This document shows positions 1 through 64,000 of a stretch of 64,000 nucleotides of DNA, piece after piece. Origin of the DNA: Candidatus Krumholzibacteriota bacterium. GTDB lineage: Bacteria; Krumholzibacteriota; Krumholzibacteriia; LZORAL124-64-63. Position 1 is the first letter of the stretch. Every line of letters starts with the position of its first letter. The stretch lies in NCBI GenBank assembly GCA_022711765.1, contig JAKLEB010000002.1, positions 939,726 to 1,003,725 on the forward strand. The letters run 5' to 3'. The translations under genes were made by a program, and so were the position numbers. The notes under the pieces are model-generated. The model saw only the letters and a program-made list of their open reading frames with translations. It was not told the DNA's origin and searched no databases.

Positions 1-375
1 CACCTCGATCCGGCGGTCTCGGTGGTGGCCGAGCGCTTCCCGCTGCGCGACTTCCTGGGCGTCCTCGCGGCCGGCGACGTGATGATCGCGCCCAGCACCG
101 GACCGTTGCACCTCGCGGCGGCGCTGGGGCTCGGCGCGGTCGGACTCTACCCGCCCGCGCCGACGGTGAGCGCGCGCCGCTGGGGGCCGCTCGGCGAGTG
201 GGCGCGGGCGTTGACGCCGGACGCCGACTGTCCGGCGCGGCGTCACTGCCTGTACCACCATTGTCTGCTGTTCAATTGCCTGGAGGGGATCGTACCCTCG
301 CACGTGATCGAGGCGGCGACCGAGCTGGTCGCCCAGCGGCAGGCGGCGGCGGCCGGCGCCGCTCGTCTCGTCTGA
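1..375 (+). CDS. Glycosyltransferase family 9 (heptosyltransferase-like), C-terminal part
   Basis: The reading frame is open from the first base, so the 5' part lies outside the window. The visible C-terminal domain has the family 9 nucleotide-sugar binding stretch: a Gly-Asp-x-Met-Ile-Ala-Pro-Ser-Thr-Gly-Pro-Leu-His run around bases 76-111, followed by an Ala-rich helix and a Gly-Leu-Tyr-Pro-Pro strand. That pattern is typical of ADP-heptose:LPS heptosyltransferases, which add heptose to the lipopolysaccharide core on the cytoplasmic face. Several Cys and His residues (bases 228-285) sit near the end, as in some family members. Twenty bases separate it from the OmpA-like gene. The exact sugar and acceptor cannot be told from this fragment. 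Confidence 0.8.
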   Translation, partial: HLDPAVSVVAERFPLRDFLGVLAAGDVMIAPSTGPLHLAAALGLGAVGLYPPAPTVSARRWGPLGEWARALTPDADCPARRHCLYHHCLLFNCLEGIVPSHVIEAATELVAQRQAAAAGAARLV

Positions 376-394
376 AGCCGAGGAGGACCGTGCC

Positions 395-1483
395 ATGACG
401 ATCCCTGCGCCTGTACGTTCCTGGTTGCTGGTCGCCCTCGTGGTCTGCCTCGCCGGACCGGTTCGCGGGCAGGACGAGGGCGCGAGCGCCCCGTCGGATC
501 CGCTGGCCGCCGCCCGGGTTTACAAGTCGCGCGCGAGCCAGCTCGGCGCCAAGGGGACGGTGCCGGCCGCCTGGCAGGCCTTCGTGAAGAACCTCGAGGC
601 CGCGGAGCGCGACACCCTCGACGCGGCGGCGATCGAGGCGCTCGAGCTGGAGGGCCGGCGCCTCGTCAACCGCGCCGCCTTCCTGCGCGAGGTCCGGGAC
701 AACCGCGAACCCCTGGAAAATCTGCTCGGCCGCTACGACCGCGCGCTGCGCGAGCTGGCGGCGGTCCTGGACATCCCGGTCGACCCGGCGCTCAGCGGCG
801 ACGAGGCGGCGGCCCGGCTGCTCGACCAGGCGACCCGGACGCGCCTGCAGCAGCAGCTCGCGGCCGACAGCCTGCGCGTGGAGAACCGCAAGTTCAAGGA
901 GCTGATCGGCTCGGGAGTCGCGGCGCGCGACTCGCTCATCACCGCGCTGCAGGTCGAGCTGAGCGCGGTCCGCAAGCGCCTCTGGGAGACCGAGCTGCGC
1001 GCCGGCGTCGCGGAGGCGGACCGGTCGGCGGCCGAATCGGCGCTCTCGGTGCGGCAGGCGCGCGAGGAGGCCGTCCGCGAGATCCTCGACGCGCTGGGCG
1101 ACAAGGCCACGGCCGTCACGAGGCCGGACGGCACGATCATCCTGCAGGTCCACGGGCTGACCTTCGGGGTCGGCAGCGCGAGCCTCGAGCCCGGCCAGGC
1201 GGAGCTGATGAAACAGCTCGCCGCGGCGGTCGCGCGCTTCCCGGGCGCCGCGGTGCGCGTCGAGGGGCACACCGACGACACGGGCAGCCGCGCGGCGAAC
1301 CTCACGCTCTCCGAGCGCCGGGCCGCGACCGTCGCGGGCGGGATCGAGCGGAGGCTCAAGCTGGCGCAGGGCTCGATCGCCACGGCGGGGGTCGGTCCGG
1401 ACCGTCCGATCGCGCCCAACAGCACCGCCGAGGGGCGGGCCCGCAACCGCCGCATCGACATCGTGATCGCGCCGGTGGAATGA
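395..1483 (+). CDS. OmpA-family outer membrane/peptidoglycan-binding protein
   Basis: This 362-residue protein has an N-terminal signal peptide (Trp-Leu-Leu-Val-Ala-Leu-Val-Val core, cleavage near Arg-Gly-Gln). A long charged helical region follows (about residues 30-240), rich in Ala, Arg and Glu and likely coiled-coil. The C-terminus is an OmpA-type domain (about 250-362). The peptidoglycan-binding signature is clear: Gly-His-Thr-Asp-Asp-Thr-Gly near residue 291, then a Leu-Ser-x-Arg-Arg-Ala helix and a Gly-Arg-Ala-x-Asn-Arg-Arg-Ile close to the end. It probably links the envelope to the cell wall. The ATG has AGGAGG eight bases upstream. The next gene begins one base after the stop, so the two are probably cotranscribed. 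Confidence 0.88.
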   Translation: MTIPAPVRSWLLVALVVCLAGPVRGQDEGASAPSDPLAAARVYKSRASQLGAKGTVPAAWQAFVKNLEAAERDTLDAAAIEALELEGRRLVNRAAFLREVRDNREPLENLLGRYDRALRELAAVLDIPVDPALSGDEAAARLLDQATRTRLQQQLAADSLRVENRKFKELIGSGVAARDSLITALQVELSAVRKRLWETELRAGVAEADRSAAESALSVRQAREEAVREILDALGDKATAVTRPDGTIILQVHGLTFGVGSASLEPGQAELMKQLAAAVARFPGAAVRVEGHTDDTGSRAANLTLSERRAATVAGGIERRLKLAQGSIATAGVGPDRPIAPNSTAEGRARNRRIDIVIAPVE

Positions 1484-1484
1484 G

Positions 1485-2051
1485 GTGGCGTTCGTCGAGA
1501 CGCTCCTGATCGCGGTCGGGCTCGCGATGGACGCGTTCGCGGTCTCGCTCGCGGCGGGCGCGGCCGGCTGGGCGGATCGCCCGCGCGCCCGCTTCCGCCT
1601 GTGGTTCCACTTCGGGCTCTTCCAGGCGTTGATGCCCGTCGCGGGCTGGCTCGCCGGCGCGCGGGTCGCCGCGCTGGTCGCGGCCTGGGACCACTGGCTC
1701 GCGTTCGCGCTGCTCGCCTGGATCGGCGCGCGCATGATCCGCGGCGGGCTGCGCGGCGGCGAGACGCACTCGCGCTCGGGGCCCGACCCCACGCGCGGCC
1801 GCACCCTCCTGGGCCTGGCGGTCGCGACCAGCATCGACGCCCTCGCCGTCGGCTTCAGCTTCGCCTGCCTCGGGCTCGAGGTCTGGCGGCCGGCGCTCGT
1901 GATCGGCGCCGTCGCGGCCGCGTTCTCGCTCGCCGGCTGCCTGCTCGGCCACCGGCTGGGCGTCGCCGTGGGCCGGCGCCTCGAGGTCGCCGGCGGCGCG
2001 GCCCTGGTGCTCGTGGGGCTGAAGATCGTGGTCGAGCACCTGGGCGGCTGA
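1485..2051 (+). CDS. mntP: MntP-like manganese efflux pump
   Basis: A 188-residue membrane protein with six predicted helices in two inverted three-helix repeats, the usual MntP (UPF0059) size and layout. Each half carries the family's acidic motif: Gly-Leu-Ala-Met-Asp-Ala-Phe-Ala-Val-Ser near residues 12-21 and Thr-Ser-Ile-Asp-Ala-Leu-Ala-Val-Gly near 115-123. In MntP such Asp residues line the Mn(II) path for export from the cytoplasm. The GTG start lies one base after the OmpA gene stop, so translation is probably coupled. I saw no yybP-ykoY type riboswitch upstream, and the small gap leaves no room for one. Assignment to Mn rests on family knowledge only. Confidence 0.85.
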   Translation: MAFVETLLIAVGLAMDAFAVSLAAGAAGWADRPRARFRLWFHFGLFQALMPVAGWLAGARVAALVAAWDHWLAFALLAWIGARMIRGGLRGGETHSRSGPDPTRGRTLLGLAVATSIDALAVGFSFACLGLEVWRPALVIGAVAAAFSLAGCLLGHRLGVAVGRRLEVAGGAALVLVGLKIVVEHLGG

Positions 2052-2083
2052 CGGCGCGGCCCGGCGCGGCGCCCGCGACGCGA

Positions 2084-2111
2084 AGGCCCGGGTCGCGATC
2101 GACCCGGGCCT
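2084..2111. terminator. Hairpin between convergent genes
   Basis: A 12-bp perfect stem (AGGCCCGGGTCG, 2084-2095, with its complement at 2100-2111) closes a CGAT loop between the convergent mntP and LVIVD-protein genes. There is no T tract on either side, so it may be a weak or Rho-aided bidirectional terminator, or just an mRNA 3' end stabiliser. Confidence 0.5.
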
Positions 2112-2137
2112 GATCGGCATGGCGGCGCCGCGGGGAC

Positions 2138-4387
2138 TCAGCGCACGAGGGTCACGCTGCGGCTCGTCTCGCGGTCGCCGGTCGACAGGCGCAGGTGGTA
2201 GACGCCGCTCGGGACGGCGCGGCCGCCGTCGTCGTCGCCGTTCCAGACCAGCGAGCCGGCGCCCGCCGGCGCCTGGCCGGCGAGCAGGGTGCGCACGAGA
2301 CGACCGCGGGCGTCGAACACGTCCAGGCGCACGGCGCCCGCGCGGGGCAGCGCCCACGAGACCTCGAGCCGCGGGTTGAACGGGTTCGGGGCCGCCGCCA
2401 GGGCGAGGGCATCCGGCCGCGCGGGCGTGTCGTCGGGCCGCGGTCCGGGCTCGTCGTCGATCGCCACGACGGCCGGATCGCGGTAGATGTAGACGCCGGT
2501 CTCCCCGGCCGCGAGCACCACGAGGCCGCCCTGGGCGTCGACGCCCATGCCGCGATCCGCGGAGGGGTAGCTGCCGAAGAGGATCGGATTGGCGGGATCC
2601 GAGACGTCGACCTGGCGCAGACCGTAGAAGTCGTCGCCGAGGTAGACGTACGGACCGCCCCACGGCGACTTCACGACGTCGCGGGGCTGGCCGCCGATCG
2701 CGAAGGTCACGATGGACGCGAGGTTCGCCGGGTCGGTGACGTCGACCACCCGCAGGCCGGCCTGGCCGTCGGCGACCCACGCGTAGGTGCCGGTCAGGTC
2801 GAGCGCGTTGAGGAAGCCCCAGGCCTCCTGGTCGAGGATCGTCATGGCGGCGGGATCCGCGATGTCGACGGCGAGCATGCCGCCGCCGAAGGACGTCGCG
2901 AACGCGACCGCACCGCTGGTCTGGACGTCGACGGCGTTCGACCCGATCACGAGGTCGCCCAGAAGCGCCGGCGCGAGCGGGTCGCCGACGTCGACCGCGC
3001 GCAGGCCGCCGAACCCGTTGGCGAGGATGGCCAGGCCGCCCGCGACGTCGAGGCCAGCCGTGCTGTTGGTCGTGTCGAAGGTGCTCAGCGGCACCGGCGC
3101 CGCGGGCGCGGACACGTCGGTGAGCACGAGGCCGGCGCCCGAGTTGTTGCTGTTGACCGAGTAGAGGACGTCGCCGGCGATCCGCAGGTCCTGGCAGCTG
3201 GGGTCGGTCGCGACCTCGGCGAGGAACACCGGCGCCAGCGGGTCGCTCAGGTCGTAGATGCGGACGCCGCCGGAGAGGTCGGCCACGTAGAGCTGGCCGT
3301 CGTCGAGGTGCAGCTTGTTGGCGAAGCCGGCGTTGGGCAGCGCCGACCGCGGGGCGAGGTCGGCGGCGTCGAAGACGCGCAGGCCGTCGTAGCGCGCGGC
3401 GAGGAACGCGAGGTTGCCGGTCGCGTGGCAGCTCATGCCGTTGGCGACCGCGACCGAGGCGACGAGCGCGGGGTTGGTCGGGTCGGCGACCGAGATGAAG
3501 AAGAGGCCGGGCAGGCCGGCCAGGTAGACGTACTGCGGGTTGCTGCCGATCACGAGCTCGTAGCACGAGCCGCCGGCGTTGTACGAGCCGAGCACGACCG
3601 GCGCGGCGGGCACGGCGACGTCGAAGATGCGCAGGCCCGTGTTCTCGGCGGCGTACACGCGGTCGCCGAAGATCTGGACGAAGGTGCAGAACCCGCTGGT
3701 GGCAGCGGTGGCGAGGGCCACAGGCGCGGCCGGATTCGCGACGTCGTAGAGGCCGAGGCCCGACGCGCCGAGCGCGACCGCGAGCAGGTTGCCGGCGATC
3801 GCCGTGCCGTTCGCCGAGCCCGGCGTGTCGAAGGTGACGCCGGCCGTCGGGTTCGCGGGATCGGCGAGGTCGACGATCAGGAAGCCCGCGCTGCCGACGC
3901 CGCAGTAGGCGCGCTGATTGCCGACCGCGACCGAGAGCAGGTCGTAGCCGGGGAGGGCGCCGATCAGGGTCGGGCTCGCGGGATTGGCGTAGTCGAGGAT
4001 CAACAGGCCGTGATTCTTGCGCAGGGCGACGTAGAGCCAGGTGCCGTCGACCAGGAGGTCGGACGGCTGGGCGGGCAGGAGGTAGCGGCCCACGGGGACC
4101 GGGTTCGTGGGATCCGCGACGTCGTGGACCTCGAGCCAGGCGCCGTTCTGCCAGACCACGTAGCCGCCGGGCAGCGCGCGCACGTTCTTGCTCGTGCCCT
4201 CGGCGAGGTAGCTGATGAGTTCGAGGTCGCCGTCGCGTCCGGCGTCGTCGGGCGGCAGGTCGCCGATCGCCGGGACCTCGGCGGCGGCGGGGATCGGTTC
4301 GCCGGTCAGGGCGTCGAGCGGCGCGCCGAGGGCCGGGACGGCCGCGAGCAGCGCGCAGGCCAGCAACAAGCGAAAGCATCGTGTCAT
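2138..4387 (-). CDS. Secreted LVIVD-repeat beta-propeller protein with FlgD-like Ig C-terminus
   Basis: 749 residues. A signal peptide (Leu-Leu-Leu-Ala-Cys-Ala-Leu-Leu-Ala-Ala) leads into about a dozen repeats of roughly 40-45 residues. Each holds a hydrophobic strand followed by Val-x-Asp-[Leu/Val]-x-[Asp/Asn]-Pro-x-[Asn/Ala]-Pro, the LVIVD repeat pattern, so the core is probably a beta-propeller. The last ~85 residues start at Pro-Asn-Pro-Phe-Asn-Pro and look like a FlgD-type Ig domain, ending Thr-Leu-Val-Arg. The same tail occurs in the proteins at 27686-29347, 32022-33704 and 52816-54819, which suggests a shared export or surface-sorting signal. SD: CTGGAGG before the ATG. The function of the propeller is unknown; adhesion or ligand binding is the usual guess. 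Confidence 0.82.
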   Translation of the reverse strand: MTRCFRLLLACALLAAVPALGAPLDALTGEPIPAAAEVPAIGDLPPDDAGRDGDLELISYLAEGTSKNVRALPGGYVVWQNGAWLEVHDVADPTNPVPVGRYLLPAQPSDLLVDGTWLYVALRKNHGLLILDYANPASPTLIGALPGYDLLSVAVGNQRAYCGVGSAGFLIVDLADPANPTAGVTFDTPGSANGTAIAGNLLAVALGASGLGLYDVANPAAPVALATAATSGFCTFVQIFGDRVYAAENTGLRIFDVAVPAAPVVLGSYNAGGSCYELVIGSNPQYVYLAGLPGLFFISVADPTNPALVASVAVANGMSCHATGNLAFLAARYDGLRVFDAADLAPRSALPNAGFANKLHLDDGQLYVADLSGGVRIYDLSDPLAPVFLAEVATDPSCQDLRIAGDVLYSVNSNNSGAGLVLTDVSAPAAPVPLSTFDTTNSTAGLDVAGGLAILANGFGGLRAVDVGDPLAPALLGDLVIGSNAVDVQTSGAVAFATSFGGGMLAVDIADPAAMTILDQEAWGFLNALDLTGTYAWVADGQAGLRVVDVTDPANLASIVTFAIGGQPRDVVKSPWGGPYVYLGDDFYGLRQVDVSDPANPILFGSYPSADRGMGVDAQGGLVVLAAGETGVYIYRDPAVVAIDDEPGPRPDDTPARPDALALAAAPNPFNPRLEVSWALPRAGAVRLDVFDARGRLVRTLLAGQAPAGAGSLVWNGDDDGGRAVPSGVYHLRLSTGDRETSRSVTLVR

Positions 4388-4485
4388 GATCGACCTCCAG
4401 GCTAGGGTGGAACGCGCCTGGAGAATCTACACGATCCCGTCGTCGCGGCGAGTGGTCATTCCCGCGCCGGCGCGAACGCGACGGA

Positions 4486-5058
4486 TCAATCGCCCTTCAA
4501 CAGCGGCGCGATCCGCTGGAAGTCCGCGGTCTTCGCCTCGCGCAGGATCTCGAAGAGGATCATCTCCACGTTCATGACCTGCACGCCGATGCGCCTGAGG
4601 TGGCCGAGGGCGATCTCGCGGTCGGCGGCGTTGCGCGAGGTGACGGCGTCGGCGGCGATCGCGACCTGCCGGCCGCGATCCATCAGGTCGCGCGCGGTCT
4701 GGTAGACGCAGATGTGGGACTCGATGCCGCAGAGCACGACCTGGTCGCGGTTGAGCCCGTCGAACGCCCTGCGGAAGCCGGGGTCGCCGTCGCAGGAGAA
4801 CGTGATCTTCTCGAGCGGCTGGAGGCCGCCCAGCAGGCCGCGGATCTCGGACATGGTGGCGCCGAGGCCCTTGCTGTAGTGCTCGGTCACGAGGATGGGC
4901 AGGTCCAGCTCGCGGAAGGCGCGGACGAGGCGGCTCGTGTTCCTGATCAGGCGCGCCTGGTCGTACAGCAGGTTGCGGAAGCGCTCCTGGATGTCGATGA
5001 CGACGAGCGCAAGCCGGTGCTTCTCGAGGCGGTCGGGGACGGCGTGGAAGGGGATCAT
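4486..5058 (-). CDS. Isochorismatase-family cysteine hydrolase
   Basis: 190 residues, normal for the family. The first strand carries the catalytic Asp (Leu-Val-Val-Ile-Asp-Ile-Gln near residue 21). A Val-Leu-Cys-Gly-Ile-Glu-Ser-His-Ile-Cys-Val stretch near residue 115 carries the nucleophile Cys in the usual place (Gly-x-Glu-[Ser/Thr]-[His]-x-Cys). Lys in the Glu-Lys-Ile-Thr-Phe-Ser segment completes the Asp-Lys-Cys triad. Family members hydrolyse amides or ethers such as nicotinamide, ureido compounds or isochorismate; the real substrate is unknown. It starts 15 bases after the stop of the phospholipase D-like gene on the same strand, so they are likely cotranscribed. Confidence 0.85.
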   Translation of the reverse strand: MIPFHAVPDRLEKHRLALVVIDIQERFRNLLYDQARLIRNTSRLVRAFRELDLPILVTEHYSKGLGATMSEIRGLLGGLQPLEKITFSCDGDPGFRRAFDGLNRDQVVLCGIESHICVYQTARDLMDRGRQVAIAADAVTSRNAADREIALGHLRRIGVQVMNVEMILFEILREAKTADFQRIAPLLKGD

Positions 5059-5072
5059 GGCGGCTCCAGGGT

Positions 5073-6362
5073 TCAGCGGGTTCGCGGCGGCGCGTACTCG
5101 CCGCAGGGGTCCACGGGTTCGGCGTAGGGGCTCGACCAGCTGCGCTCGAAGAACGCGTCGGCCGCCGCCGCGCAGCCCTCGCCGCGCAAAAAGAGGCTCA
5201 CGTTGCGCGAGTCGAAGAAGTAGTCGCGCGAGCCGTTGCTCGTGCCGAGCCAGAGAGCGTCGCGGTCGCAGGTCAGGTACTTGGCGTGCTCGACCCGCGC
5301 GAACGGCACGAAGCCGCCGCTCCACGCGGGGACGTTCGTGAACCGCACGGCGACGTTCGGCACCAGCGCGAGGCTCTGGATGTGCGCGAGCGACGAGGCG
5401 CGCTTCGCCCAGTTGCTGAAGATGAGCTGGACCTCGCAGCCGCGGCCGGCGGCGCGGCGCAGCGCGGCGTCGAGGTCGCCCCACCAGGCGACGTCGCGGT
5501 CGCCGGGGCTGTAGGACAGCATCTGCAGGCGAACGCGCTCGCGGGCGCGGTCGATCTGGTCCACCAGCAGCGGCAGGTCCCACGGCACGCCGGGCGGCAG
5601 GGCCTGCGGCGGGCTCGCGGCGAGGACGGCCGCGCAGGGGACCTCGCCGGGCGCAAGGAGCGCGCGCGGGCGGCGCCACTCGGGGGTCGCCGGGACGCTC
5701 GCGCGCACGGGCGGCGGGGCCTCGCCGCCGGCGAGCGCCCAGTCGAGCGCGTAGATGCGGGCGAGGTCGGCCGTGAGCGAGTCGTCGGCGACCACGGCGC
5801 CCAGCTCGTGGATGTGCTCGAGCGCGCGCCAGTCCCAGTTCTGGCTGCCGAGGAAGAAGCGCCGGTCGTCCAGGATCATGCCCTTGGCGTGCAGGATGCC
5901 GCCCCAGAGCGCCTCGCCGTCGAACAGGCGGGCCTGGATGCCGGGCACCTGGCCGAGCCGGTCGTGGGTCTCGGGATAGGTCTCGTGGAACTTGCGCTCG
6001 CTCAAGAGGCGCACCGCGACCCCGCCACGCGCCTTCGCCTCGAGCGCCGCGAGCACGGGCTGCAGGTGGTCCACCCCGTCGGGGTTGGGCGAGAAGTAGA
6101 AGGTGAAGACGTCGATCGTGCGCTCGGCCCCGTCGACGAGGTCGAGCCAGACGGCGGGGGCGTCGGGCAGCTCGGGCAGGCCGAGCTCCGTCTCGACCGG
6201 GACCGACTCGGCGAAGACGATCGTGCCGGTCGGGATCTCGGCGCCGCCGACGGCCGCCACGGCGACGGACCAGGCGGCGAGCACGGCGGCGGCGGCGACG
6301 GCGGCCAGGCGCGGCGCGCGCGCGCAGGCGCGGACTGGCGGGGCGGGCAGGCGGTAGGGCAC
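5073..6362 (-). CDS. Exported phospholipase D-like domain protein
   Basis: 429 residues with an N-terminal membrane/signal segment (Ala-Val-Ala-Ala-Ala-Ala-Val-Leu-Ala-Ala-Trp). There are two PLD-type halves. The first half has Leu-His-Ala-Lys-Gly-Met-Ile-Leu-Asp-Asp and a following Gly-Ser-Gln-Asn-Trp. The second has Val-Glu-His-Ala-Lys-Tyr-Leu-Thr-Cys-Asp with Gly-Thr-Ser-Asn-Gly-Ser. These are HxK(x4)D and downstream Gly-Ser/Thr-x-Asn elements of the PLD superfamily (phosphodiesterase or phosphatidyltransferase chemistry). The GTG at 6362 was chosen because GGAGGT lies 5 bases upstream. A longer frame upstream to 6449 lacks an SD. It probably acts outside the cytoplasmic membrane. Substrate unknown. 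Confidence 0.82.
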   Translation of the reverse strand: MPYRLPAPPVRACARAPRLAAVAAAAVLAAWSVAVAAVGGAEIPTGTIVFAESVPVETELGLPELPDAPAVWLDLVDGAERTIDVFTFYFSPNPDGVDHLQPVLAALEAKARGGVAVRLLSERKFHETYPETHDRLGQVPGIQARLFDGEALWGGILHAKGMILDDRRFFLGSQNWDWRALEHIHELGAVVADDSLTADLARIYALDWALAGGEAPPPVRASVPATPEWRRPRALLAPGEVPCAAVLAASPPQALPPGVPWDLPLLVDQIDRARERVRLQMLSYSPGDRDVAWWGDLDAALRRAAGRGCEVQLIFSNWAKRASSLAHIQSLALVPNVAVRFTNVPAWSGGFVPFARVEHAKYLTCDRDALWLGTSNGSRDYFFDSRNVSLFLRGEGCAAAADAFFERSWSSPYAEPVDPCGEYAPPRTR

Positions 6363-6439
6363 GCGGGACCTCCGGTCTGCGCCAGAAGGTAGCATCGATC
6401 GCGACCGGGCCCAAGGGGGCAGTCGAGCGACGAGGTGGA

Positions 6440-6468
6440 TTGTAGCCAACTCACCGGTGCGGTATGCT
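6440..6468 (+). promoter_or_regulatory. Sigma70-like promoter of the dockerin-tailed gene
   Basis: TTGTAG (6440-6445), a 17-base spacer and TATGCT (6463-6468), preceding the ATG at 6533 by a leader of about 57 bases. The -10 form TATGCT/TATCAT recurs before other genes in the window. Confidence 0.5.
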
Positions 6469-6532
6469 TAACGACAGGACGGCCGTGCGGCGGCCGAGTC
6501 GATGTGTGGAGCTGTAAGAGGGGAGCGATACC

Positions 6533-7195
6533 ATGACACCTCGAAACCGTGGCCGGCTGATCGGCGCGATCCTGCTTCTGGCTGGAACGGCGAGCGCGCA
6601 GCTCGAGATCCCGACCGTCTGGACCATCGAACCCGCGTACGATTACGAGTTCTCGGTCCTCATGATGCCGGACGGGTCCGGTCCGGCGCTGACCGAGGCG
6701 CGCGGGCCCGGCGGGGTCGTCGTCGACGCCGCGATCACCGTCCGCATCGGCAGCAACTTCGGATACGTGATCCAGGGCTTCCCGCCGGAGGACCTCTGGT
6801 TCCAGCTCGCCGTCGAGCCCGGCACGGCCGCCGGCTGCCTGCAGTACCCGGACTGCCCCGGCGGCGTCTTCCTGCCCGACGGCCCGACCGATGCCGACGG
6901 CTACACGACGTTCTCGCAGCCCTGGCGCGGCGGCGGCTGGTCGGCGGGTCCGGCCACCCTGTACATCAACGGCTGGCCGGCCACAGACATGAACCTGGAC
7001 CCCCACGATCCGGTGCCGTTTCGGGCCAACAGCCCCGACCTGAACGGCGATCTCGTCGTGAACCTCACCGACATCGTGCTATTCATCCAGGATCTGGACG
7101 GCGGCGCCTATCGCAGCGATTTCAACTGGGACGGGCACGTGAACCTGTCGGACATGGTCACCATGGCGCAGGCGATGGGGATGGCCTGCGAGTAG
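6533..7195 (+). CDS. Secreted protein with dockerin-like calcium-binding tail
   Basis: 220 residues. Signal peptide with cleavage near Ala-Ser-Ala-Gln, a central domain of beta character without a recognised family, and a tail with two EF-hand-like loops: Asp-Leu-Asn-Gly-Asp-x-x-Val-Asn-Leu-Thr-Asp (about residues 164-175) and Asp-Phe-Asn-Trp-Asp-Gly-x-Val-Asn-Leu-Ser-Asp. Paired loops of this type are dockerin type I-like. In non-cellulosomal bacteria they are common at the ends of exported proteins. SD GGGGAG lies 8 bases before the ATG. Cys pairs in the central domain suggest disulfides outside the cytoplasm. No partner cohesin was seen in the window. Confidence 0.75.
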   Translation: MTPRNRGRLIGAILLLAGTASAQLEIPTVWTIEPAYDYEFSVLMMPDGSGPALTEARGPGGVVVDAAITVRIGSNFGYVIQGFPPEDLWFQLAVEPGTAAGCLQYPDCPGGVFLPDGPTDADGYTTFSQPWRGGGWSAGPATLYINGWPATDMNLDPHDPVPFRANSPDLNGDLVVNLTDIVLFIQDLDGGAYRSDFNWDGHVNLSDMVTMAQAMGMACE

Positions 7196-7276
7196 CGATC
7201 GTCGCGGCGCCGGTCCCGGTCGCGACCGCGCGGCGAGCGGCCGCGACGACGGCCGGCGCCCCCGGCCAGGTCCTGC

Positions 7277-7305
7277 TTGCCCGGCGGCGGTCCATGCGGT
7301 ACGGT
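7277..7305 (+). promoter_or_regulatory. Possible promoter of the GlsB-like gene
   Basis: TTGCCC (7277-7282), a 17-base spacer and TACGGT (7300-7305), about 60 bases before the ATG. The -10 is weak; the call rests mostly on spacing and position. Confidence 0.35.
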
Positions 7306-7365
7306 CGCAGCGCGAGTCACCACAGACCGCGAATCCGGGCCTGAACCTGCAAAGGAGACCGAACG

Positions 7366-7635
7366 ATGGGTATCCTCTCCTGGATCGTCATGGGCTTGAT
7401 CGTCGGTGTGATCGCGAAGTTCATCATGCCCGGCAAGGACCCCGGCGGCATCATCGTCACCATCCTGCTCGGCATCGCGGGCGCCTTCGTGGGCGGATTC
7501 ATCGGCTCGGCCCTGGGGCTGGGGACGATCACGGGCTTCAATTTCGGCAGCTTCCTGCTCTCGATCGCCGGCGCCATCCTGCTGTTGATCCTCTACCGGC
7601 TCATCAAGAAGAAGCCGATCAAGCCGGCCAAGTGA
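7366..7635 (+). CDS. GlsB/YeaQ/YmgE-family small membrane protein
   Basis: 89 residues with three hydrophobic helices. The family hallmarks are present: Trp-Ile-Val-Met-Gly-Leu-Ile-Val-Gly at the start, a Pro-Gly-Lys-Asp-Pro-Gly-Gly turn near residue 22, and glycine-rich helix-packing motifs (Gly-Ile-Ala-Gly-Ala-Phe-Val-Gly-Gly). It ends in a basic tail. These small inner-membrane proteins are often linked to stress responses (acid, osmotic, stationary phase), but their molecular role is not settled. SD AAAGGAG precedes the ATG. It appears monocistronic, with a hairpin right after the stop. Confidence 0.85.
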   Translation: MGILSWIVMGLIVGVIAKFIMPGKDPGGIIVTILLGIAGAFVGGFIGSALGLGTITGFNFGSFLLSIAGAILLLILYRLIKKKPIKPAK

Positions 7636-7657
7636 CCCCTGCCGGATCGGACGACGC

Positions 7658-7682
7658 GGCGGGCGCCGACGGGGCGCCCGCC
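7658..7682 (+). terminator. GC-rich hairpin after the GlsB-like gene
   Basis: Ten-base arms GGCGGGCGCC (7658-7667) and GGCGCCCGCC (7673-7682) around a GACGG loop, 22 bases after the stop. No T tract follows, so a Rho-independent function is uncertain. Confidence 0.45.
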
Positions 7683-8454
7683 CGCTGATCCCACCCGCGC
7701 GACCGGCCGACCGCCTGCCAAACGCCTGCCAAGGAACGGGTTGCCCCTCGCTCGCGGCTCTGGTATGCTCCCACGGTCCGCGAGTCGGGAGGGGGAAATT
7801 CATGACACTGGCAGAGGCGGTCGGGGCGAGCGGGGGCGGCGCGTCTGGCGGCGATCGGCTGTGTGAACCCGCCCGGTCATCGCGGGTGGGGGCAGATCCT
7901 TCCGGCGTCGACGGTACGGGGCGATTCCAGACGACCTTGCCCCCAAGCTGCCGAGGAGGAGGGCCGCCAGCGACTCCGGATTGTCTAAGGCACATTCCAC
8001 CGCCGCCAATGACCGATCACGTTCTCCCGTACGGTATTCTCTGGAGAGACCCGGTCTCCCTGCCGGCGGCCGCATTACGAATACCGGCAGGTCTGCCCAG
8101 GCGAGCGGTCGCTCGCCCTCGATCAATACGACCTCGGACTAGTTCGTCACGAAATCGGACCCGAAGAAGGCGTCGGTGTCTGCCTCAGGGAAACGGTAAA
8201 GGGCAACTCCGGAAGCGCGTGCAGTTCGGTACAGATTCAATTCGGGATGGGTGCGAGGGCGCGATTCCTTGGGTTGCCGGATCAACTCGTCGAGGGCTGC
8301 CCGCAGACAGATCACCTCCCTGTCAATGCTGCGCATGACAGGGTGTGGACATGAGCTAAGCACGTTAATGCAAGATCAGAAGTGCACTCGAAGTGATTTT
8401 GGCTCCCAATGTGGATAGGCGTTCAAAGGTGGGAATAGTTGACGGAGTCAATAC
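7683..8454. other. Gene-poor left edge of the accessory region
   Basis: No convincing gene in about 770 bases. It starts with a promoter-like pair, TTGCCC (7741-7746), 17 bases, TATGCT (7764-7769), then a GGAGGGGGAA ribosome site and an ATG at 7802. The frame after that (to 8338) is Pro/Arg/Ser-rich and unlike any protein I know, so it may be the head of a gene cut off by insertion. On the minus strand a 74-codon frame (8363-8139) ends in a more protein-like stretch, but has no clear ribosome site. Base composition falls from GC-rich to mixed between about 8110 and 8400, marking the island border. Confidence 0.5.
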
Positions 8455-9576
8455 GTGGAACACGCTACTCCCAGTGATACGGCGCTCGTGACACTTGCTA
8501 AATGCCTGGCGAGCGAGAAGCCACTTCTAATGGTGGGTGCCGGGCTAAGTAAGCTCGTCGATTATCCGCTATGGAGGGAATTGCTAGACGAATTAAAATG
8601 CGCGCTCGATTCTTCTGTGGCTAGGAATCACGAATTTCTTGTTGGCAAGCTATATGATCGCTATGCGGACGAACTCATAAGGCTGGCGAAACGTCCCGAA
8701 GATCTTGTCCCATTTATCAGGAAGCGGTTCGGCCCGCAAGATGGCTCGCCGCTTTTCGACCCTGATGTCCATTTGCCACTGTTGGAATTGCCATTCTGCG
8801 GTGTTGTGACCACGAACTATGACAGTGTCTTGGAGCATGCGGCAACCGCGCACCTAGCGCAAGAAATTCCATCTGGAATTGATGCCGGCAACACGGAGCT
8901 AAGTCGGCTGAATTGCCAGCCTACGGACCTGTGCAACCAGAATCACCGTACACCAGTCTTTGACCTCCTTCGGCGATTTGCATGTCCTGAGGCTCGCCCG
9001 TATCGGAATGAAGTACTTCACCTCCACGGCCACTATGACACTCCAAATAGCATTATTCTTACGTACTCGGACTACTTGGCGAAATATGGCCCGTTACTTC
9101 CCGGTGGGAAGACTGAACCTAGCGGAAATGTACCATTTCACCACAAGGTGATCTGGTCGCTACTTGTCAGCCATCCGTTTGTGTTCGTTGGCTTCGGGAT
9201 GGAAGACCCTTACTTCATGAAGATGCAGGAGATTATCCGAGCTGAGTTCCGATTAGGAACAGGCTACATTCAGGCAAGGCATTTTGCAGTAATACCCAGC
9301 CACGAAGTCACACCCGATCTCAATAAGGAACTGATGCAGTCAGCTATTTTGCCAGTTCCATACGATCTGCCGGAAGATTTTGAGGATGTTGAGACCCGAT
9401 ACCGGCGGGGTTTGTCTGACTTCTTATGCTCTCTAAGCATTCGCCTGGGTGACTTTAGGAAGCCCCCTGCGGAGCATCCCCCAGCGCGCGAGCCAGAGAT
9501 AGCAGGCCACAGAGATCAATTGCACGGTGAGATTTCCGCAAGAGAGGTCACTAAGCGAATGTTGGACAGGCGATGA
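8455..9576 (+). CDS. SIR2-like domain protein, probable defence effector
   Basis: 373 residues with a SIR2-type NAD-binding fold. Gly-Ala-Gly-Leu-Ser at 28-32 matches the first NAD motif. Thr-Thr-Asn-Tyr-Asp at 119-123 matches the catalytic Asn-x-Asp motif. His-Leu-His-Gly-His at 189-193 carries the catalytic His. Val-Gly-Phe-Gly-Met-Glu-Asp at 245-251 is the C-terminal NAD-binding strand of the SIR2_2 branch. No zinc-finger Cys4 is present, as usual for defence SIR2 domains that destroy NAD+ instead of deacetylating. The GTG is preceded by CGGAG at 7 bases. Its stop overlaps the start of the large NTPase by four bases (ATGA), so the two form one translationally coupled unit. GC is clearly below the flanks (58% in the line 8461-8520). 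NAD+ depletion on phage sensing is inferred from family knowledge. Confidence 0.85.
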   Translation: MEHATPSDTALVTLAKCLASEKPLLMVGAGLSKLVDYPLWRELLDELKCALDSSVARNHEFLVGKLYDRYADELIRLAKRPEDLVPFIRKRFGPQDGSPLFDPDVHLPLLELPFCGVVTTNYDSVLEHAATAHLAQEIPSGIDAGNTELSRLNCQPTDLCNQNHRTPVFDLLRRFACPEARPYRNEVLHLHGHYDTPNSIILTYSDYLAKYGPLLPGGKTEPSGNVPFHHKVIWSLLVSHPFVFVGFGMEDPYFMKMQEIIRAEFRLGTGYIQARHFAVIPSHEVTPDLNKELMQSAILPVPYDLPEDFEDVETRYRRGLSDFLCSLSIRLGDFRKPPAEHPPAREPEIAGHRDQLHGEISAREVTKRMLDRR

Positions 9577-12500
9577 ACATAGAACGAACTCAATTGATGC
9601 GCTCCCTGGCGACCTTTGTTGAAGGCGGGCATGTTGTTGTACTCGGTGCTCCTGGTGTAGGGAAGTCCCACACCCTGGTCCAGTTCGCTCAGCAGCTGCT
9701 GGAAGCCGAACGTAAATGCGTGTTCGTTCCCATTGACAATTTAATCGTAAGCACTGAGGAGGACCTTAAATCAGAACTCGGGTTTAAGAGTGCCGATTTT
9801 GTGGGGTTCCTCACAAGTCAAGCGCTGGGGAAGGGTGAGAAAGGCATCCTCATTTTTGATGCTTTTGATGCGGCGCGTTCAGAGCAAGCACGTCGTGTTT
9901 ACCTCCGCGTGATTCGGCAAGTGATTAGAGAGCTGGGTGAATCTTGGACGGTTGTCGTAAGTGCTCGCCTATATGATGCGAAGAAGTGCATGGATCTGAT
10001 TGATTTGTTTTCCAAACAGGAAAACGAAGAAGGTGATACCTTCACTGTTCCCTCTGGGGATGTCAACTGCCGTCACTTTTTTATCCCTGAGCTCACGGTA
10101 GACGAAATTCAGAAGGCAGACGTGCCGGGCCTCTGGAATCTCTATGAGCATAGCTCACCTGGTCTGCAAACCCTTCTTCGAATACCATTCAACATCTGGC
10201 TCATCGAGCGTATAGCTTCGTCTAGTCATGACATTTCTGGTTTGAGCAATGTTCAATCTGAGGTCGAATTACTGGATGTATACTGGACGCGGCGAGTCGA
10301 GGCGAGCAGTCGCAACGAAAATCTGCGACTTCTTCTGCTCAAAGCAACTCGGTTAATGGTAGGCACTCGGTCTCTGGCCATTCGACGTGAGGAGGTCTAC
10401 GACCCAAAACTGACGGACGCGTGGCAGGAATTGATGAGCTTGGAGATATTGCAGGACGTCCCACCAGAGGGACAACGCGTTGCATTCCGCCACAATATCC
10501 TGTTCGACTACGCGGTGAGCGTGCTCCTCATCGAGGATACACCGGGTGATTTCGAGCGATTTATAGGTGCGGACCCGTCGCGTCCACTATTCCTGCGGCG
10601 CAGCTTGGACTACTTCTTTACACGTTTGTGGTACGCGAAGCCGGAATCATTCTGGACTATTCTCTGGCACATTCTGCCAAACGCTGCAGTACAAATTCGG
10701 CTGTTTGCCCGTTTGCTTCCGATGGCCGTTGTTGCAAACGAACTCAAGCATGCAGAGGAGTTGCAGCCCCTCTTTGACCATTGCGGCGTAGATCGCGAAC
10801 TTGGGGATGAGGCTATTCTGCGTCTGCTTCAAGCGCTTCGCGCTTTGAACATCCAACGGGATGAGGTGTGGTGCCCAATCCTGCATCATCTATCTCGGAA
10901 TCTGAGTCAATCCTTTGTGGCAGATCTCGTAACCTATCTTTCGACGGTATTCGATCGTGCGAAGAAGTCGGAGGATCCGGCACTCGTCGCTGCTTGTGGC
11001 AGTACGGCTCGGAAAGTACTGGAATGGGTGTGGCGCCAGCGCGGGACCGTAGAGGGTAAGCGTTTCGACCGTCTAGGCAGCGGGTGGGTTCTTCCCATCA
11101 TCGCACAATCATTCTCCTCCGCGCCTCAAGAGTCGCGGCGCATTCTAGAGCCGATTCTGGCGATCGTAAAGGAGAATGGGTTCCCCATAGACTTCCTTTA
11201 CCGGCTCACCCATGACCTCAAATTCATCGTGTCGTCGGACCCCGAGTTCGTCGGTATGGTCTACAGGGCCGTATTCGAGAATCCGGAAACGAGCGATGAA
11301 AAGACCGAGATGGGCACTCCAATTCTGCCCATGTCCAGTACACGACGCCAAGATTACCAGATGTGCCACTACAATCTGAAAGAGCAGTATCTTGCATTCA
11401 TTGAAGCCGCGCCTGAAGTCGCAATAGAGACCGCGATTCACTGCCTCGGGGCTTTCATCTTGGGGGCCCACGTCGTTCCCCACTTAAATGAAGGAGCCAA
11501 GCTGAGCGATCTCATCCAGGAGTTCCCATTCCGTGGGAAACAGGCATGCATCATGGCAGATTTGAGTTGGATCTGGGGTGAATCGCATTATCCCGATGAG
11601 CCCATGGCTATCGCATCGACGTTATTCGAGTTCTTGGAAAAGGCAGGACAGGACCCAGGGAGCGTTGCATTCATAGAGTCGGCGCTGGATATCTTCCGAG
11701 ATAATGCGATGGTGGGCTATTTTTGGGCGGGGCTCCTTGATCTTGGTGCTCGAGCCCCCGACCGATTCGCAACTCCGCTCTTCGAGCTTTGCACGGCGTT
11801 TCCAATTCAAACGGGCAATGATACGATTCACGAACTAGCCGGGTTCGTTGAGGCAGCAGTGCCTCACTTTGACTCGGATATGCTACGTGAAATGGAAGAG
11901 TCGTTGATCGCGTTACCGGCCAAAGCCGACGAACACAATACTCGTGCGTTACTGGAGAGTCGCAGGAATTTGCTTCTGGCTAGAATTCCCCGTGGCCAAC
12001 TCCAGACCGATGAGGCACGGGCGGTCATGGCCGAACTTGAGGCCGCGGGAAGAGTTCCTGGGAATGAACCCCTTGTGAAGTTTACGACCGAATCTCGCCC
12101 CTATAGCGAAGCGGAGTGGCTTGAGGACCAAGGCGCAAATTTAGAGAAGGAAGAGAATGCAACGTTGCATGCTTTCTTTGCGCCCCTTGATGGCTTCGTA
12201 TCCGAGTGGAGGAACAAGCGGCCTACAAAAGAAGCGGCAAAAGGCATCGCGCCAACTCTTCAAGGTGCATTTGCATTGCTGCATGAAGACCACGGCGCGG
12301 ACAAGCCGGTGGAGAATTCCCTGTGGACGAAGATCGGTGAATGCGCGGAAACGATGGCCAAGGCAACCGAAGACGAAGGAAGCGAAGAATTCCGGCTGTG
12401 TAGGCGCGTACTCCTTGAATGCTCGGGCCATCCAGAACCTAAGCCCGATCCTAAGTACGACGACAAGTTTGAGCACGCAGGTTGGTCGCCGGCTCCAAGG

Positions 12501-13613
12501 AACGAAGCGGCCCAAGGTCTCCCTTGGATCGCCGTCTGGACTGGGGGTGACACAGAAGTGGCGTTGGCGATCGAGGCCCTTGTGAGTGATCCGAAGCCGT
12601 CGGTCAGGTACTTGGTGACAAGTGATCTCTTTCGGTTGAGACGGCATTATGAGGATCTGTTCTGGCGGCTCGTAGATCGCGTTGCCGAGCAGGAAACCAA
12701 CCGGGTTGTCCAACAAGCACTCTGCCGGACTTTGACATACGTCGTTGCCCGCGATGAGGAGAAGACCTGCCGCATCCTCGACAAGCTAAAGGTCGCCACT
12801 CTCCAGGCCGGGGAGGAAGCGGAACTCCTTGGTACATACGTTAACATGGTTATGTGGCTAAGCATAGTTCGTAGAAACGAATGGGCCAGGGCTACAGCAG
12901 ACGAGTTTCTGGCGAATCCGTATCGTCATAGCAAGGCACTTCATCGTTCGACTTTGGATGCGCTTTCGTACGTGACTCCTGCATTCCTTACGGGCGAAGA
13001 AAAGCGTGTGCATGCAGAACAGGCACGTGAGTGGTTGGGCCGGGCGATTGATGCGGCGGCGTTGGAGTTGCAGCGAATTCAGAGTCTCGCGCCAGAAGAG
13101 ATCACAGAGGATATCCAGTCGGTTGCCCATAATGTGTATAGGGTCATCGATGAGGTCGTAATGCGGTTCTACTTCAGCTCAGGGCTATTCAAGGGATCGC
13201 GGGATGGCGAGCCGGTCACAAGTGAGGAGCGAGGAGTATTCTACCGCTTTATCAAGCCGCTGCTCGAGCAGGTGATCAGGGTGTCAGACGGAGAAGGCGG
13301 AGGCGTTTTCTTTGCCCGGACGGCCCATCATTTCATGGAACTACTGAACGGGGTTCTGGAATATGACCCGCGCGGTGTGTTGCACATGGCGCATCGGCTA
13401 GCGGCTATTTCGCAGGCCGGCAGGTACCATTTCGATTCGATGGCCGTGAATGAAGTTGTGAAACTTGTCGAATCGACTCTGGCGAACCATCGTGCGGAGG
13501 TTGGTGACGGCGAATGTCTCGACGACCTTTTGGGGCTGCTCGACATCTTTGCCGCGGTTGGATGGCCTGAGGCTCTGCGTCTTGTCTGGCGGTTGGACGA
13601 GGTGTTTAGATAG
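9573..13613 (+). CDS. Large STAND/AAA-like NTPase, probable sensor partner of the SIR2 protein
   Basis: 1346 residues. The N-terminal P-loop domain has Walker A Gly-Ala-Pro-Gly-Val-Gly-Lys-Ser at 25-32, Walker B Ile-Leu-Ile-Phe-Asp-Ala-Phe-Asp at 92-99 and a sensor-like Val-Val-Val-Ser-Ala-Arg at 127-132. A helical segment follows, including Leu-Arg-Ile-Pro-Phe-Asn near 205 and Arg-His-Asn-Ile-Leu-Phe-Asp-Tyr near 308. This arrangement recalls STAND or NACHT-type NTPases. The remaining ~1000 residues are alpha-helical, without a recognised catalytic motif, and look like degenerate HEAT/armadillo-type repeats. STAND proteins use such regions to sense ligands, then oligomerise with ATP. With the SIR2 gene directly upstream (ATGA overlap), a sensor-effector pair is the natural reading. 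GC is low (47% in 10021-10080). The 3' end runs straight into an IS3 fragment. Confidence 0.75.
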   Translation: MNIERTQLMRSLATFVEGGHVVVLGAPGVGKSHTLVQFAQQLLEAERKCVFVPIDNLIVSTEEDLKSELGFKSADFVGFLTSQALGKGEKGILIFDAFDAARSEQARRVYLRVIRQVIRELGESWTVVVSARLYDAKKCMDLIDLFSKQENEEGDTFTVPSGDVNCRHFFIPELTVDEIQKADVPGLWNLYEHSSPGLQTLLRIPFNIWLIERIASSSHDISGLSNVQSEVELLDVYWTRRVEASSRNENLRLLLLKATRLMVGTRSLAIRREEVYDPKLTDAWQELMSLEILQDVPPEGQRVAFRHNILFDYAVSVLLIEDTPGDFERFIGADPSRPLFLRRSLDYFFTRLWYAKPESFWTILWHILPNAAVQIRLFARLLPMAVVANELKHAEELQPLFDHCGVDRELGDEAILRLLQALRALNIQRDEVWCPILHHLSRNLSQSFVADLVTYLSTVFDRAKKSEDPALVAACGSTARKVLEWVWRQRGTVEGKRFDRLGSGWVLPIIAQSFSSAPQESRRILEPILAIVKENGFPIDFLYRLTHDLKFIVSSDPEFVGMVYRAVFENPETSDEKTEMGTPILPMSSTRRQDYQMCHYNLKEQYLAFIEAAPEVAIETAIHCLGAFILGAHVVPHLNEGAKLSDLIQEFPFRGKQACIMADLSWIWGESHYPDEPMAIASTLFEFLEKAGQDPGSVAFIESALDIFRDNAMVGYFWAGLLDLGARAPDRFATPLFELCTAFPIQTGNDTIHELAGFVEAAVPHFDSDMLREMEESLIALPAKADEHNTRALLESRRNLLLARIPRGQLQTDEARAVMAELEAAGRVPGNEPLVKFTTESRPYSEAEWLEDQGANLEKEENATLHAFFAPLDGFVSEWRNKRPTKEAAKGIAPTLQGAFALLHEDHGADKPVENSLWTKIGECAETMAKATEDEGSEEFRLCRRVLLECSGHPEPKPDPKYDDKFEHAGWSPAPRNEAAQGLPWIAVWTGGDTEVALAIEALVSDPKPSVRYLVTSDLFRLRRHYEDLFWRLVDRVAEQETNRVVQQALCRTLTYVVARDEEKTCRILDKLKVATLQAGEEAELLGTYVNMVMWLSIVRRNEWARATADEFLANPYRHSKALHRSTLDALSYVTPAFLTGEEKRVHAEQAREWLGRAIDAAALELQRIQSLAPEEITEDIQSVAHNVYRVIDEVVMRFYFSSGLFKGSRDGEPVTSEERGVFYRFIKPLLEQVIRVSDGEGGGVFFARTAHHFMELLNGVLEYDPRGVLHMAHRLAAISQAGRYHFDSMAVNEVVKLVESTLANHRAEVGDGECLDDLLGLLDIFAAVGWPEALRLVWRLDEVFR

Positions 13614-13616
13614 AAC

Positions 13617-13748
13617 AGCCCCCAGACTCGCCTTGCCAGATTGGATGTACTTCAGCTCGACTCCGCTTCGCGCGCACCAGTAGAGAAAAGCCTGGCAAGT
13701 CACTTCGGGACCATAGTCGCAACGAATCGCCGCCGGTAGGTCGCTCCA
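13617..13748 (-). pseudogene. IS3-family transposase (OrfB) fragment
   Basis: Reading down the minus strand from 13748 gives Trp-Ser-Asp-Leu-Pro-Ala-Ala-Ile-Arg-Cys-Asp-Tyr-Gly-Pro-Glu, then Val-Glu-Leu-Lys-Tyr-Ile-Gln-Ser-Gly-Lys. This matches the DDE integrase core of IS3-type transposases around the second catalytic Asp (usual form: Pro-x-x-Ile-Arg-x-Asp-Asn-Gly-Pro-Glu-Phe, later Phe/Ile-x-x-Pro-Gly-Lys-Pro). Only about 40 codons remain, with no start, and the homology stops near 13620 beside the end of the NTPase gene. It is a dead remnant. It shows that insertion-sequence activity shaped the right edge of the defence module. I could not identify terminal repeats. Confidence 0.7.
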
Positions 13749-13847
13749 CGCAGCCGGCTGGCCTTGTTGTGGCCGCGCTGGCGTTTGACGCGCTCGCCGG
13801 CAGGTAGACGCCGTTCGTGGCCGGTATTCCGAACAAGGAGACCAACG

Positions 13848-14294
13848 TTGGCCATCAGATCTGTACTGGACGACACCGAACGTGAAGACCTGCGCGACCG
13901 TCTACGCCGCCTCCGCCCCGATGCCGGCGCAGCGTGGGGAACTCTGGACGCGCCGCGAATGCTCTGCCATGTTGCCGACCAGATGCGGGTCGCGCTCGGC
14001 GACGCTCCGAGCAGACCGGTCCACACGTTCGTGACCCGGACGCTCGTCAAGTCCCTGGTCGTCAACACGCCCTTGAAGCCGCCTCGGGCGAAGATCCGGA
14101 CGGCGCCGGAGATGTTGACGTCGAAGCCGACGTCGTGGGACGCGGATCTCGCCGCTTGTCTCGAGCTGGTCGAACGGGTCGGACGCGGTCTCGCAAACGC
14201 GGTTCACCCGACGTTCGGGCCGCTCTCGCCCGCGGAGTGGGGCCGGCTGTGCTGGAAGCACCTGGACCATCACCTGCGCCAGTTCCGCGCATGA
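13848..14294 (+). CDS. DUF1569/DinB-like four-helix protein
   Basis: 148 residues. The layout of the DUF1569 family (DinB/YfiT-like four-helix bundle) is visible: an early Thr-Leu-Asp-Ala-Pro-Arg-Met-Leu-Cys-His-Val helix, a central Thr-Pro-Leu-Lys-Pro-Pro turn, and a C-terminal Gly-Pro-Leu-Ser-Pro-Ala-Glu-Trp-Gly-Arg-Leu-Cys-Trp-Lys-His-Leu-Asp-His-His segment. Conserved His residues in such proteins can bind a metal, and family members often act in thiol-dependent detoxification, but no reaction can be assigned. The TTG at 13848 was preferred because AAGGAG lies 7 bases upstream; an ATG at 13764 falls close to the transposase fragment and has no SD. Composition is back to GC-rich. Confidence 0.65.
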   Translation: MAIRSVLDDTEREDLRDRLRRLRPDAGAAWGTLDAPRMLCHVADQMRVALGDAPSRPVHTFVTRTLVKSLVVNTPLKPPRAKIRTAPEMLTSKPTSWDADLAACLELVERVGRGLANAVHPTFGPLSPAEWGRLCWKHLDHHLRQFRA

Positions 14295-14572
14295 CACGTC
14301 TCGGTCGCAGTCTGCGCGCGGCGCTTGACGACGACTCCGATGGGCTCGCCAGCCCTTCCGTGGAGAGCCGATGCTTGTGAGATGTCTCACTGGTTTTGCG
14401 AACGGTCTACGCGATCGGGATCAACGCGGAACCGTATCACTCGTTTCAGGACCCGGGCGGTCATCCTGCCGTTCCATATCTTGTAGTGCTCAGGTCAACC
14501 GCGGCGGAGCAGCCGGCGCCGGCCGCTGGTGAAACGCGGTCGTAGGGCCGCGATAGAAAGTGCAGATCGAAC
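14295..14572. other. Intergenic stretch, nothing recognisable
   Basis: About 280 bases of mixed composition, with stop codons in all useful frames. I see no gene, strong hairpin or clear promoter. It separates the DUF1569-like gene from the PLP decarboxylase and may be scar sequence. Confidence 0.4.
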
Positions 14573-16036
14573 GTGACTCGCAATCGCCGGAAGACCGGTG
14601 GACCGGCCTCTCCCGCCCAGCCCTCGGGCGAATATCGCGCGGTGGGCGGTCTCCGCGGCGAGTTGAGCCGTGTCGCCCAGCTCGTCGCGGACTACCGCGA
14701 GCGTCTGCGCGGCGCGCGCGTGGCGCCGGTCGCCGGCCGCGCCGAGTTGCGTAGTGCGTTCGGCGGCGAGCTGCCTGGCTCGCCGACCCCGCTTTCACAG
14801 GTCATCGACGAGCTCGTCGCCGCGGCGACACCGGGTCTGATGGGGTCGGCGGGACCGCGCTACTTCGGATTCGTCGTCGGCGGCTCGCTCGACGCGGCGC
14901 TCGTCGCGGATGTCCTCACCACGGGCTGGGACCAGAATGCGTTCAACGAAGCCCTCTCGCCCGCGGCGATGGCGGTCGAGGACGTCGCGGGCCGCTGGCT
15001 GAAGGAGTTGCTCGGCCTGCCGGCCTCGGCCTCGGTGGGCTTCGTCACCGGGGCACAAGGTGCGAACACCGTTGGTCTGGCGGCGGCGCGTTGGTGGGTG
15101 CTGCACCAGGCCGGCTGGGACGTCGGGCGCAACGGCCTGTTTGGCGCGCCCCGCGTGCGCCTGCTCGCGGGTGCCGAGCGCCACGCCACGATCGATCGCG
15201 CCGTCCGGTTGCTCGGGTTCGGGGAACACGCGATCGAGGAGGTCCCGGCGCTGCCGGATGGCGCGATGGATACGGACGCGCTGGCCCTGGCCCTCTCGCG
15301 CGATTCAGGTAGCCCGACGATCGTCTGCGCGCAGGCCGGCAACGTGAACACGGGTGCGTGCGACGACCTCGGAGCAGCGGCGGACGCTGCTCGCGGGGCG
15401 AACGCCTGGCTGCATGTGGACGGCGCGTTCGGTATGTGGGCTGCGGCGAGTCCGCGCACTCGCGAACTGGTCGGCGGGATCGAGCGCGCCGACTCCTGGG
15501 CGTGCGACGGACACAAGTGGCTCAACGTGCCCTACGACTCGGGTTACGGGATCTGCGCGCACCCGGACGTTCACGCGACGGCCATGGGGTACACGGCCTC
15601 GTACCTCACGGGACAGGTCGTGGGCCGGGAGTTTGGCGGCGGCGACTTCGTGGCCGAGTCGTCGCGCCGCGCGCGGGGCTTCGCGACCTGGGCCGCGATC
15701 CGGTCACTCGGCCGCTCCGGCGTCGCCGACCTCGTCGACCGCTCGTGTGCGCTCGCCCGGCGGTTCGCGGACGGGCTGCGCGCCATCGACGGCGTCACCA
15801 TCGTCAATGACGTGGTGCTCAACCAGGTGCTTGTCCGCGTTGGTGACGAGGACACGACGAACCGGATCAACCGCTTGGTGCAGGACGAAGGCACGCTCTG
15901 GCTCGGCGCGACGTCATGGCGCGGCGAGCGCCTGTTGCGGGTCTCGGTCTCCAACTGGTCGACGACGGAGGAGGACGTTGACCGGTGCGTGGAAGCGATT
16001 GCCCGCGCTCGGGCGGCGGTGATCGCGCGCAAGTGA
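14573..16036 (+). CDS. Group II pyridoxal-dependent decarboxylase family protein
   Basis: 487 residues, the usual length for the aromatic amino acid/glutamate decarboxylase group (PLP fold type I). The substrate-ring stacking His is at 204 (Glu-Arg-His-Ala-Thr). Asp-283, which binds the PLP pyridine N, is in His-Val-Asp-Gly-Ala-Phe-Gly. The Schiff-base Lys-315 is in Asp-Gly-His-Lys-Trp. Asn-Thr-Gly at 259-261 lies in the phosphate-side loop. Members make biogenic amines from amino acids, but some act as other PLP lyases. The substrate is not readable. The start is GTG with a poor SD, so it may be longer or shorter. It stands alone on the plus strand in the accessory region and may have been acquired. 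Confidence 0.82.
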   Translation: MTRNRRKTGGPASPAQPSGEYRAVGGLRGELSRVAQLVADYRERLRGARVAPVAGRAELRSAFGGELPGSPTPLSQVIDELVAAATPGLMGSAGPRYFGFVVGGSLDAALVADVLTTGWDQNAFNEALSPAAMAVEDVAGRWLKELLGLPASASVGFVTGAQGANTVGLAAARWWVLHQAGWDVGRNGLFGAPRVRLLAGAERHATIDRAVRLLGFGEHAIEEVPALPDGAMDTDALALALSRDSGSPTIVCAQAGNVNTGACDDLGAAADAARGANAWLHVDGAFGMWAAASPRTRELVGGIERADSWACDGHKWLNVPYDSGYGICAHPDVHATAMGYTASYLTGQVVGREFGGGDFVAESSRRARGFATWAAIRSLGRSGVADLVDRSCALARRFADGLRAIDGVTIVNDVVLNQVLVRVGDEDTTNRINRLVQDEGTLWLGATSWRGERLLRVSVSNWSTTEEDVDRCVEAIARARAAVIARK

Positions 16037-16189
16037 AAGCGGTGATGCCGCGCCCGTCGGCGATCCCGTCCACGACGTGGTCGGGCGGCGTCGAATCTGG
16101 CGAGAGCAGGGCCTCCGGAACCTCAAGGATCCCAGGTTCTACCTGGTGGCGATCTAATGGAGATCGGGATCGCATGCCGGAATCCTGAC

Positions 16190-16218
16190 TTGCGTCATCT
16201 TCCGAGATCAGACATAAT
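16190..16218 (+). promoter_or_regulatory. Promoter of the AbiE toxin-antitoxin operon
   Basis: TTGCGT (16190-16195), exactly 17 bases, CATAAT (16213-16218): the best sigma70-like element in the accessory region. It ends 37 bases before the chosen antitoxin start. An upstream ATG at 16217 would lie inside the -10, which argues for the later start. AbiEi-type antitoxins usually bind here to repress their own operon; I see no clean inverted repeat. Confidence 0.6.
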
Positions 16219-16255
16219 GCCCGCACATGTCGATAAATGGCGACACAACGTCTGG

Positions 16256-16855
16256 ATGACGATGGCCAGGCGACCAGAGGACCTCTTTCGCGACCACGGC
16301 GGTCAGCTCCGCATGAGCGAGGCCATTCGCCTAGGTATGTCCCGCTACATGCTCTACGAGCTGAGGGCCCGCGGCGTCATCGAGCAGGTGAGTCGCGGAA
16401 TCTACCGACTCGTCGACCTGCCCCCCATCGGCTACCCCGATCTGGTGACGGTCGCGCTGCGTGTCCCTCGCGGAGTCGTTTGCCTGGTGTCCGCCCTCGC
16501 GTTCCATGAACTGACGACCCAGGTGCCGCACGAAGTATCCCTCGCGATTCCTAGGGGCTCACGGCCTCCCAGGCTCGATCATCCACCGACGCGAGTCTAC
16601 CGCTTCGGTGCCGAGGCCTTCGCCGCGGGTGTCGAGGAGCACCGTCTCGACGAGGTGCCGGTCCGGGTCTATTGCCCCGAAAAGACCCTGGCCGACGCCT
16701 TCAAATTTCGCAACCGGATCGGTATGGACCTCGTCCAGGAGGCGCTGAAGTTCTACAGAGCGCGTCGCAGACCAGACTTCGACGCCGTGCTCCACTATGC
16801 CAGGATCTGTCGCGTCGACCGGGTGATGCGCCCCTATCTGGAGGCGTTGATTTGA
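16256..16855 (+). CDS. abiEi: AbiEi-family antitoxin (type IV toxin-antitoxin)
   Basis: 199 residues. The N-terminus is a winged helix in AbiEi style: Glu-Asp-Leu-Phe-Arg-Asp-His-Gly-Gly, then Met-Ser-Glu-Ala-Ile-Arg-Leu-Gly-Met-Ser, Tyr-Glu-Leu-Arg-Ala-Arg-Gly-Val-Ile-Glu and Gly-Ile-Tyr-Arg-Leu. A C-terminal domain follows with Pro-Glu-Lys-Thr-Leu-Ala-Asp-Ala-Phe-Lys-Phe-Arg and Ile-Gly-Met-Asp-Leu. In known systems it represses its promoter and counteracts AbiEii without direct protein binding. The ATG at 16256 (or 16262) puts the first helix at the usual distance from the N-terminus. It overlaps the toxin gene by four bases. Confidence 0.85.
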   Translation: MTMARRPEDLFRDHGGQLRMSEAIRLGMSRYMLYELRARGVIEQVSRGIYRLVDLPPIGYPDLVTVALRVPRGVVCLVSALAFHELTTQVPHEVSLAIPRGSRPPRLDHPPTRVYRFGAEAFAAGVEEHRLDEVPVRVYCPEKTLADAFKFRNRIGMDLVQEALKFYRARRRPDFDAVLHYARICRVDRVMRPYLEALI

Positions 16856-17757
16856 GGGCGCCTGCGAACCTCGCGGCGTCTGTCCGTCAGAGGCTTCTGA
16901 ACCGGGCCCGCGCGGACGAGCGCCCATTCAATGAGCTGCTCCAGTACTACGCCATGGAGCGATTCCTCTACCGTCTGTCCCGATCGGACCATGCGGAGCG
17001 GTTCATCCTCAAGGGGGCATTGCTGCTGCGGATCTGGAACTCCCCCGTGCAGCGGCCGACCATGGACATCGATCTGCTCGGCAGGACGAGCAATCGCCCC
17101 GAGGATGTCGTCGATGTCATCCGAGAGATCATCGCCGTCGAAGTAGAGGCGGACGGACTGGTCTACGATCCGGCCTCGGTTCGGGCCGAGCGGATCACCG
17201 AGGATGCGGAATATGACGGGATCCGGATCCGTTTCGAAGCGCGGCTTGGGACGGCGACGGCCTTCATGCAGATCGATATCGGGTTCGGCGACGCGGTCTA
17301 TCCAGAGCCAGTCGCAGCCGAGCTGCCGACGATCCTGGGCGACCGGGCGCCGCGGTTGTTGTGCTACAGCCGCGAGAGCGTCATCGCGGAGAAGCTCGAG
17401 GCCATGGTCCGGCACGGCGAGCTGAACAGCCGGATGAAGGATTTCTATGATCTCTGGCTGCTGTCGAGGCAATACGACTTCGTCGGGGAGACTCTGGCGA
17501 CGGCCGTTCGCCTGACCTTCGAGAGAAGGGGGAGCCCGGTCTCCCGGTCACTGGCGGCCTTCTCGCCGTCGTTCATCGAGACGAAACAGAATCAATGGGA
17601 CGCGTTTCGAAGACGGGCCAGGATCGAGCAGGCGCCAGGATCATTTCGCGATGTCGTGACGGACGTGGAGGAGTTCCTCAGGCCAGTACTCACGAGCCTC
17701 GAATTCTCTACCGGAGAGCTGGACGCGCGGTGGATCGCGGCGAAGGGGTGGGAGTGA
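16852..17757 (+). CDS. abiEii: AbiEii-family nucleotidyltransferase toxin
   Basis: 301 residues. The nucleotidyltransferase motif is present as Leu-Lys-Gly-Ala-Leu-Leu-Leu-Arg-Ile-Trp followed by Thr-Met-Asp-Ile-Asp-Leu-Leu-Gly (the metal-binding Asp-x-Asp). Further on, Ile-Ala-Glu-Lys-Leu-Glu-Ala-Met-Val and Arg-Met-Lys-Asp-Phe-Tyr-Asp-Leu-Trp are the two other family motifs. AbiEii toxins transfer nucleotides, in related enzymes to the tRNA 3' end, and stop growth. The TTG at 16852 was chosen because TGGAGG lies 7 bases upstream and it overlaps the antitoxin stop (TTGA), the normal coupling for this pair. All catalytic motifs look intact. It probably protects against phage or stabilises the island. 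Confidence 0.88.
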   Translation: MRAPANLAASVRQRLLNRARADERPFNELLQYYAMERFLYRLSRSDHAERFILKGALLLRIWNSPVQRPTMDIDLLGRTSNRPEDVVDVIREIIAVEVEADGLVYDPASVRAERITEDAEYDGIRIRFEARLGTATAFMQIDIGFGDAVYPEPVAAELPTILGDRAPRLLCYSRESVIAEKLEAMVRHGELNSRMKDFYDLWLLSRQYDFVGETLATAVRLTFERRGSPVSRSLAAFSPSFIETKQNQWDAFRRRARIEQAPGSFRDVVTDVEEFLRPVLTSLEFSTGELDARWIAAKGWE

Positions 17758-17855
17758 ACGGGGCTCCCCATGGGAGTCCGCAGCGAGCCCCTCTCGAGGA
17801 CGCTATCTATCATGACAGCCGGCCGATGGTCCCGACCAACCAAAGCAGGTACGAT

Positions 17856-18788
17856 GTGACTCTCCGTCCTCTTGCCTACACCTCGATCCTCGCCTTGTCG
17901 CTGCTGGCCTCGATCCTGAGCTCCGCCCCGCGCTGCGCCCTCGCCCTGCCGCCGGCGAGCCAGGCCGAAGACTGGCCCCGCACCGTGCTCCTGACGAACG
18001 ACGACGGCATCGACGATCCGGGCCTCCTCGCCCTCGCGCGGGCGTTCGCGCCGGTCGCCGAGACCATCGTCGTGGCGCCCCTGGGCGATCGCAGCGGCAG
18101 CACCCACTACGTCTCGGTGTACTCGAAGCACGTCCTCCAGGTGCAGGAGCGCGATCTGGGCGCCGGGATCGAGGCCTACGCCGTGGACGGCTACCCGGGC
18201 GACTGCGTGCTCCTGGCGCTCCAGGGCCTCCTGGCCGACAACCCGCCGGACCTGGTCGTCGCGGGGATCAACGGCGGCCCGAACCTGGGGTTCGACTGGC
18301 TGGCCTCGGGCACGATCGGCGCCGCGCGCCTGGCCACGGTCTGGGGCGTGCCCGCGATCGCGGTCTCGGGCCTGGCCGCCGATTCGCCGGACGCCGCGGC
18401 CGCGGTGGCCGAGTGGGTGGTCGGGCTCGCGCGCAGCGAGCTGGCGCGCGGCCTGCGCGCCGGCCAGTACCTGACGGTGAGCCTGCCGCGCACCGACCCC
18501 ACGGAGTTCAAGGGTGTGCGCGTCGCCGAGCGCGCCGGGATCCTCCTCGACTTCCGCTTCAGCCAGGTCGATGCGGACACGTCCGGGACGCGCACGGCGC
18601 TCTGGGCCATCCAGCGCCCGCAGCCGATCGCGCCGGACGCCGGCGCGAACGATGCGACGCTCTATCAAGATGGGTACGTCGTCATCGTCCCGATGCTGGC
18701 CGACGAGGTCGACCGCGAGGCGCTGGCTCACCTCCTCGAGCAACCGGAGAGCCTGCCGGAATGGCCGGAGACCGAGCGGGGGGAGTGA
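17856..18788 (+). CDS. SurE-like 5'/3'-nucleotidase with signal peptide
   Basis: 310 residues. The SurE active site is clear: Leu-Thr-Asn-Asp-Asp-Gly-Ile near residue 50 (metal-binding Asp pair), Ala-Pro-Leu-Gly-Asp-Arg-Ser-Gly, then Gly-Tyr-Pro-Gly-Asp-Cys-Val and Ala-Gly-Ile-Asn-Gly-Gly-Pro-Asn-Leu-Gly, with Ser-Gly-Thr-Ile-Gly-Ala-Ala. SurE removes phosphate from nucleoside monophosphates and short polyphosphate. Standard SurE is cytoplasmic; this one has a hydrophobic leader (Ile-Leu-Ala-Leu-Ser-Leu-Leu-Ala-Ser) and an Ala-rich cleavage region, so it is probably exported. The GTG has GCAGGT at about 8 bases; an ATG at 17826 is the alternative start. It lies 98 bases after the AbiEii toxin. 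Confidence 0.8.
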   Translation: MTLRPLAYTSILALSLLASILSSAPRCALALPPASQAEDWPRTVLLTNDDGIDDPGLLALARAFAPVAETIVVAPLGDRSGSTHYVSVYSKHVLQVQERDLGAGIEAYAVDGYPGDCVLLALQGLLADNPPDLVVAGINGGPNLGFDWLASGTIGAARLATVWGVPAIAVSGLAADSPDAAAAVAEWVVGLARSELARGLRAGQYLTVSLPRTDPTEFKGVRVAERAGILLDFRFSQVDADTSGTRTALWAIQRPQPIAPDAGANDATLYQDGYVVIVPMLADEVDREALAHLLEQPESLPEWPETERGE

Positions 18789-18872
18789 CCGTTCAGGCGG
18801 CCGCCGTCGCGGCGGGTCCGCCGGCTGCGGCCCGCCGGTCGAACAACGCAACCCTGTCCCCGGAGATGACCC

Positions 18873-19535
18873 ATGCCAACCACGGTCTCTGCCTCGACCA
18901 GGACCGCCGGCTTCTGGTCCGCCGTCCTCGCCACGGTCTTCAGCCTCGTCTACGTGCTCGCGCAGATCGGCGAGTGGCTCGGCTGGCTGGGCTCGGCCGG
19001 CGGCCCCGACGCCGCGAGCACGCCCCTGGGACTGGTCGTGCTCCTGACGCCATCCCTGTTCCTGGGCTCGGCGTTCCTCGTGCTCACCGTGAGCATCCAC
19101 CAGCTGGCGGCGCCCGGCCGGAAGGTCTGGAGCCACGCGGCCGTCGCCTTCGCGACGGCGTACATGGTCCTGATCAGCATCAACTACTTCGTGCAGCTCA
19201 CCTGGGTCACGCCGCGCCTGGCGGCGGGTCGCACGGCGGGCATGGAGTCGTTCCTCTTCGTGCCCTTCGACTCGTTCCTCTACTCTGTCGACATCCTCGG
19301 CTACAGCTTCATGAGCGTGGCCACCCTGTTCGCGGCGGCGGTGTTCGACGGCCGCGGCGTCGACCGGATCGCGCGCCGGTGCTTGATCGCCAACGGGCTT
19401 CTGCTACCGTTCATCGCGCTGCAGATGTACTGGCACTGGATGATCTGGGTCGCGGCGCTCTGGGCGGTGACCTTCCCGGCCTCGACGTGGTCGCTCGCCG
19501 TCCTCTTCCGGCGCGCCGCCACGACCGCGGAATAG
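18873..19535 (+). CDS. Multi-pass membrane protein of unknown function
   Basis: 220 residues with about six hydrophobic helices, near residues 12-34, 53-75, 88-108, 124-148, 163-182 and 188-208. Charged loops are short. A Trp-His-Trp near residue 190 and a Tyr-Phe-Val-Gln in the middle are the only distinctive pieces. I do not recognise a family. The start is an ATG with CGGAGATG just upstream. The next gene is the damaged methyltransferase 46 bases on. Confidence 0.55.
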   Translation: MPTTVSASTRTAGFWSAVLATVFSLVYVLAQIGEWLGWLGSAGGPDAASTPLGLVVLLTPSLFLGSAFLVLTVSIHQLAAPGRKVWSHAAVAFATAYMVLISINYFVQLTWVTPRLAAGRTAGMESFLFVPFDSFLYSVDILGYSFMSVATLFAAAVFDGRGVDRIARRCLIANGLLLPFIALQMYWHWMIWVAALWAVTFPASTWSLAVLFRRAATTAE

Positions 19536-19581
19536 GCGCTCGGGCCGCAACCGGCGACCCCGGATCAGGAAGGACGACCCC

Positions 19582-19830
19582 ATGACCGAGCCCCGCGCCT
19601 GGGAGCGCTTCTTCGACGCCCACGCCCCGAGCTACGACGAGAACGTGTTCGCGAAGAACACGCTCGCCGAGGTCGACTTCCTCCTCGCCGAACTGGCACT
19701 CGCCCCGGGCGCCGCGATCCTCGACGTCGGCTGCGGGCCGCTTCGATCTGGACGAGATGGAGATCTTGGTCGTGGCGGCCAAGACGGCGAACGCTCTTCA
19801 ATACCGGAACGGTGCACATCTTCGAGGAGG
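19582..19830 (+). pseudogene. Internally deleted class I SAM methyltransferase
   Basis: The first ~53 codons read as a normal methyltransferase N-terminus: Ala-Trp-Glu-Arg-Phe-Phe-Asp-Ala-His-Ala-Pro-Ser-Tyr-Asp, then Ile-Leu-Asp-Val-Gly-Cys-Gly, the SAM-binding motif I, ending at about 19740. The next bases, in a different frame, read Phe-Asp-Leu-Asp-Glu-Met-Glu-Ile-Leu-Val-Val-Ala-Ala-Lys, which looks like the C-terminal strand of the same kind of enzyme. So roughly 500-600 bases between motif I and the C-terminus appear to be gone, with a frame change at the join near 19741. The remnant cannot be active. SD AGGAAGGA precedes its ATG. Confidence 0.75.
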
Positions 19831-19835
19831 ACGGA

Positions 19836-20711
19836 ATGAACGGCGAACTCCGCACGAGGCAGCTGCTACGTAGGGCGTTGTCGGCGTTATGCCTGGTCAT
19901 CGGGGTGATCTCGGCGCTGGTGACGATTCTCGACGCGCAGACCACGATCCGCACTGGCGCGACCCTTGCCATCGTCGTGGCAGCATTGTCTCTGGGCGTT
20001 TTTCTGATCTTGCCAGAGGCACGCCGGCTGTGGCGAACGAGTCAGTCGCTGCCGTCGAATCGAGAGTTGGACAGGATCGGCGCCGCGTATCGAGTCGAGC
20101 CGGCGACGCCCGACGAGATCGGTTGGATCGCCGACCTCCAAGCGTCTGTGTACTCGTCCGCAGATGCCGTGCCGGAATCCGTGTTGCGGGAGTGGTATGG
20201 CGTCAATCCATCCGGGTTCTTCATCGTGAGGTCCCCCGGTGGCAATCCCGTAGGGCACCTTGACGTCCTGCCCATCCGGCCGCAAACCCTCGAGCGGTTT
20301 CTCGATGGTGACATCGTGGAGCGCGAGATCCGTGGCGATTCCCTGTTCCCGCCGGCCGATCGCCACCAGATCAAGCACCTGTACATCGAGAGTGTCATCT
20401 TGTGTCCAAACAGGTCCTGCTCGAAAGGCGCTGCCATGCTCGCAGTGCTTTCGAGCTCCGTGAAGATCCTCGAACACATCGCCGAGTTGAAATCCGTCGA
20501 ATCGATCTACGCCATCGCCGCGACCGTTCCGGGCAAGAGGCTGCTCAAGAGATTGGGGTTCGAGTTGTACCGGCCGGCGGAGAAGCGCAGAGATGGTCAC
20601 GATCTATTCCGTGCCAGCCCTGCGCTCGTGGCCAAACGGGTCGTCGAAGTCTGTGGTCGCGTGGTCGCCGATGACCGTATCGTGCACGACCTGGCGGACC
20701 AGGGTTTGTAG
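19836..20711 (+). CDS. Membrane-anchored GNAT acetyltransferase-like protein
   Basis: 291 residues. Two hydrophobic helices near the N-terminus (about 18-35 and 42-62) are followed by a soluble domain of GNAT type: Ala-Thr-Pro-Asp-Glu-Ile-Gly-Trp-Ile-Ala near residue 90, a Gly-His-Leu-Asp-Val-Leu-Pro-Ile strand, a Leu-Tyr-Ile-Glu-Ser-Val-Ile-Leu strand (motif A position), and a Pro-Gly-Lys-Arg-Leu-Leu-Lys-Arg-Leu-Gly-Phe end motif. GNAT enzymes transfer acetyl from acetyl-CoA to amines. The classic Gln/Arg-x-x-Gly-x-Gly/Ala loop is replaced by a Cys-Ser-Lys-Gly-Ala-Ala stretch. GC is lower than the core genome, pointing to transfer. The ATG has GAGGAGG 5 bases upstream, located inside the methyltransferase remnant. 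Confidence 0.6.
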   Translation: MNGELRTRQLLRRALSALCLVIGVISALVTILDAQTTIRTGATLAIVVAALSLGVFLILPEARRLWRTSQSLPSNRELDRIGAAYRVEPATPDEIGWIADLQASVYSSADAVPESVLREWYGVNPSGFFIVRSPGGNPVGHLDVLPIRPQTLERFLDGDIVEREIRGDSLFPPADRHQIKHLYIESVILCPNRSCSKGAAMLAVLSSSVKILEHIAELKSVESIYAIAATVPGKRLLKRLGFELYRPAEKRRDGHDLFRASPALVAKRVVEVCGRVVADDRIVHDLADQGL

Positions 20712-20840
20712 GTCGATCATTGACGAACGTGGTCATGGAGGACAGGACGGAGCCGGCCGTCGCGCTCGTATCGCCACCCTGACTGCCTGGTGTCCAGGCA
20801 ACTCGATCGGCGCGGCCGCCAGGATTTGCTGGAGCGTGCC

Positions 20841-21740
20841 ATGAATCCCTGCGTCGTTTCGCTCGCACTGGCGACCGTCCTTGCCGCCGACGTGCCTGGC
20901 GAGCCTGTCGGCCCGGTCGGCCCGGCGGCCGGCGTCGCTGGATCGTCCGCGGCGCCGTCGCTGCTCGCGAGCGGCCGTGCCCCGGTCAACGGCATCGAGA
21001 TGTACTACGAGGTGCACGGCCGGCCGGACGGCGTTCCGCTCGTCCTCCTGCACGGCGGCGGGTCCACGATCGAAGTCACGTTCGGCCGGATCCTGCCGCT
21101 CTTCGCCGCGAGTCGTCGCGTCATCGCCGTGGAGGAGCAGGGCCACGGCCGCACGTCCGACCGCGACGCGCCCGTCACGTTCGAGACCTCGGCCGACGAC
21201 GTGGCGGCGCTCCTGCGCTTCCTCGCGGTCGACCAGGCGGACGTCCTGGGCTTCAGCAACGGCGCGAGCGTCGCGCTCCAGCTCGCCGTCCGGCATCCGC
21301 GGCTCGTCCGCAAGCTAGTCTTCGCCTCGTCGCTGACCCGGCGGGACGGCGCCCGCCCCGAGTTCTGGGCCTGGATCGCTCAGGCGGAGTTCGGGAACAT
21401 GCCCCAGCCGCTCAAGGACGCGTTCCTGCGCGTCAATCCCGACGCCCGGCAGCTCCGGACCATGCACGACAAGGACGCCGCCCGGATGCGGGCCTTCACG
21501 GACGTCCCCGACTCCCTGGTCGCCTCGGTCCGGGCGCCGACCCTGATCGTGATCGGCGACCGGGACATCGTGACGCCGGAGCACGCGCTCGCGCTCGCGC
21601 GCCTGATCCCGGGCGCTCGCCTGCTGATCCTGCCCGGCGGACACGGCGATTACCTGGGCGAGATCGTGGCCGCGCCGGAAGCGACGCGCCGGCCGGAGCT
21701 GACCGCCGGGCTGATCGAGGAGTTCCTCGACGCGCCCTGA
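20841..21740 (+). CDS. Alpha/beta hydrolase, probably exported
   Basis: 299 residues. An N-terminal hydrophobic leader (Val-Ser-Leu-Ala-Leu-Ala-Thr-Val-Leu-Ala-Ala) precedes a canonical alpha/beta hydrolase fold. The oxyanion strand is Leu-Leu-His-Gly-Gly-Gly, the nucleophile elbow Gly-Phe-Ser-Asn-Gly-Ala, the acid Gly-Asp-Arg-Asp-Ile-Val and the catalytic His Gly-Gly-His-Gly-Asp-Tyr. Substrates could be esters, lactones or epoxides; none is indicated. SD CTGGAG lies about 7 bases before the chosen ATG. The FMN reductase follows at 57 bases on the same strand and may be cotranscribed. Confidence 0.85.
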   Translation: MNPCVVSLALATVLAADVPGEPVGPVGPAAGVAGSSAAPSLLASGRAPVNGIEMYYEVHGRPDGVPLVLLHGGGSTIEVTFGRILPLFAASRRVIAVEEQGHGRTSDRDAPVTFETSADDVAALLRFLAVDQADVLGFSNGASVALQLAVRHPRLVRKLVFASSLTRRDGARPEFWAWIAQAEFGNMPQPLKDAFLRVNPDARQLRTMHDKDAARMRAFTDVPDSLVASVRAPTLIVIGDRDIVTPEHALALARLIPGARLLILPGGHGDYLGEIVAAPEATRRPELTAGLIEEFLDAP

Positions 21741-21797
21741 CGACCCCGTGCCGCGGGGGGCGGGTGGACCTGTCGCCGCCTCAGGAGGTCAACGTTC

Positions 21798-22364
21798 ATG
21801 GTCAAGATCGCGATCATCGTCGGCAGCACCCGCCCCGGACGGGTCGGCCCAGCGGTCGCCCGGTGGGTGCATGATCTCGCGCGTACGCGCCAGGACGCCG
21901 AGTTCGAGCTGGTCGACCTCGCGGACGTCCGGCTGCCGCTCCTCGACGAGCCGGTGCCGCCCTCCCGGGGGCAGTACTCGCAGCCGCACACCAAGGCCTG
22001 GGCGGCGAAGGTCGCCTCGTTCGACGGCTACGTCTTCGTCACGCCCGAGTACAACCACGGCATCAACGGGGCGCTCAAGAACGCCATCGATTTCGTCTAC
22101 CGCGAGTGGAACGACAAGGCGGCGGGCTTCGTCGGCTACGGCAGCGCCGGCGGCGTCCGGGCGGTGGAGCAGCTGCGCCTGGTGATGGCCGAGGTGCAGG
22201 TCGCGACGGTGCGCAACCAGGTGGCGCTGTCGCTGTTCACGGACTTCGAGAACTTCACCGTCTTCAAGCCGGCCGAGCCTCACGCGAAGTCCGTTCACCG
22301 GATGCTCGATCAGGTCATCGCCTGGAGCGGCGCGCTCAAGGGCCTGCGGGATCGGCGCGGTTGA
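21798..22364 (+). CDS. NADPH-dependent FMN reductase family protein
   Basis: 188 residues of flavodoxin-like fold. The N-terminal phosphate-binding loop is Gly-Ser-Thr-Arg-Pro-Gly-Arg, and the flavin-ring loop is Pro-Glu-Tyr-Asn-His-Gly-Ile, followed by Ala-Leu-Lys-Asn-Ala-Ile-Asp. This is the signature of the NAD(P)H:FMN / azo / chromate / quinone reductase group. It probably reduces quinones or nitro/azo compounds in the cytoplasm. A TCAGGAGGT ribosome site lies upstream of the ATG. It ends 43 bases from the convergent transketolase-like gene. Confidence 0.9.
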   Translation: MVKIAIIVGSTRPGRVGPAVARWVHDLARTRQDAEFELVDLADVRLPLLDEPVPPSRGQYSQPHTKAWAAKVASFDGYVFVTPEYNHGINGALKNAIDFVYREWNDKAAGFVGYGSAGGVRAVEQLRLVMAEVQVATVRNQVALSLFTDFENFTVFKPAEPHAKSVHRMLDQVIAWSGALKGLRDRRG

Positions 22365-22406
22365 TCGGACCGGCCGCGCCCGGCAGCGACCAGCGCCGCA
22401 TCCCCG

Positions 22407-24764
22407 TCAGTGGCTCTCGCCCCGGGCGTGCGCGAGCAGGTGTCCCAGCGTCTTCATCCGCTGCTCGTACGCCTGGCCGAACTCGATCAGCGCCGTGGCG
22501 ATCGACTCCGGGTCGAGCTGCGCGTCTAGCATGACCTCGTCCACCGACCCGCCGTCGCGCCACCGGTTGTCGCGGTCGCTGCTGAGCGCCCAGTCGTCGG
22601 CGAGCGGATTGAGCGACCAGTCGACGAGGCACCGCCTCGCCATGTTCGTCGCGTACGTGCTGTTGAGCCGGTCGCCCTTGGTGACGACGGTGTCCTGGTA
22701 CTCCTGGTCCTGCATCCGGAACAGGTCGCGGCTCGGCACGGCCACGATCTTCAGGTTCACGCCGGCCGCGTCCACGGCGGCGAGCGCCTTCACGAGGTTC
22801 GTTGTGCTCATCGTCCCCTGCACGAAGACGCACCCCTGCCGGGGCAGCCCGGGCCGGTAGGGCCGCAGGATGTAGGCGCCCCGCGCCGCGAGCAGGTGCG
22901 ACCCGAGCCCGAGCGCAGCGCGGTCCGGGATCTCGACCGCCGGCCGGGTCAGGTGCAGGATCACGATCGGCTGCGGGCACCGCATCGCCGCGGCGAGCAT
23001 CGGCGCGACCTCGTTGTACTCCCACGGCACGAGGTTCAGGACGTGGCCCTCGGGGAAGAGCTGCGTGACCCCGGGAGAGAACACGCCGAAGTGCGTGCGG
23101 CTGTCCTCGGCCGTCTCTGGGCCGCTGTGGCCGGCGACCCAGATCGCCTTGCCGACGCGCAGCTCGCATTCCTGGGCGAGCTGCGAGAACAGACGGAAGG
23201 CGCCGTACTTGAGGTAGCTGAACGACCCGTAGGTGGAGCACGCCGTGTACCAGCCGTTGAAGTCGCTCTCCGGGTCGGCCGCGAGGTTCACCGACGCGCA
23301 GCCCGCCGTGATGCCCGCGTTCGCGAACTCGGTGATCGGCTGGGGCAGGACCACGCCGTCGACGTTGGCGTCGCGGTCGTACCAGCCCACGTTCTTCAGC
23401 TCGGCCGAGTAATCCTTGCCGAATCCCTCGATGTTCGTGGAGCCGGCGAGGTCGGCCGAGGTGACGACGAAGAGCGGCCGCCCGTAGCGCTTCAGGCAGG
23501 TGCTGTTGACCCAGCTGCCCCACCGCGCGAAGCCGGCGCGGTTGGGCTGCTTCGCGCCGGGCTTGGCCCACAGGTCGGCGGGGTAGCGCTTGACGTCGAA
23601 CAGGTCGGGGTCCTCGAGCGGGTTGTGCGCGTCGGGCAGCTTGAACGTCGCGAGCTCGCGCGGGACCGACTCGCCCAGCTCGACGAGGCGGTCGGCGAGG
23701 TAACGCAGCGTGACCTCGCGGCCGCGCAGCACGTCGAGCGCCGTGTTCAGGTGGGACGCGAGGCGGTCGCGCTTCGCCTGCGCGGTCGCCGGCGCGTCCT
23801 GGCCCTCGCCCTCCCACTCGACGCCGTACTTCTCCGCGAAGTCGCGCCGGCACCGCCAGAACTTCTCGCTGTGGTACTTGTGCGCCGCGCCGTGGCTCGC
23901 CTCGTCGTAGGTGTGGTAGCCGCGGCCCTTGCGCGTGCGCCCGTACATCAGGCCGGGCCGGCCCGCGGGATTCGCGCCGGCGGTGAGCTCGAAGATCGCG
24001 CGCGTCACCGCCGTCCAGTCGCTGCCGTCGGGAGCCGCGTGGACGTGCCAGCCGTAGGGCTCGAACCACTGCCGCGGGTCGCCGTGCACGACGCTCGAGT
24101 AGGGGCGGGGATCGATGCCGAAGTCGTTCCAGTCCAGCAGCAGGTTCAGGTTGTCCAGGCCCAGGCCGTAGGCGGCGTTCTTGGACTCGTGCCAGACGCC
24201 CGCCGTGTGGCCGCCCTCGCCCTCCATCGCGAAGACCTTGACGCCGTCGCAGCCCGCCTTCTTCAGGGCGAGGGCCTGGCCGACCGCGGCCGGGGCGCCG
24301 TGGCCGCTCGGCCCCGTGTTCCACTTGCAGAACAGGTTCTTGCCCGCCATCTCGACGTGGCCGGGCAGGCCGCGGCGATGCCGCAGGGTGTGCAGGTCCT
24401 CCCAGGTGAGCGTCCGGGCGCGGCCGCCGTGGACCGTGTACCTCGGATCGCCGCTCTCGGCGTGCGCGACGCGGAGCGCCTCGTGGAAGGTCGCCAGGAC
24501 CGCGTAGATCAGGGGCGAGCAGTGTCCCGCCACGAGCACGAAGCGGTCGGCGAAACGCTTGCTCGGGTCGCGGACGTCCCAGCGCATCGCGCCGCCCAAG
24601 AGCAGGCTCAGGAGCATGTGGGCCTTCGACCGGCTGCCGCCGGGATGGCCGCTCTGGCGCGCGTCGAGCATCAGGTCGATGAGCTGGTCGACGACGTCCT
24701 TGATGATCTCCCAGTGGGCGAAATTCGGCTGCTGAGCGGCGAGGAGCTGGCGGGGCTGGGACAC
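22407..24764 (-). CDS. Transketolase-family thiamine diphosphate enzyme
   Basis: 785 residues, longer than ordinary transketolase (about 660). The N-terminal domain has Ser-Gly-His-Pro-Gly-Gly near residue 40 and the ThDP-binding span from Gly-Glu-Gly-Gly-His-Thr-Ala-Gly to Leu-Asp-Trp-Asn-Asp near 180-215. This is the Gly-Asp-Gly...Asn-Asn type motif with substitutions. The middle has the pyrimidine-domain stretch Pro-Gln-Pro-Ile-Thr-Glu-Phe-Ala-Asn-Ala-Gly, where Glu should activate ThDP. A C-terminal domain ends the protein. It would shift two-carbon ketol units in the pentose phosphate pathway or a related path. The insertions relative to standard Tkt mean the real reaction is unproven. 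SD GGAGGT precedes the ATG. Confidence 0.75.
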   Translation of the reverse strand: MSQPRQLLAAQQPNFAHWEIIKDVVDQLIDLMLDARQSGHPGGSRSKAHMLLSLLLGGAMRWDVRDPSKRFADRFVLVAGHCSPLIYAVLATFHEALRVAHAESGDPRYTVHGGRARTLTWEDLHTLRHRRGLPGHVEMAGKNLFCKWNTGPSGHGAPAAVGQALALKKAGCDGVKVFAMEGEGGHTAGVWHESKNAAYGLGLDNLNLLLDWNDFGIDPRPYSSVVHGDPRQWFEPYGWHVHAAPDGSDWTAVTRAIFELTAGANPAGRPGLMYGRTRKGRGYHTYDEASHGAAHKYHSEKFWRCRRDFAEKYGVEWEGEGQDAPATAQAKRDRLASHLNTALDVLRGREVTLRYLADRLVELGESVPRELATFKLPDAHNPLEDPDLFDVKRYPADLWAKPGAKQPNRAGFARWGSWVNSTCLKRYGRPLFVVTSADLAGSTNIEGFGKDYSAELKNVGWYDRDANVDGVVLPQPITEFANAGITAGCASVNLAADPESDFNGWYTACSTYGSFSYLKYGAFRLFSQLAQECELRVGKAIWVAGHSGPETAEDSRTHFGVFSPGVTQLFPEGHVLNLVPWEYNEVAPMLAAAMRCPQPIVILHLTRPAVEIPDRAALGLGSHLLAARGAYILRPYRPGLPRQGCVFVQGTMSTTNLVKALAAVDAAGVNLKIVAVPSRDLFRMQDQEYQDTVVTKGDRLNSTYATNMARRCLVDWSLNPLADDWALSSDRDNRWRDGGSVDEVMLDAQLDPESIATALIEFGQAYEQRMKTLGHLLAHARGESH

Positions 24765-24872
24765 GGGACCTCCTCCGTGGCGGGGTCGAATCCTCTCCGG
24801 CGTGGGCGGCCGCCGGCGCGCGCCGGGCTAATGTCGCAGAACCCGCCGGGTCTTTCAAGTGATACGCCGTGG

Positions 24873-25460
24873 TCAGTCCAGGAGGGCGCGGCCGAGGTGG
24901 TGGACCTGCAGCACGGCGGCCGCCGCGCGGGCGTCCTCGACGGCGCGGTGGGTCGCGAACCGCCCGCCGAGGCCCATCCGGTCGAGCACGACCTCGAGCG
25001 TGGCCCCGCTCGTCCGCAGGTCGTGCGCGGCGAGCCAGGCCATGCCGATGGCGCGCAGGTCGAAGGCGCCGCCCACGATGCGCTCCCGGAACGGCAGGCT
25101 GAAGCGCAGGCACTCCTTGCGCAGGAGCGGGACGTCGTAGTAGGCGCCCCAGGCGGCGATGATCGCCTTGTTGCGCTCGCCGTACCAGTCGAGGAAGCGG
25201 CGCCCCGCCTCGGCGAAGGTCTCGCGGTCGGTGACCATCTCCGGGGTGATCCCGGTCAGCCGGGTGATGAACGGGGTGACCGGGTAGTCGGCGGGCCGGA
25301 CCAGCTCGCTGAACGTCGCCGTGATCGCGAGGCTGCGGCGATCCAGCCGCACCGCGCCGATCTCGATGATGTTGCTGCGCTCGACCGAGTTGTCGCCCTC
25401 GTCCTCGACGGGGCACGACGCTTCCAGGTCGACGACCACGATGTCGCAGCTGTACCGCAT
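24873..25460 (-). CDS. DEDDh 3'-5' exonuclease (ERI1/KapD-like)
   Basis: 195 residues. The exonuclease I motif is Val-Val-Val-Asp-Leu-Glu-Ala-Ser near residue 8 (Asp-x-Glu). Motif II is the Trp-Gly-Ala-Tyr-Tyr-Asp stretch near 105. Motif III is Thr-His-Arg-Ala-Val-Glu-Asp-Ala near 170, with the catalytic His five residues before the Asp. Thr-Gly-Ile-Thr-Pro-Glu-Met is the usual recognition strand after the first beta-sheet. The Cys-Pro next to motif I and the Asn-Ile-Ile-Glu-Ile-Gly-Ala are typical of the ERI1/KapD branch that trims RNA 3' ends. It starts 22 bases from the lipoprotein gene stop. Confidence 0.82.
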   Translation of the reverse strand: MRYSCDIVVVDLEASCPVEDEGDNSVERSNIIEIGAVRLDRRSLAITATFSELVRPADYPVTPFITRLTGITPEMVTDRETFAEAGRRFLDWYGERNKAIIAAWGAYYDVPLLRKECLRFSLPFRERIVGGAFDLRAIGMAWLAAHDLRTSGATLEVVLDRMGLGGRFATHRAVEDARAAAAVLQVHHLGRALLD

Positions 25461-25482
25461 GACCCGCCGGTCCTTCCGCCGC

Positions 25483-26559
25483 TCAGATCGTGGTGGCGAG
25501 CAGGACGACCCGGCTGCGCTGGACGCAGGGCTCCTGGCCGGGCTCCGTCTCGACCAGGCGCAGCAGGCCCTCGGCCACGCCCGGCCCCTTCCGGTAGAGC
25601 GAGATCGCCAGCTCGCGCTGCACGCCGTCGCCGCCGATCCCCGCCGCCGAGACCATCACGTTGCCGTTCGCGCTGACGCCGTCGAGCGCGCACAGCGAGC
25701 CCGGATCGCACGCGAGCGGACCCGCGACATCGACGATCGCGAACGCGGCCGTGCCGGCTCCGCCGTCCACGGCGAGCGTGCCCGCGCCGACCACCACGCC
25801 CACCGCCGCGCAGTCGCCGACCGCCGCGAACCCGCTCGCGTCGAGGAAGACCTCGCCGCCCGCGACCGGCTCGCCCGGGCGATGCTGCAGCACGACCGTG
25901 ACCGTGTCCGCGGCGACGAGGGACGCGTCGTCGGGATCGGTCGCGGTGACGATCAGCCGGTGCTCGCCGGGGGACAGGACGATCGCGAGCTCCGCGCCCG
26001 TGCCCAGCTCGCCGTCCAGGCTGCTGCGCCAGCTGAGCTGCGCGCCGTCGAGCGCGCCCGATTCGAGATCCGCCGCCTCGCCGCGCAGCGTCGTCGGGAC
26101 GTGGGCGGGCAGGAAGTCGTCGCCATCGAGCGGCTCGAGGAGCCGGCAGGTCGGTGGGTGGTTCGCCGCCAGAGCGATCGTGACCTCGACGCTCGCCGTG
26201 TCGGCGCGGTCGGGCGCCTCGTCCGCGACCAGGTAGATCGTGCGGTCGCCCGCCGGCAGGAACCGCTCGAGCCGCTCGCCGGTGCCGAGCAGGCCGTCCG
26301 CCGCGATCTCGTCGAGGTACCACCGCAGGTGTTCGGGATAGAGGTCCTCGCCGCTGCTGCCCTCGCCGTGGCCCTCGAGCGTGCACGGCCGGGCCGTCGT
26401 CAGCGTGGCGTCGCCCGCGACCGGCAGCTCGATGACGGCGAGCGGCCGGTTGCGTCCCGTCGCGGTGGGGATCTCGGCGTCGTCGGAACAGCCGGCGGCG
26501 ACCAGGCCAAGGGCGGTCGCGGCGATCAGGCCGGCCGCGACGAGACGGACATGGCGCAC
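25483..26559 (-). CDS. Lipoprotein with Ig/PKD-like repeats
   Basis: 358 residues. The GTG at 26559 is picked because GGGAGGT lies 6 bases upstream; a longer frame to 26643 has no SD. A hydrophobic leader ends in Leu-Val-Ala-Ala-Gly-Cys, a lipobox, so the mature protein would be lipid-anchored at that Cys. Repeats with Asn/Asp-rich Asp-Asp-x-Ala patterns and strands such as His-Arg-Leu-Ile-Val-Thr-Ala-Thr-Asp-Pro-Asp suggest two Ig/PKD-type domains. I see no enzyme motif. A role in envelope binding or structure is likely but unproven. Confidence 0.65.
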   Translation of the reverse strand: MRHVRLVAAGLIAATALGLVAAGCSDDAEIPTATGRNRPLAVIELPVAGDATLTTARPCTLEGHGEGSSGEDLYPEHLRWYLDEIAADGLLGTGERLERFLPAGDRTIYLVADEAPDRADTASVEVTIALAANHPPTCRLLEPLDGDDFLPAHVPTTLRGEAADLESGALDGAQLSWRSSLDGELGTGAELAIVLSPGEHRLIVTATDPDDASLVAADTVTVVLQHRPGEPVAGGEVFLDASGFAAVGDCAAVGVVVGAGTLAVDGGAGTAAFAIVDVAGPLACDPGSLCALDGVSANGNVMVSAAGIGGDGVQRELAISLYRKGPGVAEGLLRLVETEPGQEPCVQRSRVVLLATTI

Positions 26560-26657
26560 GGTGGAACCTCCCGGGCACGGCGCGAACGGGGCGGATCTGC
26601 CGCACCAGTATGCCAAGGGACCCCGCGCGTTGCCACCCCTCATTCGCCGGACTCCTG

Positions 26658-26686
26658 CTGACGGCGCGCGCGATCTCTGCTACCCT
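26658..26686 (+). promoter_or_regulatory. Possible promoter of the outer-membrane-like gene
   Basis: CTGACG (26658-26663), 17 bases, TACCCT (26681-26686), 48 bases before the ATG at 26734, in the divergent gap with the lipoprotein gene. The spacing is good but the -10 is weak. Confidence 0.35.
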
Positions 26687-26733
26687 CGCCTCCGCGGTCC
26701 CACGCGATGGTCACCAGCCGGGAGGCTCCGTTC

Positions 26734-27228
26734 ATGCGCCGTGCAATCGCCGTGTTCACGTTCCTGCTGTTGAGCGCCCTGGTCGCGGCGCCGGCCGCCG
26801 GCCAGCAGTACTTCATCCGCACGAGCACCCTCTACGTCGAGGCCGTGGGCTCGGGCGGCATGGTCTCGCTCAACTTCGAGAAGCTCGTGGCGGACCACGT
26901 CGGCGTCCGCATCGGCGTCGGCGGCACGTTCTGGTGGTTCGCCGAGTCGCTGGTCGTCCCGGCCACGGTGAGCTACCTGGTGGGCACGAAGAACAACTTC
27001 GTCGAGATCGGCGCCGGCATGTCGTTCTTCGCCCTGCCGGACGACTTCAACGAGCAGCTCGACGATCCGCTCTACGAGATGGACGGCAGCCAGATCGCCG
27101 CCGCCGGCATCCTGGGCTACCGCTACATGGGCGACTACGGTCTGTTCATGCGCCTCGCCTTCACGCCGCTCGTCACGGAAGAAGGCTTCGAGCCGACCGG
27201 CGGGGCCGCACTGGGCCTGAGCTGGTAG
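26734..27228 (+). CDS. Small exported, possibly outer-membrane beta-barrel protein
   Basis: 164 residues. The ATG at 26734 was chosen because GGGAGG lies 8 bases upstream. The signal peptide (Phe-Leu-Leu-Leu-Ser-Ala-Leu-Val-Ala-Ala-Pro-Ala-Ala-Gly) is cleaved near Gly-Gln. The mature part has alternating hydrophobic strands with Gly-rich turns (Gly-Val-Gly-Gly-Thr-Phe, Gly-Ala-Gly-Met-Ser-Phe) and ends in a strand closing with Leu-Ser-Trp. Such a terminal aromatic is typical of outer-membrane beta-barrels. I do not recognise a family. Confidence 0.6.
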   Translation: MRRAIAVFTFLLLSALVAAPAAGQQYFIRTSTLYVEAVGSGGMVSLNFEKLVADHVGVRIGVGGTFWWFAESLVVPATVSYLVGTKNNFVEIGAGMSFFALPDDFNEQLDDPLYEMDGSQIAAAGILGYRYMGDYGLFMRLAFTPLVTEEGFEPTGGAALGLSW

Positions 27229-27308
27229 CTCGCGAGCCTCGTCGCGGCGGATCGTGACCCGGCGTTCCCGGCGATGACTTATCAAATTTTATTTTGTTGT
27301 TTTATGCG

Positions 27309-27338
27309 TTGACGTGACGTATTGCAGTACAGTATGAT
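27309..27338 (+). promoter_or_regulatory. Sigma70-like promoter in an AT-rich patch
   Basis: TTGACG (27309-27314), 18 bases, TATGAT (27333-27338), 44 bases before the ATG at 27383. It sits in an AT-rich stretch (27275-27350), very unusual for this genome. TGACGTGACGT, two overlapping copies of TGACGT, covers the -35. Confidence 0.6.
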
Positions 27339-27382
27339 TTTTATGCACAAATGGTATGCCGATTTCCAGCCGGAGGGATGCC

Positions 27383-27595
27383 ATGCGCGCGATCGGTCAC
27401 CTGCTGCTCTTCCTGGGGTTCTTCCTCGTGTTCGCCGTGGCCCTGGGCGTGCTCCTCGTGGGCGCGGCGGTCTTGCAGTCGTCGCTGGTCCTCCTGATGA
27501 CCCTGCCGGCCCTGCTCGGGCTCTCGGTCCTCTACGTGCGCGGCTACCGGACCGTCGTCCAGCGTTCCGGCAGCCAGGCCCGGCCACAGCGCTGA
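27383..27595 (+). CDS. Small two-helix membrane protein
   Basis: 70 residues, with two adjacent hydrophobic helices (about 4-27 and 30-50) and a short basic C-terminal tail (Arg-Gly-Tyr-Arg-Thr-Val-Val-Gln-Arg). The ATG at 27383 was chosen because CGGAGGG lies 5 bases upstream; an ATG at 27356 has no ribosome site. It has its own strong promoter and terminator, so it is a single-gene unit. I do not recognise a family. Confidence 0.6.
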   Translation: MRAIGHLLLFLGFFLVFAVALGVLLVGAAVLQSSLVLLMTLPALLGLSVLYVRGYRTVVQRSGSQARPQR

Positions 27596-27632
27596 CGCCC
27601 GCCGCGGGCCCGGGCCCGCTGACCACGAAGGC

Positions 27633-27672
27633 GATCGGCGGCCGCCCAAGCGGCCGCCGATCTTCGTTTTTC
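27633..27672 (+). terminator. Strong Rho-independent terminator
   Basis: A perfect 13-bp stem (GATCGGCGGCCGC at 27633-27645, complement at 27650-27662), CCAA loop and a T-rich run (TTCGTTTTTCTT) behind it. It ends the small membrane-protein gene and faces the protease gene that converges from the minus strand. Confidence 0.85.
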
Positions 27673-27685
27673 TTGGGGGGCGCCG

Positions 27686-29347
27686 CTACCTGGCCAGCAG
27701 CAGCTTCACGGTCGCCGTCCCGTCCGCCGTGGCGACGCGTCCCACGTAGACGCCGCTCGGAGTCGGCCGACCCGCCTCGTCGGCGCCGTTCCAGACCACG
27801 CTCGACCAGCCGCGCGGGAAGACCTCGCCGGCCGCGAGCGTGCGCACGCGGAGGCCGCGCAGGTCGAGGATCTCGACCGTCGCCGGGCCCGCCTCGGCGA
27901 GCGAGAAGCGCACCACGGTCCGCGGATTGAACGGGTTGGGCGCGGCCGCGATCGCGAGCGCGGCCGGCAGGTCCGGCGCCGCCGTCGTCTCGAGCGCGAG
28001 GAGCGCGGCGACGGGGTCGACCCGCACGCCGAGCGGCTGGTCGTACGCGACCTGCTCGCCGGTGTCGATCAGGAGCTGCCGCACCTCGGCCGGCGTGAGC
28101 GTGGGGTCGCGGCTCGCCACGAGTCCACAGACGCCGGCGACGAGTGGGCAGGCCATGCTGGTGCCGTCGCAGTACATGTACGGGTTCACGCCGTCCCAGC
28201 CGTACGTGAGCTGGTAGAGCAGCCCGGTCAGGAAGTCGAACTCGTAGTTGTTCTGGATCGTGGACCAGATGTGCTCGCCCGGCGCGTTGACCGTGACCCA
28301 GGCGCCGTAGCTGGAGAAGCTCGCGCGCGCGCCGGCCTGGTTGGTGGCGCCCACCGAGATCACGCCCGCGCACGCGGCCGGATACATCAGCGACGGGTCG
28401 TTGTTGTTGCCGGCCGCGGCCACGCAGGCGATGCCGGCCGCGAGCGCCTGGTCGACGAGGTCCTGGTAGAAGGCCGCGGCGCCGCCCTCGTCCGGTCCGC
28501 CGAAGCTCATGCTGATGACGCGGGCGCCGTTGGTGATCGCGTAGACGAAGGCGGCGGTGATGGCCGCGTCGGTGATCTGGCTCGCCGCGTTGTTCACCTT
28601 CAGCGGCATCACGCGGCAGCCGGGCGCCGCGCCCGCGACGCCGACCGCGTTGTTCGTCGCGGCGGCCGCGATGCCGGCGCAGTGGGAGCCGTGGAAGCCG
28701 ACGTCGAGCCCCATCTCGAGGTAGGTCTCGGGGCGCGCATCGGCGTCGTTGTTGCCGCAATCCCAGCCGTGCACGTCGTCGATGCGGCCGTTGAGGTCGT
28801 CGTCGACGCCGTTGCCCGGCGTCTCGCCGGCGTTCGTCCAGGCCGTCGCGGCGAGGTCGGGGTGGGACCAGTCGACGCCGGTGTCGATGATCGCGATCAC
28901 GACGTCCGCCGCGCCCCACTCGAGGTCCCAGGCGGCCGGGAAATCGAAGGACGCGGGCTCGACGGCCGGCCCGCGCAGGTGCCACTGGGTCGTGAAGTAG
29001 GGGTCGTTCGGCACGAGGAACAGCTCGCGCGTGCCGGCGACCGCCGCCGCGGCGACGCCCGGCACGGCGCGCAGCGCGGCCGCCGCGGCGCGGGGATCGG
29101 CGGCGCCGTCGAGGAGCAGGTACCGGCGCGTGAGGTCGAGGCCGGGCGCCGGCGGCGTGACCCAGCGAGCCGCGAGCCCGTGGCGGGCGAGCGTGCCGGC
29201 GAGCGCGGGATCGGCGGCGAGAGGTCGATCGGCGCGGGTCTCGAGCAGGGTCGGGTCCTGGATCGCGAGGAGGATCTGGCCGGCGGCCGCGGGCGACGCG
29301 CCAAGCGCCAGCAGGACGACGATCAGCGGGGCGATTCTCGAGCGCAT
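27686..29347 (-). CDS. Secreted subtilisin-family (S8) serine protease with FlgD-like tail
   Basis: 553 residues. The ATG at 29347 is preferred because AAGGAGA lies 7 bases upstream; a start at 29392 lacks one. Signal peptide, a propeptide-like N-domain, then the S8 domain. Asp-155 lies in Ile-Ile-Asp-Thr-Gly-Val-Asp, His-219 in Phe-His-Gly-Ser-His-Cys-Ala-Gly, and Ser-397 in Cys-Asp-Gly-Thr-Ser-Met-Ala. Asn-Gly-Gly/Gly-Asn-Asn-Asn near 313 supplies the oxyanion Asn. The C-terminal ~80 residues open with Pro-Asn-Pro-Phe-Asn-Pro and end in a Leu-Leu-Leu-Ala-Arg strand, the shared sorting-type domain of this genome. It probably degrades proteins outside the cell or matures other exported proteins. 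Confidence 0.9.
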   Translation of the reverse strand: MRSRIAPLIVVLLALGASPAAAGQILLAIQDPTLLETRADRPLAADPALAGTLARHGLAARWVTPPAPGLDLTRRYLLLDGAADPRAAAAALRAVPGVAAAAVAGTRELFLVPNDPYFTTQWHLRGPAVEPASFDFPAAWDLEWGAADVVIAIIDTGVDWSHPDLAATAWTNAGETPGNGVDDDLNGRIDDVHGWDCGNNDADARPETYLEMGLDVGFHGSHCAGIAAAATNNAVGVAGAAPGCRVMPLKVNNAASQITDAAITAAFVYAITNGARVISMSFGGPDEGGAAAFYQDLVDQALAAGIACVAAAGNNNDPSLMYPAACAGVISVGATNQAGARASFSSYGAWVTVNAPGEHIWSTIQNNYEFDFLTGLLYQLTYGWDGVNPYMYCDGTSMACPLVAGVCGLVASRDPTLTPAEVRQLLIDTGEQVAYDQPLGVRVDPVAALLALETTAAPDLPAALAIAAAPNPFNPRTVVRFSLAEAGPATVEILDLRGLRVRTLAAGEVFPRGWSSVVWNGADEAGRPTPSGVYVGRVATADGTATVKLLLAR

Positions 29348-29402
29348 GGACGGTCTCCTTGGTCGAGGACGGTGATGGCTCGAGGATACCACGGCCCGCC
29401 GC

Positions 29403-30754
<1,352 letters not shown>

Positions 30755-30755
<1 letters not shown>

Positions 30756-31813
30756 CACGCGCCTCCCTGGGCGGCCGGCAGCCACACGGTCACGCGCGCG
30801 CCGCCGGTGTACTCCTCGTCGACGGCGAGGTCGCCGCCGTGGTCGCGGGCGAACCGGAGGCTGGTCGCGAGCCCGAGGCCGGTGCCGCCGCTGCGGGTGG
30901 TGAAGAACGGGGTGCCCAGGTTGCGCAGCGCCTCGGGCGAAAACCCCGGACCGTTGTCGGTCACCGAGACCACGAGGCGCAGGCCGTCGCGCCGCAGGCC
31001 GAGCGCGACCTCGCCGGCGGGGGCGGGTCCCGCGGCCTGCGCCGCGTTCAGGCCCAGGTTCAACAGGAGCTGGCGCACCTGCGCGCGGTCGGCCTCGCAT
31101 TCGACGGGCGCTGCCGGCACGTCCACGCGCACGCGCGGCGCGTCGCTCCGGTGAGCGAGCAGCTCGGCGAGCCGCGCGAGCTCGCCGCCGAGGTCGAAGC
31201 GGGTGCGTCCCGATTCGGCCGGACGCGCGAAGTCCAGGAACTGCGTGAGCACCTCGTTCAGGCGCGTGGTCTCCTCGCGCAGGATCGCCAGCATGCGCGA
31301 GCGGCCCTGGTCGAGGCCGTTGAGGTCGCCGAGGATCTCGGTCGCGCCCTTGATGCTCGCGAGCGGATTGCGGATCTCGTGAGCGAGGCCGGCGGAGAGC
31401 TGGCCGACGGCGGCGAGCCGCTCGCGGCGGACGAGTTCGCGCTCGAGGCGCTCGCGCTCCGCGAGCGCGTGGCGCAGGCGGTCGCGGACCCTGCGGCCGC
31501 GGTCCTCCAAGAGGCCGGTCACGAGACCGACGGCGAGGTAGAGGACCATCTCCAGCACCTTCTCGAGCGCGGGCGCGGGGTCGAAGCCGATCAGCCCGAA
31601 GGCGTGGGGGATGTAGAGGAGGCAGACCGCGACCGCGGTCCACCAACCGGCCCGGCGGCCGCCGCGAAACGCGGCGACGATGATCGGGAAGTAATAGAGA
31701 CGCCGGTAGATGCCGTGCGCGGCGTGGATGTGGATCGCCGTGTTGTAGTGCATCAGGGTGACGACGAGCACCATCAGCGCGACCAGGCCGTAGGTGCGAC
31801 CGAAGCGGATCAC
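30755..31813 (-). CDS. Membrane sensor histidine kinase
   Basis: 352 residues. The GTG at 31813 is chosen because GGGGAGG lies 7 bases upstream; the frame is open up to 31930 but without a ribosome site. Four hydrophobic segments near the N-terminus (about 6-22, 35-50, 55-75 and 83-105) form the input part, with no large periplasmic loop. The H-box is Gly-Leu-Ala-His-Glu-Ile-Arg-Asn-Pro-Leu near 146-155. An N-box with Leu-Asn-Ala-Ala-Gln-Ala-Ala, the Asp-Asn-Gly-Pro-Gly-Phe G1 box and Gly-Gly-Thr-Gly-Leu-Gly-Leu-Ala G2 box complete the HATPase. Its signal is unknown; the helices may sense membrane state or a small molecule. It forms an operon with the regulator behind it. Confidence 0.92.
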
Positions 31814-31833
31814 CGGCGGGCCTCCCCGGGGGT

Positions 31834-31849
31834 TGGAGAATAGTCTCCA
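31834..31849. promoter_or_regulatory. Palindromic operator site 1 of the kinase-regulator operon
   Basis: TGGAGAATAGTCTCCA, a near-perfect 16-bp palindrome with one central mismatch, overlapping the probable -10 of the kinase promoter. Its twin lies 34 bp upstream, centre to centre. Confidence 0.65.
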
Positions 31850-31865
31850 GCAGCGGTCCGGACAA
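31837..31865 (-). promoter_or_regulatory. Promoter of the kinase-regulator operon
   Basis: On the minus strand: TTGTCC (31865-31860), 17 bases, TATTCT (31842-31837), about 24 bases before the GTG start. The -10 lies inside operator 1 and operator 2 sits just upstream of the -35. Confidence 0.5.
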
Positions 31866-31867
31866 GA

Positions 31868-31883
31868 TGGAGAATATTCTCCA
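31868..31883. promoter_or_regulatory. Palindromic operator site 2, perfect
   Basis: TGGAGAATATTCTCCA, a perfect 16-bp palindrome, just upstream of the -35 on the minus strand. The arms are the same as in site 1 (TGGAGA...TCTCCA). Confidence 0.7.
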
Positions 31884-32021
31884 GGCCGCCCCGGGGAAAT
31901 CGCAAGACAGTGATCGGCAACAGTTTGCACGTCGGGGCGGGCCGCGCGGCCGCCTCTGCCGGAGCGGTCTCGCCGACCGCCCCGGCAGGAGCCGCCGAGC
32001 GGTCGGCCCGGCGGTCGCGCG

Positions 32022-33704
32022 TTATTTGACGAGCGTCAGCCGCTCTGTCGCCACCCCGACCGGGCTCTCCAGCCGGCAGAGATACGCGCCGCTCGCGAGT
32101 CCCTTCCCGTCGAACGTGAACGCGTGCTCGCCCGCGGCGAGGACCCCGTCCTGCAGCGTGCGCACCAGGTGGCCGCGCAGGTCGTAGACCGCGAGCTTCA
32201 CCTGCATGCCGCGCCCGAGCGTGACCGGGATCGTCGTCGTCGGGTTGAAGGGGTTCGGGTAGCAATGGCCGAGCGAGGCGAGCGCCGCGGGCGGCGCCTC
32301 CGCGACCGGCGTGATCGTGGCCGGCGTGCCCCAGGCCCACGAGCCGTGCGCGTGGTGCTCGAGCAGCACGACCGACTGGTCGGCGTTCACCATCTGGAAG
32401 CGGATGCTGTCGGCGAGGTGGTTCCCGGAGGCGAACGTGCACCAGAAGCTGCCGCTGCCCGACGGCGGCGCGTAGTACGGCGAGCCCGAGCTGGTCATGC
32501 CGAACAGCGGCGTCCCGTCGTAGGCCGGTCGCCCGAAGATCAGCACGTTGGCGCCGTGATCCGTGATGTAGTCGAACGTCATCTGCAGGTGCTCGCCGTT
32601 CGAGAGGATCGCGGGCGCCGCGGGCGTGAAGGCGAAGTTCTGCAGCGCGTGCGGTCCGTAATCGATCAGGCGGGGCACGTCGAACTCGAGGTAGCTGTCG
32701 CCGGGCTGGCCGATGATGAAGCGCACCGCATCCGTCTGCACGGTCCCGGCGTTGATGCGAGCGAAGCGGGTGATCGCATGGGTCCCCGCCCCCAAGAGGA
32801 CGCTGCCCTGGTAGTTCTGGGGAACCGCCAGCCCGCCGTCCTTGACGAGCAGCATCCACGCGTACAGCCCCGCCGGGTCCAGATGATCGACCGTGAACGA
32901 CGAGACCAGGTTCTGGGTGTTGTGCAGCGAGGTGAGGTCGGGCCAGTCGAGCGAGATGTCGTAGACGCCCCACTCGCGCCAGTGGCAGTCCCACGGCACG
33001 AAGATCTCCTGCAGGAGCGTCGTGTTGTCGAGCGCGAAGATCTGGAAGCGGATGTGGGTCATGTCGGCGTCGTCGTTGAAGTAGAAGTCCTGGCTGTAGC
33101 TGCCGCTCGGCGGCAGGTCGGCCGAGCCGCTGGCGAAGTAGCCCGGCTCCAGGTGGCCGCTGTTGAACGGCCGCGCGTAGATCTTGCAGCCCGGCGCGTC
33201 GACCTCGTAGTCGAAGGTCATCGACAGCTGCATGCCGTGGCGCAGGTGGCTGTGCTGGGAATGGTCCGGTTGCACGTTCCAGAGACCGTGCGGACCGTAG
33301 CGGTAGATCACCGGCACGAAGACCTCGAGGGGCGTGACGGTGAAGTCGGGGTCGCGCGTGTACACGCGGACCTCGTCGATGGCGACCGTGCCGGACAGGA
33401 TGGTGAAGAAATTGGTCGCCGTGCCGGTGCCCGCCGGGTAGATGGGGGAGCCGGAGACGCCGTAGCCGGGCGAGGGCGCGCCGTCCGTGTAGGGGAGCAC
33501 GTAGATCCGCCGGCCGGCGGGGTCGTCGATCTTGTAGTCGACGCTGACCGTGACCTGCAGGCCGTTGGGCAGGAAGCTCGGCGAGGGGTGGCCGAAGGTG
33601 ATGTTGCCGAGGTACTCGGCGTGGACGGTGCCGGCGAGGAAGAGGGCGAGGAGCAGGGCCACGGCGCCGGCAACCCATGGGACGGATCGGCTGGGGCGAG
33701 ACAT
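32022..33704 (-). CDS. Secreted protein of unknown function with FlgD-like tail
   Basis: 560 residues. Signal peptide (Leu-Leu-Leu-Ala-Leu-Phe-Leu-Ala-Gly) followed by Tyr-Leu-Gly-Asn-Ile-Thr-Phe-Gly-His-Pro-Ser-Pro. The body has at least three related blocks with repeated His-x-x-Leu-x-x-Phe-Asp-Tyr/Phe-x-Val/Thr and Gly-Ser-Gly/Tyr-Ser pieces, which look like tandem beta-sandwich units. The C-terminal ~85 residues open with Tyr-Pro-Asn-Pro-Phe-Asn-Pro and end in Leu-Thr-Leu-Val-Lys, the shared sorting-type domain. SD AGGAGGT lies 5 bases before the ATG. It is exported; whether it binds sugars or forms surface structure cannot be said. Confidence 0.7.
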   Translation of the reverse strand: MSRPSRSVPWVAGAVALLLALFLAGTVHAEYLGNITFGHPSPSFLPNGLQVTVSVDYKIDDPAGRRIYVLPYTDGAPSPGYGVSGSPIYPAGTGTATNFFTILSGTVAIDEVRVYTRDPDFTVTPLEVFVPVIYRYGPHGLWNVQPDHSQHSHLRHGMQLSMTFDYEVDAPGCKIYARPFNSGHLEPGYFASGSADLPPSGSYSQDFYFNDDADMTHIRFQIFALDNTTLLQEIFVPWDCHWREWGVYDISLDWPDLTSLHNTQNLVSSFTVDHLDPAGLYAWMLLVKDGGLAVPQNYQGSVLLGAGTHAITRFARINAGTVQTDAVRFIIGQPGDSYLEFDVPRLIDYGPHALQNFAFTPAAPAILSNGEHLQMTFDYITDHGANVLIFGRPAYDGTPLFGMTSSGSPYYAPPSGSGSFWCTFASGNHLADSIRFQMVNADQSVVLLEHHAHGSWAWGTPATITPVAEAPPAALASLGHCYPNPFNPTTTIPVTLGRGMQVKLAVYDLRGHLVRTLQDGVLAAGEHAFTFDGKGLASGAYLCRLESPVGVATERLTLVK

Positions 33705-33905
33705 GGGTGACCTCCTGATCGGTTGGGGAGCGCGCCGGCATCGCGGCCCGGGAACCCTCCATCCCGCTGGGGTCGGTCGCCGGCGTCTCCGCGAAGGTGT
33801 TCCCTGCGAGAACGCGGCAGGCTGGACTGTATCACAAACTCGGGATCGCCGGTCGAATTTCTCGCCAATCCGAGGCGACGGACGGCCGCGGGGGAGCGAT
33901 CCGGC

Positions 33906-35003
33906 TCAGCGGAACTTGATCGTCAGCAACGATCCGGCCGCGCAGATCAGCGACACGATCCAGAACCGCACGACGATCTTGCTCTCCGCCATGCCGCGGT
34001 GCTGGAAGACGTGGTGCAGCGGAGCCCGCGGGAGCAGGCGACGCTGGAGCAGCTTGAAGCCGACCTGCTCCTGCACGAAGGTCGACAGCAGCTCGAGCAG
34101 GAAGATCAGCCCCGCGAAGAGGCAGACCAGCTCCTGGCGGATCATCAGGGCCGCGGTCCCCAGCACCCCGCCGATGAACAGCGACCCCGTGTCGCCGAGG
34201 AACACGCTCGCCGGGTGGCAGACATACCACAGGAAGCCCAGTCCGGCGCCGATGATCGCGGCGCAGAAGACCGTGATCTCCGAGGAGCGCGGGATGAACG
34301 CGTAGATGTAGTGCCCGGAGAGCTGGACGTTGCCGGCGATGTAGGCGAAGACCGCGATCACCGAGAAGACGAGGATCGCGGGGACCGTGGCCAGGCCGTC
34401 CATGCCGTCGGTGATGTTGACCGCGTTGACGTGGTACGCGATGTAGAACGCGCTCCAGGCGAGGATCCAGTACCCCAGGTCGAGGCGGGCGCCCTTGAGG
34501 AACGGGATCTGGATCTGCGTGCCGACCCGCTCGGGGAACGGGGAGATCTCCGGCCAGGCGAGGTAGAGACCCAGAGCCAGCCCGAACAGCGCCTGGCTCG
34601 CGAGCTTCAGCGGGCGCGAGAGGCCGCGGTCGGGATCGCGGTGGCGGATCTTGAGCCAGTCGTCCAGGATGCCGAAGCCGGCGAAGTAGATGGCCGAGGC
34701 GAAGAGGACCCAGACGAACGGGTTCGTGAGGTCGCACCAGAGGAGCGCCGCGCCGAGGCCGCCGAGGGCCATCAGGAGGCCGCCCATGATCGGCGTGCCG
34801 GTCTTGGCGGTCGTGTTGATGTCGCCGTAGGTGCGTTCGAAGGACCGGATGCCGTGACGGTACAGCCAGTTGATGAGCGGCCGGCCGACCGCGAGCACGA
34901 CGACGAAGCCGCAGATGAACGCGAGGGCCGCGCGCGTCGTCACGTAGCGGAAGACCGCCGGGCCGCCGATTCGCTCCAGCGCGTGCATCAACTCGTAGAG
35001 CAT
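33906..35003 (-). CDS. mraY: MraY-family phospho-N-acetylmuramoyl-pentapeptide transferase
   Basis: 365 residues with about ten membrane helices. The family markers are all there: Thr-Pro-Ile-Met-Gly-Gly near 70, Leu-Asp-Asp-Trp near 113 (the Asp-Asp pair), Asn-Ile-Thr-Asp-Gly-Met-Asp-Gly-Leu near 196-204 and Leu-Gly-Asp-Thr-Gly-Ser-Leu near 270. The cytoplasmic His loop reads Pro-Leu-His-His-Val-Phe; standard MraY has Pro-x-His-His-His-[Phe/Tyr], so one His is Val here. It would make lipid I from UDP-MurNAc-pentapeptide and undecaprenyl phosphate. The start lies one base after the MurG stop, with GGGAGG inside the murG end, so the pair is tightly coupled. The gene lies outside a mur/fts cluster. 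Confidence 0.88.
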   Translation of the reverse strand: MLYELMHALERIGGPAVFRYVTTRAALAFICGFVVVLAVGRPLINWLYRHGIRSFERTYGDINTTAKTGTPIMGGLLMALGGLGAALLWCDLTNPFVWVLFASAIYFAGFGILDDWLKIRHRDPDRGLSRPLKLASQALFGLALGLYLAWPEISPFPERVGTQIQIPFLKGARLDLGYWILAWSAFYIAYHVNAVNITDGMDGLATVPAILVFSVIAVFAYIAGNVQLSGHYIYAFIPRSSEITVFCAAIIGAGLGFLWYVCHPASVFLGDTGSLFIGGVLGTAALMIRQELVCLFAGLIFLLELLSTFVQEQVGFKLLQRRLLPRAPLHHVFQHRGMAESKIVVRFWIVSLICAAGSLLTIKFR

Positions 35004-35004
35004 G

Positions 35005-36978
35005 TCACGCCTCCCGGCGGCGGATCCGGCGCAGCGCCTCGTTGCGACGGTGGCGGATCTCGTAATCGGTCAGGTATCCGTTGGCGGTGATCAGGACCGC
35101 GTCGAGGGCGGCGTGGGCGGCGGTCGGCGAGATCACCTGTCGGTCGGCGAGCTCGGCGTACGCCTGGAACAACGCGCCTCGCACCTTCCAGACCGGGTCG
35201 AACTGGACTCGCTCGAGGGCGGTCATCACCGGCTCCGGCGCGTCGGCGAGGCGGCCGAGCGCGCGCACGGCCGCCATGCGGACCTCGAAGCTGGAATCGC
35301 GGCAGAGCTGCGCCAGACGCTCGGTGAGTTGCCGGCGCGCCTCGGCGCCGAGCTTGCCGGCGCCGGCCGCGGCGGTCAGCGCCGCCTCCACGCGCGCCTC
35401 GTAGTAGGGGTCGTTCAGGCCGCCGAGGAGCGTCTCGAGGCGCGCGTCGGCCGAGAGCGCCGCGGGACCGAGTCCGCGCAAGCCCTTGAGCGCATCGCGC
35501 CGGACCAGGGGCAGGTCGCTCGCCGCGAGGCGCCGCAGGGCCGGCGCCGCGTCGCCGTACCCCGCGAAGCCCGCGACCCGGCAGCCGCGGGCGCGGTCCA
35601 GCCACGACCGGCTGGCGAGCAGGGCGTCGATCTTGCTCAGCAACAGCTCCCGCTCGGCGGCGTCGAGCGGCGGGGCGAACTCGCTCGCGACCTGCTGCAG
35701 CAGCCTCTCCATGCCGGAGGCGTCCAGGCCCATGACCCGGTCGTCCGGGAACGGGGGCGGAGTGGCGGCCGCGGGGCGAGGTCCGTCCCCGAGCAGGTAG
35801 ACCGCGCAGTCGCCCAGCAGGCGGCGGGCGTCGGTCGTGATCAGGTTCGCGGCGGCGGCAGCCATGCGCTCGCGCCGCGCGCCGTCGTCCAGGAGGTCCG
35901 TGACGAGCGCGGCCAGGCGCTCGCCGCTCACCGCGGGTTCGTGCCGTCCCGCGTCGCGGGGGTCGATCCGCTCGTAGAGCACTCGGCAGGCGCCGGCGCG
36001 CTCGAGCAGCCGCGCGTTGCGGACCTGGTGGTCGCCCGGCAGGTTCGCCTTCGGGATCACCACCGCCGGCCGTCCCTGGGCGCAGACCTCCATGAGCGAG
36101 CCGGCGCCGGCCCGGCAGACGACGAGATCGCTCGCGGCGTAGCAGTCCGCCATGCCGTCGATGAAGTCGAGTCGCCGGTAGCGCGGGTGCTCGAGCAACG
36201 CCGGATCGCGCTCGCGGAGGCGAGCCTCGACGTCGCGGTAGCCGTGGTAGGCGTCGCGCGCCGGCCGCTTGCCGAACGGGCGGCCGCAGCCGTGGATGAG
36301 CCACAGTCGATCGTCGCCGAGCAGGGCGGGCGCCGCGTCGGCGACCGCGTGGTTGAGCGAGCGGGCGCCCTGGCTGCCGCCGAACGCGAAGACGACCAGG
36401 GCGTCGCGCGGGATGCCGAGCGCGCGCCGGGCCGGGTCGCGGTCGCCGCGCGCGCAGCTGGCGCGGACCGGGTAGCCGACGTAGACGCCCTTCCCGTTCG
36501 GCAGCTCCCGCAACGTCTCGGGGAAGGAGACGGCGACGAGGTCGGCGACGCCGGCCGCCACCCGGTTGAGCCGGCCGAGGTGCGAATTCTGCTCGTGGAC
36601 GAGCAGCGGCGCGCGCGAGAGGCGGAGCCGCCGCAGCAGCGCGTTCGCGAGCACGAGCGGCGCCGCGACGTACCCGCCGGTCGCGATGATCAACGACGGC
36701 CGGTCGCGCAGGAGGATGCCGAGCCCGGCGAGGATGCCGCGCCCGAGGTGCCAGGCGAAACAGAGCAGCCCCGGCCCCGGCGGCGGCAGGCCGCGGCTGT
36801 GCACGCGCGACAGCGGGTAGCCCGCCTGCGGCGCCATGACGCCTTCGGCCTTGTCGGCGAGGCCGACGTAGCGGAACTGGGCGTCCGGATACCGTTCCGC
36901 GAGCGCGCCGGCCGCGGCGAGCGCCGGGGTCACGTGGCCGCCGGTGCCGCCTCCGGTCAGCAGGAACCGCCTGGGCAT
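35005..36978 (-). CDS. murG: MurG-like GlcNAc transferase fused to HEAT-like repeats
   Basis: 657 residues; MurG is normally about 360. The N-terminal ~385 residues are MurG-like: Gly-Gly-Gly-Thr-Gly-Gly-His at 9-15, His-Glu-Gln-Asn near 125, Phe-Gly-Gly-Ser-Gln-Gly-Ala near 195, and Cys-Arg-Ala-Gly-Ala-Gly-Ser with Glu-Val near 285-295. MurG adds GlcNAc to lipid I on the cytoplasmic face, making lipid II. From about residue 400 on come helical repeats with Ala-Leu-Arg-Arg-Leu-Ala, Val-Arg-Arg-Asp-Ala-Leu, Glu-Val-Arg-Met-Ala-Ala-Val-Arg-Ala-Leu patterns, as in HEAT repeats. The ATG has GGAGGT 5 bases upstream; a GTG-type extension to 37035 lacks an SD. The HEAT part may dock other wall-synthesis proteins. 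I know of no standard MurG with this tail. Confidence 0.85.
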   Translation of the reverse strand: MPRRFLLTGGGTGGHVTPALAAAGALAERYPDAQFRYVGLADKAEGVMAPQAGYPLSRVHSRGLPPPGPGLLCFAWHLGRGILAGLGILLRDRPSLIIATGGYVAAPLVLANALLRRLRLSRAPLLVHEQNSHLGRLNRVAAGVADLVAVSFPETLRELPNGKGVYVGYPVRASCARGDRDPARRALGIPRDALVVFAFGGSQGARSLNHAVADAAPALLGDDRLWLIHGCGRPFGKRPARDAYHGYRDVEARLRERDPALLEHPRYRRLDFIDGMADCYAASDLVVCRAGAGSLMEVCAQGRPAVVIPKANLPGDHQVRNARLLERAGACRVLYERIDPRDAGRHEPAVSGERLAALVTDLLDDGARRERMAAAAANLITTDARRLLGDCAVYLLGDGPRPAAATPPPFPDDRVMGLDASGMERLLQQVASEFAPPLDAAERELLLSKIDALLASRSWLDRARGCRVAGFAGYGDAAPALRRLAASDLPLVRRDALKGLRGLGPAALSADARLETLLGGLNDPYYEARVEAALTAAAGAGKLGAEARRQLTERLAQLCRDSSFEVRMAAVRALGRLADAPEPVMTALERVQFDPVWKVRGALFQAYAELADRQVISPTAAHAALDAVLITANGYLTDYEIRHRRNEALRRIRRREA

Positions 36979-37121
36979 GTCCACCTCCGTGTGGCCTACG
37001 CCGCGAATTGTGGCACGGAACCAGCGCCCGCGCAACCGGGCCGTCGACCTCGCGGCAGGACTTGACGGACCGCGAGGCGAGCGGATATTCAGGGTCCGGA
37101 CGGCGGCGAAGGGGAGCGACG

Positions 37122-37874
37122 GTGCACCTGGTGTCCTGGAACGTCAACGGCATCCGCGCCTGCCTGCGCAAGGGGGGCGGCGAGTGGCTGCGCGCGTGCG
37201 GCGCCGACGTGATCTGCCTGCAGGAGACGCGCGCATCGCCGGAACAGGCCGCGCTGGAGCTTCCCGGCCACACGGCGTGGTGGAACCCGGCCCGGCAGCC
37301 GGGCTACAGCGGCGTGGCGGTCTTCACCGGGCCGAGCCCGCTCGACGTCGCGCGCGATCTGGGCGAGCCCGGGCTGGACGGCGAGGGCCGGGTGCTCACC
37401 GTGGAGTTCCCGGACCTGTTCGTGGTCACGGTCTACACGCCGAACGCCGGGCGCGAACTGGCTCGCCTCGCCTACCGGGCCGACCTCTGGGATCCGGCGT
37501 TCCTCGCGCACGTCCAGGCCCTCGACGCGCGCAAGCCCGTCGTCTTCTGCGGCGACCTCAACGTGGCGCACCGGGAGATCGACCTCGCGAATCCGCGCCA
37601 GAACCGCGGCAACGCGGGCTTCACGGACGAGGAGCGCGCCGGTTTCGACCGCATCCTCGCGGCCGGTTTCCTCGACAGCTTCCGCGAGTTCGAGCCTGCC
37701 GGCGGCCACTACACTTGGTGGAGCAACCGCAAGGGCGTCCGCGAGAAGAACGTCGGGTGGCGGATCGACTACGTCCTGCTCTCCCGGCGCCTGCGGCCGC
37801 GCCTGCTCGCCGCGGCGATCCATCCCCAGGTCCTGGGCTCGGACCACTGCCCCGTGTCGATCCGCCTCCGCTGA
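37122..37874 (+). CDS. Exodeoxyribonuclease III family
   Basis: 250 residues. The exo-endo-phosphatase fold is clear. Ser-Trp-Asn-Val-Asn-Gly-Ile-Arg at the start is the metal/phosphate Asn motif. Leu-Gln-Glu-Thr carries the metal Glu. Tyr-Thr-Pro-Asn-Ala, Gly-Asp-Leu-Asn-Val-Ala-His, Tyr-Thr-Trp-Trp, Trp-Arg-Ile-Asp-Tyr and Gly-Ser-Asp-His-Cys-Pro follow in the usual order, the last holding the Asp-His pair. It would cut DNA at abasic sites and trim 3' ends in base excision repair. The GTG at 37122 has GGGGAG 6 bases upstream. It is divergent from the MurG gene. Confidence 0.92.
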   Translation: MHLVSWNVNGIRACLRKGGGEWLRACGADVICLQETRASPEQAALELPGHTAWWNPARQPGYSGVAVFTGPSPLDVARDLGEPGLDGEGRVLTVEFPDLFVVTVYTPNAGRELARLAYRADLWDPAFLAHVQALDARKPVVFCGDLNVAHREIDLANPRQNRGNAGFTDEERAGFDRILAAGFLDSFREFEPAGGHYTWWSNRKGVREKNVGWRIDYVLLSRRLRPRLLAAAIHPQVLGSDHCPVSIRLR

Positions 37875-37970
37875 TGTCCCCGGACCGGTCCGGAACTTGC
37901 AGATCCCGGCGTCGTCGCTCGCGATCATTGCAACCGGGACGCCAGTCGTTCCCGCGGCCGGCTGGGGACC

Positions 37971-39299
37971 ATGCAGAACGCCACGGCCACGCTCCTCGTA
38001 CTCGGCGCAACGGCGGTCGTCCTGACGGCGGCCTCCCCCTCCGCCTCGGCGGCGACCGCCGTCGCCGGCTACGCGCTCGAGTCGGCGTCCGGCGACACGC
38101 TGCGCCACACGGTCGAGTCGGGCGACTCGCTGAACCGGATCGCGAGCCGCTACCGCGAGCGGGCCGGCTGGTACGGCCAGGCCGACTGCCTCGCGGCCAT
38201 CCGCGAGGCCAACGGCCTCGCGACGAGCAACCTGCTGCGCCCGGGCCAGCGGCTCGTGATCCCCGTGCCGGCCGAGCCGGCGCCGCCGCGCGCCGCGCGA
38301 CCCACCCGCGACGGCGCCGACCTGCGGGGGCTCTACCTGCCGGGGGCGCTCTGGGGCAGCCGGGCGGTGTTCGCGCGCGTCGACAGCTTCACCCTGGCCG
38401 GCGGCAACGGCGTCGTCTTCGACGCCAAGGACATCGACGGCGGGATCAATTTTCCCAGCGCGACGGCGGCCGCGATCCTCGGTCGGGAGCCGCGCGGAGC
38501 CGTGATCCCGGACCTCCGGATGCTGATCGAGAAGCTCCACGAGCGCGACCTGTGGGTCGTGGCGCGCCTGGCCCTGTTCCTCGACGGCCGGCTGGGCCGC
38601 GACCGGCCGGACCTCGCCCTCTCCGCCCCCGACGGTTCGCCCTGGACCGAACGGGGCTGCGCCTGGATGGATCCGGCCCTGGCCGATGTGCGGGCGTACA
38701 ACGCCGGGCTCGCGCTCGAGCTCGCGCGCGCCGGGGTCGACGAGGTCCAGATCGACTACGTGCGCTTCCCGACCAACGGCTGGCGGGGCGACTGGCAGGG
38801 CGACCTCGAGACCACCGCCGCCCGGCGGCGCGCCGTGATCACCGGATTCGTCGCGGCCCTGCACGACACGCTCGGCGGGGTCGGCTGCCGGCTCTCGGCC
38901 GATCTCTTCGGGATCATGGCCTGGGACCGCACGGTCGATCTGGCGCTCACCGGCCAGCACGTCCCGAGCCTGGCGCTGCACCTCGACGTCATCTGCCCGA
39001 TGATCTATCCGTCCCACTTCGGCCCGGGCTTCGCGGGGCTCGCCAACCCCGGCGACCACCCCGCCGCGATCGTCGCCGAGGGGATCGCCCGGTTCCGCGA
39101 GCAGGCGGGCCCCGATCTGCTGATCCGGCCCTGGCTGCAGGCGTTCCCGTGGCGGGTCGCGGATTACGACCGCGGGTACGTCAGCGCCCAGATCGCGGCC
39201 GCCGCCGATGCCGGGGCCGCCGGCTGGTGCCTCTGGAATCCCTCCGGGCGCTACGAGGTGGCGCGCGGCGCCCTCGCGACCGCCGCCGCGATCCCTTGA
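37971..39299 (+). CDS. LysM-containing putative glycoside hydrolase (DUF4015-like)
   Basis: 442 residues. A signal peptide, then a LysM domain (Tyr/His-Thr-Val-Glu-Ser-Gly-Asp-Ser-Leu-Asn-Arg-Ile-Ala near residue 45, ending Leu-Arg-Pro-Gly-Gln-Arg-Leu-Val-Ile-Pro). A beta/alpha-barrel-like domain follows (Val-Val-Phe-Asp-Ala-Lys-Asp near 150, Glu-Val-Gln-Ile-Asp-Tyr-Val-Arg-Phe-Pro near 258, Leu-Phe-Gly-Ile-Met-Ala, and a C-terminal Gly-Trp-Cys-Leu-Trp-Asn-Pro). This is the putative glycoside hydrolase family DUF4015. LysM binds GlcNAc polymers such as peptidoglycan. A wall-linked glycosidase outside the membrane is likely; the enzymatic activity is not proven. Confidence 0.82.
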   Translation: MQNATATLLVLGATAVVLTAASPSASAATAVAGYALESASGDTLRHTVESGDSLNRIASRYRERAGWYGQADCLAAIREANGLATSNLLRPGQRLVIPVPAEPAPPRAARPTRDGADLRGLYLPGALWGSRAVFARVDSFTLAGGNGVVFDAKDIDGGINFPSATAAAILGREPRGAVIPDLRMLIEKLHERDLWVVARLALFLDGRLGRDRPDLALSAPDGSPWTERGCAWMDPALADVRAYNAGLALELARAGVDEVQIDYVRFPTNGWRGDWQGDLETTAARRRAVITGFVAALHDTLGGVGCRLSADLFGIMAWDRTVDLALTGQHVPSLALHLDVICPMIYPSHFGPGFAGLANPGDHPAAIVAEGIARFREQAGPDLLIRPWLQAFPWRVADYDRGYVSAQIAAAADAGAAGWCLWNPSGRYEVARGALATAAAIP

Positions 39300-39391
39300 C
39301 CGCCGGGACGTTTGGGCCCAGTGTTGGTTGACGGAGGATTCGCACCGTCGAGTCGCTGGTCCCTGTCCCGCGGTCACCGGCCGCTCCCGCA

Positions 39392-41251
39392 TTGAGCACC
39401 TACGCCCGCATGCTGCGACGCCTCCGGCCCTACCTGCCCCAGGTCGTGGCCTCGGTGATCCTGACCCTCCTGTTCGCGGTCGTCTCGAGCCTCACCATCC
39501 TGCTCGTGATGCCGACCTTCAAGGCGCTGTTCACCTCGGGCGCTGCCGGCGAGGCGGCGAGCGTCGCGGGCGGCGCGCTCGATTCGCTGCGGGACTACGG
39601 GCTCAAGGCCCGGCTCGACCGTGTCTACGGAAGTGTCGAGGCCTGGCTTCTGGCGGGCGAGCCGGTCGACGCGCTCCACCGCGTGGTCGGTACGGTCCTG
39701 GCGATCCTGCTGCTGAAGAACCTGCTGCTCTACTTCAGCACGGTGCTCACCGACTGGATCGGCCTGCGCCTCATCAAGGACCTGCGGGACGACGTCTACG
39801 CGAAGTTCCTCGAGCTGCCGCTCGGGTTCTACCATCGCTACCGGGCCGGCGAGCTGATCAGCCGCGCCACCAACGACGTGCAGATCGCCAACAAGACGAT
39901 CAACGTCAGCTTCACCAACCTGGTCCGCGACCCGGCGCAGATCCTGGGCTACGTGGTCATCTGCCTGTGGATCAGCGTCACCCTGACCCTGCTCGCCCTC
40001 GTGATCCTGCCCCTGACCTTCGTGATGATCGTGACCGTCGGCAAGCACCTGCGCCGCTACAGCCACCGCCAGCAGGAGCGCCTCGCCGATCTCACGAGCG
40101 TCTTGCAGGAGACCGTCTACGGCATCCGGGTCGTCAAGGCCTTCGCCATGGAGCGCTTCGAGCGCGACCGGTACCTGCGCGAGAGCAAGCGGCTCTTGCG
40201 CGAGATGTTCAAGATCGCGCGCATGCAGCGGCTGACCTCGCCGCTCACCGAGGTGCTCTCGGCCGGGGTCGGCGCGGTCATCCTCTGGTTCGGCGGACGC
40301 GAGGTCTTCGTCGCGCAGAGCCTGCCGCCGGAAGCGTTCCTGACGTTTCTCGGCGCGCTGTTCTCGATGGTCCATCCCATCAAGGAGCTGACCGGGGTCA
40401 ACAACGGCATCCAGGAGGGCATGGCGGCCGCCGACCGCCTGTTCGAGATCATCGACAGCCCGGGGGAGACGGGCGACGAGGGCGTCAAGGCCGAGTTGCC
40501 GCCTGTGCGGGGCCGCGTCGAGCTTCGCGGCGTCGATTTCGCGTACCTGCCGACCGAGCCGGTGCTGCGGGGGATCGACCTCGTGGCGGAGCCGGGGGAG
40601 GTCGTCGCCCTGGTGGGCAGCAGCGGCGCCGGCAAGTCAACGCTCGTCGATCTCATCCCGCGCTTCTACGATCCTCAGGCGGGCCAGGTGCTGATCGACG
40701 GCCGCGACGTGCGGGAGGTGACCCTGGCCTCGCTACGCCGCAGCCTGGGCATCGTGACGCAGGAGGTCATCCTGTTCAACGACACGGTGCGCGCGAACAT
40801 CGCGTACGGCCTCGCGGACGTCTCGCGCGACCGGCTCGAGGCGGCCGCCCGCGCGGCCAATGCCCACGAGTTCATCCAGCGCCTGCCCGACGGCTACGAC
40901 ACCGTCATCGGCGACCGCGGCACCAAGCTCTCGGGCGGCCAGCGCCAGCGTCTGAGCATCGCTCGCGCCGTCCTCAAGGACCCGCCCATCCTGATCCTCG
41001 ACGAGGCCACGAGCGCGCTCGACACCGAGAGCGAGCAGCTCGTGCAGGAGGCGATCGACCGGCTCGTGCGCAACCGCACGACGTTCGTGATCGCCCACCG
41101 GCTGAGCACGATCCGCAGCGCCAGCCGGATCTACACCCTCAAGGACGGCCGGATCGTCGAGTCGGGGACCCATGCCGAGCTGCTCGCGGCCGGCGGTGTC
41201 TACGCCGATCTCTACAACCTCCAGTTCCGCGCCCAGGAGACCCGCGGGTGA
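39392..41251 (+). CDS. MsbA-like ABC transporter, fused permease-ATPase
   Basis: 619 residues: a six-helix ABC exporter membrane domain (about 1-330) and an ATPase domain (about 365-619). Walker A is Gly-Ser-Ser-Gly-Ala-Gly-Lys-Ser-Thr, the signature Leu-Ser-Gly-Gly-Gln-Arg-Gln-Arg, Walker B Ile-Leu-Ile-Leu-Asp-Glu-Ala-Thr and the switch His in Ile-Ala-His-Arg-Leu-Ser. The half-transporter works as a dimer and, as in MsbA, probably flips lipid A or another lipid-linked sugar. The TTG start is uncertain; ATG at 39410 is an alternative and neither has a strong SD. The glycosyltransferase starts four bases before its end (GTGA overlap), which fits a lipid-sugar pathway. Confidence 0.9.
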   Translation: MSTYARMLRRLRPYLPQVVASVILTLLFAVVSSLTILLVMPTFKALFTSGAAGEAASVAGGALDSLRDYGLKARLDRVYGSVEAWLLAGEPVDALHRVVGTVLAILLLKNLLLYFSTVLTDWIGLRLIKDLRDDVYAKFLELPLGFYHRYRAGELISRATNDVQIANKTINVSFTNLVRDPAQILGYVVICLWISVTLTLLALVILPLTFVMIVTVGKHLRRYSHRQQERLADLTSVLQETVYGIRVVKAFAMERFERDRYLRESKRLLREMFKIARMQRLTSPLTEVLSAGVGAVILWFGGREVFVAQSLPPEAFLTFLGALFSMVHPIKELTGVNNGIQEGMAAADRLFEIIDSPGETGDEGVKAELPPVRGRVELRGVDFAYLPTEPVLRGIDLVAEPGEVVALVGSSGAGKSTLVDLIPRFYDPQAGQVLIDGRDVREVTLASLRRSLGIVTQEVILFNDTVRANIAYGLADVSRDRLEAAARAANAHEFIQRLPDGYDTVIGDRGTKLSGGQRQRLSIARAVLKDPPILILDEATSALDTESEQLVQEAIDRLVRNRTTFVIAHRLSTIRSASRIYTLKDGRIVESGTHAELLAAGGVYADLYNLQFRAQETRG

Positions 41252-42378
41252 CGCCGCCGGCCGTCCTGATCGTGAACTCCAGCACGACCTGGGGCGGCAA
41301 CGAGTTCTGGAGCGTGCGGATCGCGCGCGGACTGGCGGACCGCGGCTGGCGCGTCGGCTTCGCCTGGGACCACCCCGTCGTCGGCGAGCGCGTGGCCGCG
41401 GCCGGTCTCGCCGGGATCCGGGTCCGGCTCCGCTCCGAGAACGACGTGGCCGGATTGTTCGCGCTGCGCCGCGAGATGCTCCGGCTCGAGGCCGGCGCCG
41501 TGCTCTTGACGAGGTGGCGGGAATACTGGCTGGGCGGGCTGGCGTCCCGCCTCATCGACGCCGCGCGGCGACCGCGGGTCGCCCTCGGTCTCGGTTTGCG
41601 GGTCGTCCCGCGCGACGACCCGAAGCGTCGCCTGATCTTCCGCCTGGCGGACCGCGTGCTCGTGAACGCGCCGGAGATCCGCGAGGCCCTCTGCACCCGG
41701 CCGTGGATTGCCGCCGCCAAGGTCGCGGTCGTGATCAACGGCGTCGACCTCGACCGCTGGCGCCCGCGCTGGGAGCCCGACCGGCAGCGGGCCGGCCGCG
41801 AGTTCCGCCGCTCGCTCGGCGTGCCGGCCGAGGCTCCGCTCGTGGTCAACGTCGGCAACCTCACGGCGCAGAAGGACCAGGCGAATCTGATCGCGGCCTG
41901 CGCGCTGGCGCGGCAGCGGCTGCCCGGCTTGCGGGCCGTGATCGTCGGCGACGGCGCGCTGCGGCCGCGGCTCGAGCGGGACATCCGCGAGCGCGGCCTC
42001 GACGGCCGGGTCATCCTCGCGGGTTTCCTGCCCGACGTGGCGCCCGCGCTGGCCGCGGCCGACCTCTTCGTGCTCTCGTCGGACAACGAGGGCATGGCCT
42101 GGGTGCTCATGGAGGCCGCCGCCACCGGTCTGCCGATCGTGACGACCGACGTGGCCGGCGCGCTCCACTGCGTCGAGCACGGCGAGACCGGCCGGGTCGT
42201 GCCGGTCCGCGATGCCCCGGGCCTCGCGACCGCGATCGCCGGACTGCTGGCCGACCGCGCCGCGCTCGACGCCATGGGCCGGCGCGCCCGCCGGCTCGCC
42301 GAGGCGCGCCTGGACGCCCGGCGCATGCTCGACGAGACGGCTGCGGTCCTGCTTCCGCGACCGGACGCCGGCCGCTGA
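41248..42378 (+). CDS. GT4-family glycosyltransferase
   Basis: 376 residues with a GT-B fold. N-domain: Ser-Ser-Thr-Thr-Trp-Gly-Gly-Asn-Glu near residue 11. The hinge and nucleotide-sugar domain have Asn-Gly-Val-Asp near 164, Val-Gly-Asp-Gly near 233, and the Glu-x7-Glu type Ser-Asp-Asn-Glu-Gly-Met-Ala-Trp-Val-Leu-Met-Glu-Ala near 283. These are retaining GT4 features (sugar donor binding through the Glu motif). The sugar and acceptor are unknown; the GTGA overlap with the MsbA-like gene points to an envelope polysaccharide or lipopolysaccharide. Confidence 0.87.
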   Translation: MTPPAVLIVNSSTTWGGNEFWSVRIARGLADRGWRVGFAWDHPVVGERVAAAGLAGIRVRLRSENDVAGLFALRREMLRLEAGAVLLTRWREYWLGGLASRLIDAARRPRVALGLGLRVVPRDDPKRRLIFRLADRVLVNAPEIREALCTRPWIAAAKVAVVINGVDLDRWRPRWEPDRQRAGREFRRSLGVPAEAPLVVNVGNLTAQKDQANLIAACALARQRLPGLRAVIVGDGALRPRLERDIRERGLDGRVILAGFLPDVAPALAAADLFVLSSDNEGMAWVLMEAAATGLPIVTTDVAGALHCVEHGETGRVVPVRDAPGLATAIAGLLADRAALDAMGRRARRLAEARLDARRMLDETAAVLLPRPDAGR

Positions 42379-42495
42379 CGCCACGCGCGACGTCTGCCCG
42401 CTCGCCGGGGCCGTCGGGCCGCTGCTTGGCGCTCAACTTCTCGGCCGACCTGCCGATATCCTTCGAAAGGGACCTGAATCGGCGGAGTGGCTGGC

Positions 42496-45441
42496 ATGGC
42501 GGTTCTCGAGCAACTCGTATTCGGCCCGCGTCCGGACGGTGAGCAGGGTCGCGCCGTCCTGGCCGTCTCGCCCGGCGTCTCGCGGCCCTGCGCGGACGAG
42601 GTCGTCAGGCTCTGCGAGGGCTGGGGCGCCGTCCCGGCGGATGGGCTGCGCCGGCCGGCGTTCCTGTCGTTCCCGCTCGCCGTGCGCGTCTCCGTGCTGA
42701 CCGGCCCCCTGTATGCGGTGATCCGCATCGCGGAGGGACTCAAGCCGATCTACCACGTCCTGATCCTCAGCCGCAGCGACTACCAGGAATTCGAGCTCAA
42801 TCCGTACTGCCTGGCGCAGGAGGACGTGTTCCTCTCCGCCTGGAACCCCGACCACGAGCTGCCGCGCCGGGAGGTCCGCCCCGGCTCGCTCGCGCCGCTG
42901 GTGTCGCCGCCGCCGGGCGCGGCCGACGCCGGCGGTGTCGACGAGGCGATCCGCCAGATCCTCGCCAACCATCGGCTGCTCCTGCCGCTCGAGCGGGCGA
43001 GCAGCGACAGCGATCGCTTCCTCGCCCTGACCATCGCCGGTCTGCCGCGGGCGTTGCGGCAGGAACTGCGGTTCGCGTCCTGGGCGCCGGCGAGCGCCAA
43101 CCGCTACACGCTGGCTGCGACGTTCAAGGAGATGGCGCCGTTCACGTCGTGGCAGCCCTACCTGATGACGTCCGTTCTGGGTCAGCTCCACGAGACCTGC
43201 GAGGACTATGTCCAGCAGGTGCAGCGCTGCCTGCGGACCGGCGACCTCTCCGGGCTCGAACGGCTCAGCTCCAGCGCGCGGGTCGACCTCGCGCGCGCGC
43301 GCTCCGGCTCGCTGCGTCCCAGGAAGAAGGTCGTGACGGCGACGGTCGACGAGGACACCGGCCGCAAGCTCTCGCCGGCGCCGGTCGATCCGATCGAGTC
43401 GCCCCGGGCGCCGGCCGGGCCGGCGGCGGCGCGCTCGCGTCCGGCGACCCGCCCGCGTCCGGCGCCGGTGACGGCGGCGGTCCAGGGCGACGCATCCCCT
43501 CGCTGGGCGAGACCGAGCCCGCCGCGGCGGCGGACCCGCCGGCCGTTGCGGTTCCGGGTGGCCCTGATCCTCGCGCTCGGCGCCCTGGCCGCCGGAGCCG
43601 GCTACCTCTGGTCGTCGGGGCACTGGAGCCGCCTGCCCGGTTTCGCGATCGGCGACGTCCGCCTGCCGACCGATCCGAACCTCGGGGTCGTCGACGTCGC
43701 GGCCCTCTATCAAGGCGTCCTCAACGGCATCCATGAAGGCGGGATGGCCGACCTGGTGAACCTCGACGGGTCCAGCCGCCGGCGGGGGCTCGAGATCCTC
43801 CAGCAGGCCGGCCACCTCCTGGAGACCCAGGGCCAGGGCTACCTGCGCGACGCGGACCGGACGCTCGAGGGCACCACCGTCGGGGGCGTCCCGCTGCCGC
43901 CGGTCGAGCGCCTGCACGAGCGCGGACAGGTCCTGGCGCGCGAGCTGCGGCGGCTGGCGCTGGCCCAGGTGTCGGTCCGTGAATCGGTCGACTGGGCCGA
44001 CCTGCCCGACCTCGAGCAGGACGCGCTCAAGGCGCGTTACGACTCCTTGCTGACCCGGCGCCACCAGCAGGCCAGGCTGGAGCCGGCCCTGCTGCAGGTC
44101 GACGATCTCCTGCGCGGCGTCAATGCGCGGCTCCGCCAGATCGGCGGGCTGACCGCGCTGGAGCGGCTGCTCGGCGCGGCGAGGTGGGAGCCGCAGTGGA
44201 ATCACCGCTGTGAGACCGCCATCGACGATCTCGGCGCGGCCCATCAGTCCCGCGCCCATGACCTCCGGAACTGCGCGGAGGCGCTGCTGAGGCTCAAGCG
44301 CGCCGAACACGCGACCTCCTTCGGCGAGCGCGCCTACGCGGAGGATTACGGAGCCGCGACCTGGTCGACGCCGGCGGTCGCCGATATCCTGCCGGCTCTC
44401 TACGCCCAGGTTCGCGCGGTGCGCGCGGAGGAACTGCCGGCGCTGCTGCGCGCGACGGCCGACTTCTACACCGAGCTCGAGCAGGCCGTCGCCGCCGACG
44501 CCACCGTGGACCGCCAGGTCCGGCTCGCGACGTCGCTGGCGGGCAACCGCGCGGTGAGCTTCGATCCGGCGGTGTACGCGGACCATGTCGCCCGCGTGCG
44601 CTACCTGCTGCTCGAACGCTGCCTGGCGGCCGGTATGCTGCCGGACGCATTGCCCGAGGTCTGCTTCGCCGGCGGCGTCGCCCAGGAGTTCCTGGACTAC
44701 CATGCCGCGTCGGCGGCCGGCCTCGACGCGGTCGGCTGGCGCCGCCTGGCGGGATCGCTGAACGAGCCGTTCCTCGCGCGCTGGGCCGTTCGACGCGCCC
44801 GGGCCGTCGAATCGTCGCGACACACGCGGGAATCGGCGTTCGCCGAGGAGCTGGCCGCCCTCGACCAGCAGCGCGCCGAGCTGCTGCGGCTGGTCGCGGG
44901 CGGCGGTGAGGGCGCCGAATCGTGGCTCGAGCTGGCCGCTGCCGCGACCCGCGTCCGCGACGCCTATGCGGGCGCGCTCTCGGCCGGCAGCCCGGAGGCC
45001 GCCGCCTGGCAGCGCGTGGCCGCGTTGACGGCGGCGCTCCGCGAACCGCCGATCCTGTCCCTGTCCGCCGTGACGGTCCGTATCGACGGAGCGCCCGGAC
45101 GGCAGCCGCCCGACCTGATCGTGGAGCTGCGGGTGGGCGATGCCCCGCCGTGGCGGTCGGCCCGGATCGAGCTCGGGCCGGCGGCGCCGGCCGGATCCGG
45201 CTGGGTCGGGACGGTCAACCTCGGCTGGACGGTGCGCCTGACGACCGGCGCCCGGCTCGCGGTGCGAGTGCTTGCGGCGGACGACGGAGCGGTCGTGACG
45301 GCGGCCGGCAGCGACGGCTGGCTCGAGGATTGGCAGCCCCATCGGCTCGGCGGCATGGACGCCGGCAACGGCGTGCGGTTGTCCTGGTACCTGACCGCGC
45401 CGTACTGGGAGGCGCTCGCGTTGCCTTCGCTGCTGCCCTGA
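42496..45441 (+). CDS. Large membrane protein with GAP1-like N-terminal part
   Basis: 981 residues, not a standard family. Residues 1-120 (Glu-Gln-Leu-Val-Phe-Gly-Pro-Arg, Leu-Ala-Val-Ser-Pro-Gly, Leu-Cys-Glu-Gly-Trp-Gly, His-Val-Leu-Ile-Leu) and 150-260 (Gly-Leu-Pro-Arg-Ala-Leu-Arg-Gln-Glu-Leu-Arg-Phe-Ala-Ser) resemble, from memory, the N and M domains of GTPase-associated protein 1. A Pro/Arg/Ala-rich linker leads to a single membrane helix (353-372) with a strongly basic cytoplasmic side. The remaining ~600 residues are helical and should lie outside the cytoplasm. It ends in a beta-rich segment. The ATG at 42496 was preferred to a GTG at 42487 on SD spacing. No GTPase gene is adjacent. 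Function unknown; GAP1 likeness needs a profile search. Confidence 0.55.
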   Translation: MAVLEQLVFGPRPDGEQGRAVLAVSPGVSRPCADEVVRLCEGWGAVPADGLRRPAFLSFPLAVRVSVLTGPLYAVIRIAEGLKPIYHVLILSRSDYQEFELNPYCLAQEDVFLSAWNPDHELPRREVRPGSLAPLVSPPPGAADAGGVDEAIRQILANHRLLLPLERASSDSDRFLALTIAGLPRALRQELRFASWAPASANRYTLAATFKEMAPFTSWQPYLMTSVLGQLHETCEDYVQQVQRCLRTGDLSGLERLSSSARVDLARARSGSLRPRKKVVTATVDEDTGRKLSPAPVDPIESPRAPAGPAAARSRPATRPRPAPVTAAVQGDASPRWARPSPPRRRTRRPLRFRVALILALGALAAGAGYLWSSGHWSRLPGFAIGDVRLPTDPNLGVVDVAALYQGVLNGIHEGGMADLVNLDGSSRRRGLEILQQAGHLLETQGQGYLRDADRTLEGTTVGGVPLPPVERLHERGQVLARELRRLALAQVSVRESVDWADLPDLEQDALKARYDSLLTRRHQQARLEPALLQVDDLLRGVNARLRQIGGLTALERLLGAARWEPQWNHRCETAIDDLGAAHQSRAHDLRNCAEALLRLKRAEHATSFGERAYAEDYGAATWSTPAVADILPALYAQVRAVRAEELPALLRATADFYTELEQAVAADATVDRQVRLATSLAGNRAVSFDPAVYADHVARVRYLLLERCLAAGMLPDALPEVCFAGGVAQEFLDYHAASAAGLDAVGWRRLAGSLNEPFLARWAVRRARAVESSRHTRESAFAEELAALDQQRAELLRLVAGGGEGAESWLELAAAATRVRDAYAGALSAGSPEAAAWQRVAALTAALREPPILSLSAVTVRIDGAPGRQPPDLIVELRVGDAPPWRSARIELGPAAPAGSGWVGTVNLGWTVRLTTGARLAVRVLAADDGAVVTAAGSDGWLEDWQPHRLGGMDAGNGVRLSWYLTAPYWEALALPSLLP

Positions 45442-45502
45442 ACCCTCGTCCTCGCCCTGCGAAGCGTCGGTCCGCGATCCGCCGGAGCCGGGAGGGAGCC
45501 GG

Positions 45503-46237
45503 TCAGCCGCGCGCTTCCTCACGCGCGTCGTTCGTCCCCGGACGCCCTGCGACGTCGAGGGGCAGCGCGAGGATCTCGCGCAGGTCGCCGATCGTCCAGT
45601 CCGCGCGATCGAGCTCGTCGGGCTCGCCGAACCCGAATCGGCAGCCGATCGTCCGGGCGCCCAGGGCGCGGCCCGCCTCGATATCGTGCACCCGGTCGCC
45701 GACCACGACGACGTCCGCGTAGCCCCGGGCGAGGTGGCGGACCATGCCGGTCTTGTGGCGGGCCAGCCGGCGCCGGACCGCGAACTCGAGCGACAGCGTG
45801 CGGCTGAACCAGCGTTCGAGCCCGTGCACCTCGATGACCGCCTGGAAGTACGGCTCGCTCGCGTTGCTGAAGAGGGCGAGATCGTGGCCGCGCTCCCGCA
45901 GCGCGGTCAACGTCTCCTGCGCGCCGTCGTAGAGCTGCGATTCGCCCCGCCGGAGCGCCGCCACCTCCGCGCGCACCGACAGGACCTCGAATTCGCTCGC
46001 GAACGCGTCGCGCAGCTCCGCCGCGACCGTCGCGGCGTCGAAGGCGGCCCGGAAGAACGTGGTGCTCGGCAAGCCCATCGCGAGGCTGATCCGCTCGCGG
46101 TCGATCGCGGGGACCGGCAGCTCGAAGTGCTCGTAGGTCGCGATCAGGGCCTCCGCCACGGCGTCGATGACGGCGTGTCGGCCGTCCATCAGGGTCCCGT
46201 CGGTGTCGAAGATGACGACTCTGCCGGAACTCGTCAT
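45503..46237 (-). CDS. HAD-superfamily phosphatase
   Basis: 244 residues. Motif I is Phe-Asp-Thr-Asp-Gly-Thr-Leu-Met-Asp-Gly near residue 10. Motif II is Leu-Phe-Ser-Asn-Ala near 120. Motif III Lys is in Arg-His-Lys-Thr-Gly, and motif IV is Val-Gly-Asp-Arg-Val-His-Asp-Ile-Glu-Ala-Gly. A helical cap lies between motifs I and II, as in phosphoglycolate phosphatases. It hydrolyses small phosphate esters; the substrate is not given. Its ATG overlaps the stop of the upstream selenoprotein gene (ATGA), so the two are translated together. Confidence 0.88.
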   Translation of the reverse strand: MTSSGRVVIFDTDGTLMDGRHAVIDAVAEALIATYEHFELPVPAIDRERISLAMGLPSTTFFRAAFDAATVAAELRDAFASEFEVLSVRAEVAALRRGESQLYDGAQETLTALRERGHDLALFSNASEPYFQAVIEVHGLERWFSRTLSLEFAVRRRLARHKTGMVRHLARGYADVVVVGDRVHDIEAGRALGARTIGCRFGFGEPDELDRADWTIGDLREILALPLDVAGRPGTNDAREEARG

Positions 46238-46467
46238 GGACGCTCCTCGTGCCTGGCCAGCGGCTCCATGACCTCGCGGTCCTCCGGGAAACGGCCCTGG
46301 GCCCGCTTCGAGAAGATCAATTCGCCGTCGACCGTGACCTCGAACACGCCCCCGCTGGAGGCGATCAAAACGACCTCGCAGCCGAAGCGATCCTCGATCC
46401 GCGCGGCCAGACCGGTCGCGTGCGGCTCGTAGTTTCAGACTCGACAGTACTCGATGGTCACCTTCAT
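46234..46467 (-). CDS. SelW/Rdx-family selenoprotein with in-frame UGA (Sec) codon
   Basis: 77 residues when the UGA at 46437-46435 is read as selenocysteine. The protein begins Met-Lys-Val-Thr-Ile-Glu-Tyr-Cys-Arg-Val-Sec-Asn-Tyr, giving the redox motif CxxU at residues 8-11, where SelW/SelT/SelH relatives have CxxU or CxxC. Downstream Ser-Ser-Gly-Gly-Val-Phe-Glu-Val-Thr-Val-Asp-Gly and Phe-Ser-Lys with Gly-Arg-Phe-Pro-Glu are Rdx-family hallmarks. The ATG has AAGGA 8 bases upstream. The coding frame otherwise has no stop up to the TGA at 46236, which overlaps the HAD start by four bases. The gap between dehydrogenase and HAD would look empty under normal annotation. A thioredoxin-like fold for thiol redox work in the cytoplasm is expected. 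It requires SelB, SelC and SelD elsewhere in the genome. Confidence 0.85.
46399..46437 (-). promoter_or_regulatory. Bacterial SECIS element of the SelW-like gene
   Basis: Starting 9 bases after the UGA on the minus strand, an RNA hairpin forms with CCG/CGG (46425-46423 with 46401-46399), a two-base bulge, CGCG/CGCG (46420-46417 with 46405-46402), one A-C mismatch and CC/GG, closing on the apical loop GGUCU (46413-46409). The GGU begins 21 bases after the UGA. GGUCU is also the loop of the E. coli fdhF SECIS that binds SelB, as I remember it. Sequence only; folding was done by eye. Confidence 0.75.
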
Positions 46468-46507
46468 GTCGATGTCCTTCGTGGCGGACGGCGCGGGGAC
46501 CGGCTCG

Positions 46508-47683
46508 CTAGAACTGGATGAGCGGTTTCGGCCAGTCCGCGAGCGTCCGCTCGAAGCCGGCCAGAGCGAAGTCCTCGATGTGCACGACGGCTTCCTCGCC
46601 GCCGCCCAGGATCACGTCGTGGATCCGCGCCTGGATGCCGTTGCTCTGGTCCTCGAGGAGATTCCGCGTGACGTACCAGTCGGCGAAGATGCGCCTGCCG
46701 ATGACGGAGTGCAGCGAGATGCCGTTGACGATCAGGCGATCCATGGCCTGGATCTGGGCGTCGCCCTGCTTGAGCCCGAACAAGATGACGTCGCCGCCGC
46801 GGCGCGTCGACTGGATCGCGTTGTTCACCGACGAGTTGTAGCCCGCCATCTCGAGGCTCACGTCGGCGCCGATGCCGCCGAAGGCCTCGCGGACCTGCTT
46901 GACGAGTTCGTCGTCGGCTCGCCAGTCCGAGGCGGCCAGGCGCTGGGCGTCGAGCACGATCACGTCGTCCGCGCCGAGCCGGCGCGCCATCTCGGCGTTC
47001 TTCGGATTGGGCTCGATGCCGATGACGCGGGTGGCGCCGAGCGACCGGGCGACCATCACGACGAACAGGCCGATGGTCCCGCAGCCGAACACCGCCACCG
47101 TCTTGCCGCGAAGGTCGGCGGTCGTCGCCGCGTGCACGGCGTTGCCGAACGGCTCCTGGATGGCCGCCACCTTCAGCTTGATCTTGCGCTGGTCGGTGGG
47201 CCAGAGCGTCTGCGCCGGGAGCTTCAGGTACTCGGCGAAGCAGCCGTCCTGGGCGATGCCGATGATGATGTCGTTGGCGCAGATGTGGGTCTGGCCGATC
47301 CGGCACTGGTAGCACACGTTGCAGATGATGTGGCTCTCGGTCGAGACGATGTCCTTGCGCCGGTAGCCGTACGTGCGCGCGGCGCGGTCCCCGACCTCCA
47401 CCAGCTCGCCGACCATCTCGTGGCCGATGATGCGGACCGTCTTGTCCTCGCGCTTGAGGCTGTCGAAGATCATCCCCTTGAACGCGTTCCGGTTCCAGAT
47501 GCCCCGGTCGCTGCCGCAGAAGCCGGCGTAGATCACCTTGACGATGACCCGGTCGGCGTCCTGGGGGTCCTGCTGCGGATCGAGCGTCGGGCGCGGCATG
47601 GCCCGCTTCTCGAACCCGCGGGTCTGGTCCCATGGCATCGTGGACTTGTCGTAGACCAGCGCGAGCATCTGTTCGGGTTTCAC
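46508..47683 (-). CDS. Zinc-dependent alcohol dehydrogenase-family protein
   Basis: 391 residues, MDR type. Catalytic zinc Cys in Gly-Phe-Cys-Gly-Ser-Asp, then Gly-His-Glu-Met-Val-Gly-Glu. The structural zinc cluster is Cys-Asn-Val-Cys-Tyr-Gln-Cys with a later His-Ile-Cys, and the Rossmann motif Gly-Cys-Gly-Thr-Ile-Gly with Glu in Gly-Ile-Glu-Pro-Asn, a form preferring NAD. It would oxidise an alcohol or polyol such as sorbitol or threonine; the substrate is not readable. The GTG has GGAGGT 6 bases upstream. The selenoprotein gene begins 40 bases after its stop and the HAD gene follows, suggesting one operon. Confidence 0.87.
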   Translation of the reverse strand: MKPEQMLALVYDKSTMPWDQTRGFEKRAMPRPTLDPQQDPQDADRVIVKVIYAGFCGSDRGIWNRNAFKGMIFDSLKREDKTVRIIGHEMVGELVEVGDRAARTYGYRRKDIVSTESHIICNVCYQCRIGQTHICANDIIIGIAQDGCFAEYLKLPAQTLWPTDQRKIKLKVAAIQEPFGNAVHAATTADLRGKTVAVFGCGTIGLFVVMVARSLGATRVIGIEPNPKNAEMARRLGADDVIVLDAQRLAASDWRADDELVKQVREAFGGIGADVSLEMAGYNSSVNNAIQSTRRGGDVILFGLKQGDAQIQAMDRLIVNGISLHSVIGRRIFADWYVTRNLLEDQSNGIQARIHDVILGGGEEAVVHIEDFALAGFERTLADWPKPLIQF

Positions 47684-47730
47684 GGATCGACCTCCGGGGA
47701 AGCCACGGGTTCGCGTGCGCCGGATAGGCG

Positions 47731-47756
47731 TTGGCCCTGCCCGCGGGCAGGGCCAA
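47731..47756. repeat. Perfect 26-bp palindrome upstream of the dehydrogenase
   Basis: Two 13-base arms, TTGGCCCTGCCCG (47731-47743) and its exact complement (47744-47756), with no spacer, 48 bases before the dehydrogenase GTG and 54 bases after the end of the ParA-like gene. No T tract follows, so an operator for the dehydrogenase operon or a Rho-aided hairpin are both possible. Confidence 0.7.
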
Positions 47757-47809
47757 TGTAGGTGACCGCGCGTGGCCGGGCAAACCGCGTCCCGCCGGGC
47801 GCGGTCCGT

Positions 47810-49003
47810 TCAGTGGAACCGGTCGCGGGAGCCGTCGTCGCGCAGCCAGGGCTCGTCCCAGGTCTCGCCGCCGTCCAGCTCCTCCTCGGCGATCAGGTCC
47901 TCGAGCGACACCAGCTCGGGACTGGCCGGCTCGGCGGGCGAGGGGCGAGGGGGCAGGTCCAGGCCGCCACCCGCGCGCAGGGCGCCCAGCAGGGTCTCGA
48001 GCCCGCTCGCCAGACCGAACCCGCCGCTGTCCGCGCCGCTCTCCGAGGGCGCCGCCCGTCCGGGCTCATCCCACGCCAGCGCCCCGAGGGCCGCCGGGAC
48101 GTCGCGCCACGCGCGAGGAGCGCCCCCGGCGCTGCCGGCCGCCGCGAGGCCTTCGCGCTCGCAGTAACGGCTCATGATCTCGTCGGCCAGGTTGAAGTAC
48201 GCCCGGCTGCCGCTGGACCGGCGGTCGTAGATGACGCTCGGCTTGCCGCGCAGCGCCATCTCGCTGAGGCGGGTGGTGCGCGGCACGGTCGTGTCCAGCA
48301 GGATCGGGCCGAACTCCTCGGCGACCTTCGCGGCGACGTGCCGGCCCATCTTGGTCCGCTCGTTGAGCATGGTCAGGAAGATGCCTTCCAGCTCCGGCCC
48401 GACCACGACCTCGCCGCCGCGCGCCTCGTTGAACGTGTCGAGGGCGCCGAGCAGCGTGCCCAGCGAATCCCGGCACAGCTCCTCGGCCTGAACCGGCACC
48501 AGGACGCCGTCGGAAGCCTGCAGCGCCGCCCGCGTGGGAGCGCCGAGGTGGGGCGGGCAATCGATCAGGATCGTGTCGTAGAGGTCCCGCGCCCGGTCGA
48601 CCTGCTGGATGAACAGGTCCGTCCGGCTGGCCATCAACGCCAGGTAGCGCTCCTCCTCCTCGAGCCCGCGCACCCGCGACGAGGCGAAGAAGAGGTTCTT
48701 CAGGGGGCTGGTCTGGGCGAGGTGGGTGAGCGAGACGTCGTGGTCCCAGAGATCGAGCAGGCCGCCGTCGAGGTCCTCGGGCCCGCAGCCGAGGGTGCGC
48801 GCCACGCCGCACTGGGGATCGACGCCGACGATGAGGACCGTGTGGCCCGACAGCGCGAAGGCGGCGCCGAGGTTCACCGCCGACGTCGTCTTGCCCACGC
48901 CCCCCTTGCGGCTGACGAGGCTGATCACGCGGGCCGAGAGGGTGTTCCAGGGAGTGCGGTTCTTGGGTCGGGACGGCTCTGGTGTCGCGCTGGCGTGCTC
49001 CAT
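47810..49003 (-). CDS. Orphan ParA/MinD-type ATPase with C-terminal extension
   Basis: 397 residues, longer than Soj/ParA of about 260. The deviant Walker A is Arg-Lys-Gly-Gly-Val-Gly-Lys-Thr-Thr near residue 32-40 (both signature lysines). Walker A' is Val-Asp-Pro-Gln-Cys-Gly, and Walker B Ile-Leu-Ile-Asp-Cys-Pro-Pro. The last ~110 residues (Gly/Ala/Pro/Glu-rich, ending Arg-Asp-Arg-Phe-His) are an acidic low-complexity tail. ParA proteins form ATP-dependent gradients on DNA and place chromosomes, plasmids or protein complexes. No ParB gene is adjacent, so it may position some other cargo. SD AAGGAGA precedes the ATG. Confidence 0.8.
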   Translation of the reverse strand: MEHASATPEPSRPKNRTPWNTLSARVISLVSRKGGVGKTTSAVNLGAAFALSGHTVLIVGVDPQCGVARTLGCGPEDLDGGLLDLWDHDVSLTHLAQTSPLKNLFFASSRVRGLEEEERYLALMASRTDLFIQQVDRARDLYDTILIDCPPHLGAPTRAALQASDGVLVPVQAEELCRDSLGTLLGALDTFNEARGGEVVVGPELEGIFLTMLNERTKMGRHVAAKVAEEFGPILLDTTVPRTTRLSEMALRGKPSVIYDRRSSGSRAYFNLADEIMSRYCEREGLAAAGSAGGAPRAWRDVPAALGALAWDEPGRAAPSESGADSGGFGLASGLETLLGALRAGGGLDLPPRPSPAEPASPELVSLEDLIAEEELDGGETWDEPWLRDDGSRDRFH

Positions 49004-49074
49004 CGGTGCCTCTCCTTGGATGATTCGTGGGAGGTTGGGCGACGAGGCCTGCGGTCCGCCGGGTTCGACGGCGC

Positions 49075-49104
49075 AATGTAGCCGACTTGGCGACTGCGAA
49101 TCAA
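49075..49104 (-). promoter_or_regulatory. Promoter of the ParA-like gene
   Basis: On the minus strand TTGATT (49104-49099), 18 bases, TACATT (49080-49075), giving a leader of about 65 bases. It lies in the most AT-rich part of the divergent gap with the ACT-domain gene. Confidence 0.45.
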
Positions 49105-49290
49105 CGAGAAAATGCGTTCAGGAAGCAAAAAACCACCTCGGGTCGACGAAACTCCCGGCGCCGGACGGCGGCGCGCGCGACCGCCGCGGGGAGCCGGCGG
49201 CTCCGGATTTGTCCCGCCGCCCGGCGTGGACCATATTACCGGCAGGCCCCCTTGGCCCCGGCGCGGATCCCAGGAAGGAGCGAGCGGCCC

Positions 49291-49767
49291 ATGACCGGTA
49301 AGATCGCCGTCGGCGGCATCACGAGGACGGACGACCTCGTGGTGGTCCGCGTGCTCGGGGCGCGCTCGAGCGACCGCTTCGCCGGCCGCACGCTCAATAC
49401 CCTGGGCAAGGCGGGGATCAACATCACCTGCTGCGCGTGCTTCTCGGACGACCGCGACCGCCAGAACCTCGCCATGGCGATCCACCGCCAGGACCTGGAC
49501 CAGGCGCTGGGCTTGCTCCAGGGCATCCGCGAGGAGATCGGCGCCGAACGGATCGAGGTCCGGCGGCGTTGCAGCGCCATCGCGATCTACGGCCCGCAGT
49601 TCAGCTCGAGTCCCGCGATCGCCGGCCGCATCTTCGACGCCACCGACCGCGCCGGGATCGAGGTGCAGATGATCAGCACCTCGTTCACCACGGTGGCGAT
49701 CCTGATCGACACCGACTGCGCCGAGCCGGCGCTGGCCGGCCTGCGCGAGACGTTCGTCGCCCCCTGA
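49291..49767 (+). CDS. Double ACT-domain protein (aspartokinase regulatory-domain like)
   Basis: 158 residues with no catalytic domain. Two ACT-like units: the first with Val-Val-Arg-Val-Leu-Gly near residue 15 and Ile-Asn-Ile-Thr-Cys near 45, the second with Ala-Ile-Tyr-Gly-Pro near 90, Ala-Gly-Ile-Glu-Val-Gln-Met-Ile-Ser-Thr-Ser near 120 and a closing Ile-Leu-Ile-Asp-Thr-Asp strand. These match the C-terminal regulatory part of aspartate kinase, which binds lysine or threonine. It may sense an amino acid and regulate a partner enzyme. SD AAGGAG lies 11 bases before the ATG, somewhat far. Confidence 0.75.
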   Translation: MTGKIAVGGITRTDDLVVVRVLGARSSDRFAGRTLNTLGKAGINITCCACFSDDRDRQNLAMAIHRQDLDQALGLLQGIREEIGAERIEVRRRCSAIAIYGPQFSSSPAIAGRIFDATDRAGIEVQMISTSFTTVAILIDTDCAEPALAGLRETFVAP

Positions 49768-49788
49768 CCCGCCCGGGCCGGCCGCCGG

Positions 49789-51462
49789 CTAGTAGTTGAA
49801 GCTCGAGCCGCCGATGAACTCCCGCAGCAGCGACGTCGGCGGGACCACGCTCGCATCGATCGGCAGCAGCGTCGCCAGCAGGTCGATGAGACTGCGCGCA
49901 GTGCCGTAGTTGGGGTCGTCGATCCCCACCGCCGCGAGCCGCGGCTCCGCCCACAGCTTCAGGACGCTCAGCTCGTAGGCGAGGCCCGAGTTGAAGAAGA
50001 TGTCGGCCTCGTTCTGGAACGGGAAGATGTGGCGTTCCTCGCCGGCGCGGACCTTCGGCCAGCGCGCGAGGGTCGCGCTCGCGGTGTAGCCGCGGAACTG
50101 CGCGTCCCGGACGATGCGGCGGAAGAGACGGGTCCGCGACGTGCGGATGTAGCTCGTGTTGTCGACGTTCATGTGGCAGAGCGCCGAGACGTACGCGAGC
50201 AGCTTGTGGCGGCGCGCGACCGAGCGCGACAGCCGGGGATTGAGCGCGTGGATGCCCTCGACGATCAGGGGCTGGCCGCGCCCCAGCACCGTCGGTTCCT
50301 CGCGCAGCCGGCTCGTGCCGGTATGGAAGTCGTACGCCGGCAGGTGCACCGGTTCGCCCGCGAGCAGCGCCTTCAGGTGCTGGTTGAACAGGTCGAGCCG
50401 GATCGCCTCGAGCGACTCGTAGTCGTAGTCGCCATCGGGGCTCTTCGGTGTCTTCTCGCGGTCCACGAAGTAGTCGTCGAGGCTCAAGGCGAACGGGGCG
50501 TAGCCGAGCACGCGCAACTGGATGGACAGCCGCTTCGCGAACGTGGTCTTGCCGCTGCTCGACGGCCCGGCGACGAGGACGAGCCGGCCGTCCTCGGGCA
50601 AGGCGACCACCTGATTGGCGGCGTCGACGAAGACGCGGCCGTGGCGGGCCTCGCAGAGCTGGACGAGCTCCTGCACCTTGCCCTGCACGATGACCCGGTT
50701 GAGATGGCCGATGTCCTGCAGCTCGAGCGAGACGAGCCAATCGGCGTAGGTGCGCATCGTGTGCAGGAGCTTGGGCTGGCGGACCGAGTCGAGGAGCTTC
50801 TCGGGCGCGCCGGCGGGGCCGACCTGCATGATGAAGCCCGGCGGCTCGGGGACCAGGCGGAAGGCGCGCACGAACCCGGTGGAGGGCAGCTGGCGCCCGT
50901 AGAAGAGATGGTCGGTGCCCTGCAGGCGGTAGAGCTTGAGCGAGTCGCGGCGCAGGTACTGGGCGAGGTTGGTCTCGGCCGGCTTGCCCCGCGCGCGCGC
51001 CTTGCTGATCAGCGTGCGCAGGCCGAAGACGTGCGGCGTGATCGGCAGGTCCGCCGCCACGAGGTCCCGCATCCGCTGCTCGATGGCCTCGATCTCGGCC
51101 GTGTTCAGGCCCTCCTTGAGGCCCAGGAGCCGGCAGTAGACGCCGCGGCCGTAGCTGAATTCCATGCGCAGCTCGCAGCCGGGAAAGAGCTGTTCGCACG
51201 CCGCGTCGAGGATGAAGCTCACGGTCCGCTGGATCGTGGGGGCGGTGCGCCGCTCGCGCAGGCGGTACAGGCGGACCTGGTCCTGGTGGAACAGGGGTTC
51301 GTAGAGGTCGGTGCGCCGGCCGTTGATCGAGGCCATGACGACGGGATCCGGCGCCTGCGGGTCGACCGCGCCCCGGCTGCGCAACAGCTCGATGAGCGTC
51401 TGTCCGGCCGGGACCTCGACCTGTTTCCCGTCCAGTTCCACCCAGGTCACGCTGACGGCCAT
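49789..51462 (-). CDS. Nucleoside (uridine-like) kinase with N-terminal TGS-like part
   Basis: 557 residues. The C-terminal half is uridine kinase/phosphoribulokinase-like: Walker A Gly-Pro-Ser-Ser-Ser-Gly-Lys-Thr-Thr near 294, Leu-Ser-Leu-Asp-Asp-Tyr-Phe-Val-Asp-Arg and Pro-Ala-Tyr-Asp-Phe-His near 375, and a Val-Glu-Gly-Ile-His-Ala-Leu-Asn strand. The N-terminus has a ubiquitin-like/TGS start (Gly-Gln-Thr-Leu-Ile-Glu-Leu-Leu) and a ThrRS-editing-like stretch. This layout is known in bacterial enzymes annotated as nucleoside kinase. It would phosphorylate uridine or cytidine in salvage. SD GGAGGAT lies 7 bases before the ATG. Confidence 0.85.
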   Translation of the reverse strand: MAVSVTWVELDGKQVEVPAGQTLIELLRSRGAVDPQAPDPVVMASINGRRTDLYEPLFHQDQVRLYRLRERRTAPTIQRTVSFILDAACEQLFPGCELRMEFSYGRGVYCRLLGLKEGLNTAEIEAIEQRMRDLVAADLPITPHVFGLRTLISKARARGKPAETNLAQYLRRDSLKLYRLQGTDHLFYGRQLPSTGFVRAFRLVPEPPGFIMQVGPAGAPEKLLDSVRQPKLLHTMRTYADWLVSLELQDIGHLNRVIVQGKVQELVQLCEARHGRVFVDAANQVVALPEDGRLVLVAGPSSSGKTTFAKRLSIQLRVLGYAPFALSLDDYFVDREKTPKSPDGDYDYESLEAIRLDLFNQHLKALLAGEPVHLPAYDFHTGTSRLREEPTVLGRGQPLIVEGIHALNPRLSRSVARRHKLLAYVSALCHMNVDNTSYIRTSRTRLFRRIVRDAQFRGYTASATLARWPKVRAGEERHIFPFQNEADIFFNSGLAYELSVLKLWAEPRLAAVGIDDPNYGTARSLIDLLATLLPIDASVVPPTSLLREFIGGSSFNY

Positions 51463-51503
51463 CGCGCCGATCCTCCGCAGGCTGGGGCGGCCGCCGGTCG
51501 GCC

Positions 51504-51531
51504 TTGCCCTTTGTCCTCGACCTGTTATCAT
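51504..51531 (+). promoter_or_regulatory. Promoter of the GAPDH gene
   Basis: TTGCCC (51504-51509), 16 bases, TATCAT (51526-51531), with the GAPDH ATG at 51628, giving a leader of about 90 bases. It lies between the divergent kinase and GAPDH genes. Confidence 0.6.
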
Positions 51532-51627
51532 GCCCGCATCGAGCGGATAAGATGCACCCGCGCCCGCCCGCGCGCCAGCGCGGGCCGCGGCGGGGTGCGG
51601 ATCTCGAGCCAGAAGGACGGTGCCAAG

Positions 51628-52626
51628 ATGAAGGTCGCCATCAACGGTTTCGGGCGCATCGGCCGCGCGGTCTACCGCATCCTGCACGACCACGAGGAGA
51701 TCGACGTCGTCGCCATCAACGACCTGTTCGATCCGGCGTCCCTCGTCCATATGTTCCGGTACGACTCGGTGATGGGCCGGTGGAGCCGGCCGGCGAGCCT
51801 GGACGGCGACAGCCTGAAGACCGACCGCTTCCGGTCCAAGCTCCTGGCGGTCAAGGACCCCAAGGAACTGCCGTGGAAGGCGCTCGGCGTCGACTACGTC
51901 GTCGAGTCGACCGGCGTCTTCCGCAAGCGCGCGCAGTGCGCCCTGCACCTGGAGGCGGGCGCCCGGAAGGTCATCCTGACGGTGCCCGCGAAGGACGAGA
52001 TCGACGCCACCATCGTGTACGGCGTGAACAACGCGCAGCTCAAGCCCGAGCACAAGATCATCTCCAACGCGTCCTGCACGACGAACTGCCTCGCGCCGCT
52101 CGCCTACCTGGTCGACAAGGAATTCGGCATCGAGCGCGGTCTGATGACGACGGTGCACGCGTACACGAACGACCAGCGGCTCGTGGACATGCCGCACAGC
52201 GACCTGCGGCGGGCCCGCGCCGCCGCCATGAACATCATCCCGACCACGACCGGCGCCGCTCGCGCGGTCGGCAAGGTGCTGCCGCACCTGAACGGCAAGC
52301 TCGACGGCATGTCCCTGCGCGTGCCCGTGCCCACCGGCTCGGTCGTGGACCTGGTCGCGACGCTGAAGCGGAAGGTCACCAAGGACGAGGTCAACGCGGC
52401 GGTCAAGAAGTACGCCGACGGCGAGCTCAAGGCGATCCTGTCCTACTGCACGGATCCGATCGTCTCGATCGACATCGCGGGCGATCCGCACAGCTGCATC
52501 TTCGACGCCGATTCGACCTTCGTCGTCGACGGCAACCTGGTCAAGCTGATCGCCTGGTACGACAACGAGTGGGGCTACAGCTGCCGCGTGTGCGACCTGC
52601 TGCACCTGCTGCACAAGGTGGGCTGA
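51628..52626 (+). CDS. gap: Glyceraldehyde-3-phosphate dehydrogenase
   Basis: 332 residues, standard length. N-terminal NAD motif Ile-Asn-Gly-Phe-Gly-Arg-Ile-Gly-Arg near residue 5, catalytic Cys in Ser-Asn-Ala-Ser-Cys-Thr-Thr-Asn near 149-156, the His partner in Thr-Val-His-Ala-Tyr-Thr, and the phosphate-site Arg-Arg-Ala-Arg-Ala-Ala. Trp-Tyr-Asp-Asn-Glu-Trp-Gly-Tyr near 312 is the usual C-terminal signature. The Asp in Ile-Asn-Asp-Leu-Phe suggests NAD use. It oxidises glyceraldehyde 3-phosphate in glycolysis. A terminator-like hairpin follows. Confidence 0.96.
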   Translation: MKVAINGFGRIGRAVYRILHDHEEIDVVAINDLFDPASLVHMFRYDSVMGRWSRPASLDGDSLKTDRFRSKLLAVKDPKELPWKALGVDYVVESTGVFRKRAQCALHLEAGARKVILTVPAKDEIDATIVYGVNNAQLKPEHKIISNASCTTNCLAPLAYLVDKEFGIERGLMTTVHAYTNDQRLVDMPHSDLRRARAAAMNIIPTTTGAARAVGKVLPHLNGKLDGMSLRVPVPTGSVVDLVATLKRKVTKDEVNAAVKKYADGELKAILSYCTDPIVSIDIAGDPHSCIFDADSTFVVDGNLVKLIAWYDNEWGYSCRVCDLLHLLHKVG

Positions 52627-52653
52627 CCGCTCGCGGCGCGACCGCGCCGGCGC

Positions 52654-52683
52654 CGAACCCGGGGTCCGCGGACTCCGGGTTCG
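52654..52683 (+). terminator. Hairpin after GAPDH
   Basis: Arms CGAACCCGGGGTCC (52654-52667) and GGACTCCGGGTTCG (52670-52683), 14 bases with one mismatch. No T tract follows. Confidence 0.5.
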
Positions 52684-52815
52684 CCGCGTCCGGACCCCGC
52701 CCGATGTGGTATGATCGAGGCCGGATCCGGCGGCGCGGCTGGCCGCCGTCGCCCGCCGTCGGTAGATTCACCTGGGTCGCCCGCTGTCCCGCCGCCTGAC
52801 CGAGGAGCGCCGTCC

Positions 52816-54819
52816 GTGAAACACCTCGCCGTCGTCGCGTTGCTCGTCCTGGTCCCGGTCGCCGCCCTGACCTCGCCGCCGCCGGCGTCGCGGCCGGCGC
52901 CCGGCGAGATCCCGGACTCGCCGCATTTCTGGCGCGCCTGGGAGGCCGCCGCCAAGACGGAGGCGGCGCGGCGGGCGGCCGAGCAGCCGGCGCCGGCCCA
53001 GGCCAGCCCGGCGCAGTTCCTGTACGACGTCCATTTCTACGACCTCGCCCTGGACCTCGATCCGGCGGCCGAGCTGCTCACGGGCACGGTCGCGGTGCGG
53101 GCGACGGTCACGGGCGCCGTGCTGCCGTTCGTGGACCTCGACCTCTCGAGCGTGCTCGTGGTCGACGGGGTCCGGGCCGACGGGGCGGCGACCACGTTCA
53201 CGCACGAGCTCGACCGTCTCCGCGTGACCCTGCCGCGGGACTACCTGCAGGGCGAGACCGTCACGGTCGCCGTCGACTACCACGGCAACCCGGCCCTCGC
53301 CGGCGGCTCGTTCGGCTGGGCGTGGGCGGACAGCTACCGGATGGTCTGGACCCTGAGCGAGCCGTTCGGAGCGCGCACCTGGTGGCCCTGCAAGGACCTG
53401 AACGAGGACAAGGCCGATTCGGTCGACCTGCACGTCGCTGTGCCCGCGGCGATGAAGGTGGCGAGCAACGGCCTGCTGGCGGGCGAGGAGACGGTCGGCG
53501 ACCGCAAGATCTACCACTGGCAGGAGCGCTACCCGATCTGCACGTACCTGGTCTCGGTCACCGCGTGCGACTACGTCGTCTTCACCGACACCTACACGGC
53601 CCAGTCAGGGCAGGCGATGCCCATCGTCAACTACGTGATCCCGACCTACGAGAGCCAGGCGCGCGCCGGTTACGCGATCACGGCCGACATGATCGCGGCG
53701 TTCGCCGAGGGCTTCGGCGAGTACCCGTTCCTCGACGAGAAGTACGGCCACGCCCACTTCATCTGGGGCGGCGGCATGGAGCACCAGACCTGCACGAGCC
53801 TGCTCTACTGGTTCTACGGACAGGGCATCATCGCCCACGAGCTCGCCCACCAGTGGTGGGGCGACCTCGTGACCTGCAAGACGTTCCACCACATCTGGCT
53901 CAACGAGGGTTTCGCCACCTGGGCCGAGGCCTACTGGAAGGAACAATCCTCCGGAATGGCCGCCTACCACCAGGAGATGGCGGGCGCCGAGTACCTCGGC
54001 CCCGGCACGATCTACGTGGAGAACCCCGCCGACTTCAACTCGATCTTCGACGGGAATCTGAGCTACAACAAGGCGAGCTGGGTCGTCCACATGCTGCGCG
54101 GCGCCCTCGGCGACGGGGACTTCTTCGCCGGTCTCGCGCTCTACCGCGAACGCTTCGCCTACGGCGCCGCCACCACCGAGGACCTCCAGGCGGTCATGGA
54201 AGAGGTCTCCGGCCGCGACCTCGGTCCGTTCTTCCAGCAGTGGATCTACCGCGAGGGCTATCCGCGGTACTACTACAACGCGGTGTTGACGCCCCAGGGT
54301 GACCATACCCTGGTGCAGCTGAGGATCGATCAGATCCAGGACGAGGACGTCTTCGTCATGCCGATCAAGGTCCGCCTCACGACCGATGTCGGCGCCGCGT
54401 GGACGACGGTCGAGAACGACCGGCGCGTGCAGAACTACAGCTTCACCTGGCCGGGCCCCGTCTACCAGGTCCAGCTCGACCCGGAGAAGTGGATCCTGCG
54501 CCAGATGCTGGGCGGCGGCACCGTGGACGTCCCGGACGCGGGCGCCGGGGTGTCCCTCGCCGTGTACCCCAACCCGTTCAACCCCCGCGCCACCCTGCGG
54601 CTCTCGGCGCCGGCGGCGGGGCCGGCGCGCCTCGACGTCTTCGACGCCGCCGGACGCCGGGTCCGGTCCCTGCTGGCGGGCGACGTCCCGGCGGGGAGCC
54701 GCGAGGTCGTCTGGGACGGCCTCGACGGGGCGGGACGCGCCGCGCCGGCCGGAGTGTACTTCGCGGTCGCGGAGGTCGCCGGTGGCCGGAGCACGGCGCG
54801 GCTGACCCTGGTGCGATAG
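52816..54819 (+). CDS. Secreted M1-family metallopeptidase with FlgD-like tail
   Basis: 667 residues. The GTG at 52816 has GAGGAG about 8 bases upstream. A signal peptide leads to an M1 aminopeptidase. The exopeptidase-type motif reads Gly-Gly-Gly-Met-Glu-His near 318-323, where GxMEN is usual. The zinc site is His-Glu-Leu-Ala-His at 341-345 with the third ligand Glu-364 in Asn-Glu-Gly-Phe. The C-terminal ~90 residues begin Tyr-Pro-Asn-Pro-Phe-Asn-Pro and end Thr-Leu-Val-Arg, the tail shared by four exported proteins here. The catalytic Asn of GAMEN is replaced by His, so the N-terminal recognition may differ. It probably digests peptides outside the cell or at its surface. Confidence 0.9.
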   Translation: MKHLAVVALLVLVPVAALTSPPPASRPAPGEIPDSPHFWRAWEAAAKTEAARRAAEQPAPAQASPAQFLYDVHFYDLALDLDPAAELLTGTVAVRATVTGAVLPFVDLDLSSVLVVDGVRADGAATTFTHELDRLRVTLPRDYLQGETVTVAVDYHGNPALAGGSFGWAWADSYRMVWTLSEPFGARTWWPCKDLNEDKADSVDLHVAVPAAMKVASNGLLAGEETVGDRKIYHWQERYPICTYLVSVTACDYVVFTDTYTAQSGQAMPIVNYVIPTYESQARAGYAITADMIAAFAEGFGEYPFLDEKYGHAHFIWGGGMEHQTCTSLLYWFYGQGIIAHELAHQWWGDLVTCKTFHHIWLNEGFATWAEAYWKEQSSGMAAYHQEMAGAEYLGPGTIYVENPADFNSIFDGNLSYNKASWVVHMLRGALGDGDFFAGLALYRERFAYGAATTEDLQAVMEEVSGRDLGPFFQQWIYREGYPRYYYNAVLTPQGDHTLVQLRIDQIQDEDVFVMPIKVRLTTDVGAAWTTVENDRRVQNYSFTWPGPVYQVQLDPEKWILRQMLGGGTVDVPDAGAGVSLAVYPNPFNPRATLRLSAPAAGPARLDVFDAAGRRVRSLLAGDVPAGSREVVWDGLDGAGRAAPAGVYFAVAEVAGGRSTARLTLVR

Positions 54820-54918
54820 GACCAGCGGGTCGGCGATTCCCCGTGCCTTCCTCCCGTCCGCCGGGCGGGCCAGGAACCAGCTTGCCGCGTCCGTCGCGCG
54901 CCGCCCATACTGGCGCGC

Positions 54919-55794
54919 ATGATCTGGCTGTTCGCGGCATCGACGCTGTGGGCGTTCTCCTTCGGGTTCATCAAGCACCAGCTTTCCGGGCTCGACCCGT
55001 GGCTGGTGTCGGCCGCGCGCCTGGTCGTGGCCGCGGTCGTGTTCCTGCCGTGGATCATCCGGCGAGCTCCGGCGGCGTCCTGGCGCTGGCGCGTGCTCGG
55101 GCTCGGCGCGGTCCAGTTCGGCGCGATGTACGTCTGCTACGTCGCGAGCTTCCGGTACCTCGCGGCGTGGCAGGTCGCGCTCTGGACGGTCTTCACGCCG
55201 ATCATGGTGGCGCTCCTGGCCGTCGCGCGGCGGGGACGCGCGCACACGCGCCCGCTCCTGGGAGCGTTGCTGGCGGTCGGCGGCGCGATCGTGGCCGAGG
55301 GCCGGCTGCCGCAGGGGCAGACCCTGCAAGGCGTGCTGCTCGTGCAGGCGAGCAACGCCCTCTTCGCGATCGGCCAGCTCGGCTACCGCGCGCTCGCCGT
55401 GCGGTCGGGCGCGCTCGGCGCGGGCGGCCGCGGCGGTGAGGCCGGGCTGGTCGGCTGGATGTACCTCGGCGGCGCCGTCGTGACGCTGGCGGGGCTCGGC
55501 CTGGCCGAGGCTCGCGCGCCGGCGGAGTGGTCCGGCCGCACGGTCGCCGTCCTCGCGTACCTGGGCGTCGCGCCGACCGCGCTCGGGTTCTGGCTCTGGA
55601 ACAAGGGCGCCGCGCGCACGAATCCGGGCCGGCTCGCCGTGGCGAACAACCTCAAGGTGCCGCTCGCGGTGCTGGTGGCGTGGAGCGTGTTCGGCGAGCC
55701 GGCAGCGTCGCTGCGCGCCGTGGCGGGGCTGGTCGTGCTCGTCGTGGCGCTCGGCGTGGTCGGGGGTGAGCGTGATCGCGGCCAGGTAGACTGA
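54919..55794 (+). CDS. EamA/DMT-family transporter
   Basis: 291 residues with ten predicted membrane helices in two EamA repeats of five, the standard drug/metabolite transporter layout. Features include Trp-Ala-Phe-Ser-Phe-Gly-Phe-Ile near residue 11 in the first helix and Ala-Pro-Thr-Ala-Leu-Gly-Phe-Trp-Leu-Trp-Asn-Lys-Gly-Ala near 215-228 in the second repeat. Family members export amino acids, nucleosides or other metabolites; the substrate cannot be told. No ribosome site of note. It lies between the peptidase and a GC hairpin. Confidence 0.85.
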   Translation: MIWLFAASTLWAFSFGFIKHQLSGLDPWLVSAARLVVAAVVFLPWIIRRAPAASWRWRVLGLGAVQFGAMYVCYVASFRYLAAWQVALWTVFTPIMVALLAVARRGRAHTRPLLGALLAVGGAIVAEGRLPQGQTLQGVLLVQASNALFAIGQLGYRALAVRSGALGAGGRGGEAGLVGWMYLGGAVVTLAGLGLAEARAPAEWSGRTVAVLAYLGVAPTALGFWLWNKGAARTNPGRLAVANNLKVPLAVLVAWSVFGEPAASLRAVAGLVVLVVALGVVGGERDRGQVD

Positions 55795-55820
55795 GACCCC
55801 GGGCCCGAGGGTCCGGGGTC
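55795..55820 (+). terminator. Hairpin after the EamA transporter
   Basis: Arms GACCCCGG (55795-55802) and CCGGGGTC (55813-55820), starting right after the stop. No T tract is visible. Confidence 0.4.
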
Positions 55821-56158
55821 CCGGTCGTCAGCGGGGTCGTGGCGCCAATGCGAGAGGGCGAATCGGCACCCTTGACCGCCCCCCTGCCCGCAGGGTCAGC
55901 TGGTTCTCGGTGTGCCGGCCAACACTGGGGTGGGTCCTGAAGTAGACGACATCTCGCGGAAAAATTCACGAAGATTCTTCTGCCGGATCGCTACTTTATG
56001 GTGGATAACAGCAACCCGTCGAGCATCTCGAATCATGATTTTGACTTACGATATTGGTCTGTACGGCGGGCAGCTCCCGGCGGCGCGGCGCCGCAGGGAC
56101 AGGTGAGGATCGCGGCCAGCGGCGCGAGCCGGCCCGACGAACGTTCAGGGAGGGAGTC
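55821..56158. other. Intergenic leader region before phosphofructokinase
   Basis: About 340 bases without a gene. An AT-rich patch at 55955-56060 stands out from the GC-rich surroundings and probably contains the promoter of the phosphofructokinase gene, but I found no -35/-10 pair with good spacing. A ribosome site AGGGAGGGAGT ends the stretch. Confidence 0.4.
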
Positions 56159-57505
56159 ATGGCAGAATCCGCGCCCGATTTCGGCGTCGACCGCCTGGGG
56201 CCCGCCACCCGGACCTCGCCCATCGTCCTGTCCCGCCGATTCGGCGATTGCCTGGCCGACTACGTCCGCGACGACCAGCGGCTGCTGTATTCGATCGAGG
56301 CGGACGTGGGCGCGGCGATGCCGCCGCCGGACCGGATCGGCTGGCTGGAGCTCGCCGGGCCGCGCGAGCACATCTACTTCGATCCGCCCGGCGTCCATGC
56401 GGGCATCGTCACCTGCGGCGGCCTCTGCCCCGGTCTGAACAACGTCATCCGCGCCCTGGTGATGACGCTCTGGCATCGCTACGGCGTGCGCCGGATCAGC
56501 GGGGTCCGCTATGGATTCCGCGGGCTCCTGAACGAGGGCGGACCGGACGTCGTGGCGCTCGATCCGTCCGTGGTCCGGCATGCGCATCACCTGGGAGGGA
56601 CGATCCTCGGCACGTCGCGAGGCGACGGCGAACGGACCGCGGAGCTGGTCGACGCGCTGCAGACGCTCCAGCTCGACATGCTCTTCGCGATCGGGGGCGA
56701 CGGCACCCAGAAGGGCGCCCTGGCGCTCGCCGGGGAGATCGAGCGGCGGGGACTCGCGATCGCGGTCGTCGGCGTCCCCAAGACGATCGACAACGACCTG
56801 AGCTTCGTGGAGCGCTCCTTCGGATTCGAAACCGCGGTGGCGGAGGCGGTGCGCGCCGTGGCGGGAGCGCATGCCGAGGCCTGGGGAGCGCACGACGGCG
56901 TCGGGCTCGTGAAGCTCATGGGACGCGAATCGGGATTCATCGCGGCGCACACGGTGCTCGCGACCAACGAGGTCAACGTGGTCCTCGTGCCGGAGGTGCC
57001 CTTCGCGCTCGACGGCGAGCACGGTCTGCTGCGGTACCTGGAACAACGGCTCGCGCAGCGCCACCACGCGGTGGTGGTCGTGGCCGAGGGGGCCGGACAG
57101 GGCCTCGTGCCCGCGACCGGCGTCGACGCGTCCGGCAACCCGCAGCTCGGCGACATCGGGGTCTTCCTCGCCCGGGCGATCCGCGACCACCTCACGCAGC
57201 GCAACCGGACCGCCAACGTCAAGTACATCGACCCCAGCTACCAGATCCGCAGCCTGCCGGCGGCTCCGAGCGACGCCGTCTACTGCGCCCGGCTGGGCGC
57301 GCACGCGGTGCACGCGGCGATGACCGGCCGCACGGCCTGCCTGGTCGGACTGATGCACGACCGTTTCGTGCACGTGCCGATCCGCGTGGCGATCGCCCGG
57401 CGCAAGCGGCTGGACCCGGACGGACTGCTGTGGAACGACGTCGTCGAGAACACCGGGCAGCCGCCGCTGCTGCTCGACGATCGGCCGGACCGCGGGTCCC
57501 GTTGA
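56159..57505 (+). CDS. ATP-dependent 6-phosphofructokinase
   Basis: 448 residues, longer than bacterial PfkA (about 320) and like the large PFK group. Gly-Gly-Leu-Cys-Pro-Gly-Leu-Asn near 87 is the nucleotide loop. Gly-Gly-Asp-Gly-Thr near 180 has Gly where PPi-dependent enzymes have Asp, suggesting ATP use. Pro-Lys-Thr-Ile-Asp-Asn-Asp near 206 holds the catalytic Asp and Lys. Met-Gly-Arg-Glu-Ser-Gly-Phe follows. It phosphorylates fructose 6-phosphate in glycolysis. ATP is inferred from one residue. The ATG has AGGGAGGG upstream. Confidence 0.9.
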   Translation: MAESAPDFGVDRLGPATRTSPIVLSRRFGDCLADYVRDDQRLLYSIEADVGAAMPPPDRIGWLELAGPREHIYFDPPGVHAGIVTCGGLCPGLNNVIRALVMTLWHRYGVRRISGVRYGFRGLLNEGGPDVVALDPSVVRHAHHLGGTILGTSRGDGERTAELVDALQTLQLDMLFAIGGDGTQKGALALAGEIERRGLAIAVVGVPKTIDNDLSFVERSFGFETAVAEAVRAVAGAHAEAWGAHDGVGLVKLMGRESGFIAAHTVLATNEVNVVLVPEVPFALDGEHGLLRYLEQRLAQRHHAVVVVAEGAGQGLVPATGVDASGNPQLGDIGVFLARAIRDHLTQRNRTANVKYIDPSYQIRSLPAAPSDAVYCARLGAHAVHAAMTGRTACLVGLMHDRFVHVPIRVAIARRKRLDPDGLLWNDVVENTGQPPLLLDDRPDRGSR

Positions 57506-57551
57506 CCCGCTCGCGCTTGGCGCGGCCGCGGCCGGCTGCTACGTTTCGGCC

Positions 57552-58232
57552 ATGACGACCGGCGCACTGCAGATCCTGTTCGAGGACAACCACCTGCTGG
57601 CCGTGGTCAAGCCGGCGAATCTCCTGGTCCAGGGCGACAGCACCGGCGATCCGACGCTGCTCGAGGCGGCGCGGACCTACCTGAAGGCGGAGTATGCCAA
57701 GCCGGGCAACGTCTACCTCGGCCTCGTGCACCGGCTCGACCGGCCGGTCAGCGGGGTCGTCCTCTTCGCCCGGACCAGCAAGGCGGCGGCGCGGCTGTCG
57801 CGGCAGTTCCGCGAGGGCACGGTCCGCAAGATCTACCTGGCCGTCGTCGAAGGCGGATGCGAACCGCCGGCCGGCGAGCTCGTCCACTACCTGGCGTCCA
57901 CGGGCGATGCCCGGGGCGTCACCCGGGCCGCTCTGGCCGCATTTCCCGGCTCGAAGCTGGCGCGTTTGCGCTATCATGTCACGGATCGCGCGGCGGATCG
58001 CAGCCGGCTCGAGATCGAGCTGATCACGGGCCGCCGCCACCAGATCCGGGCCCAGCTCGCCCTGGCGGGCTGGCCGGTGTGGGGCGACGCGAAGTACGGA
58101 GCCCGCCCGCGCGCGTCCACGGCGGGCATCGGACTGCACGCGTGGCGGCTAGGGGTGGTTCACCCCGTGAGCGGCGAGCCGGTCGTCCTCGAGGCGTCCC
58201 CGCCCGCGGAATGGCCCTGGCCGGCGACCTGA
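57552..58232 (+). CDS. RluA-family RNA pseudouridine synthase
   Basis: 226 residues. The family catalytic motif His-Arg-Leu-Asp-Arg-Pro-Val-Ser-Gly holds the nucleophile Asp near residue 62. Before it, Ala-Val-Val-Lys-Pro-Ala; after it, Arg-Lys-Ile-Tyr-Leu-Ala-Val-Val and Ile-Thr-Gly-Arg-Arg-His-Gln-Ile-Arg-Ala-Gln-Leu. No S4 domain is present, as in the RluA/TruC branch. It converts uridine to pseudouridine in rRNA or tRNA. The next gene begins 17 bases after the stop and may share its mRNA. Confidence 0.9.
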   Translation: MTTGALQILFEDNHLLAVVKPANLLVQGDSTGDPTLLEAARTYLKAEYAKPGNVYLGLVHRLDRPVSGVVLFARTSKAAARLSRQFREGTVRKIYLAVVEGGCEPPAGELVHYLASTGDARGVTRAALAAFPGSKLARLRYHVTDRAADRSRLEIELITGRRHQIRAQLALAGWPVWGDAKYGARPRASTAGIGLHAWRLGVVHPVSGEPVVLEASPPAEWPWPAT

Positions 58233-58249
58233 GACAGCGAGGTGCGACC

Positions 58250-58711
58250 ATGATGCGTAGCCTGGCCTTGGTGACGATCTGCAGCCTGCTCGCGGGAGCG
58301 GCCGGCGCCGCGGAGCCGGCGATCGCCGACCCCATCGTCTGGCGCGCCTACGACGCCGCCATCAGCGAGGCCAGCCAGACCGGCAAGCCCGTGCTCATCC
58401 ATTTCACCGCCGACTGGTGCGGCTGGTGCACGAAGATGAAGCGGGAGACCTACACGCAGCCGGACGTGGCCCGCCTGATGAACGAGGCGTTCGTGCCCAT
58501 CCTGGTCGATGCGGACCGCAACCCGCAGCTCAAGGCCAGGTACGGCGTGCAGGGCCTGCCGACGATCTGGTTCGTCACCAGCGACGGGAAGGGCATCACC
58601 TACATCCCGGGTTTCGTCGACGCGGCCACGTTCCGGTCGGTGCTGCAGTGGATCGCGAGCGGCGCCTACGCGTCCCAGTCGTTCGAGCAGTACCGGGCAG
58701 CCGAGGGCTAG
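58250..58711 (+). CDS. Exported thioredoxin-fold protein
   Basis: 153 residues. Signal peptide (Leu-Ala-Leu-Val-Thr-Ile-Cys-Ser-Leu-Leu-Ala), then a thioredoxin-like domain with Ala-Asp-Trp-Cys-Gly-Trp-Cys at about 56-62. Cys-Gly-Trp-Cys is the redox pair. Gly-Leu-Pro-Thr-Ile-Trp carries the cis-Pro. The Lys-Pro-Val-Leu-Ile-His-Phe strand and Leu-Val-Asp-Ala-Asp after it match the thioredoxin-related family used for disulfide reduction outside the cytoplasm. It lies between the pseudouridine synthase and the FAD oxidoreductase, all on one strand. Confidence 0.87.
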   Translation: MMRSLALVTICSLLAGAAGAAEPAIADPIVWRAYDAAISEASQTGKPVLIHFTADWCGWCTKMKRETYTQPDVARLMNEAFVPILVDADRNPQLKARYGVQGLPTIWFVTSDGKGITYIPGFVDAATFRSVLQWIASGAYASQSFEQYRAAEG

Positions 58712-58712
58712 C

Positions 58713-59861
58713 ATGCCCGACGTCGAGGTGACCGTCATCGGCGGCGGCATCGTCGGCTGCGCCGTCGCGGCGCGGGCCGCCGCGGCCGGCTTCGCGACGG
58801 CGCTCGTCGAGCGCGGCCCGCTCCTCGGCGGCGGGATCTCCAGCCGCAACAGCGGGGTCGCGCACGCCGGGATGTACTACCCGCCGGGCTCGCTCAAGGC
58901 CCGCCTCTGCGTCGAGGGGCGCCGCCTGCTGAAGACCTTCTGCGAGCACCACGGCGTGCGCTACCGCGAGTGCGGCAAGCTCGTCGTCGCCACGAGCCAG
59001 GCGGACCTCGGCGAGCTCGAGCGGCTCCACGCGCTCGGCGAGGCCAACGGGGTCGAGGACCTGCGCCTGATCGAGAGCGCGGAGGTCGCGAGCCTCGCGC
59101 CGGCCGTGCGCGCGCTCGCGGCGCTCTGGTCGCCCCGGTCCGCGATCCTCGACGTCGAGGGCTGTACCCGCGCCTTCGGCCGGCTGGCCGGCCTCGCCGG
59201 CGCGCAGATCCTGACCGGCGCCGACTGCGTGGGCCTCGACCGGCAGCGCGACGGCTGGCGCCTGGAAGTCCGGCCCCCGACCGGCGCGACCCGCGAGGGC
59301 TGGCGGCACACCAGCCGTTGGGTCGTCAACGCCGCGGGCCTGTACAGCGACCGCATCGCCGAGTTCGCCGGCGTGGACATCGACCGCGAGGGCTGGCGCC
59401 TGCGCTGGGTCAAGGGCAATTACTTCGCGATCTCGCCGCGCCACGACGGCCGGGTCGAACGGCTGGTCTACCCGGTGCCGCCGGCCGACGGCTCGAGCCT
59501 GGGCGTCCATCTCTGCCTGGACCTCGCCGGCCGGATGCGGCTGGGTCCGGACGTCGAGCCGCCGCTCGCGCCCCGCGCCGCCGAGGACTACACGGTCGAC
59601 CCCGATCGCCTGGAATCCTTCTACCTGGGCGCCCATCGATTCCTGCCGTTCCTGGCGCGCAGGGACCTGAGCCCGGACATGTGCGGGCTGCGGCCCCGGC
59701 GGATCGCCTGGTGGACCGACGGGTTCGCCGACTTCGTGATCCGGCGCGAGACGGGCGACCTCGAGGGGCTCGTCAACCTGGTCGGCATCGAGTCGCCGGG
59801 CGTGACCGCCGCGCCGGCCATCGCTCGCCAGGTGGTCGGTTACCTCGCCGGGGAGGCCTGA
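58713..59861 (+). CDS. FAD-dependent oxidoreductase (LhgO/DAO-like)
   Basis: 382 residues. N-terminal FAD motif Gly-Gly-Gly-Ile-Val-Gly-Cys near residue 10, then Ser-Ser-Arg-Asn-Ser-Gly-Val-Ala-His-Ala-Gly-Met-Tyr-Tyr near 44-57, the pattern of L-2-hydroxyglutarate oxidase-like enzymes, and a DAO-type fold to the end (Val-Asn-Ala-Ala-Gly-Leu-Tyr-Ser, Gly-Ile-Glu-Ser-Pro-Gly). It likely oxidises a hydroxy acid. Its ATG is one base after the preceding stop, so it is cotranscribed with the thioredoxin-like gene. Confidence 0.83.
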   Translation: MPDVEVTVIGGGIVGCAVAARAAAAGFATALVERGPLLGGGISSRNSGVAHAGMYYPPGSLKARLCVEGRRLLKTFCEHHGVRYRECGKLVVATSQADLGELERLHALGEANGVEDLRLIESAEVASLAPAVRALAALWSPRSAILDVEGCTRAFGRLAGLAGAQILTGADCVGLDRQRDGWRLEVRPPTGATREGWRHTSRWVVNAAGLYSDRIAEFAGVDIDREGWRLRWVKGNYFAISPRHDGRVERLVYPVPPADGSSLGVHLCLDLAGRMRLGPDVEPPLAPRAAEDYTVDPDRLESFYLGAHRFLPFLARRDLSPDMCGLRPRRIAWWTDGFADFVIRRETGDLEGLVNLVGIESPGVTAAPAIARQVVGYLAGEA

Positions 59862-59863
59862 CC

Positions 59864-60670
59864 ATGTGGCTGGCGGCGCTCGTCGTGCTGATCCTCGTTC
59901 TGGTCTGGCCGACCGGCTCGACGCGCTCGCGGGGACGCCCGCCGTTCCGGCACACGGGTGGACAGTGGCGCCGCAACTACGGGCGCCGCGCCTTCCTGCG
60001 CCTCGGCCTCGCGCTGGGCGCGGCGGCGGTCCTGGCCTACAGCGGCGCCGACGCCGAGCTGGAGGCGGCCCACACGCGGCAGCTCGACCCGCGCGAGGGC
60101 CGGGCCGCGGCCGTCCGCGAGGTGCTGCGCGCCGGCGGACGCGCGGACGAGGCCGACCGGTTGCGCGCCGAGTCGTTTCCCGCGAGCGCGTCCGATCGCG
60201 TGGCCGCAGGGGTGAAGCCCGCCGGGGAGCGGGACATGGTCCTGGTCTGGGGCCTGGCCGCGCTCGGCGACTGGCTCTGGAAGTCGAGCGCGTTCTCGCG
60301 CTGGGGCCGCGCGAACTTCGAAGCCGTCTGCGTGGGGTTGCCCGTGCTGTGGACGCTGCAGCGCGGAATCGGTTCCGATCGTCCCTCGGTCGCCGGCGCG
60401 TCGCCGCGGTGGCGGCCGCTGCGGCACGCCCACGGCGCCAGCGGTCACGCGTTCATCGGCGCCATCCCCTGGTGGACGCTGGCCGATCGCTGCCGTCCCG
60501 GCTCCGCGCGGGCGGCCGCCCGGGGACTGGGCCTCCTGACGGGCTGGTCGCGTCTGAACGACCGCAAGCACTACCCGTCGCAGATCCTGCTCGGCTGGAC
60601 CGTCGCCTGGAACGCGGTCGAGGCGGTGCGTCCTGCGGCCGAGGCGGGCGATCCCCGGGAGGCCGGGTGA
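59864..60670 (+). CDS. PAP2-like phosphatase family membrane protein
   Basis: 268 residues. Hydrophobic N-terminus, a hydrophilic central insert, then Ala-Ser-Gly-His-Ala-Phe-Ile-Gly near 195 (PAP2 C2 form of Pro-Ser-Gly-His) and Ser-Arg-Leu-Asn-Asp-Arg-Lys-His-Tyr-Pro-Ser-Gln near 230 (C3 form of Ser-Arg-x5-His-x3-Asp, with Gln for Asp). C1 (Lys-x6-Arg-Pro) may be reduced to the Asp-Arg-Pro near 169. PAP2 enzymes remove phosphate from lipids such as undecaprenyl pyrophosphate. The incomplete motifs leave activity open. It begins two bases after the oxidoreductase stop and overlaps the GNAT gene by one base. Confidence 0.65.
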   Translation: MWLAALVVLILVLVWPTGSTRSRGRPPFRHTGGQWRRNYGRRAFLRLGLALGAAAVLAYSGADAELEAAHTRQLDPREGRAAAVREVLRAGGRADEADRLRAESFPASASDRVAAGVKPAGERDMVLVWGLAALGDWLWKSSAFSRWGRANFEAVCVGLPVLWTLQRGIGSDRPSVAGASPRWRPLRHAHGASGHAFIGAIPWWTLADRCRPGSARAAARGLGLLTGWSRLNDRKHYPSQILLGWTVAWNAVEAVRPAAEAGDPREAG

Positions 60671-61200
60671 TGGACGTTCGCGTGCCGCTCGAGATCAACG
60701 GCTTCTACCTGCGGGAGTTCAGCGAAGACGACCTGCCTCGCCTCTGCCTCCTCGCCGGCGACTACGAGATCTGGCGCCGCGTGACCGATCTCTTCCCGCA
60801 CCCGTACGACGAGGCGGCGGCGCTGCGGTGGCTCGACGCGCTGGCGGAGCAGGATCCGCCGCGCAATCTCGCCATCGCGGGGCCCACGGGGCTCGTGGGC
60901 GGCGTCGGGCTGCTGCTCTCGAACGTGCCGAACTTCGCGCACGACGGCGAGCTGGGCTACTGGCTCGGCCGCGAGTACTGGGGCCTGGGTCTGATGACCG
61001 CGGCCGTGCGCGCGTTCGTGCCCTGGGCCGCGGCGATCCACGGACTGCGCCGCCTGACCGCGAGGGTCTACGCCGGCAACGTCGCCTCGATGCGGGTCGT
61101 GGAGAAATGCGGCTTCGTGCGCGAAGGCGTGCTGCGCCAGGCCGTCCGCAAGGAGGATCAGTGGCTTGACCTGCACGTCTTCGGCCGGCTCGTCGGCTGA
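60670..61200 (+). CDS. GNAT acetyltransferase (RimJ/RimL type)
   Basis: 176 residues. Leu-Arg-Glu-Phe-Ser-Glu-Asp-Asp near residue 15 and Gly-Glu-Leu-Gly-Tyr-Trp-Leu-Gly near 98 fit the family. Trp-Gly-Leu-Gly-Leu-Met-Thr-Ala-Ala near 109 is the acetyl-CoA loop, and Asn-Val-Ala-Ser-Met-Arg-Val-Val-Glu-Lys-Cys-Gly-Phe the last motif. It acetylates an N-terminal or side-chain amine of an unknown target. The start overlaps the PAP2-like stop by one base. Confidence 0.88.
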   Translation: MDVRVPLEINGFYLREFSEDDLPRLCLLAGDYEIWRRVTDLFPHPYDEAAALRWLDALAEQDPPRNLAIAGPTGLVGGVGLLLSNVPNFAHDGELGYWLGREYWGLGLMTAAVRAFVPWAAAIHGLRRLTARVYAGNVASMRVVEKCGFVREGVLRQAVRKEDQWLDLHVFGRLVG

Positions 61201-61233
61201 GCGCGCCCGGCCGGCGGTCCGGCGCGGCGGCGA

Positions 61234-62451
61234 TCACTCGTAGCGGAGCGCCGCGATCGGGTCCAGAGCCGCGGCCTTGCGCGCCGGCCAGAAGCCGAAG
61301 AACACGCCGACGGCCGCCGAGAAGCCGAGCGCGAGCCCCGCCATGGCCGGGGCGATCGTGGTCGGCCAGCCCGTCAGGCGGCCCACGAGCCACGAGCTGC
61401 CGTAGCCGATCGCGACGCCGACGAGCCCGCCCAACGTCGACAGGACCACGGCCTCGACCAGGAATTGCGCCAGCACGTCACCCGGCCGGGCGCCGATCGC
61501 CATGCGGATCCCGATCTCCCGGGTGCGCTCGGTCACCGATACCAGCATGATGTTCATGATGCCGATGCCGCCGACGAACAGGGAGATGGCCGCGATCGCC
61601 GCCAGGAGCATCGACATCACCCGCGTGGTGCCGGTGGCGGTCTCGGCGAGGTCGGCCTGGTTGCGGACCGTGAAGTCGTCCTCCTCCCAGTCGCCCAGAC
61701 CGTGGCTCTCGCGCATGATGGCCGAGACCTCGGACTTCGCGGCCTCCACGTCGGCCGCCGACCAGGCCGAGCCCAGGATCTGCGCGATGAACTGCCGGCC
61801 CGCGAGCCGCGTCCTCACCGTCGTATAGGGCGCCAGGATGCAGTCGTCCTGGTCCGACCCGTCGGCCGTCTGGCCCTTGGCGGCCAAGACGCCGATCACC
61901 TTGAAGGGCACGCCGCGCAGGATCACCTGCTCGCCGACCGGATCCTGGCCGGGGAAGATGTTCCCGGCCACGGTCGCGCCCAGCACGCACACCTTGCGCA
62001 TGGCGCGCACGTCGGCCGCGCCGAAGAACTGCCCGCTGCTCGTGGCCCAGTCCCGGATCACCGGGTACGCGACGTCGACGCCGAAGATCGGCGCGAACCA
62101 GTTGGCGCCGCCGCCGCGGATCCGCGCGCCGGCCATGATCACCGGCGAGACGTTGCTCAAGAGCAGGCTCTCGCGCGCCAGCTTCTCCGCGTCGTCGATC
62201 GTGAGCCGGTTGAAGCTCCCCGCCCCGCGGCTCACCCCGCCGGCGTTGCTCGCCCCCGGGGTGATCACGACGAGGTTGGTGCCCAGGTTCTGGATGCTCG
62301 CCTCGATGCGCGACCGAGCGCCCTGGCCGATGGCGACCATGACCATGACGGCGCCCACGCCGATGATGACGCCGAGCATCGTCAACGCGCTGCGCAGCTT
62401 GGTGCGCGCGATGCTGCGGACCGCGATGCGGAAGAGCCTGGCGTGGCGCAT
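61234..62451 (-). CDS. MacB-like ABC transporter permease
   Basis: 405 residues, four membrane helices: one near residues 18-42 and three at the C-terminus (near 285-310, 335-365, 375-395). A large periplasmic MacB-type core lies between. Leu-Arg-Ser-Ala-Leu-Thr-Met-Leu-Gly-Val-Ile-Ile-Gly-Val-Gly at the start and Asn-Ile-Met-Leu-Val-Ser-Val-Thr-Glu-Arg-Thr-Arg-Glu-Ile-Gly near 300 are family markers. With the ATPase and adaptor genes next to it, it forms a tripartite efflux pump for antibiotics, peptides or lipids through an outer-membrane channel not in the window. Here permease and ATPase are separate genes, unlike E. coli MacB. Confidence 0.9.
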   Translation of the reverse strand: MRHARLFRIAVRSIARTKLRSALTMLGVIIGVGAVMVMVAIGQGARSRIEASIQNLGTNLVVITPGASNAGGVSRGAGSFNRLTIDDAEKLARESLLLSNVSPVIMAGARIRGGGANWFAPIFGVDVAYPVIRDWATSSGQFFGAADVRAMRKVCVLGATVAGNIFPGQDPVGEQVILRGVPFKVIGVLAAKGQTADGSDQDDCILAPYTTVRTRLAGRQFIAQILGSAWSAADVEAAKSEVSAIMRESHGLGDWEEDDFTVRNQADLAETATGTTRVMSMLLAAIAAISLFVGGIGIMNIMLVSVTERTREIGIRMAIGARPGDVLAQFLVEAVVLSTLGGLVGVAIGYGSSWLVGRLTGWPTTIAPAMAGLALGFSAAVGVFFGFWPARKAAALDPIAALRYE

Positions 62452-62460
62452 GGCGTCCTT

Positions 62461-63210
62461 TCAGCTCGCGGCGCTCGCGGCGCCCGCGGCCAGATCGGCG
62501 GCGGCATCGCGGCGGTCCCGCACCGCCTCGTCGCGGACGAGCCGGCCGTCGCGCAGCTCGACCACCCGGCGAACGTACCGCGCGAGGTCGAGCTCGTGGG
62601 TGACCATGACGACCGTCAGGCCGCGGTCGTTGAGCGCCTGGAACAGCGCGAGGATCTCGATGCTGGTGTGGGTGTCCAGATTGCCGGTCGGCTCGTCGGC
62701 CAACAGCAGGGCCGGCTCGGTCACCAGGGCGCGCGCGATCGCGACTCGCTGCTGCTGGCCGCCCGACAGCTCGTTCGGCACGTGGTCGCGGCGGTCGCCG
62801 AGGCCGACGCGCTCGAGGGCGGCCGTCGCGGCGCGGCCGATGTCCCGGTGGTGGTGAGCGCGGTCGTAGAGCAGCGGCAGCTCGACGTTCTCCTGGGCGC
62901 TCGTGCGCGGGAGGAGATTGAAGCCCTGGAAGACGAAGCCGATGCGCTGGTTGCGAATGTCGGCCAGCTCCTTGCCGCCCAGCTGGTCGACCCGCCGGCC
63001 GTCCAGCTCGTAGGTGCCCGCGGTCGGCCGGTCGAGGCAGCCGAGGATGTTCATCAACGTGGATTTGCCCGAGCCGGACGCGCCCATGATCGCGATCATC
63101 TCGCCGGGCGCGACCTCGAGGTCGATCCCGGCGAGGGCGCGGACTTCGTTGCGGCCCATCGCGTACGTCCGCTGGAGATCGCGCAGGCGGATGACCGGAC
63201 CGGTGGCCAT
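62461..63210 (-). CDS. MacB/LolD-type ABC transporter ATP-binding protein
   Basis: 249 residues. Walker A Gly-Ala-Ser-Gly-Ser-Gly-Lys-Ser-Thr near 40, Q-loop in Val-Phe-Gln-Gly-Phe-Asn, signature Leu-Ser-Gly-Gly-Gln-Gln-Gln-Arg near 145, Walker B Leu-Leu-Leu-Ala-Asp-Glu-Pro-Thr with the Gly-Asn-Leu-Asp-Thr D-loop, and the switch His in Val-Thr-His-Glu. The Pro-Thr-Gly-Asn-Leu-Asp is typical of the LolD/MacB group. Its start lies two bases after the adaptor stop and its end is nine bases from the permease, so the three form one operon. Confidence 0.93.
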   Translation of the reverse strand: MATGPVIRLRDLQRTYAMGRNEVRALAGIDLEVAPGEMIAIMGASGSGKSTLMNILGCLDRPTAGTYELDGRRVDQLGGKELADIRNQRIGFVFQGFNLLPRTSAQENVELPLLYDRAHHHRDIGRAATAALERVGLGDRRDHVPNELSGGQQQRVAIARALVTEPALLLADEPTGNLDTHTSIEILALFQALNDRGLTVVMVTHELDLARYVRRVVELRDGRLVRDEAVRDRRDAAADLAAGAASAAS

Positions 63211-63212
63211 GG

Positions 63213-64000
63213 CTAGAATCCGCCGGGCCGCGGCGGGCCGGGTTGCTGGCGCTGCTGCTGGAACGGCGACGCGGCGGCCTCCGCCGTCGACGAGCTGGCG
63301 ATTCCCGCGACCACCTGCTGGCCCTCCGCAAGGTCGCGGCCCGAGACGACCGTGTTCGTGCCGTCGCTGATGCCGGTCTGGACCATGATCACGTCCAGCG
63401 CGCCGTCGGGGCCGACGATCCAGAGCATGCCCCGCTCGCGCGAGCCCGCGCCGCCGTCGCCGTTCGCCGCGCCGCCGCCGTTCGCGGCGCCGCCGCCGCC
63501 GCCGCGCGGCGAGGGCGGGCGGGAGGTGTCCCCGGAACCGCGCTGCGGTTCGCGCCCGGCGCGCGCCCGCGCGAGCGCGGCCTGCATCACGGACTGATCC
63601 GGGCGGAAGCGCAGCGCGGCGTTGGGAACGTGGAGCGCGCCGGTCGCCGTCTCCACGAGGAAATCCACGGTCGCGGTCATGCCCGGCAGCAGGCGGCGGT
63701 CGGGATTCGCGACGTCAATCACCGCCGTGTAGCTGACCACGTTCTCGGTCGTCGCGCCCTGCAGGCGCAGCTGCCGCACCGTGCCGGAAAACGTGGCATC
63801 CGGGTACGCCTGCACGGTGAAGCGGACCGTCTGGCCCTCCCGGATCTGGCCGACGTCGCTCTCGTCGACCGCGGCCAGGATCTGCATCTGCTGCAGATCG
63901 CCCGCGATCAGGAACAGCTCGGGCGCCGAGAAGCTGGCCTGCACCGTCTGACCGCGGTCGACGGCGCGGGACACGACCGTGCCGGAGATGGGGGCCGTGA
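63213..64000 (-). CDS. MacA-like periplasmic adaptor, 5' end outside window
   Basis: The frame is open to the right edge, so the N-terminus (signal, first lipoyl half) is missing. Visible are the second lipoyl strand Pro-Ile-Ser-Gly-Thr-Val-Val-Ser-Arg near 63970-63995, a beta-barrel domain (Val-Asp-Glu-Ser-Asp-Val-Gly-Gln-Ile, Leu-Leu-Pro-Gly-Met-Thr-Ala-Thr-Val), a Gly/Ala/Asn-rich insert and a C-terminal Gln/Pro-rich tail. It is the membrane fusion protein of the MacAB-type pump and would bridge the permease and an outer-membrane channel. The Gly-rich insert and Gln/Pro tail are unusual. Confidence 0.87.
   Translation of the reverse strand, partial: TAPISGTVVSRAVDRGQTVQASFSAPELFLIAGDLQQMQILAAVDESDVGQIREGQTVRFTVQAYPDATFSGTVRQLRLQGATTENVVSYTAVIDVANPDRRLLPGMTATVDFLVETATGALHVPNAALRFRPDQSVMQAALARARAGREPQRGSGDTSRPPSPRGGGGGAANGGGAANGDGGAGSRERGMLWIVGPDGALDVIMVQTGISDGTNTVVSGRDLAEGQQVVAGIASSSTAEAAASPFQQQRQQPGPPRPGGF

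Follow-up and report, generated by a model that had tools for sequence, protein, structure and literature searches.

On its minus strand, the 64-kb window (the whole stretch of Krumholzibacteriota DNA that was analyzed) very probably carries a translated gene for a SelW-like selenoprotein of the Rdx family at positions 46234..46467. According to this interpretation, to which we assign a probability of about 0.96, selenocysteine is inserted at residue 11 under the direction of a SECIS element, the product is a CxxU redox protein and the gene is probably part of an operon. Judged by all sequence tests, the selenoprotein gene is genuine, and it was confirmed as a gene that is dropped by a plain ORF search. 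The initial annotation had given the correct coordinates but left the strand unstated.

A zinc dehydrogenase gene and a HAD gene flank the gap that contains the gene. The frame, which runs from 46467 down to 46234, starts with ATG, encodes 77 residues and ends with TGA. The full read-through product, MKVTIEYCRVUNYEPHATGLAARIEDRFGCEVVLIASSGGVFEVTVDGELIFSKRAQGRFPEDREVMEPLARHEERP, opens with MKVTIEYCRV-U-NYEPH, continues through SSGGVFEVTVDGELIFSK and closes with HEERP directly ahead of the stop codon. The in-frame UGA of Sec11 occupies positions 46435..46437 (minus strand, read 46437..46435), and the TGT codon of Cys8, which is supported by the sequence and by the homologues, occupies 46444..46446 (minus strand, read 46446..46444). 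Together they form the motif C8-R-V-U11 (CRVU) near the N terminus, the Cys-x-x-Sec arrangement around codon 11 that had been proposed at the outset. An AAGGA ribosome-binding site is positioned at 46475..46479 (minus strand) with a spacer of 7 nt to the selW ATG, and the selW stop codon (46236..46234) overlaps the start codon of the HAD gene as ATGA; both features had been noted before and are visible in the sequence. It had also been claimed that gene callers miss selW. The ORF list of the window indeed contains no table-11 ORF of at least 60 amino acids in this frame, and omission by gene callers is plausible.

With the TGA read through, the product matches Pfam Rdx (PF10262) with an E value of 1e-20 and 74.2 bits (cutoff 22.6), NCBIfam NF041051 with 94.9 bits (cutoff 88) and TIGR02174 with a score of 61.3 (cutoff 34.2). 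All three scores exceed their cutoffs, in agreement with the family membership suggested before. The solved relatives identified by sequence match are likewise SelW/Rdx proteins (2fa8, 2npb and others). No phage homologue was found. Because the family match extends over both sides of the UGA and the UGA is conserved in tens of genomes, a chance origin of the frame can be excluded.

Within the order, selW was present in 37 of 38 genomes, and every copy contained an in-frame TGA. Codon 11 itself was read in 30 order loci, including the window, and was the same UGA in all 30. Across the phylum, the gene was present in 50 of 80 genomes with one in-frame TGA in each of the 50. Among 67 public-genome loci, which include several from the same order as the window, the site is occupied by TGA except in four loci with TGC for cysteine (L065, L070, L071 and L115). 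The SelW sequences of L051, L052, L063 and L117 are those of L034, L032, L049 and the partial match of G002, respectively, and these four loci are apparently public records of order members. Thus the homologues have either Sec (UGA) or Cys at this site throughout, and homologues lacking both, which the initial annotation had named as grounds for rejection, did not occur. In a single sequence, a change from TGC or TGT to TGA would look identical if it resulted from a sequencing error or from a nonsense mutation in a former Cys-type Rdx gene. However, nearly every genome of the order has this same TGA, which also recurs in many phyla, and downstream of it the frame is kept as protein and the nucleotides are kept as a hairpin. 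Owing to the conserved UGA and the Sec/Cys exchange at the site, a pseudogene or sequencing error is excluded for practical purposes, with a vanishingly small residual probability.

The genome from which the window originates (3.96 Mb, four contigs, 94% complete) encodes all four parts of the selenocysteine machinery. SelA was detected with 379 bits, SelB above the cutoff as an open frame of 766 amino acids, tRNA-Sec (selC) with 66.2 bits and the anticodon TCA (UCA in the tRNA), and SelD with 354.5 bits. The absence of this machinery, which had been put forward as a refutation of the selenoprotein gene, was therefore not observed. These data also bear on the explanation that the UGA codes for a standard amino acid such as tryptophan, by a genome-wide code change or by programmed readthrough that is free of selenium. 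This explanation would account for a frame that is open only if the UGA is read, but selW itself and the neighboring HAD gene both end in TGA, the genome harbors the complete Sec machinery and the exceptional homologues contain Cys, not Trp, at the site. Decoding as a standard amino acid is thus extremely improbable, and selenocysteine remains the preferred reading of the codon.

Further selenoprotein genes were observed in the same genome. The selD gene contains one in-frame TGA in the motif FAKSAG-U (L018, position 1531). Two formate dehydrogenase alpha-type genes, located on C1 and C4, contain an in-frame UGA (L118, position 1951; L119, position 1906) in the motif HCARL-U-HSSTVAGL; both score below the curated cutoff of the one FdhA model used, and both show a GGUCU loop with a GCC/GGC stem 18 nt downstream of the UGA. 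The lineage is thus a Sec-decoding one, whose selenoprotein genes include at least those for SelW, SelD and two FdhA proteins. The selenouridine synthase gene ybbB was not found in the genome, and no selenouridine trait was detected. A crude scan of the window gaps for other UGA-containing frames, in which family libraries were tried on part of the frames only, gave no convincing second case, and most frames listed were long non-coding read-throughs.

A SECIS-type hairpin is predicted at 46403..46419 (minus strand) from its conserved stem, from synonymous covariation and from the likeness of its loop to that of the FdhA-type genes. Its apical loop GGUCU (46413..46409) lies 21 nt downstream of the UGA and is closed by a GC-rich stem. 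Conservation and covariation thus point to the arrangement that defines bacterial SECIS elements, a hairpin just after the UGA with a G in a small apical loop. The loop is formed by the codon of Gly19, which is GGT in 23 of the 24 cases with glycine among the 30 order loci, compared to 26 of 146 other glycine codons of the gene (Fisher p=7e-14, a value that is inflated, as these p values ignore shared ancestry). The stem includes the third bases of the Ala17 and Ala21 codons, both of which are synonymous positions. In 56 distinct sequences with alanine at both sites, these bases were C-G in 41, G-C in eight, U-A in four, U-G in two and C-A in one. The combinations C-C and G-G were absent from all 56, both inside and outside the order, and this absence is a firmer point than the p values. 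RNAalifold and pair counting gave the same stem, with double-sided changes confined to one pair.

The possibility was also considered that there is no SECIS element, that the nucleotides after the UGA are kept for protein coding only and that any Sec insertion depends on something else. It agrees with single-sequence folding, in which the hairpin of the window showed no excess stability over shuffled sequence (z about 0); therefore, the case for the SECIS element rests on the alignment evidence, i.e. on conservation and covariation. Protein coding does not account for alanine wobble bases that covary as base pairs, nor for a loop glycine codon that is almost always GGT while the other glycine positions vary freely. 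A gene that dispenses with a SECIS element is consequently very improbable, and the SECIS hairpin after the selW UGA is supported by the third-base covariation and the almost fixed GGT. At gathering scores, Rfam yielded nothing within the 64-kb window. The third-base covariation provides a clean example of how a bacterial SECIS element can be backed from sequence alone.

According to the proposed mechanism, SelB carrying Sec-tRNA(Sec) would bind the hairpin just 3' of the UGA and place selenocysteine at position 11 of the protein. A small thioredoxin-like Rdx protein is predicted as the product, based on sequence matches to solved Rdx/SelW structures, in which Cys8-x-x-Sec11 may act as a selenenylsulfide/selenolthiol redox center. 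Its role is probably thiol reduction or peroxide defense.

The initial annotation overrated the novelty of the gene, as bacterial SelW-like selenoproteins have already been described (PMC1088965, PMC1794560). In the Sargasso Sea selenoproteome, no family is more abundant than the SelW-like selenoproteins with bacterial SECIS elements; the same study terms the function of the bacterial proteins unclear (PMC1088965). Further members are known from Desulfotalea, Geobacter sulfurreducens and others (PMC1794560). The selW gene described here belongs to this family, which has been known in bacteria since about 2005. It shares with the described members (PF10262, NF041051/TIGR02174) the sequence family, the size, the CxxU motif, the SSGGVFEVTVDG segment and the UGA with a downstream bacterial SECIS element. 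It differs in that it occurs in the Krumholzibacteriota lineage and appears to share an operon with the genes for a HAD hydrolase and a threonine-dehydrogenase-like zinc dehydrogenase. The Cys-type Rdx proteins, represented by the four TGC loci and by structure 2fa8, are homologous to the SelW of the window over most of its length, but at the site corresponding to Sec11 the four loci encode Cys.

The less expected point is the pairing of selW with a dehydrogenase gene throughout the order, which is most likely the feature of greatest interest to specialists. The gene upstream of selW (46508..47683, minus strand) encodes a zinc-dependent medium-chain dehydrogenase, identified by family matches and by its order-wide position; it is closest to L-threonine 3-dehydrogenases, yet scores below their curated cutoffs. 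In 29 of 30 order loci (the window and L022-L050), the gene for this dehydrogenase immediately precedes selW, a count in which only 85 upstream bases were covered for L028. The dehydrogenases of the order loci, apart from the window itself, are 70-83% identical, and the gap between their stop codon and the selW start measures 7-61 nt. Outside the order, no such dehydrogenase was found beside selW within flanks of up to 3 kb. The gene downstream of selW (45503..46237, minus strand), whose start forms the ATGA overlap, encodes a HAD-superfamily hydrolase. Within the genus of the window, and in L049, L050 and L063 as well, it is the gene after selW. In the remaining order loci it was not found. 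The dehydrogenase, selW and HAD genes probably share one operon and would then be cotranscribed. The order-wide pairing with one dehydrogenase offers a testable lead on the unsettled function of bacterial SelW. A tentative and rather doubtful proposal is that SelW in this order might be a dedicated redox partner of the upstream threonine-dehydrogenase-like zinc enzyme, e.g. by keeping zinc-site or catalytic cysteines reduced; if true, this would give bacterial SelW a concrete client.

Elsewhere in the window, at positions 8455-13613 (plus strand), the gene for a SIR2-like protein (PF13289) precedes one for a 1346-amino-acid protein that matches PDC-M54A (E=8e-191), a PADLOC candidate defense family. 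The third-position GC content of the latter gene is below that of most surrounding genes. The two genes probably represent an acquired anti-phage defense pair.
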